A stretch of DNA of 64,000 bases from Hydra vulgaris (lineage: Eukaryota > Cnidaria > Hydrozoa > Anthoathecata > Hydridae): NCBI RefSeq assembly GCF_038396675.1, contig NC_088923.1, positions 966,001-1,030,000 on the forward strand, read 5' to 3'. Shown piece by piece: positions 1 to 64,000 of the stretch (its first letter is position 1; every line of letters starts with the position of its first letter). The notes under the pieces are model-generated. The model was not told the DNA's origin and searched no databases. It was given only the letters and a program-made list of their open reading frames with translations. Position numbers and translations under genes: made by a program.

Positions 1-35
1 TAAAGCTTTTTTAAGGCAGTGCTATTTCAAAGAAT

Positions 36-170
36 GGTTCATTTTTTAAGGTTTATTTGAAATAAAAGGTTCATATTTTATGGTTTTTTCTGAAAGAAAG
101 GTTCATTTTTTAAGGTTTATTTAAAAGAAAGGTTCATTTTTTAAGGTTTATTTGAAAGAAAGGTTTATCA
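36..170. repeat. Tandem repeat, ~31-32 bp unit
   Basis: Four to five imperfect copies of a unit built on ggttcattttttaaggttta start at about 36, 68, 100, 131 and 161. The rest of 1-600 is AT-rich and shows no coding sequence that I can recognise. Confidence 0.75.
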
Positions 171-604
171 ATTATCAGATAAGGGGCTTTTATGTTAATT
201 TATCAAAGAATATGATAAAAAGATGCCAGCAATTTTTGGTATTGAGTTCAAGCTGGAGTATATAGTTTGAAAGAAAATAAGAGTTAACTCAAAAATTAAA
301 AAATCTAACTTTAACTGGTAGCTATCTTATTTAAAAAGTTTGAATTTATCAACATAAAGTACCAGCAAAACTTAAAAGCAAAACTATCTAAAAAATTTTT
401 ATCTTAACCCAAATAAGTACCAACATTTAAAACCATATTTTTTTATGTTTTATTTACATAAGTTCGTCTAATTATATGGCTTTTATGTAAAATTAACCTT
501 TTTTCAGGACCCGAACATGTCTAAAACATTATAATAGTTTAAAAAAAAAAAAAATTACATTTTTTTTACATATGAAAATATGCAGGAAAAAGTGTAACAC
601 TAAC

Positions 605-671
605 ACTTGTTTTAAGAATTATCTATATACCATCTATAATCCATGCTTATCTTACAAAAAAAAATTATCTA
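605..671 (+). repeat. Dispersed repeat, partner of 14165-14238
   Basis: The segment holds taccatctataat followed by an ...atcttac-A-run block, preceded by a half copy of the same pattern. A similar arrangement lies at 14165-14238, and taccatctataat occurs again at 2467-2479. The three copies bracket the Tc1 element and the CR1-like LINE, so they may be old target sequence duplicated by insertion. Confidence 0.5.
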
Positions 672-2460
672 CAGTCGGAGGCCAATTTATTAGTTACACT
701 TGCAAAAATATAATATTAACCATTATTAGCTCTTTGTTATGCTAAATTTTTATACAATTATTAGTGCTACTTGCTTGAATGAATAATTTTCTTTAAAATA
801 AAACACATTTAAACACTATTACTATTTTCAAGCATTTATTTAGGAAAACTCATAATACAAAATGTTTTTTAGTGTCTGGTTGGGCCACCTTTTGTATCAA
901 TTACTACTTGTATCCTTCTTGGCATACTTTGGATAAAATTCTTTACATTTGCTGTTAATTCCTGATCATTTGCCAGGCATTATTTAGTGCCTCTATGAGG
1001 TTTTTTGTTGATTATAGTTTTGCGCCCAATTATCTGCTTTAAAAGTTCCCAAGATATCTCTATTGGGTTTAAGCTAGGAGAATTGCCAGGCCGTGGTGAA
1101 ACAGTAACATTTTTTGACTTATATATCTTTATTTTTTATTTATTTATTTGATAAAATAAAGGTAAAATATCTTTATTTTATCCTTTTTGACTTATATATT
1201 AAATATCTTGTCACTGATTTAGCTTTATGGCATAGGGCAGAATTATGACTAAAGATGCATTTGGGTGGATCAAGAAACCAATTATGTAACTGATGAACTA
1301 ATTTGGGAGCTATTACTTTTTTATATTTTTCCTGGTTCATCATCTTTTCAACAATACAAAGAAGGCCACTGCCCTTACCACTTATGAATGACCACATCAT
1401 CACTTTTGGTAGGTGTTTTAATGTCTCTATAACACAGTCTGGGTTATATTTTTCTTCTTTCTTTTCATCCAACAAAAGAAGACTTATCAACTAATATTTC
1501 AAAATGGGACACATCTGAGAAACACCTAAAAACAAATAATAATAATAATGTAAATACTCATATATATGTTTCATTCAGTGATGCTGTTGCAATAAACAAT
1601 TAAATAAGTATTTACTTACATTTTTCTCAATCTTCAGCAGAAATATATTGGTGTTGTTTTGCCCAAGTGAGATGTTTTAATTTCATCGCTGACATAAGTT
1701 TATGTTTCCATGCAGGTCTGTAGCATTTAAATTCCAGTTCTCCTATTCGACGCCTTGTAGTTCTGTTACAAATCATGATACCAGCTTCTTGTATGTTTTT
1801 AGCAACTGATTTTGTACTTTTTTCTTGGCTTTTAACACAAATATTACAAATTGTCCATTCATCACTTGGGGTAGTGATGCACCGTCTACCACATTTTCCA
1901 CTTCTGGCACTATGTACAGGTATTTTTTTAATCAAGTTTACCTTCAATTTTGCTTACTGTTTTCACAGAAACTTTAACTAAATTTGCAATTTTTCTTTGG
2001 GAGTGATTTGAATGTTTTAAAAAAGCTTATATTTTTGAAATTTTTTAATTCAATATATATTTAGTTTTTCCCATTGTTAGGCACCAAAGTTCAAATATTT
2101 TTAGTTAAAATTACTAATTAATGTAACAAAAAGAGTCAGAGTCACCAAAACACTAAACAGTTAACAAAAATTTTTTTTTTTGCACACACGTTGTTGCACA
2201 ACTAACAATTTTGCCACGATTATGCAAAAAGGTCCATTTCGCATGTTTTTGTATATACTAGCTTTTGTTACTAAATGTTGCTAAATGTTGCCACAAATAT
2301 CTATAAATGTTATAACTTCATTAAAAAAATTTAGAAACTATTATTGATATTAAAATCTCCAAGAATGTAAGAGTAGAAGCAATTTATTCATTTAAAATTC
2401 ATATTTAATTGCAGTTTTTGTGATGAAACAAACTGTAACTAATATTTTGGCCACCCACTA
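672..2460 (-). mobile_element. Tc1/mariner-type transposon, decayed
   Basis: The ends form inverted repeats of about 30 bp: cagtcggaggccaatttatt on the left matches the reverse complement of the right end near 2430-2460 with few differences. TA lies just outside each end (670-671 and 2461-2462), as expected for Tc1/mariner insertion. Tc1 transposase pieces fill the interior on the minus strand. The boundaries come from aligning the two ends by eye. Confidence 0.85.
880..1950 (-). pseudogene. Tc1 transposase pseudogene
   Basis: Read on the minus strand, 1627-1947 gives a Tc1-type helix-turn-helix segment (GRRCITTPSDEW, then RRRIGELEFKCYRPAWKHKL and WAKQHQY). Next, 1173-1490 gives the DDE core: MMWSFISGKGSGLL, VEKMMNQEKY, and HNSALCHKAKSV, which corresponds to the usual DNAPCHTAKSV block. 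Near 1020-1090 the frame encodes NSPSLNPIEISWELLK, matching the Tc1 SPDLNPIE-LW motif. Frameshifts and stops separate the pieces, and the usual D-N-A-P is changed to H-N-S-A, so no active enzyme can be made. It acts, or once acted, as a cut-and-paste transposase. Confidence 0.85.
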
Positions 2461-2475
2461 TATATATACCATCTA

Positions 2476-2497
2476 TAATAATAATAATAATAATAAC

Positions 2498-2537
<40 letters not shown>

Positions 2538-2551
2538 TAATAATAATAATA
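2476..2551. repeat. (TAA)n microsatellite tail
   Basis: About 25 TAA units with small interruptions. The run sits at the 3' end of the minus-strand LINE and is probably its tail rather than an independent array. Confidence 0.8.
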
Positions 2552-2594
2552 GCTGGCATATATTAATTACTGTTTAGTTTTAAATAACGAAGCG

Positions 2595-4006
2595 TTAATA
2601 ATAAGCTTTCTTGATTTTTGTCTTGTTTGCTATTGCTTTTAAATTGACCGATTGCAATTTTGATTTAAAGCTGTAAAGTCTAATTGATTGAACAACTTCT
2701 GCTGGTAGACTACTCCATCCATAAACGACTCTATTACTGAAAAAATATTGCTTTTTCATACATTTTCTAACCAATTTAGGTTTCAATCTATGTTTTGCTC
2801 GTCTTAGGTTAGATGATGGACCTGATGAGCTAATAGAGTTCATAGTATGATTTTGTTTAAAATCAATCTTTTCAATGCCTTTAAATATCTTGAATTGCTG
2901 GATCATGTCACCTCTTAGTCGCCGAGTCTCTAAAGTTGTCATATCCAAAATTTCTAATCTTTTTTTGTATTCAAGATGTCTTTGTTCCGGTATCATTTTG
3001 ATTGCTCTTAGTTGAACTTTTTCTAGTTCATTAACATCTTTGGTATAATATGGACTCCATGCTTGAATCGAAAACTCTAAATTTGGTCTAACATACGTAC
3101 AGTACAGTGTTTTTATTAGATCTTTATCTTTATACTTGAATGTATTATTTAGTAGTGATAGCATACTATTTGCTTTATTGGCTGCATATTTAATTTATTT
3201 GGCCCATTTCAAATCACTTGATATATAAACACCAGTTTCTTTTTCAAGTTTTGACTTCAATTTCCATTAATGTATTGTTATCAGCCATAAAATAAGAAAA
3301 TTCTTTATTGTTTGAACCAAAGTGCATAATTTTACATTTTTCAAAATTTAATCCTAATTTCCATTTTGTAGACCATTCTTCAAATTTGTTAATATCATTT
3401 TGAAACACGTGTGAATCATTTTGAGAAGAAAAAGGTGCAATTATCTTATCATCATTAGCATGCAAACAACATTCGTTATTAAAATATTTTGGTAAATCAT
3501 TTACAAATACCAGAAAAAGGAGAGGACCTAAAACAGACCCTTGTGGTACACCACTAAGGACATCAACCCAATCTGTCACACTTTCACCTAAAACCACTCG
3601 TATTTTTCTGTTAGCTAAGAAGCAGGCTATCCACTTAAAAAGTTTACCAAAAATACCATAAGTCAATAACTTTGATAATAACTTTTTATGCGAAATACTA
3701 TCGAAAGCTTTTTCGAAGTCTGTGTACAATACATCTATTGATGTTCCTTTAGGAAACACATCCATTAAAATATCTAGGTATTCTAATAGGTTTGTTGTAC
3801 AACTTTTGCTTTTCATAAAACCATGTTGTTTTTTTTAACGTAAATTATTTTTTATCAGGTAATGTATGATACAATCAGCTATTATTCTTTCCAATACTTT
3901 ACATGGTATTGAAGTTAACGAGACTGGTCTGTAGTTTAATGCTTTTAATTTGCTTCCTTTTTTAAAAAGTGGCATAACATTTGCCTTTTTCCACATATCT
4001 GGTATA
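2595..4006 (-). pseudogene. LINE reverse transcriptase, broken
   Basis: From 4006 down, the frame encodes IPDMWKKANVMPLFKKGS and NYRPVSLTSIPCKVLERII. After an in-frame TAA near 3834 it continues with QHGF, the DFEKAFDSISHKKL finger motif, GVPQGSVLGPLLFLVFVNDL, and LHANDDKIIAPF. The last is the catalytic YADD box with the first Asp changed to Asn. A frame change near 3200 leads to the C-terminal segment at 2595-3164, which has TLYCTYVRPNLEFSIQAWSP. The enzyme would copy element RNA at a nicked target. The stop, the frame change and the lost catalytic Asp mark it as dead. Family: CR1/Jockey-like, by motif recall. Confidence 0.87.
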
Positions 4007-4029
4007 AACTCAAAAGAATCTCTCCTTCG

Positions 4030-4057
4030 CCGGTAAGGAAAGAAATTTCCTCACCGG
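4030..4057. repeat. Subterminal palindrome of the CACTA-like element
   Basis: ccggtaaggaaa and tttcctcaccgg form a 12-bp hairpin with one mismatch. Similar aaggaaa/tttcctt motifs recur near the other end (11940-12120). In CMC elements such subterminal repeats bind transposase; that role here is inferred. Confidence 0.6.
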
Positions 4058-4705
4058 TTTTGCCGTAAATCTTACCTTCTTTTAAGGAAATTAATTCCTT
4101 AAACTATGCGAAAGGAAAGAAATTAAACTCTTACATAAAGCGAACTAAATTATCCCATTAATATATTTCCTTAAATTGAGGGAATTCTATCACGGCTCAG
4201 CTGTAAAATAAGGAAATGCTTAAGAGATTTTACCTCGTGGTAAAAAAGAAAATTCACAGTTCTATTGCAACAAGGAAGATTTAGCGTATCTTATCATTGT
4301 TATAAATAAATTCATCATAAATTTGTTTTCTGTTTAAAAAGCAAGAAAATAAGAAAATCTAAAAAGAAGAATTTTTTTATTAACCTGTATTAATTTAGTA
4401 CCTTTAAAACACATTTTTTTAAATTATTGAACTTCTTGTCTTGGAATTTATTGGTAGCTTTTGCTTGATATAATCAAACTATTATTCCAATACTGATGTT
4501 AAAATAGCAACGTATAAAAAAAGGTTTATTGTATTTTTAGTTTTAGATGTGGTGTATTAAATTATGTTACTATTCAACTTTTTAAAACTATATTAAACAA
4601 GCAATAAACTAAACAGTAACTTTTTATATCAAAATAGTTCATTGAAAACTGTTCTTAATTTTACTTTTTTTTTAAATGTATTTTTTTATGTAGCTTGTTT
4701 GTTAA

Positions 4706-5010
4706 AGTATCAGCTGTGCGTATCCACCAGGTAATTGTATGTAAAGGAGGTCGTAGATAAGTTTATACAAAATTTAGGTTTTCAGGTTTGTTATGCTTTT
4801 ACTTTTGGCTGTATAATGATTAAAATTGGTTTCAATTTTCATATAATATGTGCTTATTTAAAAAAGCTTGATTGTTGGAGTATCAGCTGTACCTATCCAC
4901 AAGATAATTGTATCTAATCGAGTTAGTAAATAAGTTTAAACTGAACTTTTAGGTTTGTTATCCTTTTACTTTTTGGTGTCAATGATTAAAATTTGCCTTA
5001 AATTTTTACT
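4706..5010 (+). repeat. Degenerate tandem duplication, ~172 bp unit
   Basis: Two copies begin with agtatcagctgt at about 4707 and 4879. Both contain a tatccac-taattgtat stretch, followed by a taggtttgttat segment and a shared atgattaaaatt. The pair lies in the 5' non-coding part of the CACTA-like element. Confidence 0.6.
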
Positions 5011-5330
5011 TTCTACTTTTTAATATTACTATAAATTAAATTTTTTTTTGTATTGAAATAGGTAAAATTTTATTCCAAAAGGTACTAAGTAATATCTATT
5101 GAAAACCGTTTTTTTTTTTAGGTGAGTATTCTTTTATTAGTATTGATGGAGAGTTCTGAGTGTTTAATTCTTCACATGTTTAACCAAGATCGATTGAAAA
5201 AAAAGTAGTTGTGTACAAGTACGATAAAGGCATAGCTGGACTCTTATCGTCAGGTTAATATTTTTGTCTTATAGTTACATAATTCAGAAAAGATCAGAAC
5301 TATTAAAATATTTTAAAACCCTATTTTAGT

Positions 5331-7822
5331 ATGAGTTTACATTGTTTTGTCTGCGAAAGGTCTTTTGGTGCGTTAGACTTAATGGTATGGCATTTAAAAA
5401 GGGCACGTGCTGTCTATGCACATAATGACATTCCATGTGGCCAAAGTGACTGCCCTAAAAGATGTTCCAGTTTTCGCAATTTAAGAGTGCATTTATGCAA
5501 GTTTCACCAGGATTTGATATATGTAAACAATATAGAATTTACATGTGATTTTTCTAGCCAATATTTATTTAATGATATAAATAATGTCTCAACAGATGAG
5601 TAATTGGGATGCAGTGTAGATTCTTTAGATAATAGAGATAGAAGGAATATACAAGATAGTATGCAGAAATCATTTGTTTCATTTATTGCTAAGCTTCAAG
5701 CACGATCTAACAATCTTTTGATAAATGCACAATTTGTAACTAAAGATGTTAAGGAACTACTGCAGGATTCACTGCAGTTAACTTTAGAGCATGTTCGCTC
5801 CGTTTTTAATGAAGTAAATATTGATGAAAATGTTACTTGTATCCAAAATCTTTCTAAAGATCTTGCAACTGTGACTACTTGCATTGATAAAGTTGATACA
5901 GAACATAAGCTGATGTCATATTTAAAAAAAAATTATTTTTATATAGTTCCACAGCCAGTGTTTCTTGCAGTAAGGAAAGAGAAATGCAAATCAGTTTCAT
6001 TAGGAAGTTACAAAATGAAAGACATACTGGATACTGCTCAATATATTCCTATTAAATTATTATTAGCACGAATAATAGTTAAATGTAAACATCACTCCTT
6101 AAGTTTAAATTGATATGACCATGCAGGTAATGATGGGAACATAATTGATTACTTTGACACTGACTCATACAAGCAACATCCCTATTTTTATAAATTTCCT
6201 GATGCAAGGGTTTTACATTTTTATATTGATGGGTTTGAAACAACTAATCTACTTGGTCCGCATACATAGATACATAAAATGGAGGCTCTTTATATGACGG
6301 TGAGAAATTAACATTCAAGATTTCTTTCTAAAGAATCTTCAATTTTTTTGGTGGGCATGTGGTATGCTCTAGATGCTAAAGATAAAACACGGTCTTATGA
6401 TATAGTTCTTGCCCCATTAATAAAAATGTTGAAGCAATTAGAATCAGACGAGGGCGTAAAAGTCTCCATTTGCAATCAAACAATAACAGTGCGAGGATCT
6501 CTAGCACTTTTTTCTGCTGATAATTTGGGTTACCATTCATTGTTTGGATTTTTTGAGAGTTGCACGGAAATTCTGTAGGTTATGTGAAGTGATTAAGGAG
6601 GAAAGTCAAATTAAGTTCCTTGAAACCAATTATGTTAAACGAACTAAAGAGTCTTATGATCATTCCGTTAATTCAGTTGGTCAACCCGATTATAAGGAGT
6701 CTGAAAGCGGAATTAAAAATTTTTAATGAACTAAAGTTCTTTCATGTTATAGAAAATTTTGCTGTTGATGCAATCCATGATTTATTGGAAGGGATAGTTC
6801 CTATTGAATTAAGTGATGTGTTAGGTAGTTTAAGTGCTGATGGGTATATATCTCTTAGCGAATTTAATTTGTTGTTGACTGAATTTAATTTTGACTCTTC
6901 TGACAGAAATACTCGGCCCACAAATTTTGTGTCTTTTCAACAATTAGAAATGACTGCTTCAGAATGCTGGTGCTTAATCCGAAATATACCATTCAATATA
7001 GGACACAAATTTCCGCGAGATGAACCATGTTGGAATTTACTTTTGTTGCTTATGGATATTTTAGACATAGTCTTTGCTCCAAAAGGTAATGTTGGGTTAT
7101 CAAGCTATTTATCACACCTAATAGCAGAGCATCATCAAAGTTATCTCCAGTTATTTCCACATGAATGTTTAACTCCTAAACATGACTTTCTTGTGCATTA
7201 TCCTACGGCTCTACTGAAGCGTGGACCTCCATGCAGATACTGGTGCATGCGGTTTGAATCTCGACATAAGTTTTTTAAACAAGTTTCACGAAGTACCCAC
7301 TGTTTTAAAAACATTGCATTTTCATTAAATAAGCGGGGTCAACTTGCTTTAGCAAATGCTTTCATTTCTCACTCAGTATTCAGTAATTGCATCATCAATG
7401 GAAAAACATATGAATTGTTTGTTAATCAAGTTGAGCCTAGTGACATTAATCATTTTTTGCAGACAAATTTTTTATTATCTCAAACTGAAACAGTGCATTT
7501 TTTAAAATGGTTTGAAATTGGGCATTATAAAATTTTAAAGGAAAGTGTTATGTCATGTGGTTTTAATGATGGTATACCTGAGTTTGGTTTTGTTGAAAGT
7601 GTTATATACCTTAATAACACCATTTTCATGAAAATGCGGATGCTTACAGTTTACTACTTTGATAGCCATTTTCATGGCTATTTAGTTGATTACAATCCAC
7701 AATCAACACTTTTCTGTAAGCAAGTCCATGAATTGAAAGATCACATTCCTTTAAACATTCACCAAGTTTTTTATGAAGAGAAAGAGTTATTTTTTGTTGC
7801 TCCCAGATATGTTCTTTTTTAA
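5331..7822 (+). pseudogene. CACTA/EnSpm-like transposase, multiply disabled
   Basis: A long transposase of a family common in animals. The N-terminus has two C2H2-like zinc fingers (CFVCERSFGALDLMVWH; CGQSDCPKRCSSFRNLRVH). The core includes YIDGFETTNLLG, a likely first catalytic Asp region, followed by DNLGYHSLFGFFES. The C-terminal part, open from 6620 to 7822, has AIHDLLEGIVPIELSD and TPKHDFLVHYP, and then CRYWCMRFESRHKFFK. In-frame stops at 5601, 6111, 6267 and 6309 and frame changes near 6545 and 6715 break it. Start chosen at the first ATG ahead of the zinc fingers. CMC assignment rests on the element ends and remembered motifs; a KDZ-type transposase is the main alternative. Confidence 0.75.
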
Positions 7823-8136
7823 CCTTTTTTTCCAACATTTTGTTATTTTACGTAGTTTTTGTATTATATATGTTTAATATGTACCTTTTGTTAATTAAAA
7901 TTAAGAATTTATGTTTTTTACATTTTAAAATGTAACATGCATAACCATGGCATAAGCAAACTTAAGCATTCTTGTTTTTTAGTTTTGTAATACCATTTTT
8001 TATCATGTATGTCTTCACTAGTCGATTTTGATGACATGGTTTGACTATTCTTGGTTTGTTCGAAAATGTTAATAAATTGTATATGCTATAAATTTTAATT
8101 GCAGTTATTTTTATAATTATTAATAAATATTTCATA

Positions 8137-8138
<2 letters not shown>

Positions 8139-8222
<84 letters not shown>
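8139..8222. repeat. (TA)n array
   Basis: About 42 TA units abut a minus-strand PLE 3' end. The same pairing of PLE end and TA array recurs at 32762, 37114, 39017 and 62626. Confidence 0.9.
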
Positions 8223-8225
<3 letters not shown>

Positions 8226-8400
8226 CTGTGTGTGTGTAAATTATATTAGTGTTTTCTACAAATACAGTTCTCAATATTCTTAAACAGAGAAGTAATAAAT
8301 TAGTAAAAAAACACTTATCTATCTTTTCCTTCTACAGGCTGTTTCACCTTCAATAGGTTCATTAGGAAGTTGATGACCTTATTAAAAATCCTACAATAAT
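8223..8400 (-). mobile_element. PLE 3'-end fragment
   Basis: Read on the minus strand, this segment runs through aagatagataagtgt, actaatttatta, ctctgtttaagaatattgag and then the TA array. The same blocks appear near 62536-62626, next to other PLE remains. It lies inside the CACTA-like element between its two genes, so it is a later insertion. Confidence 0.6.
8328..8370 (-). ncRNA. Hammerhead ribozyme-like fold, core mutated
   Basis: On the minus strand the order is stem I (cttc/gaag), core ctaatga, stem II (acct/aggt, loop attga), gaa, and stem III (aca/tgt) ending in gta. This is a type I hammerhead layout, but the core G (ctGatga) has become A, which should abolish cleavage. PLEs are known to carry hammerhead motifs. 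Confidence 0.55.
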
Positions 8401-8604
8401 CATTAATATAACAAATTATTTGACTAAGATGTAATATAATGACATCATATAACGCATTATTTAACTAATATACTAATGCAAATTTATGTAGGAGTTATAT
8501 TTATCAATTTCATTTGATTCTAAGTAGATTAAATCAATAAACAACTATTAAAAACAATTAAAATCCAAAAATTTAATTTTAATTATGATTTTTATTTGAC
8601 TGAT

Positions 8605-8666
8605 TCAAAGCATGATTTAAATTGATTTTAATCAACTGATTCAAATCGATTTAAATCATGCTTTGA
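8605..8666. repeat. Inverted repeat, 26-bp arms
   Basis: tcaaagcatgatttaaattg at 8605 pairs with tttaaatcatgctttga at the end of 8641-8666, with about three mismatches and a 10-base loop. The surrounding sequence repeats gatttaaat motifs. It lies in the non-coding space between the two CACTA-element genes. Confidence 0.7.
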
Positions 8667-8875
8667 TTTAAATTGATTTGAATTCAAAATAATATTTTTA
8701 ATTGTTTTGTGGTTAGTATAGTTAATGTTTAATAGTCTTATAGTTGTTTTTTTTTACATTTAGAATAGTTTTTTATTAATAAAGAATTTTAAATTTTTGA
8801 AACGGAATTTGCAATAATGTTTTACAGTCATTTTGTTTAATATATTTAACTGTTTTAAAATTAGTTTGTTTTTAG

Positions 8876-11197
8876 TGCACACAAAATTTGAGATAGATAC
8901 AGATATCCCACTAAGGTTTGTTATGGAATCTGATGGTTGCGAAATTGATCCAGAAGATTTTCCATTTGTGATACGCTCTGATACTTCAATTATTGTATTA
9001 CAACTAAATGAGAATTGGAATGAGGTAAAGTATTGTATTTAACATTCAAATGAGGAGTTACCCTTTTATTTGAATTTATCTACTTTATAAAATGAAGTGG
9101 GTATTTTCAAATAAAGTTATGAAATGTAGTGGGTATTGCCAAGAAATACATATTTAAATATTTTTCTCTGATTTTTATAGGCTAGTATATTAATATTTAT
9201 TGCATTAAACTATTATTAAACAATTCCATATTTAGAATATGAGAGAAATTCAAATCCCTGTTATGGCAGCATCTGCTGCTGTAACTGATACCAGCCACAG
9301 TAGTAATATTACTGATGCCATTACTCCATCATTTCATTCAACTAACAGTAACATAGAGGTAACTCCAACACCTTTTAAGGCCCTATCTAGTGTTTTTATG
9401 AGTCAAGCATCACTTGAGTCTTTTTTGCTTCAGCATAGCAAGTCTAAGCTGCATATGTTGCACTTAAAAACTGTTAGGCACAGCATTGCTGAAAGAGTCT
9501 CCATCACCTATGTCACAGCTGCTAAAGTTATTGACCTGTATGGTTTTTACCCTCCAAAAGACAAACTAAATATGGTAAGTGTATTCCTTTCATGAATCAC
9601 TGGTCTAAAACCAGAAGATTTTTTTGAGCCTCAATCTCACAAAGGTTTTTTGGCAAAATGCATTGAAAATGCTCGCAGAAAGCTTAATTGCAGTGAAAAA
9701 CGCTGGATGGGGCTCCAAAAGATAAACGAGGGGAACAAAACAGAAAATAAATTTTTGATAAAATTACTACGTTAGAAATTCATAAAAAGGGTGGTATATT
9801 CACAGAAGATGATTTTTCATTTGTTGGTTGTTATAGAGGATTAGAAGTATGTGAATTTTGCGAAGGTATAACGTTTGTAGACACTCTTTTCATAGGTATA
9901 ATGTTATAAGGTATATAGGTATAATGTATAATGTTAAAAGGTTTAGTTGAAATGTATTATGTTTGGACACACTTTTTTCATAGTGAATATGGTTCAAATG
10001 ATTAATTGTCACAAATCCAACCAATACAATATTTTATCTTTTTATGTGTTTCTTGTTCTTATCATGGAATAAATTTTTTTCATTTTTTATTTTAATGAAT
10101 TATCAGGTGCTGATGTTAAAACTGAAATTTTTAAACAGGCAACATTGTCTGCAACAGTAATTTCTGAAGATTTCATTAATTATCTTTTTCATATGGTTTT
10201 TATGGATAGGATTAATGGGTTTAAGGATGAATAGTTCTTTTTATTTAAGTTTTTAGTAAAGCATCTTATAGCCTTTATTTACAAATAAAAAATATTAAGA
10301 TTTGTACTGTTATGGTATTTTTTAAATGCCTAACTTAAAAAATATATATTACTAATTGTTGTTTGTCCTGGACATATCTCATAGTGCCTTATTGCCTATT
10401 AAACATAAGATAATATGTGCCTCTGGTTTTGACGGCTAGCTGTCAGTTAGGCAACTTTTTTCTTTTCGTTAGGCAACTTTATAACAATTTAGTTTGTGGA
10501 AATCTATCATTTGGTAAAAATGAGATATATGCTATTTTACTTTACCCATTTACTTATCAATGATTTTGTGTTTAGTTGCTGCAAGATTTTAGACGCATGC
10601 ACCCAGTCGCAGCTGATTGTTTTATTACACGCATGTTGACATTAATTCTGTCTATTCTTGCTTATTGTTCTAACTCGATACTGGAATACCTACAAAAATG
10701 TACTAAAGAGGCAGCTATTGGGGGGTCAAGTTAGTTTTTTTTTAATATTTAATTTCAATAATAGCTTTTTTTTATTACAATGAAAAATAATTTATTTAAT
10801 AATATTGAGACTAGTGAACTCACAATCGACAAATTTGCCAACTTATTAAGTTTTTGCTCTAACTCTTGTTTTTGTTTTTCATAGATGCTCAGGTAACATC
10901 TGCTATTAAAGCATTGATCTTTTTGTTACCGATGACTGGAAAGAAACGGTTAACAGCAAAAGAATCATTTGATTTACTGATAACATATGTGGAGGTGGAC
11001 CATTTTTAATGAAATGCATAGTATATAATGAATAATAATATGAATAAAATTTCAGTTATTTGTATTTCTTGAAATTTTAATTGGAAACATAGTTAATGCT
11101 GTCTAAAGATCTTTTATTTCTAACAATATTTTTGAACATTTATTATAAGTAACAAGTAGTAGTAATAACTTTATTTGCAATAATACTAATTTTCTTA

Positions 11198-11250
<53 letters not shown>

Positions 11251-11615
11251 GAAAAAATATATGCTTAGAATAAATTATTGTAAGTTAATTTTGAATTCTT
11301 AATTTAGCCAGGCAGCTCCATTAATCTAACAGAAAAACTGGCTCATCCAAAGTTGTATATCAAGCAATCTGCTGATGATAATAATCAGCTAAATGGATTA
11401 TTGTTTGTGATGGCAAAGTCTGTGTGGCAGGATTTAATATGGTTGAGTGCATTTACTATTTGTTTAAAATGTTTTGGGTGTTTTCTTTAGAATATCCAAA
11501 TGGATTGGAAATATTTTTTAAATTCCTACAGTACAAAATTTATCTATTAAGTTTTGGAAAAGAAAAAACCCCCAGTTCAGTTAATAGTGTCGATCGACTT
11601 TTTCAATTGAACTAA
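8876..11615 (+). pseudogene. Second CACTA-element gene, spliced remnant
   Basis: Exon-like blocks with plausible splice sites lie downstream of the transposase. The first, 8876-9024, ends NENWNE before gtaaag. The second, 9236-9574, ends before gtaagt. Others lie near 10576-10730 (FRRMHPVAADCF), 10886-10995 (LLPMTGKKRLTAKESFDLL) and 11309-11615 (WVFSLEYPNGLEIFFKFLQ). The first block reads IPLRFVMESDGCEIDPEDF, like the CIDE-N/ubiquitin-like pattern. The last resembles the C-terminus of SAMD3-like or orphan proteins that I recall from fish and cnidarians. A frame change in the last exon shows decay. The function is unknown; an accessory factor for the transposon is a guess. Confidence 0.5.
11203..11247. 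repeat. (TA)n array
   Basis: About 22 uninterrupted TA units in an intron-like stretch ahead of the last exon of the second CACTA gene. Confidence 0.9.
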
Positions 11616-11829
11616 CAACTTTTTTTTATTGTTGTCCTGTGTATATGTATTTATTATTGTTAAAAATGTAACTATGCCACTCGCAAGTTGTAATCTCAAC
11701 ATTTGTAAATTTTTACGGTGTAGTATTTGCAGATTATAGTTTTTAATGTATATGTATTTTTTTATTGTTGATATCGATTATGCGTTTTTCAAAAATAGAT
11801 TTGAACTTACAATAATAGTTAATATTACA

Positions 11830-11882
11830 GTAAAAAAGTCTTACTCTAACTGCTGTAAGCAGTTAGAGTAAGACTTTTTTAC
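11830..11882. repeat. Perfect 25-bp hairpin
   Basis: gtaaaaaagtcttactctaa... at 11830-11854 is exactly inverted at 11858-11882 around a 3-base loop. A partial extra copy (tctaactgcttacagcagtt) follows at once. Confidence 0.9.
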
Positions 11883-12309
11883 TCTAACTGCTTACAGCAG
11901 TTTAGGGTTAGGAAAAAGAAAGTAAGTTTTAATCTAAGTTTCTTATAAGGAAGTTTTACTCTATTATTTGATTATTACTTATGGGTTTCCTTATTTCAAG
12001 GGAATTCGTTTTGAGGAAAATAATTTCCTGAATAATTTATTTCCTTATTTCAAGTGAAGTTTTCCTAGTGTCAAATATAAGGGATTATTTCCTTAATTTT
12101 TCCCTTAAAAATAAGGAAAGATTTTTTTGAGTGTAGTACCTAATTCAATTAATTTTTTGAACATTAAATATATAATAAATCATACATTTCATTTTAAGAT
12201 TCGCCTTTAAATTCAATTTCTCAATTCACGTTATTGAAATGACTTGAGGATAATTCATAATTTCCTTTTTGATATAATCTAATGGATTTCTTATGTTCTT
12301 TAGAAGACT

Positions 12310-13110
12310 TTAGAAGACTAGAAGACTGAAAAGATCATTTATTAGGTAACAACACTTTAGTAAATGATGACCCTGTTTGACATTCCCTAAAGGAGTTGAG
12401 TGAGTTATAGAAATAATTTTTTCTTTATTGTTTGTAATAATAAGGTCTAGAAAATTAGTTGATTCGTAGCTTACTTTTTGGAATGTTGGTTCACATACAC
12501 ATTGAAACAGAAAACATTCTTCAAGATATTCAATATATTTATTAGTTTGAGATTCATTATCGATTGCCAAGAAAGGACAATCATAGTCAGACCAATCTAT
12601 TGAATTATAGTAGAAGTACCCTGTAATAATAAGATCGCTGTATTTTGTCAGATAAATACTTGTCCTAGCAGCATTAATTGATGACAATATAAAGTTATTG
12701 TACTGATAAGATATATCTGGTGGTCGATAAATGTATCCAATTAGTTTTTTTTTATTCTAAAACATAGACAAGTCCAAATTTGTTCAATAAAATTATTGTT
12801 TAACTGTAAAATATTTGTTTCAGACTGATTAATAAATTGTTTGACATAAATACAAACACACCTCCTCCATGAGTCTTTCTATCTCCTGAAAATATTATAG
12901 TTATTTATGTTTACATCTGATTCTGCTTTAAACCAAGTTTTTGTGATACAAATAACATTCAGTTTATATATTTCAATTTGTAACCCTAATTCATCAATCC
13001 TTTATTCAGAGACTTTGCATTTGTGTACCAAACCATCAGTTCTTTGCATTTTTGTGCACTGTGTTCATTGTTTATCCTTAAATCACAATTCTTATAGTCA
13101 TGAAAGTTTA
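12310..13110 (-). pseudogene. LINE AP-endonuclease domain, broken
   Basis: The minus strand reads WYTNAKSLNKGLMNKL, VICITKTWFKAESDV, SGDRKTHGGGVCIYVKQF, then DLIITGYFYYNSIDWSD and FLDLIITNN. These are the ordered motifs of the exonuclease-endonuclease-phosphatase domain that nicks the target for reverse transcription. The conserved GDFN is GYFY, which removes a catalytic Asp and Asn. Frame changes lie near 12690-12760, and an early stop follows at 12310. Confidence 0.75.
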
Positions 13111-13199
13111 CTGATTCAATATCTGCCTTATCGCTCAGCAAATTATATAGGCTGTGAACTCCACCATTGAAATAATTTATTTTATTGCTGGTTTCAATG

Positions 13200-13990
13200 T
13201 TGAAGCATCTTATGTGATTTAATTATTTTTTGGCATTTAATTGCTAATCTTACTTCTTACTACCTTGTCATTTCTTATTCCAAAGTAACAATTTGCAGAG
13301 TCAATGTTGTCCTTACTTAGTTTTTTACGCTCTTCTCACAATATCTTTGATTTGTACCTTTCAGATTCAGTCAAATCAGGAATTATAAAAACATTTTCGT
13401 AGGCTTTATCTTTCTTTAAATCTTTGGCTTTTTATAAAACAGACTTTCGTTCCGATTTATCAGTTTAAATAACAATTTGAGGAGACTTGAATCCATTCTT
13501 TGACTTTAACTTGATAACATTTTTTATTTTGACATTGACCTTCAATTTTTGCATGACTTTCTCAATATTTTGTTTATCTTCTTTGATTGCTTTGACTTTA
13601 TCACTTAACGCTGATTCCTCTAAACCGAAAATAACCAGGTTATTGTCTCTTTCCTTATCTCTTTTCTTATCTCTTTCCTTGGTTACGCTTGCAATAATAT
13701 TAATAATTTGCATTTGATCTGGAGTCTTCTTCACTTTACTAGTCCTATCACCTGCCACTGCTGGACTAGATTTATATTGAGTCTTTTCTAATTCAAAAAC
13801 TCTGCTAGTCAAGTTTGCATTATCTTTTTTTAAAGTTTTTATTAACTTGTTGAATTCTTCGATAATTGTTTCTTGCGATAATCGCTCTTCGATTATCGCT
13901 TCTTGAAATCTCCTAACTGCAAATTAACCATTTGGATTACTGGATAGGAGGGCTACCACCTTAAATACCAGTGGATTACCTCCTGTCAGT
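13200..13990 (-). pseudogene. LINE ORF1-like segment
   Basis: The open stretch 13465-13812 encodes a charged coiled-coil-like region, then RDNNLVIFGLEESALSDK, the RRM-like block typical of CR1-type ORF1. Beyond a stop at 13465 the frame continues with FIIPDLTESERYKSKI and YFGIRNDKVVRS, the usual C-terminal part. The protein would bind element RNA. Stops and a changed frame upstream of 13812 show decay. Confidence 0.65.
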
Positions 13991-14164
13991 TAATTCAGAT
14001 TGTCATTATTATTAGTTTTGCTTATTAACACAATAAAACAGAATTTCTTAATTCGCTTTTTTCCGTCTTAATGCGTTTTTTCCGTATGTATGTATGTTTC
14101 AGGATTTGTTAATGCGTTTTTTTCCGTCTTTATGCGTTATTTTCCGTATGTATGTATATAATGT

Positions 14165-14238
14165 ATGTTTATCTTATTAAGAAAAATGATCTACATACCA
14201 TCTATAATGAATGTTTATCTTACTAAAAAAAAAAGTCC
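14165..14238 (+). repeat. Dispersed repeat, partner of 605-671
   Basis: One and a half copies of a unit of about 46 bp: gtttatctta...aaaa...ctaca, taccatctataatgaatg, then gtttatcttactaaa. From 14239 to 14980 I see no recognisable gene; a small open stretch at 14211-14402 has no family match that I know. Confidence 0.5.
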
Positions 14239-14984
14239 ACATTATAGCTACCTATAAATCCAATAACTTATTATGCATCACAAGATGTTTACTGCTCGTT
14301 GCAGTTTCACTAAAATGCATTGCATTTACAAAAAATATTAAGTTTCTGAGTGGACTGCCAAGCATTGACTATTTTTCTGACAATCACATATACTCTAGGT
14401 GAATTTATCAACAAATAAGAGAACTCACAATAACAAAAATATGCTTATGCACTTTCACCTCACATCCTGAAATAACATTTTACTTTTCTTTTTTAAATGT
14501 TATGTTGTTTTTCCTCTGTTATTCAGCTTGGTTTATGGTTGGTTTATTGAAAAATTTTTAAGGGAAGTTTGTGGATTGTTATTCAAAATTTATTTAAGTA
14601 AAAATTTATAAAGAGTTTTATTTAATAAAGAAAAAAGCTTTTTAATACTGAAAAATGATATGGCTTTGTCCAAATTTAAAATCTTTATTTTTTTCAAAGT
14701 TTAATTATAAATGAATAATATGTTGATATAAATTGCATACGGTGTTCACGATGTCAAAGAAATAAATAATTAAAATAAAAAATAAAAAAATTATATTTAT
14801 GATCTTTTTTTTTTTTTGATTTTAACGGTGAGTCAAAGTCACCCCTATATTAACAGTTAATGGATAAAAGTGATATGTTTTTAAGGCAAAAATAGATTAA
14901 AAACAACAGCTTGAAACTAACTTTATTTATAATATAAATCACAAAGAAACCTTGTTAATCTTTAAAACTCAAAAAGCTAAGCAC

Positions 14985-15465
14985 GAATCATCAAATTATC
15001 AGTGCTAGAGTTGTTCCATAGATTATCTATAAATATTTGATGTTCAAGAGTGGATACCTTGGTTTTTTTTGGAACTGTTATTTTTTTCTTTGTCTTATTG
15101 GTATTTAAAGCTGCTTCCATATTAACTAAATCAATTGATTATACACTTGTTCTTGAAAGAACGGAGCTTAATGCCACTTTTTATTATGGGTATATGATCA
15201 TCATCTCTAGCGTCAACTAAAATTTTGTATGAAAAAATTACTGACATTAACCTATTTCTTCAATCCCATATTCATTTGTAAATGTTCTTTTAGGAAGTCT
15301 ATCTAGCACCTGTTTTTGATCAAGTGGGTATAATCCAGTTTTTCTGAAGCCTACCTTCATACTTTTACAACCAAGTTCTTCAATTTTTTTCATGAGACAT
15401 TTAGGCAATGCTGGAAACTGGTCTTTTAGAAAGGAAGGAGTTTTTTGTCCTTTGCCACTTTCTTT
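14985..15465 (-). pseudogene. Pogo-like transposase C-terminal remnant
   Basis: The minus strand, across many stops and frame changes, gives pieces resembling LPKCLMKKIEELG, then a GFRKTGLYP-like block, YPLDQKQVLDRLPKRTF, KILVDARDDDHIP and NLWNNSS. The GFR-TGLYPLD pattern is typical after the DDE domain of pogo/jerky-type transposases. It is heavily decayed and I cannot place its ends. Confidence 0.45.
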
Positions 15466-15856
15466 TCAAATTGTTAATATTATATACTAGAAATCTTATA
15501 TTTTTTTTCTTTTAGTGTTTTGCAGAGAGCATGCCCAAGCAGCAGAGAATGAACAAGAAAGTTGCTTTGGAGATATCCTAAAAAAAGTGCCAGATAGAAA
15601 AGGCGTCGGTGACCGTGAAAAACTAAACCACGACAATAGATTATATGATGTTTTTTAGATCTGTAATTTGAAATATATTTTAATCTTGTGTATTCTTTTA
15701 ATTTTGTTTTTTTATTTGTTTTAATAAGGTACACTGGTTGCCGTTTCTGTTATGTTTTCTGAATGTTAAATTTTTGTCCTCAAAACCCAACGAGTTTTGT
15801 GATTGCATAACAAATGTCTTTTGAACAATCAATGTCTTTAAGCGTCTAATCTAAAA

Positions 15857-16475
15857 TCAGTTAAGAACGCGTCCGGGAAGTTCTGTCTTAACGTTCATTT
15901 TACGTTTTTTGTACCTCCCCGTGTGTGGTGGAATATCAATATTCAGCATAGTTAGATCATTTAAAATCCATTTGCCAAGTCTAGTTTTAAAAAAATTCAC
16001 AGAAATAGCATTAACAACATCAGCATGTAGTCGATATCTGTGATAAGATGCTATGTTTGTTAAAAAAAATGCTGAGGCGAAAAAACTGGTTATTCTGCGA
16101 TTATATTTCATTTGATGACCTCTTGCTGATTGATAACTTCAATCAGCAAGAGGTCATCAAATTTTCGTTAATTAAATTAACTTTTTCAATTCCATTGAAT
16201 AACTTATACATTTGAATTGAGTCACCCCGAATCCGTTACACAACTTAAGTAGTGAGACACATTTTAAATAATCTTTTTTCATAACATAGTTTTTTATTTG
16301 TGACATAATGTTTGCTGCACGATGCTGTACCTTTTGTAAGAGAATAATTTCATTTTTAAGACATGTAGACCGCACAGATAAAGCAAATTTAATTAACAAT
16401 CTTACAAATATTGTGTACATAATTTTTTGTAATTCACTATTTAAACTTAAAAATGTATTCCTCAACATATTCAAA
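15857..16475 (-). pseudogene. LINE C-terminal remnant
   Basis: 16172-16474 reads LNSELQKIMYTIFVRLLIKF and EIILLQKVQHRAANI; 15857-16111 reads HADVVNAISVNFFKTRLGKW. These are the post-reverse-transcriptase blocks of a CR1-like LINE (VRP-LE... and FF-RVVN-WN-LP--VVNA-SVN-FK-RLDK). A perfect hairpin at 16110-16162 splits the two halves. No reverse transcriptase domain is present here. Confidence 0.7.
16110..16162. repeat. Perfect 24-bp hairpin inside LINE remnant
   Basis: atttgatgacctcttgctga at 16110 is exactly inverted at 16139-16162 around a 5-base loop. The arms look like LINE coding sequence duplicated in inverted orientation. Confidence 0.9.
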
Positions 16476-17079
16476 ATTTATTTGTTTTACTTGCAGATAG
16501 ATTTGTTTGAAAAAAAAAGTTTAAATCATAACTTCCAACTCGAAAAAACTCGAAAAAAATAAAGTATCAAAAGGTATCAACTAAATTATTATTAAATAAC
16601 GTGAAATTGAGTCTGTTTTTAAGAAATTAAAAAAATAGCTGCAACTTTTTGCAACTATGCGAGAAATTTCTCTTTGAAGTTTGCACTGCCTGGATTACAG
16701 CCAATTTTCAATTTTTTGTTCTCCCAAGTGTTAAGTGATTAAAAAACTGCATAAGAGTTTGTATTCCATATTCAATTGAAAGTGTTAGTTTATTATTGAT
16801 TATTGACATTTAATTAGGTTATTATTTGCATATGTGTTATTTTCCTATCCTTAAAATTAACATTTCATGCTTGGAATTACCATAATTAAAATAAAAATCA
16901 TAAAGAACAAAACGTTATATATTTAACTAAAGTTAAAAGCAGTGGATTTTACAACTCAAGATATTATTAGCTGTTTTAAATATTAAACAAAAGAAGAAAA
17001 AAGAAACAATGCTTTACTTTTCATAACCTCTAGAATTTGTACGAGTGAAAGTAAATAAGAAAACTTGGTACAAAAGTTA

Positions 17080-18116
17080 AATGGAGATGAATCGAATTAC
17101 CAAAGATTTTGGAGAGATTCATCAAGAAACACAGTTTTTTTGAAAAGAAACACAAAAAATGGTTAAATCAAAAGTTTGAAATAGACTTTTCGTCATTGCA
17201 ATTGGAACAAATCATAAAAGACCAAAAAAAGATTTTGATGATATGAGTAAGAGAATTAAACGTCGGATATTCGCAGGAGAACATACAAGTTCAAATTTTG
17301 ATTCAATTGAAAAATCATTGCTTATAGCCCGTAAAAAAGTATATATTCAAAAAGATTTTTCTTTATTCAATGTGTTAACACTTTCATCAAAAATTTTAAA
17401 GATTCACATCATATGTTTGTTCAGTTGACAAATAACAACAATGAAATGACAGCTGAAGAAACGGCTGCAATAATATTTGACGTAGATCTTAGCGTATCTG
17501 GCTATAAAGGAATCCAACAGGCATCTAAAATAAGATATCCATCTTATTCAACTGTTGAAAAAGTATTTAAGTTGCGTGGTCCACAGGATAATCACTTGGA
17601 AGTCAGTAATTTAAGAGTCAAACTAGACTTACAAGCACTTATGAATCATACCACTGAATGAATTGTAAAAATGAGGCAAAAAAGAAATAATGGAATATTT
17701 GGATGTCAGTAACAAACTAAGTGAAAGAACCAAAAGAACTAAGCAAAATATTAAGGATTGATAAAATAATTATTAAAATTTTCTAAAATATCTTAATTGC
17801 AATAAGTTGTCAGCAAACATTGAGTCCAGAGTTATTTGAGATATACAGTAAAACAGTATACCGTCGATATTTAGATCTGTATGATTGGTATAAAATGCCG
17901 TCAACAGTTCACAAAGTTCTTGCACATGGAGCAGAAATAATGATAAACTCGCCAGTTCCCTTTGGAGTTTTAGCCGAGGAAGCATCTGAATGCCAAAACA
18001 AATATTATAGACGACATCGTGAACTACATACTCGTAAATGTTCAAGACAAGCAAATTTTAAAGACGTCTATTACCGGGCAATGAGATCATCCAATCCTCT
18101 TATTAGTTCTCCCTGA
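17080..18116 (+). pseudogene. Unrecognised transposon-like protein family, copy 1
   Basis: Broken pieces follow one another: KHKKWLNQKFEIDFSSLQL (near 17150), HKRPKKDFDDMSKRIKRRIF (17222-17280), TAEETAAIIFDVDLSVSGYK and RYPSYSTVEKVFKL (17450-17575), LDLQALMNHTTE (17625-17660), then YDWYKMPSTVHKVLAHGAEI and ECQNKYYRRHRELHTRKCSR (17880-18060). The same blocks in the same order occur at 59200-60180. I recall uncharacterised arthropod and cnidarian proteins with WY-MP--VHK-L-HG, but no domain name. Its repeated, decayed state suggests a transposon protein. Confidence 0.6.
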
Positions 18117-18470
18117 AATCTAGACGAACGAAGAAAGTTGTGTTCAAACTTCCAAAAAAAGTTAAGAGTTTTTAATTTTAGAAGTGGAAAAGATTGCTAT
18201 ATTTATTTTACACGTCATTAAGCATTGCTGTGTAAAATAAATGTAGTTATATTAAAAGTAAAAATTATGAAAAATTATCACTTTGAAGAAAGTTTTTTAA
18301 ATATTCTCTTTTTAAAAATTAAAACAAATTTGTACTCTTTTGTAGAATTACAAGTGTCTTCTTAGATATTTATGGCCTACACAGTTTACAAATTAGGTCT
18401 GTGAGGATAATGTTTACAAGTTACCAGCTCCAACGAAACAATATAATTAATAATAAATAATATAATCAGT

Positions 18471-18645
18471 GGCGCGGCTAGTTGTTCGGAGTTGTCCCTA
18501 AAAAAAACGGACATTAGGGCCAAATAAGTTTTAAAAATTTTTCCTTCATTAAATTTAATTAAAAAAAAATAAAAATAAAAATTTGAAATTTGTACTTTTA
18601 TAAAAAACTCTTAAAATTGGGTCAAAACGCAGCGCCGTCCAGGTG
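18471..18645. other. Possible transposon-end fragment
   Basis: cagtggcgcggctag resembles the outer end of hAT-type terminal repeats. No matching opposite end is visible, so this is only a possible truncated element. I see nothing coding in 18120-18880. Confidence 0.25.
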
Positions 18646-18882
18646 TTTGAACTAAGTAAATTAATAAATCAGTTTAAATGACATTAAGATAAAAAAAATG
18701 AAATATAAGTTATTACTTTCTTCAAAACTATTTTTGGCCACCCATTTGTATAGAATTACGACATAGTGCACCGTATTGAGCAGAGTATTAAATTTTGAAT
18801 ATTTACAGCCCTCTCTAATTTGTTTTTGAAACTTTTTATTTTCAATTTTAAATGTTCTTGGTTTTTCGAATTTATTACTTTT

Positions 18883-19250
18883 TGTATGTATGTATGTATG
18901 TATGTATGTATGTATGTATGTATGTATGTATGTATGTATGTATGTATGTATGTATGTATGTATGTATGTATGTATGTATGTATGTATGTATGTATGTATG
19001 TATGTATGTATGTATGTATGTATGTATGTATGTATGTATGTATGTATGTATGTATGTATGTATGTATGTATGTATGTATGTATGTATGTATGTATGTATG
19101 TATGTATGTATGTATGTATGTATGTATGTATGTATGTATGTATGTATGTATGTATGTATGTATGTATGTATGTATGTATGTATGTATGTATGTATGTATG
19201 TATGTATGTATGTATGTATGTATGTATGTATGTATGTATGTATGTATGTA
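18883..19250. repeat. (TGTA)92 microsatellite
   Basis: An uninterrupted array of 92 four-base units (368 bp). The open frames across it (MYVC and HTYI repeats) are artefacts of the array. It is followed by ttaagccgct, and the inverse-strand array at 40794-41052 is followed by ttaagtcgct. Confidence 0.97.
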
Positions 19251-20817
19251 TTAAGCCGCTGCCTAAAAACACTTTTTTTTCTAAATACATTGGCTCGCTT
19301 TGAGTAATGTGCCCATTACTCAAAGTAATGACATTAATCCAAAAAAATAAGACAATTTGGAGTAATAATCATTTAGGGAAATTACTCTAAAGTTTTCATA
19401 TATTTGTGTTTTTTCTCAAATAATAAGTTTTTAGTAATAATATTAAGAGTTAAGTATTTTTCAAAATACTTAGTTATGAAGCAATTTCGAAGTTTATATG
19501 TCAAATGTTCACAAAAATCCCTTTATAATTTGTTTAAAAATAGTTGGGGCCAGGGTTGTAAGAAAAGGTGTATGACACACCCTTTTCCCTAAACAATGAG
19601 TTTCTTTAGAACCAATCAGCGAAATGTACCTTCTTTTGCAAATGTGAGTGAGCGCTAACTTTTTTTTTAAATTGATAAAATAAATAAACACACACATTTA
19701 ACAACTGTTCTCTTTGGCGCTGGCTGGGGCTTTTTAGCATACGCAGGTACATATATATTCAACACAACAACTTCAACGGTTTTTGTTTAAAAACTTATTT
19801 TTCTTTTTATTGAGGTCTTTATTATTGAAAATATTTAACATTTCTTAAATTAACTTTTTATGGTCTTTTTTTAATTTGTCAAAGTCTTCAAAAAATAATT
19901 TTTGATTCCAATATTTGTAACATACAAGTTTGTAATATTAGTCTGAAGAAAGTATACATATATTACTAATATTTTTGCATTTCTCTTGTTTTTGGTTCTA
20001 ATTTGGTTTTTAGCCAAAAAAAATGTCTTTTCAGAAGATCGTAAAAAAAGTTAGAGGCTTTATATATGAGTTTTACAACTCTTTCTACCTTTTATAGGAA
20101 TTGTTTGGCAGATCTGTATGAGAGAGTTTATTACCAGTTTGAATAGCTTGTAGTAACTCATTTAAAGAAACAAAAACTCAAAGACTCAACCTATATTGAG
20201 AAAACCTCAATTAAGTTGGACCAAACCTCAGCTTTAAAAAGCAAGGGCTTAACTTCCTTAGTTTTGATTTTGAGCCTGAAATTTGAATCACTTTTTCTGG
20301 ATACTTTGGATTTGGATACATAATTTGATTAAGAGTACAATCAATTACAGCTTCATCATCTAGTAGCATTGCATAAAGGAAGTTTTCTCCATAGCATCAG
20401 TAAAAGTGTTACCCTTGAGACTTTTCAATACATTCTTTTAAACTCTGTTATCCTGATTATAGAACAACTGCTGAAAAGAACATGCATTGACCAGAAAAAT
20501 GACTACAAGTAAAAGTATTACAAGTAAAAATGATACAAGCAAAAGTAAGATGATCTTTTGATAGTTTGACACAAGGCAGGTTTGACACAGTTTGACGCCA
20601 CATTACTCTTGTATTTCATTGTCTTATAGTTCATTTCATAAACTAATTCTTGTAGTTACTAATAAATACTACTCTTGTAGTTTATTTCATAAACTAATAA
20701 GTGTTTGTCTTTTTTTCCATCTACACTAATTACTTTTAATTATATAACTTCTTGACGGTAACAATTTTGTATCAATTGATTTATTCACTCTCGTTTTTTC
20801 ACAATTTTTTTTTTAAT
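19251..20817. other. AT-rich stretch without recognisable gene
   Basis: No coding family seen on either strand. A small hairpin (tttgagtaatg / cattactcaaa) lies near 19298-19323. Short open stretches near 19404-19697 match nothing I know. Confidence 0.6.
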
Positions 20818-20895
20818 TTTATTTCACCTCCCCAAAGATCATGAATTTGAGGAGGCTAATAAGCTGTGGTTACAAGCCTCTCTCATTATTTTAAT
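20818..20895 (-). repeat. Divergent SINE tail copy
   Basis: Contains attt-cacctcc, then gaggaggctaataag and gtggttacaagcctctctc. These parallel the inverted tail of the SINE at 22636-22882. Many differences mark it as an old copy. 20900-21490 holds no gene that I can see. Confidence 0.5.
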
Positions 20896-21494
20896 ATCTG
20901 CATTAGCTAACGCAGTTGTAGTAACATTGCTAACTTCATATCATAAGCCTTGGGTTTATTAGTTAAGTCTGGTATTGTTGTTCATTAACAATTTTCTCTT
21001 AAACACTAAAAATTTCATTTGAACCAACTTCTGATGTTGCTTGACGACTTTTGTCTAATTTGCTTTATAGTAGCTTCTTTTTTCTCTCTAATGAACAATT
21101 ATACAACCCATGTTCCCAGTACTTGGTGCACACTGCCTAAATTCCAACTTCTTTTTGATCCTATCTTGGATCGCTTGTCCTTTAATATTCTCTTATCATA
21201 ACAGGGACCAAAAGCAAGAAAGATATTATAAAATTTAAAGTATTTTAATTTAAAGTGACAAGTCGATAAAATATAAAGTCTTGGTCAAATGATTAGAGAT
21301 AAGCAATTGATGCTTTTTTCTTTTACTTAATCTACCATTTTTGTGAAATGTGTTTGTAAATGCATAATAATACTAATAAAAAAAAGTTATATGTATTACT
21401 CTTTACTTTTCTCACAGTGACAAACAATGTTTCATTGAGCACTCACTTTATTGTTTAACTATCAAATCAAAATAGTTTTAAAAATATTTTTTGG

Positions 21495-22545
21495 AAAGGC
21501 TTTTGCAAACCTTAGAAGAAAATGGTGGTGGGGAGGGGGCTGGGGAGGTACTGGATTTCTAATTAAACATTCAAAATTCTTATTACTTAACATTTAAAAA
21601 AAGTGTTATAAAATTATTTTATACTTTATTTTAATTTGTATACATTTACAATCATTAATAATTAGAATATCACATTGACAAGCAGATCAAACAACATTTC
21701 CAGTTTCTTCTTATACTAGGTAAATGGACACTGCTTACAATGTTTTGGAAATTTTATTTTTCAATGGGTTATCTTTTATCAAAGGTTAAAAAAACTGACT
21801 TTTGTCACGTCAAATTTCAAGTCAAAAGTTAATTTTTTTCCCTTCAAATAAATCTTTCTCAAACTTGTAACCATGATGAATAAGCTGTTTGTAAGTTGAC
21901 AAATCGCTCACGCGTAAGTTATAGGGTTTTCTACTAAATCTTTTCAACTAAATATTGTTTAAAACTTTGCAGAACTTATAAGCCTTTTTTGAGCTCATGT
22001 TGATATCACAATATGAGTTTATTACTTAATTAAAAAATAAAGTTTCCAATATTTTGGAAATTTAAACATTTTATAAATAAATAATAATGCTATAATTCCA
22101 CATAGAAACATTATATAAAACAATTCATAATGTATTATTTAGTTATTGAGGTAATTATTAATTAGTTACCAGTCCAAATTAAATTAATATTATATATAAG
22201 CAAATTATAACTTTATTTATCCAATTAAAAGCATGATACAACTATTATTTTTATTTTATACATAACAGCTGCACCATAGATAAAAAATATAGCGAACATA
22301 ATATAACATACATAATGAGCAAAATAATTTTTTTTTAAGTGTTTACATTTTTTGTATCCATTTAATAACAATTAGCATACGTAATAGTTTGATAAATATT
22401 TTTTTTCATCAACCATAAAACGCTGTTGTTTTCTTTAAATTTTTAAATATCATTACTTTTAAACGATCAGAATTTGTTATTTCCGGACTTTAAGTAACCA
22501 CTGTGAAAATTGAAATTTTTTTTTTTTGTATTTCCCTAAAAGTTT
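21495..22545 (+). repeat. Dispersed ~1-kb repeat, copy A
   Basis: Starts aaaggcttttgcaaacctta, passes tactggatttctaa, gacttttgtcacgtcaa and ccataaaacgctgttgtt, and ends near a ttatttccgga block. The same series in the same order and orientation is at 58199-59185. Copy B continues into the unrecognised protein family, so copy A is probably the 5' non-coding part of that element. Confidence 0.75.
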
Positions 22546-22635
22546 GACGATTTTTAAAAATTTTTTTTGCGGCATTTAATTAATATATATACAATGTATA
22601 AACTGCACGCTAAGCCAAATGATGTAGTGGTAATG

Positions 22636-22882
22636 CGGTAGTGGTGTAGTGGTAAAGCGCTCGCTTCATAAGCGAGAGGTTCCGAGTTCGATCCCCACCA
22701 CGTCCCTAGTAGTACCGCGCTCAACTTGTTTCTCCGCGCAGCGGCCTTGTTCGTCAAGGTTCGTGTTTCGGAGTTATAGAGTTGAGAGAGGGTTATAACC
22801 ACTATTAAGTAACCTCCTCGTCTGTAGTGGCCTTCTCGGCCTTGAGGAGGTGAATAACAAAAAAAAAAAAAAAAAAAAAAAT
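22636..22882 (+). mobile_element. tRNA-derived SINE with poly(A)
   Basis: The head is tRNA-like: gtggtgtagtggtaaagc (A-box-like), an anticodon arm ctcgc-ttcataa-gcgag with CAT in the loop (22660-22676), and a B-box-like gagttcgatcccc. The body follows (ccgcgcagcggcc, tttcggagttatagagttga, ggttataaccacta) and an A-run ends it at 22858-22881. Inverted partial copies occur at 20818, 35706, 37280 and 39169. RNA polymerase III transcription from the internal boxes is expected for the class. CAT suggests a Met-type tRNA ancestor. Confidence 0.8.
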
Positions 22883-23109
22883 GTTTCATACATGACAGTG
22901 GCATAGTTTGCATGTTTGAATGTATGTATTTATGAATGTATGTGTATATGTATGAATGCATGTATGTTTGCATTTATATGTGAGTTCTACACAAGGAAAC
23001 TATATATTATACGTTGTTTATATTTTGCCATTTCATTGTTTAAAATTATGCTTCATAGTGCTTTAATGAAAAGTACCAAGTTTGAGTAATATTTTCAATT
23101 ATTTTTTTA

Positions 23110-23300
23110 AAGATGTGGTCGTTTTGCTCCAAAACCAAGTTGTTTTCCCGAAGATGAAAATGAAATTGATTTTATTATTGGTCTTATTGGGGAATTCGGA
23201 AAGAATAATAATGAACTAACTTACGCACAAAATATGGATGAGACTCAGCTTTGTAAAAAAAGCGGAAGAATGGCGAGGTTTATAAATAAATGTCTCGTTG
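23110..23300 (+). pseudogene. Possible transposase fragment
   Basis: A short readable stretch gives GRFAPKPSCFPEDENEID, ELTYAQNMDETQLCKK and SGRMARFI. The NMDET block is reminiscent of the first catalytic Asp motif of DDE_1-type transposases. No upstream or downstream domain is visible. 23300-23960 shows nothing else. Confidence 0.3.
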
Positions 23301-23960
23301 GAGTTGTGTTTTTCAAATCAATCTGAAAAACTGGTTATTGCAGGAAAAACTTCATTGAACTATTTATATTTGTTCAAATATAAATAAAAACTCTTTTTTA
23401 ATTTTTGTTATTTTAAAGTAATTAATTTCTTTGTTAATATTTTTGATTATTTATGTTTATAAAAAGAATTGACTCACTATTTTAATTTATACTACAAAAC
23501 CTCTCGTAGATGCTTTGGAACCATTTTCCTCATTATAGCTTTACATTTCATCGTATACTCAAAGATCATTTTGTAGAATGGCAATGTTGTGATGCAAAGG
23601 TAGATACAATAATGTCTATAAAATATTTTTAGTTTTATTTGTAAAATATATTGAAAACAAATTCCAAAACAACATTTCACTGTCACACCAGTGCTGATAA
23701 TATATGGAGTTGTCCCCTATTACATGAAAGTGTTGATGAGCTTCTAAAACCTGTTTAATGGCTGAATTGGTCGAAAACTTGAGTTTCTTAAACACACCTA
23801 GTCCATTGAATACAAGTAGACAAAACTTTTTTTGAAGAACCGTTAACTACTTTGCAGTTCAAAGAAAAATATAATTTTCTGTTTTGATACAATTTTGCAT
23901 TTTCTCCCTCAGATCTTTTTATAGGATATGCTCCGTCGCCAAAATTCATAAAATCTAAAA

Positions 23961-23965
<5 letters not shown>

Positions 23966-24036
<71 letters not shown>
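23966..24036. repeat. (TA)n array
   Basis: About 35 TA units just outside the left end of a folded PLE insertion. Confidence 0.9.
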
Positions 24037-24040
<4 letters not shown>

Positions 24041-24099
24041 TATTTAAAAACAATTAAAAAAAAACTTTTATTGTATAAAAGTTTTTTCTTAATCGTCTG

Positions 24100-24153
24100 A
24101 TGATTGCCGTTAGGCATGAAACTTTCAAGTTTCATACCTAACGGCAATCATCA
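24100..24153. repeat. Inverted duplication of the PLE end
   Basis: ctgatgattgccgttaggca near 24097 is inverted at 24134-24154 with one mismatch, around the palindrome gaaactttcaagtttc. The PLE ribozyme region is thus doubled back on itself. Confidence 0.8.
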
Positions 24154-24158
24154 GCCAT
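24116..24158 (-). ncRNA. Hammerhead ribozyme-like fold
   Basis: On the minus strand: stem I 5' atgg, core ctgatga, stem II (ttgcc/ggtat around gtta), gaa, stem III (actt/aagt, loop ga), cleavage-site t, and stem I 3' tcat. All invariant core bases are present. Stem II has one U-U and one G-U pair. It lies at the 3' end of the minus-strand PLE copy, where PLE hammerheads are expected. Confidence 0.55.
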
Positions 24159-24169
24159 ATATTACAAAA

Positions 24170-24695
24170 TTAAACGTTAAAATTACAATTAGAATTACGG
24201 TGGCGTGAGTTTCTAATGACTCCATGGAAACAAAATTTAAAAGTTTTGAAAGTATAACATGACGTAAACGTGAAGTAAACCAGCCAGTATCGATCTTCGG
24301 TATCAAAAGAGAAAATGAGGAACTTATTTTTGTGCCTGCACTTCGATATTATTTCACTCCTTGTATTTAATAGATTTTCTCCTTTATACATCAAAATTTG
24401 GAACTTCTCGTTCAAACAAAGGCTACAAACTCTTGCTGTTGGGTTGTATGGTTTGCATTTTTTAACAATTTTTCATCTGACAAAAGATGTACAGTTTTTT
24501 TCTTTTAATTTCCATACTTCTTTTGATAGCTCTGTATCATTCTTGTATCAAACTGTATTAAAAGATTTTAAGTGGTTTGAATACCGAACACTAAAAGGTG
24601 TTTCGCTAACTCCAAAATACACTTTTTCTTTATATTCCGGATTGTTTGAATGGTCGGTGGCCTGATAAACAATGCTTTTGGAAAGGCAATGGTTG
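24170..24695 (-). pseudogene. PLE GIY-YIG endonuclease fragment (left arm)
   Basis: The minus strand encodes VYFGVSETPF, then KFQILMYKGENLLNTRSEII and SKCRHKNKFLIFSFDTED. This is the C-terminal GIY-YIG nuclease region of PLEs: a YFG variant of the YIG strand followed by the conserved LLN-RSE-ISKCRHKNKF tail. The N-terminal part is missing, and the copy is cut where it meets the right copy at about 24695. Confidence 0.8.
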
Positions 24696-24714
24696 TTCAT
24701 TGGACACTTCTAGT

Positions 24715-25550
24715 CATCAACCAAGTGTAAAAAAAAGTATTCCTAAGACTATTGAGTTAAGATTATCAGCAGCATCGTCAAGTGAATTGATTTTTAAAGA
24801 AAGTATTTCTCCTTATCAAGAAGCCTTGAAAAAATCGGGTTACAGTTGCGAACTTGCATACCATCAAAGTATAAAATTAATAAACGGCAACCATAAACAC
24901 AAGATAATTTGGTATAATCCTCCTTTCAGTGCAAATGTTTTTTGAACTTCATCGACCTCTAATTTGCTGTTAACCACAGACTTCGTAAAATGTTTAATAG
25001 AAACGCAATGAAAATAAGTTATTCCTGCATGCCAATTATAAAATCCAATATCAACTCTCACAATAAAAGCATTTTACATAAGAAGGCAAAAACTAATGAA
25101 ATGAAATGCAACTGCATTGACAAAACCAAATGTCAAATGAACAACCATTGACTTTCCAACAGCATTGTTTATCAGGCCACCATCCATTCAAAACATCCGG
25201 AATATAAAGAAAAAGTGTATTTTGGAGTTAGCGAAACACCTTTTAAAGTTCGGTATTCAAACCACTTAAAATCTTTTAATGCAGTTAGGTACAAGAATGA
25301 TACAGAGCTATCAAAAGAAGTATGGAAATTAAAAGAAAAAAAACTGTACATCTTTTGTCAGATGGAAGATTGTTAAAAATTGCAAACCATACAACCCAAC
25401 AGCAAGAGTTCGTAGCCTTTGTTTGAACGAGAAGTTCCAAATTTTGTTGCATAAAGAAGAAAACCTATTAAATACAAGGAGTGAAATAATATCGAAGTGC
25501 AGGCACAAAAATCAGTTCCTTATTTCCTCTTTTGATACCGAAGATTGATC
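24715..25550 (+). pseudogene. PLE RT-end plus GIY-YIG endonuclease fragment (right copy)
   Basis: 24740-24945 encodes RLSAASSSELIFKESISPYQ and HKIIWYNPPFSANVF, the linker between reverse transcriptase and nuclease in PLEs. After frame changes come CNCIDKTKCQMNNH (CCHH-like), IVYQATIHSKHPEYKEKVYF, GVSETPFKVRYSNHLKSFN, TELSKEVWKLKEKK and ISKCRHKNQFLISSFDTED. The reverse transcriptase itself is absent. The nuclease would nick the target DNA. Confidence 0.82.
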
Positions 25551-25693
25551 CTGGTTGGTTTGCGTCACGTTTACTTCACGTTATACATTCAAAACTTTTA
25601 AAATTTTTTTTCCATGGAGTCATTAGAATTCACGCTACCGTAATTCTTATTGTAATTTTAACGTTTCATTTTTAATTTCGTAATATATGGCTA

Positions 25694-25725
<32 letters not shown>

Positions 25726-26036
25726 GTACATTTAACAATATTTTCTGGTAAAAGTGTCGTTGGTACATAATATATGAAGAACACGGAAACTAGAAGAGGA
25801 TCATAAGATACTGTCACCGAAAACCGTTTAACAATACAAAAATTATAAACCAATTATTTCAAAAAAATATAAAATAAAAAGTAAATACCGTTTAAGAAAA
25901 CCTTCATAGAAATAAAATAACCTCAATTATAAAACACCGTTTAACAAAACAATTAAATATAAAATCAAATATAAAATAAAAATTCTTAGCAGTAAAACGT
26001 ATTCTTTTTTTGAGCATAACTTTATTTACAATAAGA

Positions 26037-26777
26037 ATGGAAATAAATATTAAAAATATAGAAAAAATTATCACAAGTAAACTAGAAGAACAAAAAAGAA
26101 GTATACTAGCAGAAACGGAGAGATTACTCAAAGATCATGAAAAAAACTTCACTACAATAATAAGTTCGAATTTCAAAATAATAACGGCAAGGTTAGACAA
26201 AATGGACGCTGAAATAAACAATAACAAGTTAAATATCAGAAGAGTTGAAAATGAAGTTGAAGAAATAAAAGTCAGCTTAAATTTCCAAGAAGAAAAAGCT
26301 AAGGATGAACTTATTCATATAAAAACAAAATATGATAATGAAATTTTGATGTTAAAAAAAAAATCTATTGACTTAGAGAATCGTTCGAGACGTAATAACT
26401 TACGTATCGATGGCATAAAAGAAAACCCTGAAGAAAACTGGACTGATTGTGAGAAGGCTGTAAAAGACATCTTTAAAACAAAGCTAAATATATTAAGTGA
26501 AGTAGTTGTGGAACGAGCGCACCGAGTCGGTGCAGTTAAAGATAATAAAACACCAAGATCAATCGTTTTAAAGCTTTTGAATTATCATGATAAAAATAAA
26601 ATATTAAGCTCAGTAAATAAACTTAAAGGAACCGGTATTTATATTAATGAAGATTATGCAAAAGAAACGATGTTAGAAAGAAAGAAGCTTTGGGAAGAAG
26701 TTAAACGATTACGAAACGAAGGTAAATTTGCAGTTATTAAATTTGATATATTTTATTGTAGAGATTTTAGAAAGTAA
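26037..26777 (+). CDS. LINE ORF1 protein
   Basis: An open frame with a start at 26010 or, more likely, the second ATG at 26037 (MEINIKNIEKII), giving about 246 residues. The first 120 residues are Lys/Glu/Asn-rich and predicted coiled coil. Then come ENRSRRNNLRIDGIKENPEE, an RRM-like block, and VERAHRVGAVKDNKTPRSIV followed by LKLLNYHDKNKIL and ERKKLWEEVKRLRNEGK, the C-terminal domain. This matches the L1/L2-type ORF1 protein, which binds element RNA and chaperones nucleic acid. It is intact and precedes ORF2 by about 50 bases. Confidence 0.85.
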   Translation: MEINIKNIEKIITSKLEEQKRSILAETERLLKDHEKNFTTIISSNFKIITARLDKMDAEINNNKLNIRRVENEVEEIKVSLNFQEEKAKDELIHIKTKYDNEILMLKKKSIDLENRSRRNNLRIDGIKENPEENWTDCEKAVKDIFKTKLNILSEVVVERAHRVGAVKDNKTPRSIVLKLLNYHDKNKILSSVNKLKGTGIYINEDYAKETMLERKKLWEEVKRLRNEGKFAVIKFDIFYCRDFRK

Positions 26778-26825
26778 ACGCGCGAAGTTTTATTAAGCGA
26801 AGCGCTATTTTAACGATTTTAATTA

Positions 26826-27690
26826 ATGACTAACTTAACAATAGATTTTGAAAAATTACACTTTAATGTTTTCAATTCAGCAAATGTTTTACTTAATGAT
26901 ATTTCTGACGCTGATTTGCATTTTTTTAACGAAAACAATTTTAGTTCGTCCTTTTTTGAAATAAAAACTTTTAAAAGTGAACTAAAAACGTTAAAGAGTA
27001 TTTTTACTGTAATACACATTAACATAAGAAGTATAAATAACAACATGGATAAGGTAAAACATTTTCTTATCGAATGCGATTATCTATTCAGTATGATATG
27101 CCTAACAGAAACATGGTGTTCTGACGAATCATGCAGAATAAATTCAAACTTAGAAATTCCTAACTACAAATTATTATCATCTGAAAGAAAAACTAACAAA
27201 AGGGGAGGTGGAATTATAACTTATATTAGGAATGATCAAGTTACCAAAATTAGAGATGACCTTTCGATCTCAGATACCGATAGTGAGGTTTTTACAATTG
27301 AAATAACTAGCAACAAATCAAAAAACATGCTGGTCTCCACATGTTACCGGCCACCTGAAGGTGATTTATTTAAATTTTCCAATCATTTAAAACAAATTTT
27401 ATAAAAAACAACAATGAGCAAAAAAAAATATTCTGTATTGGAGACATAAACATAGATTGTTTACAATATGATAAACATGCCAATACTAAACTTTTTTTTG
27501 ACGAAATGCTTCAACAGTACATCTTCCCAATTATTAACAAGCCAACTCGAGTAACTCCAACTTCAATCACTGCAATAGACAATATATTAACTAATTCATT
27601 GTTTGATACTTCTCTAAAGGCAGGAATAATAAAGGCAGATATATCTGATCATTTTTCTATTTTCTTCTCCTTGACGCAAGATATAAAATC
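26826..27690 (+). pseudogene. LINE ORF2 endonuclease domain, frameshifted
   Basis: The N-terminal part of ORF2. VIHINIRSINNNMDKVKHFL carries the Asn motif, ICLTETWCSDES the catalytic Glu, and ERKTNKRGGGIITYIRNDQ and CYRPPEGD follow. After a frame change at 27402 come IGDINIDCL (Asp/Asn), PTRVTPTSITAIDNILTN and KADISDHFSIFF (the SDH motif). All endonuclease active-site motifs are present; the single frame change near an A-run is the defect. The enzyme nicks the target for reverse transcription. Confidence 0.85.
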
Positions 27691-29295
27691 TAATAATAGT
27701 TGTAAAATTAAAACTTATAAAAGAAAAATCAACAAATTTGCTATTCAACAATTTAAAGACTCACTGTCGGCAGAAGAGTGGGATAAGGTATACCATGAAT
27801 GCAATCTTGGGCACACTAACTCTGCTTATAATAACTTCGAAAAAATTTTCCTAAAAAGCTATAATATGCACTTCCCAATTAAAGTAAAATTTATAATTGA
27901 AAAACATTTAAAATGTCCATGGATTACAAAAGGTATTAAAAAATCCTCAAAAAAAAAACAAAAACTTTATATTAAATACTTAAAAAATAGAAATGAGGCA
28001 AACCTAAATGATTACAAACAGTATAAAAACTTGTTTGAAAAAATTAAAAAAATTCAAAGAAAAACTATTATTCAAATAAAATAAAAAACACAAATGGTGA
28101 TATTAAGAAAACTTGGGATATCATGAAAGAAATAATTGGGATAAAACCCTGCAAAATAAATAGTTTACCTGCTCAAATTGTCATAGATAATAAAGAGTAT
28201 GACAATAATAATGCAATTTCAGAAAAATTTAATAGTTTTTTTGTCAACATAGGCCCAAATCTAGCTTCAAAAGTCAATTGTCCAAACAACTCATTTGAAA
28301 CTTATCTAACTAGTGTCAACAACGAATTAATATTTAAAGAACTATAAATTGATGAACTTGAAAATCCAATAAACTCTCTTAAAACAAACAAGTCCCCAGG
28401 TATAGATGACATTTGCAGTAATATCGTCGTCAATGTCTTTTCGGAGATACGCAAACCTATTTTCGAAATATTTAAATCATCAATTATAACAGGAACTGTA
28501 CCAGATAAACTAAAAGTAGCTAAAATTGTACCTATTTTTAAAACCGGTGAAACATTTCTAATAAACAATTACAGACCAATCTCAATACTTCCAACCTTTT
28601 CTAAAATACTTGAAAGAATAATCTATAATAGATTATATGAATACCTAATTCAAAACAAGTTCTTAAATAAAAAACAATTCGGCTTTCAAGCACAGCACTC
28701 AACAGAACATGCAATTTTAGATTTAGTTAATAGCATAAGTGATTCTTTTAATAAAAAGCAATTTGTATTAGGAACTTTTATAGACCTATCCAAAGCATTT
28801 GACACAATTAATCATGATATCTTACTTAAAAAAATGGAAAAATACGGAATAAAAAATACTAGCCTAGATTGGTTTAAAAGTTATCTGTGCAACAGAGAAC
28901 AATGTGTTATTTCGAACGATAATAAGTATTCTAATTTACTAAAAATAAAATGCGGAGTTCCCCAAGGTTCCATTCTTGGTCCTCTTTTATTTTTAATTTA
29001 TATTAACGATCTTCCACAATCACTAAAAAAACTCGATGCAATAATGTTTGCTGATGACACAAATTTATTTTATTCATCAGCATCAATTGAAAATCTCTTT
29101 GAACCTGCAAATGATGACCTTGAGAGTCTAAACATTTGGTTTAAAGTAAATAAATTATATTTAAATCAAGAAAAAACAAAATACATCTTGTTTCATTCCA
29201 ACCAACAAAAAAACAAAATAGCAAGCATGCTACCATTACTAAAAATTGATAACATAAACATCGAAAGAACTGAAACTATTAAATTTCTTGAATAA
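27690..29295 (+). pseudogene. LINE ORF2 reverse transcriptase, few lesions
   Basis: The frame runs to 28084, changes phase, and meets one stop at 28345. It is then open to 29295. It encodes LKTNKSPGIDDICSNIV, NYRPISILPTFSKILERII, KKQFGFQAQHSTEHAILDLV, FIDLSKAFDTINHDILLKKM, CGVPQGSILGPLLFLIYIND and IMFADDTNLFYS. The polymerase Asp residues in FIDLSKAFD and FADD are intact. It would synthesise element cDNA at the nicked target. Confidence 0.87.
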
Positions 29296-29906
29296 TTATT
29301 GACGAAACGATTTCTCGGAAACCCCATATAAAAACATTAAATACAAAAATATCAAAAAGTATCGGCATACTTTACTAAGTCAAAACTATACTTTCCCAGG
29401 AGAATCTGAAAGTTCTCTACTTTTCTTATATACAAAGTTATCTAACTTATGCTAATATTTCCTAGGGAAGTACAAATAAATCTAAATTAAGTTCTCTATA
29501 TACACACCAAAAACACGCATCAAGATTGATTTATAATAAAAATAAATTCACTCATGCCGATCCTTTACTTAAAAACTTGAATGCTTTAAATATCTATCAA
29601 ATTAACATCTACCAAAATGTTTTATTTATGCTCAAATATAAGCTCGGACTTGTCCCAACTCATTTTACTAATAACTTTTTTCAAACCAACGCCAACAGAT
29701 ATACCACACGAGGAACCGGAAACTTTACATTGCCCATAAAAAAAACAAAATTTTCGAGATTTTCAATTGTATACCGTGGCCCCTATTTATACAACAAAAC
29801 AATACCTCAAAGTATAAAACTTACTAAATTGGATAATCTTATTGCCCTGAAGAAAAAACTAAATGATCTCATAATTAACAAAACCAATTTTATTGATATG
29901 TATTAA
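29295..29906 (+). pseudogene. LINE ORF2 C-terminal domain
   Basis: After a frame change at about 29292 the sequence reads IIDETISRKPHIKTLNTKIS and YFSYIQSYLTYANI. An open stretch 29526-29906 follows (YNKNKFTHADPLLKNLNALN; YRGPYLYNKTIPQSIK) to the natural stop. These blocks follow the reverse transcriptase in L2/CR1 elements. Confidence 0.8.
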
Positions 29907-30511
29907 ATATAAAAGAACAATTAATATAATAAAATGTAAAAAGAACAATTTAAGCTATAAAAATAAATAAAAAAGAAATAAAACATAAAATATAAAAAAA
30001 TAAATAAATAAAAAATGTTAGCAACTATACATATTTAAATTTTTTCTGAACAGTAGACCTCAAAAAATTAATGTGTGTCTTTACTCTTTAAATTTTTAGT
30101 TTGTTTTGTATTTTAAAGGTTCTCGATGAAAAGACTTTTCTTAGTCTTCTGCGAGTTTCCTTACAACTACATAGTACTACTAATATATGTTGATATATAT
30201 TTTCAACAAATAACATATATTTTCAACGACAACGACAAGCAAGTCCCTAGTAGCCCTGTGGTGCGACAGACTTGCGTATATTTTTTAAATGCATGGGTTA
30301 ATAGCCAGCACATTATATTATAAACCACGAATTTATTATTTTAATTCGCATGAGTTAAAATGTCAAACGCGCACGCGTTAAACAGCATTGTTAACGCTCT
30401 TTAGATATTGTAAATATTTGTGGTGGACATTTATATAAACTGGAGACATGTAAATATTATTTGTTTTTGAAATATATAATAATGATTGCTTTAAAAAAAA
30501 AAAAAAAAAAC

Positions 30512-30830
30512 GAGATCAGAACTCGAAAATATTTTCTATTGAGAAAATAACTTTTTTCAGTTTGTTTTTGAAAGAAGAAAAATTCCAATTTTGGGAAAAA
30601 TAAAAATTTTTTAAAACTATTTGGTTCCACAAATAAGCTCCGCGATAAGATATAAGGGACCTTCCAAAATTTGTATGCGAATAATGTTGATAAATAAAAT
30701 TGTCATTTCTTAGATCATATTTTAATAATAAATAAAGTAAATATTTTACTGATATTGGTATATGGGCCTTCTCACTGCTGTGTTTCAGCTTTGTCGGAAT
30801 TCTAGACTTTAATTTTTTGCATTACTGTTG
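30512..30830 (-). pseudogene. LINE C-terminal remnant (second family)
   Basis: The minus strand reads KLKHSSEKAHIPISVKYL, KYDLRNDNFIYQHYSHTNFG and RSLISYRGAYLWNQI, then SFKNKLKKVIFS. The NFG-RSL-YRG--LWN pattern is the last conserved block of LINE ORF2. It abuts the poly(A) of the neighbouring L2. 30830-31500 shows no gene. Confidence 0.6.
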
Positions 30831-31499
30831 TACTAGACTCTCTCAAAGTTATTGAAGAATATAAGTAAATTTACTTATTTTATATAGACTACTTTTGATT
30901 TACTTTACAAGTTATATTAAATGTAAGCTCTTGTAATTTAAATTTTTCAATCACGGGAATGATTTTTAAAACTTTGTCAGTTCTATACTATATTTAAATA
31001 TTCTGCCATTTCTCACTGAACTGATTTCTAAAAATACTATTAAATATTTTAAAGTATATAAATTTTAGACAAAACAAAAAATTACCAAATAGATATTATT
31101 AATTTAAAACTAAAAAAGAAAACCATTTATTAGATTTTATGAAAACAAATTTGATCTAATCTGATAAAATAACTCTCACTTTTTATTCATCAGGTTTTGA
31201 ATTTAATATTTAAAACTTGATTATTTCCTACAAATGCAAAAATCTTCCAGCACAAATTAAAAACCTAAATTCCCGTTTACGGTTAAACTAATCATGAAAA
31301 TGATATTTTTATGATTTACTTTAAATTCTTTATAAAAAAAATTGCGTAAATCAGACGTGACTTTTTCCAAAAATATTTTAAAACAATAAATCAGGAATTT
31401 TTATACTTAGCAGTTAGTTTTTTAATTTTAAAAATAGTCCAGAACATCATTTTCAAACCTAATAATAATAGTCAGCAAAAAAAGTTTGGACTATACCAA

Positions 31500-31880
31500 A
31501 ACTTACCCTAATGGTCGCAGGGGTGCACTATGTCATTGTTGATTGCAAATAATTTGTTATAGTCTTTAGTCTACTGAAATATCTCTCATCATTACCACGT
31601 AAAAAAAAAGATTCATGTAGGTTTTGTAGAAAAGACAGATTTGGAATGCATGGTATTATCTGTTTCTTGCCTAAAAATAGAAATGCGCCTTTTAATAGCA
31701 ACTTTGTTGCTACTGTAAATTTCACATAAGCTTTTAAATAAATCTGTATTTTCCTCATATAAATTTGACGGATCAAAAGAAATATAGTATAGATATAAAT
31801 ATGGTTGCTAAAGTCATTACACCTTTTAAATTTATCTAATTGGTGGTGAACAAATTCAAACGTTGAAGAAGGTTTCACAT
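31500..31880 (-). pseudogene. hAT transposase C-terminal remnant
   Basis: The open stretch 31528-31878 ends in NLHESFFLRGNDERYFSRLK followed by TITNYLQSTMT. This resembles the hAT dimerisation block (AERSFSRLKTIKNYLRSTM). The upstream part has no clear motif. The catalytic domain is missing. Confidence 0.5.
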
Positions 31881-31973
31881 TTAAAGCGCGTTGTTAAACC
31901 CTATCTCATCCCCTTTGTCTCGTCAAAGTTCTTCAGCCATCCTTTTTCTTTTAATTAAAATTAATCGATGCCA

Positions 31974-32023
31974 TTAGTTAAATGCATTTGCATTTATTTT
32001 TAAATGCAAATGCATTTAACTAA
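31974..32023. repeat. Perfect 23-bp hairpin at PLE 5' junction
   Basis: ttagttaaatgcatttgcat... (31974-31996) is exactly inverted at 32001-32023 around tttt. It lies at the start of the PLE coding remnant, so the 5' end was copied back in reverse at insertion. Confidence 0.9.
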
Positions 32024-32039
32024 TTTATTTTATAAAGTT

Positions 32040-32399
32040 TATTGTATTAAATTGGCAAAGTTGCTTATGTTAAACAAAAAAGAAATCCTATATGAAAAAA
32101 CTGCAGAAAATTATAATTGTAAACAAAAAAACCATTGTCCAATAATTGGAAGTTGTTTATCAAAACATGTGGTATACAAATGTGTTGTTTCCTCTAAGAA
32201 TGTACCTGATAAACAAGATATTGGCATAACAGAGGGTAAATGGAAAAAAAACGTTTTACCAACCATAAGCAATCTAAAATGTACACTGTGCCTACAGGAA
32301 AAATATGAAATAATTACACATGCAAATCAAGAACATTTATTAAATAAAAAATTGAAATTAATTTCTAAATGCGGGCATCAAAATACGTTTCTCCTATAA
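32040..32399 (+). pseudogene. PLE GIY-YIG endonuclease with internal deletion
   Basis: Reads ENYNCKQKNHCPIIGSCLS, HVVYKCVVSSKNVPDKQDIG and ITEGKWKK. It then jumps to NLKCTLCLQEKYEIITHANQ and LLNKKLKLISKCGHQNTFLL. The CX5CX5C-like cysteine cluster and the two ends of the nuclease are present, but the middle (R--NH and ELS--IW blocks) is deleted. The YIG tyrosine is Asp. It cannot act as a nuclease. Confidence 0.8.
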
Positions 32400-32618
32400 A
32401 ACTATAAAAATAAATGAGATCAAATAATATTTAAAGTTAGTCCCTCTTTTCAAAAAGATATTTATCTAAAAAAGCGTAGGTAATCACTTCCTAGGATATC
32501 TTTTTATAAAAGTGTCAGCAAATTCAACAAATGTGTGAAAATTTACAGTTGTTTTAAAACATTTGCGAATTCATGTACTTTAATTTTTGGCATAAAGTAG
32601 TTTTTATTAATTTAATTA

Positions 32619-32664
32619 TTCATTTCTGAAGAATCTTTACTTATGAAACACAGTGTTAAATGAG
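32619..32664 (+). ncRNA. Hammerhead ribozyme, PLE 3' UTR
   Basis: Order: stem I ttcattt / aaatgag, core ctgaaga (N7 = A is allowed), short stem II (at.../...at), gaa, stem III aca-cag-tgt, and cleavage-site t (GUU). Stem III is tiny, as in the minimal PLE hammerheads that work as dimers. Predicted cleavage follows 32657. Confidence 0.7.
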
Positions 32665-32761
32665 AAAAAATTTTGTCAAGTGATATCTATTTATTAATAA
32701 TTGCTCTGTTTTTTTAAGAACATTGAGCACTCTATTTGGTAAAATGCATTTTAAAAGTGTT

Positions 32762-32850
<89 letters not shown>

Positions 32851-32884
32851 TTATTTTTTTTTTTTATTTTTTTTTTTTTTTTTC
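32762..32884. repeat. (TA)n array and T-rich tract
   Basis: About 43 TA units with two tg interruptions, then a T-rich tract. It follows the PLE 3' end directly. Confidence 0.9.
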
Positions 32885-32949
32885 AAATGTTAACATCTTT
32901 AAAAGATTTTATTTGTAAAAATTATTTTTTTAAAAACTTCTTTTTATGG

Positions 32950-34690
32950 ATTAACTTCTATTTGTTAAACCTATATATAAATCAGGCGATAAAACGGATA
33001 TTGGAAACTATAGACCAATATCTATACTTTCCATTTTTTCTAAGATTTTTGAGCGAATTATGTTCAATAGGTTATATGCATTTTTTAAAAATAATGACTT
33101 ATTCTATTCAAAACAGTTTGGATTCCAGAAAAGCACTTCAACTGAACATGCAATACTTCACTTAATTAATGAAATAAAAAACTCTTTTGCAAACGGAGAA
33201 TTTACTTTAGGCATGTTTATTGACCTCTCCAAGGCCTTTGACAGAGTTGATCATAAAATAATGATAAAAAAGCTTATGATGTACGGCATAAGAGGCGTAC
33301 CCTGCAGGTGGATAGCAGATTACCCGAGTAAACGTACACAGTCCATATATAACGGAAATAAAAAACTAACAAATTCATCTTTAATTTCTTGTGGAGTGCC
33401 CCAAGGATCTATTCTTGGGCCTAATATACTATATAGGATCTATTCTACTTTTCCTAATATACGTGAATGATCTCTGGAGAGCGACAAATATATCAACAAT
33501 AATGTTTGCTGACGACAGTAACTTTTTTACTTCAGGAAAAGATATACCTCAACTCTTTGTACAAATGAACAACGAGTTAGATAAAATTTCACTATGGTTC
33601 AATGCAAATAAACTTTTTATTAATTCGAGTAAATCAAAGTTCTCATTATTGCACCCTTTAAAAAAAAAAAAAATTCCTATTTCTTTTCCAAAACTAGTTA
33701 TTGAAAACACAGAAGTTAGTCGCGAAAGAGTCACAAAATTTCTTGGTGTTCTCATTGACGAAAATATTACTTGGAATAAACATATTGCCTATATTGGAAT
33801 CAAAATATCAAAAGGTATTGGCGTTCTATATCAGTCACGGGGTTTACTTAATAAGCATCATCTAAAACAAATCTATTTCAGTTTTATACAAAGTTACTTG
33901 AATTACGCGAATATTGCGTGGTGTAGTACATCTAAAAGCAAGCTTGAAGCACTCTATCGAAAACAAAAACATGCCTTAACAATAATAAATTTTAAAAATA
34001 AAAACGAACATGCAAAACCACTGTTCGAAATTATGAACATCTTTACGTTATACGAGATAAACGTTTATAAAATTTTATGTCTCATGTACAAAAGTAAATT
34101 TTAATGCCCCTCAACTTTTAATGATCTTTATGAAATAAAACCTAACATTAAGTATACTTTACGCACAACAGGCTTAATTGAACCATTGTGCAAAACTAAA
34201 CAAGAACAATTTAAAATTACGTATCGTGCTCCGCATATCTGGAATAAAATCTTAGCAAAATATAGTAATTTACAAGATGTAAACAATATAAATTGCTTTC
34301 AAAAACTAATAAAAAAGAGTATTTCAAAGTATAAAAATCTTATCAATGATTTCTTTTAAACTGCTTTGTTTTGTTTTTGTTTCTTTGACTGTTTGTTTTA
34401 TTTGTTCTTGTCTTTTTATATTGAATGTTTTTGGTGTTAACACTATTTACCTTAGTTAATTAAGTTTTGCTTTTAACAATATTATAGGAATTTAATATTG
34501 TAAAAACATAACTAGTACAACGGTTCTTGATGATAAGACTTAATGGTCTTCTGAAAGTTTCCCGCGTTTTAATATATTTTTGTATAACTATCTCTTATTA
34601 TTTTGTCTTTGATTTTTTTTTATATTTATAACTGGATTATTTTTGAAAGAATAAGAGTATCTTGCATTATATTACGGAATTTAATTGTAA
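32950..34690 (+). mobile_element. L2-type LINE, 5'-truncated
   Basis: Begins within the reverse transcriptase (VKPIYKSGDKTDIGNYRPIS) and runs to a 3' UTR with ggttcttgatgataagactt near 34521. It is the same family as the LINE at 25990, but clearly diverged. 34370-34690 is non-coding 3' sequence. Confidence 0.8.
32960..34360 (+). pseudogene. LINE reverse transcriptase with 22-bp insertion
   Basis: Encodes NYRPISILSIFSKIFERIMF, KQFGFQKSTSTEHAILHLIN, FIDLSKAFDRVDHKIMIKKL and CGVPQGSILGP. A 22-bp insert at about 33424-33445 shifts the frame. It continues LLFLIYVNDLWRA, IMFADDSNFFTSGK, TKFLGVLIDENITWNKHI and YLNYANIAWCSTSKSKLEAL to a stop at 34104. The last part (APHIWNKILAKYSNL) follows in the same frame. 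Both catalytic motifs are intact apart from the insert. The N-terminal endonuclease is missing. Confidence 0.85.
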
Positions 34691-34794
34691 CCAAAATTGG
34701 AAAATTTAATAAAAAAAAAAAAAAAAATTGTTAAAAATATATTTATTTTTACAAAACAAACGGTTTTATTGTTGGTAACTGAAACATCAAGATA

Positions 34795-35180
34795 GTTTAA
34801 TGTATTGGTTAGGTTGGCAGTGCTCTTGTGGCAAATGTTATGTTGGTGAAACTGGACTGAAGATACCGTCTCGGATATAATTGCATCAAACAAGTGCATA
34901 ACAAGGTAAAGGGAAAAATTCAGCTGTAGCTGAACATTCCAAAACTTGCCAAGGAAATTTCCACTGGAATGGCCGCAATACATTAAAAATAGAAATAAAT
35001 AGTTTTAATAGGAAAGTTAGGGAAGCGTTGGAAATACAACACATCGAAAGTACCTTTCACGACAATGGTCTTAACCGGGATGATGGCGATTATGTGACGA
35101 CTTCATTTTGGAAACCATGTTCAAATTCTTACGTCACAAAAAACTCGCTTGAAAAACTCTCAAAAAGAAGCTCTTAAAAA
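34795..35180 (+). pseudogene. GIY-YIG fragment of a second PLE family
   Basis: Reads LGWQCSCGKCYVGETGLKIP, then after frame changes KGKNSAVAEHSKTCQGNFHW, FNRKVREALEIQHIESTFHD and DGDYVTTSFWKPCSNS. CSCGK-YVGET-L--R is the YVG half of a GIY-YIG nuclease, and R-VREALEIQ its distal helix. It is distinct from the CRHKNKF-type PLE above. The reverse transcriptase is absent. Confidence 0.65.
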
Positions 35181-35340
35181 GAACATTGTTTTGTAAATTT
35201 AGACGGTTTTGTATAATATTATTTTTCATTACGGTTTTTAATATACTTAATAACGAGGGTATCTATATTCCCTTGAAATATTGTAAAAATGAATATATTT
35301 TTAACAAAAAGAAGTTAATCCATAAAAAGAAGTTTTTAAA

Positions 35341-35345
<5 letters not shown>

Positions 35346-35420
<75 letters not shown>
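35346..35420. repeat. (TA)n array
   Basis: About 37 TA units. Confidence 0.92.
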
Positions 35421-35422
<2 letters not shown>

Positions 35423-35487
35423 AACATTAGCATTTAGATAATTCCTGGTACTGCGGGTAACAGTAACATATATGTTATATATATACA

Positions 35488-35705
<218 letters not shown>

Positions 35706-35706
<1 letters not shown>

Positions 35707-35848
35707 TCTTATTCACCTCCTCAAGGCCGAGAAGGCCACTACAGATAGGAGGCTACTTAATAGTGGTTATAACCCTCTCTCAACTCTATAACTCCGAAAC
35801 ACAAACCTTGATGAACAAGACCGCTGCGCGGAGAAACAAGTCGATACA
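35706..35848 (-). mobile_element. SINE fragment, inverted
   Basis: The reverse of the SINE body at 22690-22855: cacctcctcaaggccgagaa, gtggttataaccctctc, ctataactccgaaacac and ccgctgcgcggagaaaca. It lacks the tRNA-like head and ends where a perfect hairpin begins (35835). Confidence 0.85.
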
Positions 35849-35867
35849 TTAATAATGTATCGACTTG

Positions 35868-35869
<2 letters not shown>
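35835..35869. repeat. Perfect 17-bp hairpin
   Basis: aacaagtcgatacatta is exactly inverted around a single a. The arm includes SINE sequence (aacaag), so the SINE edge was duplicated backward. Confidence 0.9.
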
Positions 35870-36062
<193 letters not shown>

Positions 36063-36113
36063 CTAAGAATATTATTATTTTTGTCCAATTTTATTTTGCT
36101 TACATGTCCAATC

Positions 36114-36683
36114 TCACTTTTTATAGTCTTTTAGTGTTACGAAGGCTTGGGCAGGGGCAGTTGATTCGATTCTATTATCAAGGTTTATTTTTGTAGCAAT
36201 ACTTTGCGCTTCTAAATTAATTGCCTTTTCAAAAGTTTTACTGGCTTTTTCATAAGAACTAGTAATATTGTCGCGTAAAATTTTTTCATAGTTTTCTGTT
36301 GTGAGTTGGTAAATATTAATTGTTTTATCAGCAAAAACCAAAATATTTGGGTTTGATTTAATTTTTTTAATATCTAACTTTATTTCTGTTTGAAAATCGT
36401 TTTTTATAGGGTGAAACTTTATTGTTTTAATTAAATGTAATAGGTCATTTTCAAATATTTCTAAATCAGTTATTAAAGAGGGGATAGTTTTTGTTTTAAA
36501 TCCATAATTATCATTATTATTGAATGTATCATCTGTTTTTGTATTTGGTTTTAAGAAAAAATGGGCTTTCCAACGAATTCTTTTATCAAAATGCTCAACT
36601 TTTTCAATCAAAGAAATAGTATAACTTTTTTCATCTAGTATAGGTATATTTTTCAACGAATAAGTGAAATTATTAGTTTCCAT
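36114..36683 (-). pseudogene. PLE reverse transcriptase N-terminal fragment, copy 1
   Basis: 189 residues: RIRWKAHFFLKPNTKTDD, then YGFKTKTIPSLITDLEIFEN, LLHLIKTIKFHPIKNDFQ and NPNILVFADKTINIYQLT, ending [12 protein letters not shown]. This is the conserved N-terminal region of PLE reverse transcriptase, which normally continues LKDHKPNF into the finger domain. Here it stops, so the catalytic palm is missing. The open frame has no lesions within the fragment. Faces away from the plus-strand PLE 3' part next to it. Confidence 0.75.
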
Positions 36684-36734
36684 ATTTAGAAAATATATAG
36701 AAAAATTTATAGAAATATATAGAAAGATTTGAAA

Positions 36735-37110
36735 TAATACACATGCAAATCAAGAATGCTTGTTAAACAAAATATCGGAATTAATTTCTAAATGTAGGCA
36801 CGAAAATAAGTTTCTCGTAAAAAACTATAAAAATAAATGAGTTCAAATAATATTTACATTAACTACCCTTTTTAAATAAACATTTTAAAAAAATAGCATA
36901 AGTAATCATTTCTAAAGAATTCTTTTTATAATAGTGTCAGCAAATTCCACAAAGGTGTGAAAATTTACAGTAGTTAAGACATTTGCAACTTCCTGTAATT
37001 TATTTTTTGGTATAAATTGAAGTTTTATTAATTTGATCATTCATTTCTGATGAATCTTTGTTGATGAAACACAGTGTCAAATGGAAAAAATTTTTGTTAA
37101 GTGATTTATA
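36735..37110 (+). pseudogene. PLE 3' end: nuclease tail and UTR, copy 1
   Basis: Starts THANQECLLNKISELISKC and RHENKFLVKNYKNK to a stop near 36840, the last residues of a PLE GIY-YIG protein. The UTR is shared with 32400-32690. It ends in a hammerhead fold and then a TA array. Confidence 0.75.
37040..37085 (+). ncRNA. Hammerhead ribozyme, intact core
   Basis: Stem I ttcattt / aaatgga (7 pairs, one wobble), core ctgatga, stem II atc / gat with loop tttgtt, gaa, stem III aca-cag-tgt (possibly 4 pairs), and cleavage-site c. Every invariant hammerhead base is present in order. Predicted self-cleavage follows 37078. The short stem III is typical of PLE hammerheads. Confidence 0.8.
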
Positions 37111-37113
37111 CTA

Positions 37114-37270
<157 letters not shown>

Positions 37271-37279
37271 TTTTTTTTA

Positions 37280-37453
<174 letters not shown>

Positions 37454-37802
37454 TTTACAAACTTTTTTCACAACTAATGTTTCTGCAAATTGTTATTTTT
37501 ATCTTTTAGTGACGAGTTGTTGAATAACCTATAAGTGACCGAAGTTATTTTTTTTAACTTTTATTGATTCTGAAGAAAAAGAGTACCTAATAAAAAAAAA
37601 CAAAATCAAAAAAAACATTTTTTTTTTTTTTTTAATTATTTTTTTTTATCTTTAGTAATTACAAAGTCGTCTTATTTAGTTAATCGTGATCAAAATAAAG
37701 TAATATCTTTTACATATGCAATATAATAAACAGGAAAAAGAGAAATTAAAATCGTGTACATATATAGAATTTGTTTAAAATTAAAAACAGTTTGGATTCG
37801 TA

Positions 37803-37945
<143 letters not shown>

Positions 37946-38024
37946 ATATATATGGTTTACATTTAATTTATTTCTAAGAATATTATTAATTTTGTCCAAT
38001 TTTATTTTGCTTACATGTCCAATC

Positions 38025-38594
38025 TCACTTTTTATAGTCTTTTAGTGTTACGAAGGCTTGGGCAGGGGCAGTTGATTCGATTCTATTATCAAGGTTTATT
38101 TTTGTAGCAATACTTTGCGCTTCTAAATTAATTGCCTTTTCAAAAGTTTTACTGGCTTTTTCATAAGAACTAGTAATATTGTCGCGTAAAATTTTTTCAT
38201 AGTTTTCTGTTGTGAGTTGGTAAATATTAATTGTTTTATCAGCAAAAACCAAAATATTTGGGTTTGATTTAATTTTTTTAATATCTAACTTTATTTCTGT
38301 TTGAAAATCGTTTTTTATAGGGTGAAACTTTATTGTTTTAATTAAATGTAATAGGTCATTTTCAAATATTTCTAAATCAGTTATTAAAGAGGGGATAGTT
38401 TTTGTTTTAAATCCATAATTATCATTATTATTGAATGTATCATCTGTTTTTGTATTTGGTTTTAAGAAAAAATGGGCTTTCCAACGAATTCTTTTATCAA
38501 AATGCTCAACTTTTTCAATCAAAGAAATAGTATAACTTTTTTCATCTAGTATAGGTATATTTTTCAACGAATAAGTGAAATTATTAGTTTCCAT
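38025..38594 (-). pseudogene. PLE reverse transcriptase N-terminal fragment, copy 2
   Basis: Encodes the same 189 residues as 36114-36683 with no difference that I can find. The identity shows that the tandem duplication is recent or an assembly artefact. Confidence 0.75.
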
Positions 38595-38645
38595 ATTTAG
38601 AAAATATATAGAAAAATTTATAGAAATATATAGAAAGATTTGAAA

Positions 38646-39016
38646 TAATACACATGCAAATCAAGAATGCTTGTTAAACAAAATATCGGAATTAATTTCT
38701 AAATGTAGGCACGAAAATAAGTTTCTCGTAAAAAACTATAAAAATAAATGAGTTCAAATAATATTTACATTAACTACCCTTTTTAAATAAACATTTTAAA
38801 AAAATAGCATAAGTAATCATTTCTAAAGAATTCTTTTTATAATAGTGTCAGCAAATTCCACAGAGGTGTGAAAATTTACAGTAGTTAAGACATTTGCAAC
38901 TTCCTGTAATTTATTTTTTGGTATAAATTGAAGTTTTATTAATTTGATCATTCATTTCTGATGAATCTTTGTTGATGAAACACAGTGTCAAATGGAAAAA
39001 ATTTTTGTTAAGTGAT

Positions 39017-39020
<4 letters not shown>
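38646..39020 (+). pseudogene. PLE 3' end, copy 2
   Basis: Same nuclease tail (RHENKFLVKNYKNK) and UTR as 36735-37110, with one visible base change. Confidence 0.75.
38951..38996 (+). ncRNA. Hammerhead ribozyme, intact core (copy 2)
   Basis: Same sequence as 37040-37085. Predicted cleavage follows 38989. Confidence 0.8.
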
Positions 39021-39312
<292 letters not shown>

Positions 39313-39660
39313 TTTACAAACTTTTTTCACAACTAATGTTTCTGCAAATTGTTATTTTTATCTTTTAGTGACGAGTTGTTGAATAACCTATAAGTGACCG
39401 AAGTTATTTTTTTTAACTTTTATTGATTCTGAAGAAAAAGAGTACCTAATAAAAAAAAACAAAATCAAAAAAAACATTTTTTTTTTTTTTTAATTATGTT
39501 TTTTAATCTTTAGTAATTACAAAGTCGTCTTATTTAGTTAATCGTGATCAAAATAAAGTAATATCTTTTACATATGCAATATAATAAACAGGAAAAAGAG
39601 AAATTAAAATCGTGTACATATATAGAATTTGTTTAAAATTAAAAACAGTTTGGATTCGTA

Positions 39661-39747
<87 letters not shown>
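39661..39747. repeat. (TA)n array
   Basis: About 42 TA units at the right border of the tandem duplication. 39750-40140 has no recognisable gene. Confidence 0.9.
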
Positions 39748-39749
<2 letters not shown>

Positions 39750-40137
39750 TTTTAAGAATTGCATGCTTTTTTCGAGTTTCTTTAGATGGGCGATAGTTTT
39801 ATATATAGGAATTAGCAAGATAAGAAAGTTCAGCTTAAAGTTGACAGGAGTTATTATTATTTTTTAAGTAATTCTGAAGATATCTGATTTTGAGTTCGAA
39901 TGAATAATATATACCAGTTCTTTTAAGATAATGTGGTAGCATAGAGATTTAATAAAATTACATCAATGAAATTACATCAATAAAACAACATCATAAAATA
40001 ATAATTTAATAAAATAACAAAAATGAAAAAATATTTTGAAAATACAAGAAAAAAATTTAAAAATGTTAACATAGCTTACTCTTTAATACTCTATAATATT
40101 CTTCATTTGAACTCATAAACCGATTTCTTCAGAATAA

Positions 40138-40385
<248 letters not shown>

Positions 40386-40403
40386 TATGATTGGTTATTT
40401 TAA

Positions 40404-40456
40404 TAAATGTTTAATTTGTGTCGTATTTTAAAAAATACGACACCAATTAAACATTT
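40404..40456. repeat. Near-perfect hairpin, ~25-bp arms
   Basis: aaatgtttaatttgtgtcgt... is inverted as acgacaccaattaaacattt with one mismatch and almost no loop. 40457-40790 is otherwise featureless. Confidence 0.85.
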
Positions 40457-40793
40457 ACTTAAAAACTTCACAATACTCTTACTTTTAAAACAAAGCTAAG
40501 TCGCATTCACATTTTGTGTAAAGACTATTTTATTATTTTGTCTTTTAATATTTGACATAAGACCAATAATAAAATCAATATCTTTTTCTTCACGGGGGAA
40601 ACAACTTGGTGTTTTAGTTTTATGGGCCTGACCTTTAAAAATGAATAAAAATATAATTCGAACTTGATATAAATTTGTTAAACACTTTAAAATGTTGTTT
40701 TAAAAACTAGTTATGATTTGGCAATATATAAATAAAGCATAATATATCATTTTCTTTGTGTTTGATTTACAAACAAAAGCATACATGCATAAT

Positions 40794-41052
40794 TACATAC
40801 ATACATACATACATACACATACATACATACATACATACATACATACATACATACATACATACATACATACATACATACATACATACATACATACATACAT
40901 ACATACATACATACATACATACATACATACATACATACATACATACATACATACATACATACATACATACATACATACATACATACATACATACATACAT
41001 ACATACATACATACATACATACATACATACATACATACATACATACATACAT
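40794..41052. repeat. (TACA)n microsatellite
   Basis: About 64 units with one interruption near 40815, on the strand opposite to the array at 18883. It is followed by ttaagtcgct. 41053-41740 shows no recognisable gene. Confidence 0.96.
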
Positions 41053-41769
41053 TAAGTCGCTCTGACGCGAAACGTAAACATTCGCATCAGTAGTCATTTT
41101 GTATATTATGTTGAATTAAGCAAATCATTGTGAAAAATAAGAGAAAATCCTTAAAGAATTTTTGATAACTAAGAATGTTATAAAAAAATAATTGTGAAAA
41201 CGTGCCAAAAAAATGAGGTAATTTTTTATTTCAGTGAAGAAATATGTACTAATAATTGCATAATTACGGCATAATTTCTTTTTTTTCTGGAACTAAAAAT
41301 AGATTTGCAACAAGCTGTTATTCAGTTAAATTATGCGAAAAAGTGATGAGGTTAGCTGTCTGAAAGCTAGAAAAATTGATTAATAAAATAGTTAGGAGAT
41401 CACGCGAAGAACTGGATATAAAAGAACCAAGAAGTTGTAAAGAACTGATCATAAAAATGCTAAAAACCTGTTGTGTTTAAAGTTGTTTAAACAACAACAT
41501 AATCTAAAGTAGTGTAAAGATTTATCTTAATCACTTCTTTACTTTTTTTGACTTTTAAATTTAATTCATAATAATTAATTAATAATGATAAAGATAAAAT
41601 AATAAAAGTAATTAATAATAAAATAATAAAAACAATTAAATAATAAAAATATTTAATTAATAATAAAGTTTTTTGGTTTTCAGGGCTGTTTTAAGTGCTC
41701 TTTTTTCAAGATGTTAAAGAAAAGATTCGGCTAAAACTACCATAAACGAAAGACCTATCGGTAAACCAA

Positions 41770-42750
41770 CCCACTAATTGAATTAAAGTCACTTTGCGTA
41801 GATAACAGTCATGCTAGAGTCCATAACAATGCCCAGGTTGATCAATTTAAGACATTACTTAATCAACAACATCCAAAAATAAATTATCGAATTCGAAAAT
41901 GACAAAATAACACTAAATTTTTTAGACATATGCATAATAAATAAAAAAAATGGTAAATATGAATTTAAAATACACACAAATAATGCAATTACTAACATTC
42001 AAGTTAAGGCAACATTAAACCATGACCCACAAATTTTAAATGGAATATTGAAGGGTTTCGTACATAGAGCATTTAATGTATGCAGTCAGAAACATAGAGA
42101 AAATGAACTGAAATTCCTTATTCAAGTATTTGTTGAAAATAGCTACAAATAATCCAATCACATAAAAATCATAATAGAAATAAAACAAAAGACCAAAAAA
42201 GCAGTAGTGGCTAACAAAAACATTGAAAATATCACCAGTACACATCAAACGATTTCATTACCTTCGGTACCAATATTGCCTCCCAAACTACGTAAGGTGT
42301 TTAGGAAGACAGGATAAAAAAGGTCTTCAAATCAAACCTCAACCTAGAGGCAATATTAACATCAAGAAATAAATCCAAACTAAAAACGAACAGCCACCCA
42401 GGAGCGTATCTTATTTAATGTCATTGCTGCAAAATGTATATAGGTGAAACAAAAATGTAAATAAAAACACGCATGCAGCAACACAAAAACAGTAGAATAG
42501 GAAATAAAACAAAACGATCTGCATTAGCCACAAACATGAGATATTGTACACAACAAATCAAATGCAACAGTTGCAGAACTCTAAAAGTTGATGCTAAAAA
42601 GTTTGATTAAAAAGTTTGCGAGGCATTTGAAATACAGTACCACCAATATGCCCCTCAACAAAATGGTATCAATTTAGATGAAGGACAATATGTGTCAAAA
42701 AAATTTTGGACACCATTTTTTGCGCATTTACATCAGAAAAGATGAAATCA
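41770..42750 (+). pseudogene. PLE remnant: RT end plus GIY-YIG (second family)
   Basis: Pieces in several frames: ENDKITLNFLDICIINKKNG, KYEFKIHTNNAITNIQVKAT, GFVHRAFNVCSQKHRENELK, LPPKLRKVFRKTG, LEAILTSRNKSKLKTNSHPG, CHCCKMYIGETKM, KTRMQQHKNS, KVCEAFEIQYHQYAPQQNG and GQYVSKKFWTPFF. The order (LDI--I, the SNHP-type linker, the MYIGET nuclease, the WTPFF end) fits a PLE of the kind seen at 34795. At least six stops or frame changes break it. Which PLE clade it belongs to is not clear. Confidence 0.7.
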
Positions 42751-43334
42751 TCTCATTGACATAAAATAGAACTGCCGTTTAAAAAATAAGATGTAAACAA
42801 AATCAAACAAAAACTTTTTAGCTGAAGACGCTGGTCACAACAATCAAGCGAAAATTTCTTTAAAAAAAAGAAATTTCGTATTAAGAGAAATCCGTATTTA
42901 TTGATGTTTATAAAATAGTAATGATAATAATATTGGCATTCCGTGCCAACCATTAACCGACTGTATACCGCGTGTTTTTGAATCGTAAAAGTTTTTCGTA
43001 AGTTGTATCAAAGTATTTATAATTATATTTTATGTAAATCTTTTGTCGCGTTAGTGTTATACGAAGCAATTTATAAATTTTTTACTTTCAAACGCTTTTT
43101 TGCCTTTTAATTAAACTTTTAAACTCAAACTTTCCTTCACCTTTTAATTTAACCGTTTCGCTGAAAAGTACAAATATTTTACTTTTATCCATTAGTTACA
43201 GATTCAGATATAAATTTGACATTTGTTAGAGTTTTTAATTTACTTTATGATGATTTTATTATGTATTCGACGTTTTAGCTCTATTTTAACTATTAATAAT
43301 AGTTAAAATTCAATTAAAATGTATGTGTGCGTAT

Positions 43335-43363
43335 AAAGTAGTATGTTTACGTGTATATTTCTG

Positions 43364-43408
<45 letters not shown>

Positions 43409-43440
43409 TATATACATACATAAATACACACGTAAACATA

Positions 43441-43512
<72 letters not shown>

Positions 43513-43530
43513 ACCTTTATATATGCATGT

Positions 43531-43606
<76 letters not shown>

Positions 43607-43635
43607 ACATACATAAAGGTTATTATATTCTAATA
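43335..43635. repeat. Two adjacent palindromes capped by TA arrays
   Basis: First: agtatgtttacgtgta at about 43340 is inverted as tacacacgtaaacatact near 43424-43441, with (TA)n between. Second: ataataacctttatat near 43507 is inverted as ataaaggttattatat near 43612-43627, with (TA)n between. Each hairpin has a TA array as its loop. Confidence 0.8.
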
Positions 43636-44496
43636 TATAAATATATATATATATGTTATAATATAATAATTTATATGTACGCATTTTGTGTTTGAGAATG
43701 ACTGAATCTATAAATGTAGGTATAGCTTATATGGTATTACTTTTAGCACTTCTACTTCTATGCCCTTATTAAACGACTTCTTCTATGCCCTTATTGCCAT
43801 TAACAATAATCTATGAATGCATTGATATTCGATTCATATAAGATGTCTTTTTCTTTGTGTTTACTTATTCAATACATTTTTACATAACTTAGCTAAGCAA
43901 GTTTTGTTTTATTTTTTAGTGCAATTGGAAAGAGCTGAAAGCTATTTTTTTAGTGCAATTGGAAAGAACTTAAGTATTTTTTAATCACTTCACACAGTAT
44001 AACTGGTAATGATTTGAGTAAGTTTACTATTCTTTTAATTTATTTTATATTGGATTTATTTTATATTCGATATATATTTTATGTATTTAGCATAGAAAAC
44101 TAACTGTCATTTGTTGACATGAAAGTGATCAACAAATTACAATCAGTAATTTGTTGATTACTTACTTAAATAGTTTTGTGCATTGTAGTCTAAATTTTTT
44201 GTAAAATTAAAATAATTGATGTAAATAAATATTGTTTAATATTTTTAATAAACAACTTATGTATATAAACATAAAAAGATATGGATTTTAATAAATTTTA
44301 AGTTTAAATGTGCTCTTAGATTAGAGAAGATCACAATTTGTAAGATTCTATTACATTTTATTATTATTCAGCTTTAACAATAATAATGTTACTCGCAGAG
44401 CCGGATTTACAGTTTTAAGGGCCCTAGGCCAAAAAAAAGCCTGCGGCCCCATATTTAGAAGTTATATGTTAGTTGAAAAAAATATAATCTTAGTTT

Positions 44497-44630
44497 AACG
44501 TAACTAAAAGTTTTTTTAGTTACGTTAAATTTTACGTTAAAAAAACGAGAAAAAAGATTATGTAGATTTTTAAAATTTTCAATTTTTTTTTTATAGTTTT
44601 TAAAATCTACATAATCTTTTTTCTCTATTT
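44497..44630. repeat. Two hairpins at the hAT 3' end
   Basis: taacgtaactaaaa is inverted 6 bases later. Then a second hairpin pairs agaaaaaagattatgtagat near 44549 with atctacataatcttttttct near 44606. Confidence 0.75.
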
Positions 44631-44639
44631 TTCATTAAC

Positions 44640-46267
44640 TGAATCTTTAATCAATGAATCTATAATAATTGACTTCATTTTGTCAGCGTTGCTTGATAAT
44701 AATGCAAAATATTTTAACGTTTTTTGTGACATAGTTGATCGCAAATCATTTTTGCTAATTTTAATTTTGAAAATGACCTTTCTCAGAGCAGTTGGATATC
44801 ATGAAACATATGAAAATCCTAAGAATGATTTCAATATTTAGAAATGTAGCCTTTATTTGTTTTTCCTTTATAAGTTTGTACAAAAACAAATGAGACAATT
44901 CAGGAACTTGAGTATTAAAATGTTCTTTCAAATACATATGTAGATGTTCAATTCTTGCATATAAATTATTATCAATATTTTCCGTGTAGTCTTCCACCAG
45001 ACAATTAACACATGTCTTCAGCTTATCTTTGTTGATTCTCGTGTCTATAAAAAATACAACTTTGTCATTCAATTCCTGATAGCATTGACCTCTTTCTTTT
45101 AAATTTGTAGTAAGATTGTTGATAGCTTTTAAAAAAACGTTTGTCTTAAACTCTTTACGTGGACTTAGTTAAGGTTCTTCTGACCGGTTTTCACCAAGTA
45201 GCACTCTCTTATTACGGCGTCACTTTTGTAAATAATCTTTGTCTGGAAACAGCAATTTTGAATTTTGTTCTATTAAATCGAATGTGTTAGTTAATCCAAG
45301 AAGATAATCTCCAAGAGATGAATAAAGTTCAGCACATGTATCTAGAGTAATAGTTGCACTTTGCAATGATTTGGAAACAGCATTCATTCGTTGCAAAATT
45401 TGATCCTATATTAATGGTTTGTAAAGCAAATTCAAAAGTTTCCATTTTCGATAGTAAATTTCCAGCCGTAACTCTTGTTTTTTGTTTCAAATCTTTCACA
45501 TTCATTGATTTTGACTAATCCTTCCATTAATTTATTGTAGTTCTGGTTAATGGTTTTGACCAAGTCAGCATGAGCCTTCCATCGACTATTTGATATTGAT
45601 TTCAATGAACTACTTGCAAACTGTTCCAAAACACTCTACAACTTTGTAGAGGCAGAGAAAAAATTTTACAGTTCTTGAACAATACCAAAAAAAGTGATTC
45701 CCTCGATGCAGCAATCTACAGCAGCCTCTCCTACCAAGATGAGAGAATGGCCTGAACATGGCAAGAATTTTGCCAGCTTATTTAACTCCAAAATTTTAGT
45801 TTTCATTCCTTTATATTTTCCAGTCATATTGCTTGAGTTATCATAAGACTGGCTTTTGCAGTTGCTGATTTCCAAGTTCAATTTTACGTTTAAAAAGTCC
45901 AAGATTGCATTTGCTACATTTTCCCCGGTGTGATTATCGATGTGAATAAAGTTGACAAATCTTTTAATAGGCTCATTAGAAGTTTAATCAATGTACCTCA
46001 AGATCACACATAGTTGATCTTTGTGACTCACATCAGGTGTTGAATCTACTGATAATCCCTAATACTTAGATTTTAAAACATCGTCGCTGATTGATTGCAA
46101 AACTTTTCTTGCCATCAAAACAGTTAACTCTTTACATGTATTCTTTGAGAGGTAGTTTGTTTTTCCAAAAACACTGTCACCATAATTTTTTATGTGTTTG
46201 GCCTATAAAGGATTAAACTGAGCAATCAACTCAAGCAGACCAATAAAATTCCTGTTGCTCTGCGACT
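44640..46267 (-). pseudogene. hAT-like (DUF4371/ZMYM1-type) transposase pseudogene
   Basis: From the 5' side on the minus strand: RNFIGLLELIAQFNPL, KNTCKELTVLMARKVLQSIS, VDSTPDVSHKDQLCVILRYI, ILDFLNVKLNLEISNCKSQS, YDNSSNMTGKYKGMKTKILE, LPCSGHSLILVGEAAVDCCI, SISNSRWKAHADLV, and near 44800 LNIEIILRIFICFMISNCSE. These are the ordered blocks of DUF4371-type hAT proteins, with QSYDN--NM--KY as a catalytic region and the dimerisation block last. Several stops (near 45660, 45420, 45170) disable it, and the normal AERSFSKLK is GHFQN. Confidence 0.75.
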
Positions 46268-46352
46268 AGGGATTGCAATCTCAGGCATGAATTACGATCC
46301 CGGGAATTCGGGATTGAAGTAAATAAAATCCCGGGATCCCGGGATTTTATAT
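46268..46352 (+). repeat. Possible end of a second hAT element
   Basis: tagggattgcaatctcaggc, then GC-rich cccgggaattcgggat and cccgggatcccggga. The pattern (agggattgcaatcnc...) resembles hAT terminal sequence. I found no matching right end up to 50180. Confidence 0.4.
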
Positions 46353-48238
46353 AATGTGAGATATTTGCTAAAAAACAGAACTTAATACTGCATATATGAA
46401 TATACTTTTTGATGTTATCAATTTTTTATTTAATTTCATTATGCCTTAATGACTTAAATTAGTTTACTATGGCGCCTTAAATTGTTTTAATTGTGTAACA
46501 GGCAGCAGGTGTATATAAAGATTTTAAAGTAATGCATCAACTTTAAATAATGTTAACTCATTAACTCATATTTTATTATAGATAAATGTAGATAAAAAAA
46601 TGAAAGTTGGAAATTTTTGTAGATTTAAAAGCAGTAAGCTTTTTTCTAAAGGTTCTTTCTATTTTTGGATTAAATCCACTATCACTACATTTGTTCTATG
46701 TTTATATAATGTACTTTAATAATTTTTGTCATTTTGGGGTTTGTTACTTTTCTGATTTTTATTTAATAAAAAAAAACAAGGAATAAGTATCATTTTCATT
46801 TAGCTTCATCAATCTCATTATCCGGTAACTGAATAATTTTCTTTTGGCAGTTTTTCACATAGGTAAAACACTTTCAAAACATTTTAATAGCGTCCTAATT
46901 TTTGTAAATAACAATAAAGTAATAAGTAAGTTTGATTTTATTAAAATATTAATAGTTTATACTAAATTACAAACTAAACTAAGAACAGTATGCCTAACTT
47001 ACCAACTCGCCTTTGAAGAAGAACTAAAGAAAAAAAAAAAAAAAAAAAAAAATTAAAAAAGAAACTTAACCAACAGTATATATTTAATCTATTTAATAAC
47101 CTACTACCAAAGTAAAAATTTACTATCAGTTGCTTGTTTTTTTTTCTGTTTAGTTGACAACAATGAAGAGAGAGGTAGCATGTTTAAAAGGATTTTTATT
47201 TTTTTTATAATGTAGCTAAAATGTTTTTTAAAATATTGTTGTTGACTTAAAAGTAAAACACTAGGTTTTTATAATTGTATACAATAAGTTCAAGAACTTA
47301 TGTATTACTTAAAATTATATTGTCAATAATAGAGAAGAAATTTAAAATTCTCAGTAAGACAGCTTCTTATTATTTTACATCAAGTTAGTTTAATTAAAAT
47401 TTATTTTCTTTAGTTGATCAAGGGAGAGCTAATAAAGGTATTAGTTACTTAAGTTTAGTGAATTTATTTTGTTAAAAGTTAAGTAGATATTTTAACGTCT
47501 ATACATTTAAGTGCTTTTATTGCTTAGACACAGAATTGGAGACTGAAATAAGTCAGTGTTTTTGCTATTAGATAATTGTTAATAGGAATTTGTCTATTTG
47601 TACTGTAACTGGAATTTTAAAACTTCAAATACTTAGGCTTTATTTTTTTTTTTTTTAGGAGAGTTGGAAAAAAAACTAAGTATAAATTATGTGATTAGTA
47701 TAGTTAAATAAATAAAGCATTTATATCTGTACACTCAGTAGTCCAAGTCAGTTGTCACATTTTAGAAATAGTCCAGGAGAGAGTAAATAGTAAAATAATT
47801 AGTCTTCATTGGCTTTTTTATTCCTTATGGTTAAATTTATGTTTTAATTAATTTGTTTTGAGGAACATGAAATATAATTTTGACAAAAATAAAAAGTTAA
47901 ATAAAAAAGTGAAACGTCATTTTTGAACTAAAGACGTTTTTCCTTTGAACATTGTGGGGACACCAGACCCTTTATATTGACCAAACTTTGTTTCATATTG
48001 TTGCAGGAAAACAGTCTTTTTACCTATGTAGATACTAAAAAGGTCTCATACATAACTCATTTTCACAAAAAACTGGATAACCAACCTTTGTCTTCTGAGG
48101 TACAGATATTAAAATTTAAAGTTTATTTTAGTTTTTTAGTTTTGGTTTAGTTTATAGTTAATTTTAGTTTAGTTTTTATTAGTTTTAGCTTCAGTTATCT
48201 TTTTTCTTACTTTAGACAACTTCATGGAAGAAATGAAT
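46353..48238. other. AT-rich stretch without recognisable gene
   Basis: No family-level match on either strand. A small open frame at 46844-47056 ends in an A-run and has no recognisable motif. Confidence 0.5.
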
Positions 48239-48400
48239 AGGTATAATAATATATATATAGGTATAATAATATACAGGTATAATAATATATATATAGGTAT
48301 AATAATATACAGGTATAATAATATATATATAGGTATAATAATATACAGGTATAATAATATATATATAGGTATAATAATATACAGGTATAATAATATATAA
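48239..48400. repeat. Minisatellite, ~37-bp unit
   Basis: About four copies alternating ggtataataatatatatata and ggtataataatatacag. The LLYLYIYYYTCI open frame across it is an artefact of the repeat. Confidence 0.9.
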
Positions 48401-48827
48401 TAAAAAGAATAGGTAAAATAATTATAGTTATATATTTATTTATATGTAAATATAATTCTATCAATTATTCTAAGGTATATTTTTTGTCTTTAGTGTCTGG
48501 TAGTTGCATAACTGGTAGGGCTGTTTTGTAAATTTTATATATTTTTTACGGAGAAATATGTGCAATAGGTAAAAGTATTATTTAATATAAATATGACATT
48601 TTTAAACTGTTTGCATTTTACTCATATTTTTATTAAAATTAAATATCTCACAAATTTATCTCTTTTTAATTTACTTTTTTTTAATTTATTTTCAGCATCC
48701 TGTTCATCCTGTGAAAATGGTGAGGTTAAGCTTTATATTTTGATTAAAAAAAATTGTAAATATTTTAAAATTTTATTATATCCTTCTGTTTGTAATTTTA
48801 GAGTCGTTAACATTTGAGTAATATCAA

Positions 48828-48947
48828 AGATATCGCTCCCAACACCCTGGGCCTCTCCGGAAAGGTCCTTCAATAAGTGGCAAAGTAAAGGCTGAGCCAT
48901 CCTTTAAATGGAGGGCTCATCCGTACCGGGGTGTTGGGAGATACCGA
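48828..48947. repeat. GC-rich stem-loop (possible structured RNA)
   Basis: tatcgctcccaacaccctgg and ccggggtgttgggagata form a stem of about 17 bp. An inner stem pairs gagccatcc with ggagggctc. The 120-base segment is far richer in G+C than its surroundings. It could be a folded transposon end, a MITE or a non-coding RNA; I recognise no family. Confidence 0.5.
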
Positions 48948-49035
48948 AGAAAAAACAGCAACCAAAAGGTTGTAAATGCCTTCTATCAGTGAAGATATTT
49001 ATAACTTTTTTGTTGCCGTTTTTTCTTCGGTGACT
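48948..49035. repeat. Second stem-loop, adjacent
   Basis: accgaagaaaaaacagcaac and gttgccgttttttcttcggt pair over 20 bp with one G-U-type mismatch, enclosing about 45 bases. It touches the GC-rich stem-loop. 49040-50180 has no recognisable gene. Confidence 0.75.
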
Positions 49036-50189
49036 TATTTATTTTTTTAATTTTGTAATTTTATTTTTTTAATTTGTAATTTTTTATAATATACTGTTGT
49101 ATATTTGGTTTGTTTTTGTCTTTTTTAATTGAAATTTTATTTGTTTTTCACCAATTAAACTTAAATATAGTTAAATTGATTCACTACCAAATTATCATAA
49201 TATGATGCTACATTCTATTTGTTAAAAATAATGAATTGGTAGTTTAATTTATTGAAAACACTGCTTTTAAAATTAACTATAAGGGAAGACTATTTAGCTA
49301 TATAAATGCAACTTATTTATATCTATTTGATTTTTTATCTTTAATGTTTTTAGTTTGGTTCCTTGAAGCATTTGTTTTTTTGCTTTTTAGTTAAAATATT
49401 TTAAATCAATTGTAATGTCTTAAATTTAACTAAAGTTTACTAAAAGCCAACGTGAAATAACGTCATAAAACAACACCGACAAGTTGCATCATGACAGCAG
49501 TTTAAGTATGACAACAGGTTACCGAAAAGCAGGTAAATTGTATTCCTGTTGTTTTTTTTTGTTTTGTTCTGTTTTTCTTTTATGTCTACTCATCTGTTAC
49601 AATTTTTATTTTAGGTTTGTCATATGACGCAATCAAAAGATCAAAGTTTACATACTTTTTACAATTTGTTATACACAAGTTTGATTGTAAATCGACTTTT
49701 ATTTGTTTGAAACGTATTTTTACTCAATTGCTTAGTTATTTATCATAAATTTATTTAGTTGTGTGCATTTATCGTTTTAAAGACAATTTCTTTTTTTAAA
49801 GAAACATGTATCAAGGGGATACCAAAAAATTAATAACTCATAAATAATTTACGTTCACTTAATATTAATTTTATTAATTAAAGTTCATGTTATAAAAAAT
49901 ATAACAAGGGTTTATCTTTAATCTTTCGTCAATTTAAGGCATAATGAAGTGTTATTATTTTGTGTCAGTAACTAAAAACGTATTGTGTTGAACTTAGTAA
50001 TGTCTAGGAAAATGGTTTTGCCATACACTGATATGACCTATGACAGTTGTAAAATACTCAAATAACGTTAAATAATTGGTAAATTAATTTATTTTAATTT
50101 TACAGATGGTTTAATTTTTTAATTTGAAGGCGTTTGTTTTAATAAATTAAGTAACAGACCGACCGTAACCCATATTACGGGTTGCTTTC

Positions 50190-50220
50190 TATGGAACGCC
50201 AAAGCTGCCTTAAGTGCGTT
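50190..50220 (+). repeat. Left terminal inverted repeat
   Basis: Perfect match over 31 bases to the reverse complement of 56309-56339. Binding and cleavage site for the element's integrase (inferred). Confidence 0.9.
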
Positions 50221-50224
50221 CCGT

Positions 50225-50750
50225 TCATTATGTGATGTGCTCACTGCATTATTTGCTGTGTTTATTGCATTATACGGTGTGGTGACTACATTATATAATG
50301 CGCTCATTGCATTATACGATGTGGTGATTACATTATACGCTGCGCTAACTGCATTATGCGGTGCGATAACTACATTATGCGCTGCGCTAAATACATTATA
50401 CGCTGCGCTAACTACATTATACGCTGCGCTAACTACATTATAGGCTGCGCTAACAACATTATACGCTGTGCTTACTACATTATACGAGCTGCTCACGACA
50501 TTATATGATGTGCTCACAACATTATATGATGTGCTAATGCATTATATGATGTACTTCTACATTACATAATGTGCGTACTACTTTATATGATGTGCTCACT
50601 ACATTATATGATGTGCTCACTACATTATATGATGTGCTCACTACATCATATGATGTGCTATTACATTATATAATGTGCGCCCTACATTATATAACGTACT
50701 TACATCATGATATGATGTGATCACTATTTTATAAAGTTTTGATACTTTAT
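50225..50750. repeat. Left 21-bp iteron block
   Basis: About 24 degenerate copies of a 21-bp unit, consensus near gctgcgctaactacattatac, grading to gatgtgctcactacattata. The block runs from the terminal repeat to just before the start codon of gene 1. Iterons at both ends suggest transposase binding and perhaps transcriptional control. The short frames across it are artefacts. Confidence 0.85.
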
Positions 50751-50773
50751 AGATTACACGTATAATTAATAAA

Positions 50774-52117
50774 ATGGCAGACCATCAACTAAAGAGAGTA
50801 ATGCAAGATCTTGGACTTTCTCATTTGATTACAAACTTTCAACGGGAAAAGATAACTATTGATCTGATTTTAAAGTTGTCTATGAGAGACTTTGAAGTAT
50901 TAGATGTATCAAACAAGCAAAAAGTAATGGAATTAAAAGTTAAATGTTCAATCTATAATACGAAACTACTTAATAAGTATCCAAGTGAACGTGGAGGACC
51001 TTTAAAGTTTGAAATACCTTGTCACGTGTTAGAGAATCTCTTAGAAGAAGATTTTACAATTAAAGACATTTCTAGACTTCTAAATGTTGCTGAGAGAACT
51101 GTTTACCGTCGAATGTACGATTACAATCTCAAAAAGTATAATTTTTCTAATATTACAAACGATGATCTTGATTCGCGAGTAGCTTTATTAACAAACGAGT
51201 TTCCAAAATGTGGAGAAAGAATGCTTAACCAAATATTAAAAGGTCAAGGCATAAGTGTCCGAAGATCGGTATTGCGAAAATCAATATTAAGAGTAGACAA
51301 TTTAGGAAACCAAGAGCGAAAGAAAAAAAGTCTTCATCGCAGAATCTACAATGTAAAAGGGCCAAATCATCTATGGCGCGTTGATACGAATCATAAGTTA
51401 GTACGTTGGTATTTTATAATAACAGGAGTTATAGATGGTTTTAGTCGTTTGCCAGTTGCCCTTGGGTGTTCAACCAACAACAAAGCTAACACCGTATTTA
51501 ATTGCTTTTTAAAAGGTGTTAATGAATTTGGGTTGCCAAGTAGAGTAAGATCAAACAAAGGTATGGAAAATGTGCGTATTGCAGATTACATGATTGCAAA
51601 TCGTGGAGAATGTAGAGGAAGTATGCTAACCGGTAAGAGTACTCATAATCAAAGAATAGAAAGATTGTGGAGAGACGTTTTTTCTGGTGTATTAAGCTAC
51701 TATTACGAGCTATTTTATTACATGGAAGATTGTTACATACTCGATTCTTCCAATGCAGATTTGTTCGCATTACACTACGTTTTTCTTGAAAAAATTATTG
51801 ATATATGGAGACGCGCTTGGGCAAACCATCGTATGCAGACAATTAAGACATCACCCTTAAAACTTTGGGTGAGTGGACAACTCAATAATCCAATGAGTAT
51901 TAAACTTAACAATAACGAGTTTGAAAACTACGGCACGGAAGGAGTTCTTCATGAATATTTCAATTCTGATCAACGTCCGATATTTGAAGCACCCGATATA
52001 GGCCAAGCACTGTTATACTTGGAACTAGATAAAGTCCCTAAATCTTTATTTGACGTTGATTCTGGTATAACTATGTATACAAGAGCTAGAGATATAGTTA
52101 AACTATTTTATAACTAA
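50774..52117 (+). CDS. SAM-like/integrase-type DD35E transposase, D-to-N
   Basis: 447 residues, one uninterrupted exon; start is the first ATG after the iterons. Residues 5-58 look like a SAM domain (LKRVMQDLGLSHLI... ILKLSMRDFEVL). About 82-120 is a helix-turn-helix (FTIKDISRLLNVAERTVYRR). About 195-320 is an rve integrase core: NHLWRVDTNHK (D204), VIDGFSRLPVALGC, RVRSNKGMENV (N261) and THNQRIERLWRDV (E296). The second and third positions are 35 apart, as in DD35E enzymes. At N261 the family norm is SDKGGEN, so Asp has become Asn (codon aac, 51554-51556), and strand transfer should fail. Otherwise the gene is intact. It would cut and insert the element's own ends. Confidence 0.85.
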   Translation: MADHQLKRVMQDLGLSHLITNFQREKITIDLILKLSMRDFEVLDVSNKQKVMELKVKCSIYNTKLLNKYPSERGGPLKFEIPCHVLENLLEEDFTIKDISRLLNVAERTVYRRMYDYNLKKYNFSNITNDDLDSRVALLTNEFPKCGERMLNQILKGQGISVRRSVLRKSILRVDNLGNQERKKKSLHRRIYNVKGPNHLWRVDTNHKLVRWYFIITGVIDGFSRLPVALGCSTNNKANTVFNCFLKGVNEFGLPSRVRSNKGMENVRIADYMIANRGECRGSMLTGKSTHNQRIERLWRDVFSGVLSYYYELFYYMEDCYILDSSNADLFALHYVFLEKIIDIWRRAWANHRMQTIKTSPLKLWVSGQLNNPMSIKLNNNEFENYGTEGVLHEYFNSDQRPIFEAPDIGQALLYLELDKVPKSLFDVDSGITMYTRARDIVKLFYN

Positions 52118-52457
52118 TTATGTTAATCCTAATCAAATACTTTTTAATAATTTTTGTGAATATTTTTACCTAAGGTGGAGAACTATTAACCCCACTTTTT
52201 GATGGCCGACCAATTTGAAAATTTACATAACAAAATCGAACTATTTTTCAAATTTAGTTTCGCTATGAAAACTACATAACAATTTTAATTTTTTTAAATT
52301 TAATTTCACTAGGAAATCTACATAACAATTTTAATTTTTTCAAAACAATTTAAAGTTATAAAGCTCAACAAAGAAAAACATTAACACTTAAAACATTTTT
52401 GGTAAAAAAGTTTACAAAATGCCAAAAAAGGCATTATTAAATGCATAGTCATAAATT
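52118..52457. other. Intergenic space between convergent genes
   Basis: AT-rich, no gene. It contains a repeated taacaattttaattttttt motif (near 52279 and 52324) and should hold the poly(A) signals of both genes. Confidence 0.6.
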
Positions 52458-55400
52458 CTAATTAATCTTATTTTCGATGGAAGGCCTTGGTAGATTTAAT
52501 ACACTGGAACATGTATTTGAAGTCGGAATCCAACCATTTTCAGCACCAATAAATGAAATGGATGGATGGAGTTCATATCCTAACACAGGTTCTGCTTCTG
52601 CCCCAGTCACAAATTGTAAAACCCTTTCTAAAGTAACGCCGTTTCTTCTACCAGCTTTAAAAAAAATTTTAAATAAATGAAGTGTAATTTGCACAATGAA
52701 TAAATAATAATGAATTACATAATTAAGAAACTATTTAAAACTGGTATTAAAAATGTATACTAATATACTTACCAGCATAAACTAATCGATATTAATATAA
52801 TAACCAACATATACTAAAATACTTACAAGCAGCTTCTCGAAGGTACTTGTTAAACTTAGCATATATTTTAGATTGAAACACGTAATCATTTGATCCTATT
52901 TCTGCGAATGATGGCTTTAAAAGTGTTGACAATCGCTTGAATGTCAGTTTTTCTACATCACAAAAATTAAAAAGCTGCAAGATGGCTGGTAGAGAATGAG
53001 CAATCTATAAACCAAATCAAACAACTACAATAAATGTATAAAAAAAAATTAAGTGCAATAAAAACATTTGGGATATTATCAGACAATGTAAAACATCATA
53101 ATATTAAACAGCAATGTTACTGATTGTTTTGCTATAGCAAAACAATCAGTAACACAGCTGTTTCTTACTTGGTATATTCCAAACTCTTTAAAGGCAGATC
53201 GCATTTCATTATAGCAGGGTTTCGGCGCAGTGGCATAAAAAATCTCATCTAATCTGACTTTGCATAGAAATTTTGGAAGTTTACCATTCTGCAATATAGA
53301 AAAACCTGTGATGAAAAAATAATACAAAAAAGTTATACAACATCTTTTTTTAACAATTCAAAATAGTTAAATGTTATATATCTATATAATTCAATTTATA
53401 TAACTGTTATATAACTCATTTAAATGTGTATATGCACGCAAGTAATTCTAAAGTTGTAGAAAAAAATATTTATGAATATATTTTTTTTAGTTTTATAAAA
53501 AATTTAAATGCATGTTACACATGCATAGTTTATACATAAATTTTTACATAAACAAATAAACAATGCTAGAATAATTAAAGTCGTACAAAATACTAAACCA
53601 ACTGCATAATAAACTTCAGGGAATGAATCGAGTATTCCATTGTCAAAATATTTTTCCCTAATCTTTCGTAAAACAATTTCAAAGAACTCTTTCCTGAGAC
53701 CTCCAAAATCTTTCGCATCCTTATTTTATGAACTTTTAAAAAATTGTTCTTCTAATTATTATATCAAAAATAAATCATCAAAAACTATTTTATTATACAA
53801 ATGAAATCATTTTTAATGATATAATTAATGTTATAAGAGTTACCTCATTATAAAATTGTACTTCCAGAGTAATTAATTTATTTTTAATATCCAGCAACTC
53901 TTCGAACGCAGTCGCCAATATATTTGAACGATCAGCAAGAATAAAAGATGTCTCTCCATCTGGACAAACAGCAAGGTCTGTGATTTCAAGAGGCCTTCCA
54001 GTGATCAACTTTTTTTGCATATATCGCAATATTTCAACAGGATTTTCTGAAATATTTTTCTCATGACAGTATTGGATAATGTTCTCTATCTTTGTATCTA
54101 AATCTTCTTTAAAAAAATCTACATTTTTATCACTGTTTATTGAAGAAATAGATAGATCACTCTCATTTATGTCTTGTTTAGATTCCAAAATGGGTAAAAA
54201 CAAATTCACATTTGGTGATTCATACTCTGGCTGCTCATACTGGGGTAAAGGTTGCATTGAAAAACAATTTTGTTGCGTAAAATTATTATTTAAAATATTA
54301 CAATTGTCATTGTCTTTGAATGGAGAAAACAGAGGAAGTTCAAAAACATCATCATTTTCGTCACTGCTAACATTAAAGCAAATCTGTATGTGACTTCTTA
54401 ACTCATTTAAGAGGAAATCTTTCCCACAACTCAAACACTTGTTCTTTAAAGTAACTATAAGCTCTTCATTTATTGATATAGTCGACAAAGACTTTTGTAT
54501 TGGTCTAATATACACTTTTCCTTGGCCTCCGCCCATACTTAATTTAATTTCTTTTGCAGCAAGACTACAGTTTAATAATACTAAATCTCGAGAATTCGCT
54601 AAACAAGCCATTAACTCAATTCCACCAGATTCTTTAACTTGTGGAAAATTTTCAACAATTTTACTGTAAACAGCTTCTTCATTGTCATTTATTTCAAGCT
54701 TAATTTTTTTATACCCAAGGCCTGCTTTTTGTAAAACTATTTTTTGGTCAGTAGTAGGAATTTTAGTAGCATACATATTTGCCATACACATAAAATTAAC
54801 AGTCCAATTTCTTCTCCTCTCTTCTTCTGCTTTGAGACGAGCATCTTAATATATTAGAAATATTTTTTCAGGTTTCTTCTACTAACTGTGTATAATTTTA
54901 AATCAAAAACATAAAATATAATCTCAAAATCATTTACACAAGTGTAGAATAAATATTTGACAATTAGATGTTAATTAAAAAACTAAGAATCTATAATAAT
55001 TTGTTAAAACACAATGTTTGTAGCTTTTATAGACAATTTTTAAATTCTAATAATAAAACTTTAAAGTTTTTTCTTTTTTTTTTTTTTAAAAGGTTATTCT
55101 TATTGTAGATTTTCGAAATTTAACATGAAAAAATATTAATTGCAAAATTTTTAAATATTACAGTAAAAAGTAAATTTACCAAAAAAGTAAAAAGTAAATT
55201 TACCAAAAGAACTTGAAAAATGGACAATTTGATTAATCAAAAACAAGTAACATGTTACTTGTTTTTGATTATTCAAAATGTTAACAAAACATTAATGTTA
55301 TTATTAACAATATTGTAAACAGTGTCTTTTGCAATAGACGCTGTCAGTGTTAGCCAATTTAAAAATTCAATTAATTTGTTAAATAATAACTTTTATTAAA

Positions 55401-55837
55401 CTAAATTTTTTTTTTGTTAATTTATAGTTAACTAAAGTAACTATATGTAACTAGTTACAAATTCTACATAGTTTTAACTTAATATTCTTGAAAAATACCT
55501 TTACTCCCTCTCATTCTTCTTCCTCTGAACAAACGATCTCTTTCAGATACCCTTGCTTGAAATTTTCCGAGATTTAATGCTGGTGAAAAAGTGAAATTTT
55601 TATTTTGATTTACATCGTCTTTCGATGACAAGGTACATTTTCTTGCTTGTTGTTGCTGCTTGTTTCTACAAGAATCTCTAAGTCTGATTTTATCACCAAG
55701 TGTGATAACTCCTCATCAGATGCAGCTAAAACTGACAAAATATCAAATCTTTCTGTTTTAAATCCGTTAATGAGATTTTGTAAACCAATATTTGTTAAAA
55801 CATCAACTATCTCATTATCTGCGACAAAGTATGCCAT
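52458..55837 (-). CDS. SAM-like/HECT E3 ubiquitin-ligase-like gene of the transposon
   Basis: Six exons in phase with gt/ag sites: 55837 to about 55505, 54847-53844, 53719-53594, 53288-53169, 53004-52827 and 52654-52458. Exon 1 has a SAM-like domain (IVDVLTNIGLQNLINGFKTE) and a basic tail (RDRLFRGRRMRGSK). Exon 2 has a ubiquitin-like region (residues TDQKIVLQKAGLGYKKIKLE on) and a zinc-knuckle-like CLSCGKDFLLNELRSHIQIC, then an acidic linker. Exons 3-6 form a HECT domain: KDFGGLRKEFFEIV, EVYYAVGL, VTLERVLQFVTG and PTSNTCSSVLNLP, with the catalytic Cys codon at 52509-52511. It may transfer ubiquitin to a partner. Exon 1 needs one base inserted near 55640 (A-run) to stay in frame. Confidence 0.75.
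53115..53154. repeat. Perfect 19-bp hairpin in intron 4
   Basis: tgttactgattgttttgct is exactly inverted around at. It sits in the intron between HECT exons 4 and 5, just after the donor site. Confidence 0.9.
54900..55500. other. Intron 1 of the HECT-like gene
   Basis: About 650 AT-rich bases between donor gtattt (near 55503) and acceptor ag at 54848. It holds the palindrome at 55235-55270 and a tandem pair of agtaaatttaccaaaa near 55170-55210. Confidence 0.6.
55235..55270. repeat. Perfect 36-bp palindrome
   Basis: aatcaaaaacaagtaaca is exactly inverted with no loop. Confidence 0.9.
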
Positions 55838-55914
55838 TTTTAAAATTTAAATACATTTAATAAAAACCCCTCTTTTCTAGATTTCACCCTCCTTTAAATC
55901 TCCTCCGTATAAAG

Positions 55915-56308
55915 AATGACCACATAATGAAGTGAGCACATCTTATAAAGCAATGAGCGCATCATATAATAGAGTGAGCATAACCCACAATGTAGAAGCA
56001 CTTCATATAATGCAGTACTACATCATATAATGTAATGAACGCATCATATAATCTAGTAGCACATCATATAATGCATTAGCACATCATATAATGTAGTCAG
56101 CGCAGCGTATAATGTAGTTAGCACATCATATAATGTAGTACGCACAGCGTATATTGTAGTTAGCACAGCGTATAATGTAGTCAGTGCAGTGTATAATGTA
56201 GTTAACGCAGCGTATAATGTAGTTAGCGCAGCATATAATGTAATCACCACAACGTATAATGCAATAATCACAGTAAATAAGGTAGTGAGGACATCGCATA
56301 ATGAACTT
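55915..56308. repeat. Right 21-bp iteron block
   Basis: The same 21-bp unit as the left block in inverted orientation (gcagcgtataatgtagttag), about 18 copies. It lies between the start of the HECT-like gene and the right terminal repeat. Confidence 0.85.
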
Positions 56309-56339
56309 AACGCACTTAAGGCAGCTTTGGCGTTCCATA
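56309..56339 (-). repeat. Right terminal inverted repeat
   Basis: Perfect 31-base inverted match to 50190-50220, followed by the gctttc target duplication. Confidence 0.9.
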
Positions 56340-56727
56340 GCTTTCTGCCAGTTATTACTATTATTATATTACATTAAATCTAAAAATATTTGTTGTACAG
56401 TACAAAATATTTGTTGTACTTAAAAATATTTGTTGTACAGTAAGCAAAAAAATAAATGGCACAAACTTTTTTTTTTTGAAAAAATTTGTATAAAATGTTT
56501 AAATAACGGTAGTTGATTTTTGTTTTTAAAGGAAAAAACTATGAACTATTTGAAAACAGCATTATATTGAAGTATTCTATTCGAAAATTGTCAAATATAA
56601 GTTTATATGACGTATAAATACCAACTAAACTTATATTGATCAAGTATTTTCTAGCAAAAAAAATAAAGACACAAATAAAAAAAAATCCAAAATTAGACAA
56701 AAAAATTAGTATTTAGACAAAAAATTA

Positions 56728-56756
56728 AGTATGTCAATATTTATTATTGACATACT
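56728..56756. repeat. 12-bp hairpin
   Basis: agtatgtcaata is exactly inverted around five bases near the Tc1 3' end. Confidence 0.8.
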
Positions 56757-56761
56757 AAATA

Positions 56762-56832
56762 ATCGATACCTCGACGTCGGCATGCAGTTATTCTTTGCCA
56801 GAATAACTGCTTGCCGACGTCGAGGTATCGAT
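56762..56832. repeat. 33-bp hairpin inside Tc1 coding sequence
   Basis: atcgatacctcgacgtcggc... (56762-56794) is inverted at 56800-56832 with one mismatch and a 5-base loop. One arm encodes the transposase C-terminus (SIPRRRQAVI), so coding sequence was copied backward. Confidence 0.9.
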
Positions 56833-57791
56833 ACCACAAGAGATTTGGTTTCTTCTTGAGTGATTTTCTCACACGCTTCGACTATTGCTGCTTTTCGAGA
56901 ATTTTGCCTTCTGTAAGCTCGATCTCCAATTTTCCGTTTTTGATTGTACCACAAAGGGTCAATCGGATAAAGATCGGGGGACTGGGTAAAACATTCCATC
57001 ATATTGATATTATTTTTTTAGCAATTGTTGCTATGGCAGTATGTTTTGAGTCATTGTCCTGTTGAAAGACGAAGTTGTTTCCAAATCTAAATTTACGAGC
57101 GGAGGGTTTCAAATTTGCTTTAAAATGTCTATATACGAACTAGCGTTCATAATTGATTCAATGAAAGTCAATTTTCCAGCTCCTCGCCAAGCTATTGATC
57201 TCCACACCATAAAATATCCACCACCGTGTTCTACTGCTCCTCTCATGCAACTCAATTTGTATGCCTCACCTTGTTTTCGCCAGACTTTTTACTGTCCATC
57301 CGAAGAGATCAGGTTAAATTTGGATTCATCACTTCAAATTACTTTCTTCCAGTACTCGATTGTCTTGTCCGCATACTTTTTTGCAAATAATAACCTTTGT
57401 TTCATATGTCTTAGAGTCAAATAGGGTTATTGCGACATACACTACCATGAAATCCTTGCTCTCTACATCTATTTTGGATAGTTTGAGCTGAAATTATGAT
57501 TTTGTGGTCGTTTTTAACTTTATCTGCAATTTATTGAGCAGCTTCAAATCTGTTTTTCTTCCCTTGTAAAATAATGTTTTTATCAATAGCAGCAGATGTT
57601 TTTCTTTTGCGGCCTCTTCCTGATAAATCAGTTGTAGTCCCATTCAAATTATGCTTTTTTATAATGTTGCCGACAGTTCGAAAAGAGAATCCAGTCTGTT
57701 TAATAACTTCTCTCTTGGTCTTGCCACTATTTACCAAATCCGCAACAAAATATCTTTGAAAAATTGTCCAATGTCGTTTTACAATGCGCAT
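56800..57791 (-). pseudogene. Tc1 transposase pseudogene
   Basis: 57531-57791 encodes the N-terminal helix-turn-helix pair (RYFVADLVNSGKTKREVIKQ, GFSFRTVGNIIKKHNLNGTT, SGRGRKRKTSA). Across stops and frame changes come HERSSRTRWWIF, FQQDNDSKHTAIATIAKK (the second Asp block, FQQDN-PKHTA), QSPDLYPIDPLWYNQKRKI and SIPRRRQAVI. The first catalytic Asp region is damaged. The 3' end is doubled back by the palindrome at 56762. Confidence 0.85.
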
Positions 57792-58198
57792 GTTGCTATA
57801 AATTAATAAATTTTATTCAATTAATCAAAACTTGTGTGTTACAAATATATTTTATATGTTACATATAAACGCATCTTATGTGTTACATATGTAAATATAA
57901 TTTTAAACTTAAACTTACCAAAATATAATTTTTTTTTCCCACAAAAATTCAAAAATTATAAATAAAATTTTTGTGCCATTTATTCTTTTGCTTCCAATAT
58001 AACACCTGTGTACTTTTAATGTTTTTAAAACAAAAATCCTTCGGTAAAATCATGCACAAATGCATATAGAAATCTTCATAATAGTAATACTCTTTCAGGT
58101 ACATTTACATTTTTTGCGGTTTTAAAAAAACATGAAAAAAAGGATAAATTAAAAAAAAATCTTCAAAATGCTTGTGTTATTTATTTTTTTGGCTACTG

Positions 58199-60182
58199 TA
58201 AAGGCTTTTGCAAACCTTAAAAGGTAATGATGGTGGGTAGGGGAGTCGGGGAGGTTCGGATAGGGTACTGGATTTCTAACTAAACATTTAAAATTCTTAT
58301 CACTTAACATTAAAAGGAAGTCTTTTAAAATTATTTATATTTTATTTTATATACCTTTACAATGATTAACAATTGGAACATCACACTGACAAGCAGACAG
58401 ATCAAATAACAATTCCAGTCTCTTTTTTAACCAACTCATACTAGGCATATGGAAACTGCATAAAATGTTTTGGAAATTTTATTTATTAATAGGTTATCTT
58501 TTATCAAAGGTTAAAAAAACTGACTTTTGTCACGTCAATTTTCAATTCAAGAGTTAATTTTCTGCCCATAAAATAAATCTTTTTCAAACTTGTAACCATA
58601 TTGAAAGAGCTGTTTGTAAGTTGGCGAATCGCTCAAGTGTAAATTAAAAAAATAAAAAGGTTTTTTCTAAATCTTTTCTACTAAATATTGTTTTTACTAA
58701 AGCTATTGAAGGTCTTTTAAGCTTTTTTGAACTTATGTTGATATCAAAATATGAAATTTTAATTAAAAAATAAAGTTTCCAATAAATTGGAAATTATAAC
58801 ATGTTATAAATAAATAATGTTATATTTCCACATAGAAAATTATATAAACAACTCATAATGTATTATTGAGTTATTGGGCTAATTATTAATTAGTTTCCAG
58901 TCCAAATTAAAGCATGATGTAAGTAAATTATAACTTTTTTTATTCAATAAAAAGCCGCATACAACTATTGTTTACATATTATGAATTCGCCTAATATTTT
59001 TTTATTTTTTATTTATTTGAATTTAATAACAATAGTTTATGTAATAGTTTAATAAATAATTTTTAATCAACCATAAAACGCTGTTGTTTACCGTAAATTT
59101 TTAAATACCGCAACTTTTAAACGATCTGAAAAGGTATTATTTCCGGACCTTTGCAAAATTGCAAGTTTAATTTTTGATATTTCCCAAAAAGTTGTCAGTA
59201 AAAAGACAATGAACCAACTGAAAGTAGACGTGGTCGAAAACCAGTTACATTTGATGATAGTCATACTAAAACTAAAAAATGGTGTGCATCTGATATATTT
59301 GAATCTCATTCGTCTAATCAACTATTTTTTTGCTGCTAGTAAAAAACTAAGAAATGAATCCATTATTATTGCTGCCGAGGACGTTTTAAATATTTAAATT
59401 ACAGATAAAACAAGAATATAATTAGCACAAAGCACTGGCTTTAATAATTGATGCCAGTCTGACAAAAGCTTCATATAAATTGATTAAAAGCAGAGCCTTG
59501 GAGAAAGAATATAACATCTACCCCTCTTACAATGAGGTCAGGGATGCAAAATTGAAATGTTATTCTGAAAATATAACAGTTTGGCTTCAGTTCATTTAAA
59601 AGATTAAATGATTCATAATTTGCAAAGAATCTGTGCACTTCAGGAGCCTGTGCTTAGACACTCAATATTGAACAACAAAGCAATAAAAGCAATGATACTC
59701 ACGTGTAAGGTTTTGATAATGCTACTAGCCAAAGTATTTATAAAAATATCAAAACCTTCTATTCAAATTTTACATTATCTTGGTAACATTCTCTTCGGGA
59801 TATGAAATAGACTGATTATTGTTTTGACAATGTAAGACTATATGTGTCCCTTTATTCTTGGTATTATATGGCTCAATCAGTTCGAAAAGCATTGATACAT
59901 GGGCATCACATAAATAAAAGCCGTACATTATCTATCGAACTTATGTCAGAGGATGATCAAGAGACTAGAAATAAACACTTCAAATTTTATTGCGAAAATT
60001 ACAGCCGAAAAACAGACAGTAGAGCAACAAGTACTGATCAAATCAATAGACTCCTAGTTTCCAGTGATTCTGTTATTTCATCACTGCGTTTATCAACATC
60101 ACATCTAACAAATCATAAAACATTTCCTTCAGTTGTTTTACAACTAATTAAACAATCTTCAAACGATATTATTTTTTTATAA
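58199..60182 (+). mobile_element. Dispersed element, copy B, with unrecognised protein
   Basis: The first kilobase matches 21495-22545. The rest carries the protein family also seen at 17080-18116. Together these define an element of at least 2 kb present more than once here. I cannot see terminal repeats. Confidence 0.65.
59195..60182 (+). pseudogene. Unrecognised transposon-like protein family, copy 2
   Basis: Ordered pieces: EPTESRRGRKPVTFDDSHTK (59210), LFFAASKKLRNESIIIAAED (59325), KALALIIDASLTKASYKLIK and YPSYNEVRDAKLKCYSENIT (59433-59575), VLRHSILNNKAIKA, then an open stretch with YSWYYMAQSVRKALIHGHHI, ELMSEDDQETRNKHFKFYCE and NYSRKTDSRATSTDQINRLL (59850-60050). Alignment with 17080-18116: GR-KP--FDD, the A---ID--L---Y block, YPSY--V, W--M---V-K-L-HG and E---E--NK----Y. 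No known catalytic motif is evident. The last open part, 112 residues, ends SSNDIIFL. Confidence 0.6.
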
Positions 60183-60627
60183 TTTTTAGTAAAATATTAT
60201 GTTGACAATGTTTTCTTCCACAATTTTTCGTTTTTATTTATGCTAAACCATTATTTACCTAAATACTTAATTGTTTTTTAAAACAGGTGGGTCGAAAATC
60301 CGATAAAATTAATAAAAAATCAATTTACCCTTTTGTAACTAAGGAAAGTATCTGCTAACTAAGCAATATAAGTATTCATAGCAAATAAATAATAAAAGTT
60401 TATCACTTATAAGAAATTTCATTTCATATTGGAACTTATACCAAATTTAGTGAATGCAGCACTCGTAAAATACCTGCAATTACCATAATTAGTTTATTGC
60501 TAAGCAAAATAAAGGTATCCATAGCAACGAAATAAAATTTTTTTACCTTCATAAAAAATTTATATATATTTCTGCAAATCTTAAAAAAAATTTTCAAAAC
60601 TTTAAAAATGGCAAGCAAACATTAGAG

Positions 60628-61010
60628 TTAGGTGCACCGCAAAAACCGCACGAATGATGGCATACTCGTATTTTCTTAAAGACAATTTATTTACAAATTT
60701 TCTTAATATTTTTTCATTTCTACTACTATAAATAACTCCATCCAGAGGGCTGCTGGAAATTATTTAGAATTGGTTTCTATTTTTTACCATGTCAAATAGT
60801 TATTGTTTTTTCAATGCGCACCTCAAAAACCACATCAACAAAAATGTAAATAAAACTTTTTCCAAACAAGTTTAAGCTTCAGGATTTTTTTTGCGGTAGT
60901 TATATTATATTCTGAGTTGATTTTATATGTAATTGCAAACTTACTTTTTTATCAAACATGTTATTCACTACAAAACCTGCATAATGCGCACCCCAAAAAC
61001 CACATTAGTT
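60628..61010 (+). repeat. Three copies of a gcgcacc-caaaaaccaca motif
   Basis: ggtgcaccgcaaaaaccgca (60630), tgcgcacctcaaaaaccaca (60814) and tgcgcaccccaaaaaccaca (60984) lie about 185 and 170 bases apart. The sequence between them is not obviously repeated. 60183-61148 has no gene that I recognise. Confidence 0.6.
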
Positions 61011-61145
61011 TTTTCTTTACTGTTTAATAATTGTTCTTAAAATTGCATATAACTATTATATATTCTTGTTATGCATATGTAACTTTACCACATGTAGCAG
61101 TTTTATTAGATTTACTTGTGTTTGCTTTAAATTACTGTCAAAGCA

Positions 61146-61315
<170 letters not shown>

Positions 61316-61429
61316 TGCTATACAGAAATAAAAAATGAAAATATTTTTAAAATGACAACAAAGTTTACTTTGCGTTTTGGAACAAGGTCAATATACCCAA
61401 GTAGTTAATCAGAAGCAGTTGTTGCAAGA

Positions 61430-62220
61430 AAACACACAAATGCAAAAAATAAACAGTTTACAGAAGCTGTAGCATGGTGAAAAAGATAGCAATGTAAGAG
61501 AACATTGTGCCCTGAAATCAAGACTTTTCCCGTTGATTAAAGATTGATAGACAATAAATCGACGTTTGGATGGTAAAATAGAAACTGGAAAAGAACGTTA
61601 ATACTGCTCTATATTATTAGAAGAGGAAGAAAATTCAATTGTAATATTTGTGAAAAATAAAAATATATCTTTGCAAGGTATTGATAAAGCACAACTGACT
61701 AAATTAATGTTAGATACATTGAAAATAAGAGATTGTCATCTACAGCTAAATCGGCATTAAAGAATCAAAGGTATTTCTAAAATATGCTTTTATTTTCAAA
61801 ATCCTGAGTACTTGTTAAGCTAAATTTTATTTTTCACAAACTATAAAAAATTCTTTATAAAAAAAATTGATCTATGTTTGAATGTTTATTTTTTTTAGAT
61901 TTGGTCGTTCATTTTGGCTAAGATTTCATGCAAAACATAACAGTTAAACTTTCAACGTCAAGGACAGGTATCAATCAACAGAGCATTAAGTTGTATTACA
62001 CTTGCAAAGGAAATTATTGCTGCTGGAATTATGACAGAGGCTGAGCACATCGAGGAAGGTATTTGGAAAGGAAATATTGACACCACAAGAGTTTTTAATA
62101 ATGTTGAAACTCCTCAATTCATTCATTATGGTGTTGATGGAACTTTTTCTGGTTTAATCTATGCAGAGAAAGGAGATCAATCCAAAAAAATGCATCCATT
62201 CCATCGTGTCATTCTCAGGG
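61430..62220 (+). pseudogene. DDE_1-type transposase remnant with an intron
   Basis: The first part (to about 61770) includes EEEENSIVIFVKNKNISLQG and KAQLTKLMLDTLKIRDCHLQ. An intron with gt at about 61772 and tttttttag near 61900 follows. The second part starts FGRSFWLRFHAKH and continues in another frame with KEIIAAGIMTEAEHIEEGIW, KGNIDTTRVFNNVETPQFIH and YGVDGTFSGLIYAEKG. The layout (W---F--KH, then N-D--R-FN-DE-P) fits pogo/jerky-like transposases, with a DET first Asp replaced here by VET. It is truncated at 62220 by other repeats. Confidence 0.5.
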
Positions 62221-62399
62221 TTTTTTATTTTTTTTTTAGTATTTGATATTTTCTTAAAATGATTGAATTTAAACCAATATTCTCAGATGTAAAACCAATT
62301 TGCGTATTTAAACTATATTTTTTAATAAATCTATTATTATTAAGACTTAGTGTTTTAATTAGTCTCACAATACATTTAACTACATTAAACGTAAAGTAA

Positions 62400-62625
62400 T
62401 AAAATTGTACTGTTTGGTAAGTAAAAGTTTGGTTAGTAAAAACACTTATCTCTCTTTTTTCCTTAACATAATTTTTCACCATCAGTAGGTTCATAAGGAA
62501 GATTCTTCCTGATGGTGAAATATTATCTTGAAGATAAAAGATAGATAAGTGTTTTTTACTAATTTATTATTGCTCTGTTCTTTAAGAACATTGAGCACTT
62601 AATTTGTAGAATACAATGATAAAGT
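62400..62625. mobile_element. Folded PLE 3' end
   Basis: agtaaaaacacttatctctc at 62435 is inverted as gatagataagtgttttttact at 62540-62560. An inner pair, ttcaccatcag / ctgatggtgaa, carries a damaged hammerhead core. The plus-strand end, ctctgttctttaagaacatt then tgagcac, matches 32705-32735 and runs into a TA array. Confidence 0.65.
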
Positions 62626-62755
<130 letters not shown>

Positions 62756-62785
62756 TTAATTTTTAGAAAAAACAATTTCTAATGA

Positions 62786-62826
62786 AACTGAAAGCTTCAT
62801 GCCTATCGGCAATCATCAGCCATGAA
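62786..62826 (-). ncRNA. Hammerhead ribozyme-like fold
   Basis: Minus strand: stem I atgg / tcat, core ctgatga, stem II tgcc-gata-ggca, gaa, stem III gct / agt and cleavage-site t. The usual first stem III base A is G (a G-U pair), which may weaken activity. Same family as 24116-24158. Confidence 0.5.
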
Positions 62827-63115
62827 GTACAAAATCAAAAATATAAAAAACCGTTTAAAAATTACAAACTACGGTAGAATGAGTTCTGACGTTATAGTAC
62901 AAGAAGACGTAATGGAAAACTTATTTCCGCTATCAAATAATGAAAGGAGAAATTTATTTTTGCGTCCGCATAAAAAAGATTATCACCGCTATCAAATAAT
63001 GAAAGGAGAAATTTATTTTTGCAGACACAAAAATAAATTTCTCCTTTCATTATTTGATAGCGGTGATTAGTTTTCCATTACGTCTTCTTGTACTATAACG
63101 TCAGAAGCATGGCGC
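62822..63115. mobile_element. Folded PLE 3' end with internal duplication
   Basis: ttctgacgttatagtacaag at about 62884 is inverted at 63088-63107. The arms extend over about 80 bases up to the caaaaataaatttctccttt centre. A block of about 38 bases (tatcaaataatgaaaggaga...) is also directly repeated in the left arm (62932 and 62990). The plus arm encodes CRHKNKFLLSLFDSGD, the end of a PLE GIY-YIG protein. Confidence 0.75.
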
Positions 63116-63399
63116 TCTATACTAAAGGCCTATTCATCGCGCAACCGTAAGCCGTGACTGGGGCCTATTATTTTTACGGATTATCAATAACTCTGCTATA
63201 AAATTATATTTTGGAGTCAAAATATGACTTTTAATGAGTTTAATAAGTTTATTTAGAAATATTTATATTAAAATGTAATTGAAAGTTAAAATTTTATATA
63301 AAAAAAAAATTAAAACAAAGAAAATGTTTGCATATATTTTAACAACAACAGATACAAATCATTCTTTTTTAAACAAATTTATGATAACTTTAAAACTTT

Positions 63400-64000
63400 T
63401 AATGCAGGTTCTTTAATAGGTCTTGGTGTAACTTGTGCACAAAAATTGTTTAAAAATATGCAAGTGTGTTGCAGTGTTTTTGAATAATTTCAAAATAGTA
63501 AAATTCAGAAACTAGCAAAAAGATGTCACTTAAGGACTTACGACAAACTTTATCTTTTATCGAATGGAATAAGACAAAGCAAAAAAAAACCCATTGGCAA
63601 ACATTGCCTGGTAGAATTTTAAGACCACCACGATCTAGACTTGAGGTACTCAGCAAACTTTTCATAATAAAGTAATGCTTGATTGAACAAAATGTTTTCA
63701 TTATATTTATTTCTACATACATAACCAGCAATATAAACCTAAGACATTTTGGTAGTATCAGAAATTGATGACTCTAGTTTTTCTAAATTGTCAAATATTT
63801 CACTACCTGCTTCACATAAAACATATGTACAAGAAGCACACTCATGATCAAAATCAAAAGAATGTCAATATTTAAAAATAACAACAGTGATGTGTGATTT
63901 TTATGCAATTTTTCTATAACTTGTTGAACATTTATAAAGTAGGCACCTCCGGAACCTTGTCTCAATTTTCCAAATTCTTCTTCGAAGTGGTCACTTGTAA
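63400..64000 (-). pseudogene. Transposase-like remnant running off the edge
   Basis: Minus strand, several frames: EKFGKLRQGSGGAYFINVQQ (from 63975), CEAGSEIFDNLEKLESSISD, VYIAGYVCRNKYNE, YYEKFAEYLKS, LDRGGLK, NVCQWVFFCFVLFHSIKDKV and CRKSLSDIFLLVSEFYYFEI. The IAGYV and RGGLK--------W blocks recall P-element/THAP-type transposase C-termini. The family call is weak and the 5' part lies outside the window. Confidence 0.4.

What the first reader, a model, noticed from the sequence alone, without database searches (positions are those of the whole stretch)
50184..56345. Complete two-gene transposon pairing a SAM-integrase with a SAM-HECT ubiquitin-ligase gene
Seen: perfect 31-bp terminal inverted repeats, a gctttc 6-bp target duplication, iteron blocks at both ends, one intact 447-residue integrase-type gene and a convergent six-exon gene whose exon phases all agree. 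Family knowledge: rve integrases transpose DNA, and HECT domains transfer ubiquitin through a Cys, which is present. Inference: the ligase may modify a host repair, chromatin or defence protein, or the transposase, and the SAM-like domains at both N-termini may let the two proteins bind each other. A mobile element carrying its own E3 ligase would be unusual biology.
Basis: partly seen in the sequence, partly recalled or inferred. Interest (0 to 1): 0.88.

Follow-up and report, generated by a model that had tools for sequence, protein, structure and literature searches.

The report
Transposon carrying a ubiquitin-ligase gene
This is a worn copy of a DNA transposon that carries, beside its transposase, a second gene for a HECT-type ubiquitin ligase; sibling copies and a second, only distantly related family in the same genome carry the same pair, so the ligase looks like a lasting part of the element and not an accident.

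Summary
The element is real: 50190-56339 (6150 bp), perfect 31-bp TIRs, 6-bp TSD gctttc, 21-bp repeat arrays inside both ends. Termini (TATGG..CCATA), TSD length and transposase core (rva_4, E 1.8e-66) fit IS3EU/GingerRoot. The six-exon structure is right: a sibling on another contig (98.55% identical) has both genes unbroken and its own TSD. Of 14 other loci read with a matching end, 10 keep both genes. A second family (transposase about 41% identical, other TIRs, 6-bp TSDs) has the same convergent pair in 12 of 12 copies read, but no SAM was found in either gene. HECT relatives occur in bivalves and an anemone; 15 of 16 that reach the C-terminus have the Cys motif. The pairing is thus old and kept. 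What the ligase modifies is unknown; I favour the transposase complex. Searches of the open-access library found no HECT gene in IS3EU. New variant of a known kind.

The parts
50190..56339 (.). IS3EU-type DNA transposon, 6150 bp, defective copy
50184..50189 (.). left copy of 6-bp target site duplication gctttc
56340..56345 (.). right copy of target site duplication gctttc
50190..50220 (+). left terminal inverted repeat, 31 bp, begins TATGG
56309..56339 (-). right terminal inverted repeat, 31 bp, ends CCATA
50226..50733 (.). left array of 21-bp repeats, about 24 units
55924..56303 (.). right array of 21-bp repeats, about 18 units, inverted to the left array
50774..52117 (+). transposase, 447 aa: N-terminal SAM-like domain, helix-turn-helix region, rva_4/rve DDE core
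51383..51385 (+). codon of catalytic Asp204
51554..51556 (+). codon 261, Asn here, Asp in 120 of 120 listed relatives
51659..51661 (+). codon of catalytic Glu296
55499..55837 (-). HECT gene exon 1 with SAM domain; frame broken near 55708
53844..54844 (-). HECT gene exon 2: middle domain, CxxC..H..C finger, start of HECT
53599..53719 (-). HECT gene exon 3
53169..53305 (-). HECT gene exon 4
52827..53004 (-). HECT gene exon 5
52458..52654 (-). HECT gene exon 6 with catalytic Cys; frame broken near 52464, so that the C-terminal tail (52415-52456) is out of frame
52509..52511 (-). codon of the HECT catalytic Cys (NTC motif)

Best explanation
SHOWN BY SEQUENCE: this is a degraded member of a two-gene cut-and-paste-type DNA transposon family of the IS3EU/GingerRoot kind. 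The two genes face each other: a DDE integrase-type transposase and a HECT ubiquitin-ligase gene. The pairing is older than the split between two families in this genome whose transposases are about 41% identical, and the ligase is kept with its catalytic Cys and tail in both. INFERRED: the transposase binds the TIRs and the 21-bp subterminal repeats (two helical turns, so on one face of the DNA), cuts out the element and inserts it with a 6-bp stagger. The ligase works in trans for the element: it is brought to the transposase-DNA complex (in this family plausibly by SAM-SAM contact, since both proteins begin with a SAM whose nearest solved relatives are polymer-forming) and puts ubiquitin on the transposase or on a host protein there, so as to release or limit the complex or to clear a host repressor or repair block. 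This copy can probably do neither step itself; with perfect ends it could still be moved by an intact sibling's transposase. My odds: identity and conserved pairing about 0.93; the ligase acts on the transposition complex rather than on host defence elsewhere about 0.45; SAM-SAM recruitment in this family about 0.4.
For: Ends and TSD; rva_4 core and Foldseek matches to IstA, TnsB and retroviral integrases; IS3EU traits in print: TA..TA termini, 6-bp TSD, TAYGG..CCRTA in rust fungi. Sibling L009 with both genes unbroken, D, D and E present, own TSD TATTCA. Exact 6-bp TSD in 6 of the 8 copies of this family with both ends seen, the window included; 3 of 3 in family 2. Both genes in 10 of 14 sibling loci read and in 12 of 12 copies read of family 2, convergent in each. 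HECT: Pfam above cut-off, closest solved sequence AREL1 with Cys aligned, HECT folds matched by the model of a relative, Cys motif in 15 of 16 relatives that have the tail, Cys motif in 6 of 8 and tail in 8 of 8 of the first family-2 copies. SAM: hhalign probability 98.2% between the two SAM profiles; nearest solved SAMs tankyrase and bicaudal-C, ANKS6, tankyrase; five-helix SAM in both models.
Against: No expression or activity data. Family 2 keeps the gene pair with no SAM found in either gene. The two SAMs are not clearly closer to each other than to host SAMs: against the transposase-SAM profile 24 HECT SAMs score median 30.3 bits and only 3 exceed tankyrase-1 (34.9); against the HECT-SAM profile 53 transposase SAMs score median 36.2 and 8 exceed bicaudal-C (41.6) (only 53 of 120 and 24 of 48 proteins gave a SAM stretch to the motif cut). 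dN/dS of HECT against L009 is a mix (0.37 to 3.96 in 12 copies), blurred by decay after insertion, so it does not by itself show selection. Direct linkage outside this genome rests on one contig-length match (11,836 bp for P0002 and P0131). One relative with the tail, P0144, lacks the Cys motif, and so do two of 8 family-2 copies. Exon 3 has a weak donor (GTTTAG) in both the window copy and L009. Transposase model confidence is modest (pLDDT 68, pTM 0.39).
Confidence: 0.85

Rival explanations
1. The HECT gene acts on the host and not on transposition: it degrades or modifies silencing, repair or innate-defence proteins so that the element escapes control, as has been proposed for TET/JBP dioxygenases on fungal transposons.
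For: Same cargo logic in print for IS3EU and other transposons with TET/JBP. A HECT E3 with its own finger and middle domain could choose a host substrate. The pair is kept without a detectable SAM in family 2, so SAM-mediated binding to the transposase is not obligatory.
Against: Does not explain why, in the SAM-bearing family, both proteins carry a SAM while in the other family none was found in either (two families only).
Confidence: 0.35
2. Passive passenger: a host HECT gene captured once and carried without benefit to the element.
For: Transposons do pick up host genes; most sibling copies read here are decayed.
Against: 12 of 12 copies read of a second, far diverged family carry it in the same arrangement; Cys motif and tail are retained there in 6 and 8 of 8 and in 15 of 16 database relatives that reach the tail.
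Confidence: 0.06
3. The HECT gene is a host gene family and the element merely inserted next to one member.
For: Relatives are annotated as HECT-type proteins of bivalve genomes, with no transposon named.
Against: The gene lies inside the TIRs and moves with them: a copy on another contig with its own TSD has the same layout, as do nine further sibling loci and 12 family-2 copies.
Confidence: 0.01
4. Ginger1/Ginger2 (Gypsy-integrase-like) transposon rather than IS3EU.
For: Shared integrase fold; Ginger1 is abundant in Hydra and carries OTU or Ulp1 domains.
Against: Ginger1 makes 4-bp TSDs (CCGG or CCGT/ACGG) and begins TGTNR; Ginger2 elements make 4-bp TSDs, TDD-4 and TDD-5 5-bp. Here TSDs are 6 bp and termini TA..TA, the IS3EU traits.
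Confidence: 0.03

Closest known systems
IS3EU/GingerRoot superfamily (PMC10045372, passages seen)
   Same: TA..TA termini, 6-bp TSD, integrase-type DDE transposase
   Different: The term HECT does not occur in that paper's main text
TET/JBP-bearing IS3EU of rust fungi with alpha-kinase gene (PMC12730594, passages seen)
   Same: IS3EU with TAYGG..CCRTA ends, and a second enzyme gene opposite in orientation to the transposase
   Different: The extra enzymes are an alpha-kinase and a dioxygenase, not a HECT ligase (HECT and ubiquitin do not occur in the main text); host is fungal
Ginger1 (PMC2836005, passages seen)
   Same: Integrase-type transposon, also in Hydra, tied to the ubiquitin/SUMO pathway through OTU or Ulp1 protease domains
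   Different: Ginger1 adds proteases that remove ubiquitin or SUMO, fused to the transposase; here a separate ligase gene; other TSD length and termini
RAG1-RAG2 two-protein transposon (PMC4411706, search listing only; RING activity of RAG1 recalled)
   Same: Transposase with a partner gene; RAG1 also has a ubiquitin-ligase domain (recalled)
   Different: Unrelated transposase; RING inside the transposase and not a separate HECT protein
AREL1-type HECT ligases
   Same: Closest solved HECT sequence, catalytic Cys in aligned motif
   Different: Host gene; only about 50 residues near each end of the HECT region align in that search

Membership tests
IS3EU/GingerRoot | Termini TA..TA | tested here: met
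   TATGG..CCATA in the window; family 2 TATGC..GCATA; in siblings L010, L011 and L020 one end reads ..CCATT
IS3EU/GingerRoot | TSD usually 6 bp | tested here: met
   exact in 6 of 8 copies of this family with both ends seen, one with 1 mismatch (L019), one without (L012); 3 of 3 in family 2
IS3EU/GingerRoot | rve-type DDE transposase | tested here: met
   PF24764 E 1.8e-66; D204, D261, E296 in sibling L009; in the window copy residue 261 is N
IS3EU/GingerRoot | No HHCC zinc motif before the core | not tested
   Pfam reports helix-turn-helix there, below cut-off; HHCC was not searched for as such
IS3EU/GingerRoot | Groups with Repbase IS3EU transposases in a tree | not testable with these tools
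   Repbase sequences and supplements not available
Autonomous transposon | Intact transposase catalytic triad | tested here: not met
   N261 in this copy; met in sibling L009
HECT E3 ligase | HECT profile above curated cut-off | tested here: met
   27.7 bits against 23.9 for the exon 6 frame; L009 protein 25.4
HECT E3 ligase | Catalytic Cys in the conserved motif | tested here: met
   NTC in the window; the family profile aligns with AREL1 TAHTC; 15 of 16 relatives with tail
HECT E3 ligase | C-terminal tail in frame | tested here: not met
   out of frame in the window copy; in frame in L009
HECT E3 ligase | Ubiquitin transfer from E2 to Cys to substrate | not testable with these tools
   needs biochemistry
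SAM domain | SAM profile or fold | tested here: met
   Pfam SAM_1 E 0.0019 and 0.096, both below cut-off, in the window, 0.014 in L009 HECT; 13 of 21 HECT relatives match SAM_1 at 0.01; five-helix bundle in both models
Ginger1/Ginger2 | 4-bp TSD (5 bp in TDD-4/TDD-5); TGTNR ends in Ginger1 | tested here: not met
   TSDs are 6 bp, ends TATGG; Ginger traits

The most novel reading that the evidence does not exclude
IS3EU elements of animals are two-component machines in which the HECT ligase is a working part of transposition: transposase molecules line up through polymer-forming SAM domains along the 21-bp repeat arrays, the ligase joins the same polymer by its own SAM, and ubiquitylation of the transposase (or of a blocking host protein) licenses or dismantles the complex, a ubiquitin-based counterpart of the ClpX step in Mu transposition (recalled). 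The second family, in which no SAM was found, would do the same through another contact.
Probability: 0.2. Interest if true: 0.88.

Novelty: new variant of a known kind. Interest (0 to 1): 0.66.

Why it matters
Deubiquitinating and SUMO-protease domains on transposons are known, and it has been suggested in print that the ubiquitin pathway takes part in transposition (PMC2836005). A conserved ligase gene travelling with a transposase gives the other half of that pathway and a clean test: a natural pair of genes, in two diverged families of one genome, with and without SAM domains. It also warns genome annotators that some HECT-type proteins listed as host genes in bivalves and cnidarians may belong to transposons.

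Tried and rejected
An intron inside exon 1 to rescue the frame at 55695-55712: rejected, no donor and acceptor in phase among those scored, and relatives and the sibling copy show continuous SAM coding there. SAMs of the two genes as sister copies from one duplication: not supported. Looking for contigs with both genes in viral contigs and genome contigs: pattern matches but no relatives. Shared contigs among the protein hits: by eye over the listed lengths, 11,836 bp is the one informative match; a 62.65-Mb contig shared by P0060 and P0125 says nothing about distance. Rfam: 0 matches. dN/dS as proof of selection: inconclusive. Empty site of the window insertion: asked twice, never answered. 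Genome-wide count of HECT exon 2: asked six times, never answered, so the number of HECT genes without a transposase nearby is unknown.
Full report
OBSERVATION. The element runs from 50190 to 56339 (6150 bp). Its ends are identical for 31 bases as inverted repeats, 85% identical over the first 250 bases, and it is flanked by gctttc on both sides. The first 24 bases of the TIR occur twice in the window, at the two ends only, with 0.00 expected in 100 shuffles. Inside each end is an array of 21-bp units, about 24 on the left and 18 on the right. The + strand gene 50774-52117 is an open frame of 447 aa with an integrase core of the Pfam family rva_4 (PF24764, E 1.8e-66) and weak SAM and helix-turn-helix matches below their cut-offs. 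On the - strand a convergent gene has exons 55837-55499, 54844-53844, 53719-53599, 53305-53169, 53004-52827 and 52654-52458, with GT..AG ends that join in phase; the exon 6 frame alone matches HECT above the curated cut-off (27.7 bits against 23.9).

Both genes are damaged in this copy. At residue 261 the transposase has Asn; all 120 listed relatives have Asp there, and 119 of 120 have D at 204 and 119 of 120 E at 296. Of 9 sibling copies in which codon 261 can be read, 8 have Asp (L009, L010, L011, L013, L014, L016+17, L018, L019) and L023 has Gly. Residues 204, 261 and 296 are the D, D and E of the core. The HECT gene needs two reading frames across the SAM domain and again two across the C-terminal tail when compared with relatives; compared with the sibling copy L009 these are gaps of 16 and 17 bases. 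The out-of-frame tail ends in FFGIL. That a HECT tail is needed for ligase activity is recalled, not tested.

OTHER COPIES. The genome that holds the window has 911.5 Mb in 15 contigs; size and chromosome number fit Hydra, which is recalled and was not named by any search. A search with the left end gave 70 matches, a lower bound, at 18 places by my count, the window included. I fetched 15 stretches that cover 14 of the 17 other places; three were left. L009 (contig C2, 16558200-16564453) is 6254 bp with perfect TIRs and TSD TATTCA, 98.55% identical to the window copy over 6075 aligned bases, with a 451-aa transposase with D, D and E, and a 683-aa SAM-HECT protein unbroken from SAM to tail through the six exons. 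Both genes can be seen in 10 of the 14 loci (L009, L010, L011, L013, L014, L015 with 21% of HECT only, L016+17, L018, L019, L023); L012 and L022 (a 9% fragment) keep HECT only, L021 transposase only, and L020 is a 302-bp derivative with ends only. Several of these loci show only one recognisable end in the stretch read. TSDs are exact in 6 of the 8 copies with both ends seen, the window included (L016+17 has its ends 15.2 kb apart); L019 has one mismatch and L012 no match. L020, without genes but with an exact TSD, suggests that copies were moved in trans.

A SECOND FAMILY. A search with the transposase protein gave 63 matches in the genome. Besides siblings there is a group about 41% identical. 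I fetched 8 and then 4 of these loci; 12 of 12 carry a HECT gene facing the transposase gene. Their TIR is TATGCCTGCCGG.., with TSDs TGAAAG, TTTTAG and CTCTAC in the 3 loci where both ends lie in the stretch; the first 8 copies are 95.8-98.4% identical to one another (28 pairs), and the last 4 are about 96-98% identical to them. All three catalytic motifs are found in 8 of 8, the HECT Cys motif in 6 of 8 and the tail in 8 of 8 of the first 8 loci. Neither Pfam (5 frames from 2 copies) nor the SAM profiles built here give a significant SAM match in this family, while the same profiles find it in both genes of the window copy and of L009. The pairing is thus older than the split of the two families, and SAM goes with SAM; but this is two families only. 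Thirteen further transposase loci were not read.

RELATIVES ELSEWHERE. The transposase has 2413 relatives at E 1e-5 (120 listed), named ones among them from Hydractinia, Clytia, the coral Desmophyllum and several bivalves. The HECT protein has 23 and, as a profile, 28 (three of them the same), both from capped candidate lists; named ones are from bivalves (such as Saccostrea, Pinctada, Solemya, Ostrea, Sinanodonta and Mytilus) and the anemone Exaiptasia. Of the 48 distinct proteins 16 reach the tail and 15 of these have the Cys motif (P0144 does not); 41 of 48 have a CxxC..LRxH..C finger and 26 of 48 the SAM motif. P0002 (transposase) and P0131 (SAM-HECT) are both listed with a contig of 11,836 bp, probably the same contig; this is an inference from length.

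DOMAINS AND STRUCTURE. In the AlphaFold2 model of a bivalve relative (P0122; pLDDT 71, pTM 0.40) residues 7-61 form a five-helix SAM, and Foldseek matches HECT domains (best E 3.9e-10; whole-length TM-scores are low, 0.14-0.21 by query). The window transposase model (pLDDT 68, pTM 0.39) has a five-helix SAM at residues 2-59, and its best Foldseek matches are IstA, TnsB and retroviral integrases (E 1.9e-4 to 8.9e-4 for the best eight). Low pTM means that the domain arrangement is not to be trusted. The transposase SAM is closest to tankyrase SAMs, the HECT SAM to bicaudal-C, ANKS6 and tankyrase SAMs; that these form polymers is recalled. The two SAM profiles align (hhalign 98.2%, E 3.9e-14), but a control shows that they are not clearly closer to each other than to those host SAMs (3 of 24 and 8 of 53 score above the best host SAM).

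MECHANISM. Shown: the gene pair, its conservation and the ends. Inferred: transposase binding to TIRs and 21-bp arrays, 6-bp staggered insertion, and a ligase that acts for the element in trans. Whether its substrate is the transposase complex or a host factor cannot be told from sequence; I put 0.45 on the former and 0.35 on host targeting.

KNOWN OR NEW. IS3EU is a known superfamily with TA..TA ends and mostly 6-bp TSDs (PMC10045372, passages); rust-fungus IS3EU have TAYGG..CCRTA ends, and the TET/JBP-bearing ones an alpha-kinase gene opposite to the transposase (PMC12730594, passages). Ginger1 transposons in Hydra carry OTU or Ulp1 domains, and the authors suggest a role of the ubiquitin pathway in transposition (PMC2836005, passages). 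In the held library 32 papers name IS3EU with transposon (I opened two of them); HECT with IS3EU gave 0 papers, HECT with transposase, superfamily and target site duplication 0, HECT with four further terms 0, HECT domain with DNA transposon 2, HECT with transposon-encoded 4, HECT with transposase and terminal inverted repeats 7, E3 ubiquitin ligase with Repbase and four more terms 3; none of these listed titles concerns such an element, and I did not open them. Sterile alpha motif with transposase and DNA transposons gave 0. Repbase and most subscription journals are not in the library, so a Repbase entry that notes the HECT gene may exist. Hence: new variant of a known kind.

Noticed in passing
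L018, SAM junction: Copy L018, only about 80% identical to the window copy, has the same 16-base-short SAM junction as the window copy; a recurrent deletion between short repeats or gene conversion.
   Followed up: partly
window 36114-36749 and 38025-38660: Two identical 211-aa open frames 1911 bases apart, with similar AT arrays beside them: probably a recent tandem duplication.
   Followed up: no
window 56706-57139: Open frames that look by eye like Tc1/mariner transposase remnants directly beside the element; no search made.
   Followed up: no
window 2595-3834, 26823-29906, 32955-34104: Reverse-transcriptase-like frames of LINE type, judged by eye.
   Followed up: no
window 18883-19251: Perfect (TGTA)n array of 92 units.
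   Followed up: no
L020 (C8:13956316-13956617): 302-bp ends-only derivative with exact TSD GTAATC, as expected of a non-autonomous copy.
   Followed up: partly
window 50346, 50398, 50627 against L009: The left 21-bp array differs between the two copies by whole 21-bp units, so its length varies while the spacing is kept.
   Followed up: no
PMC12730594: TET/JBP-bearing fungal IS3EU also have a second enzyme gene (alpha-kinase) opposite to the transposase; a second enzyme may be a general trait of IS3EU.
   Followed up: no
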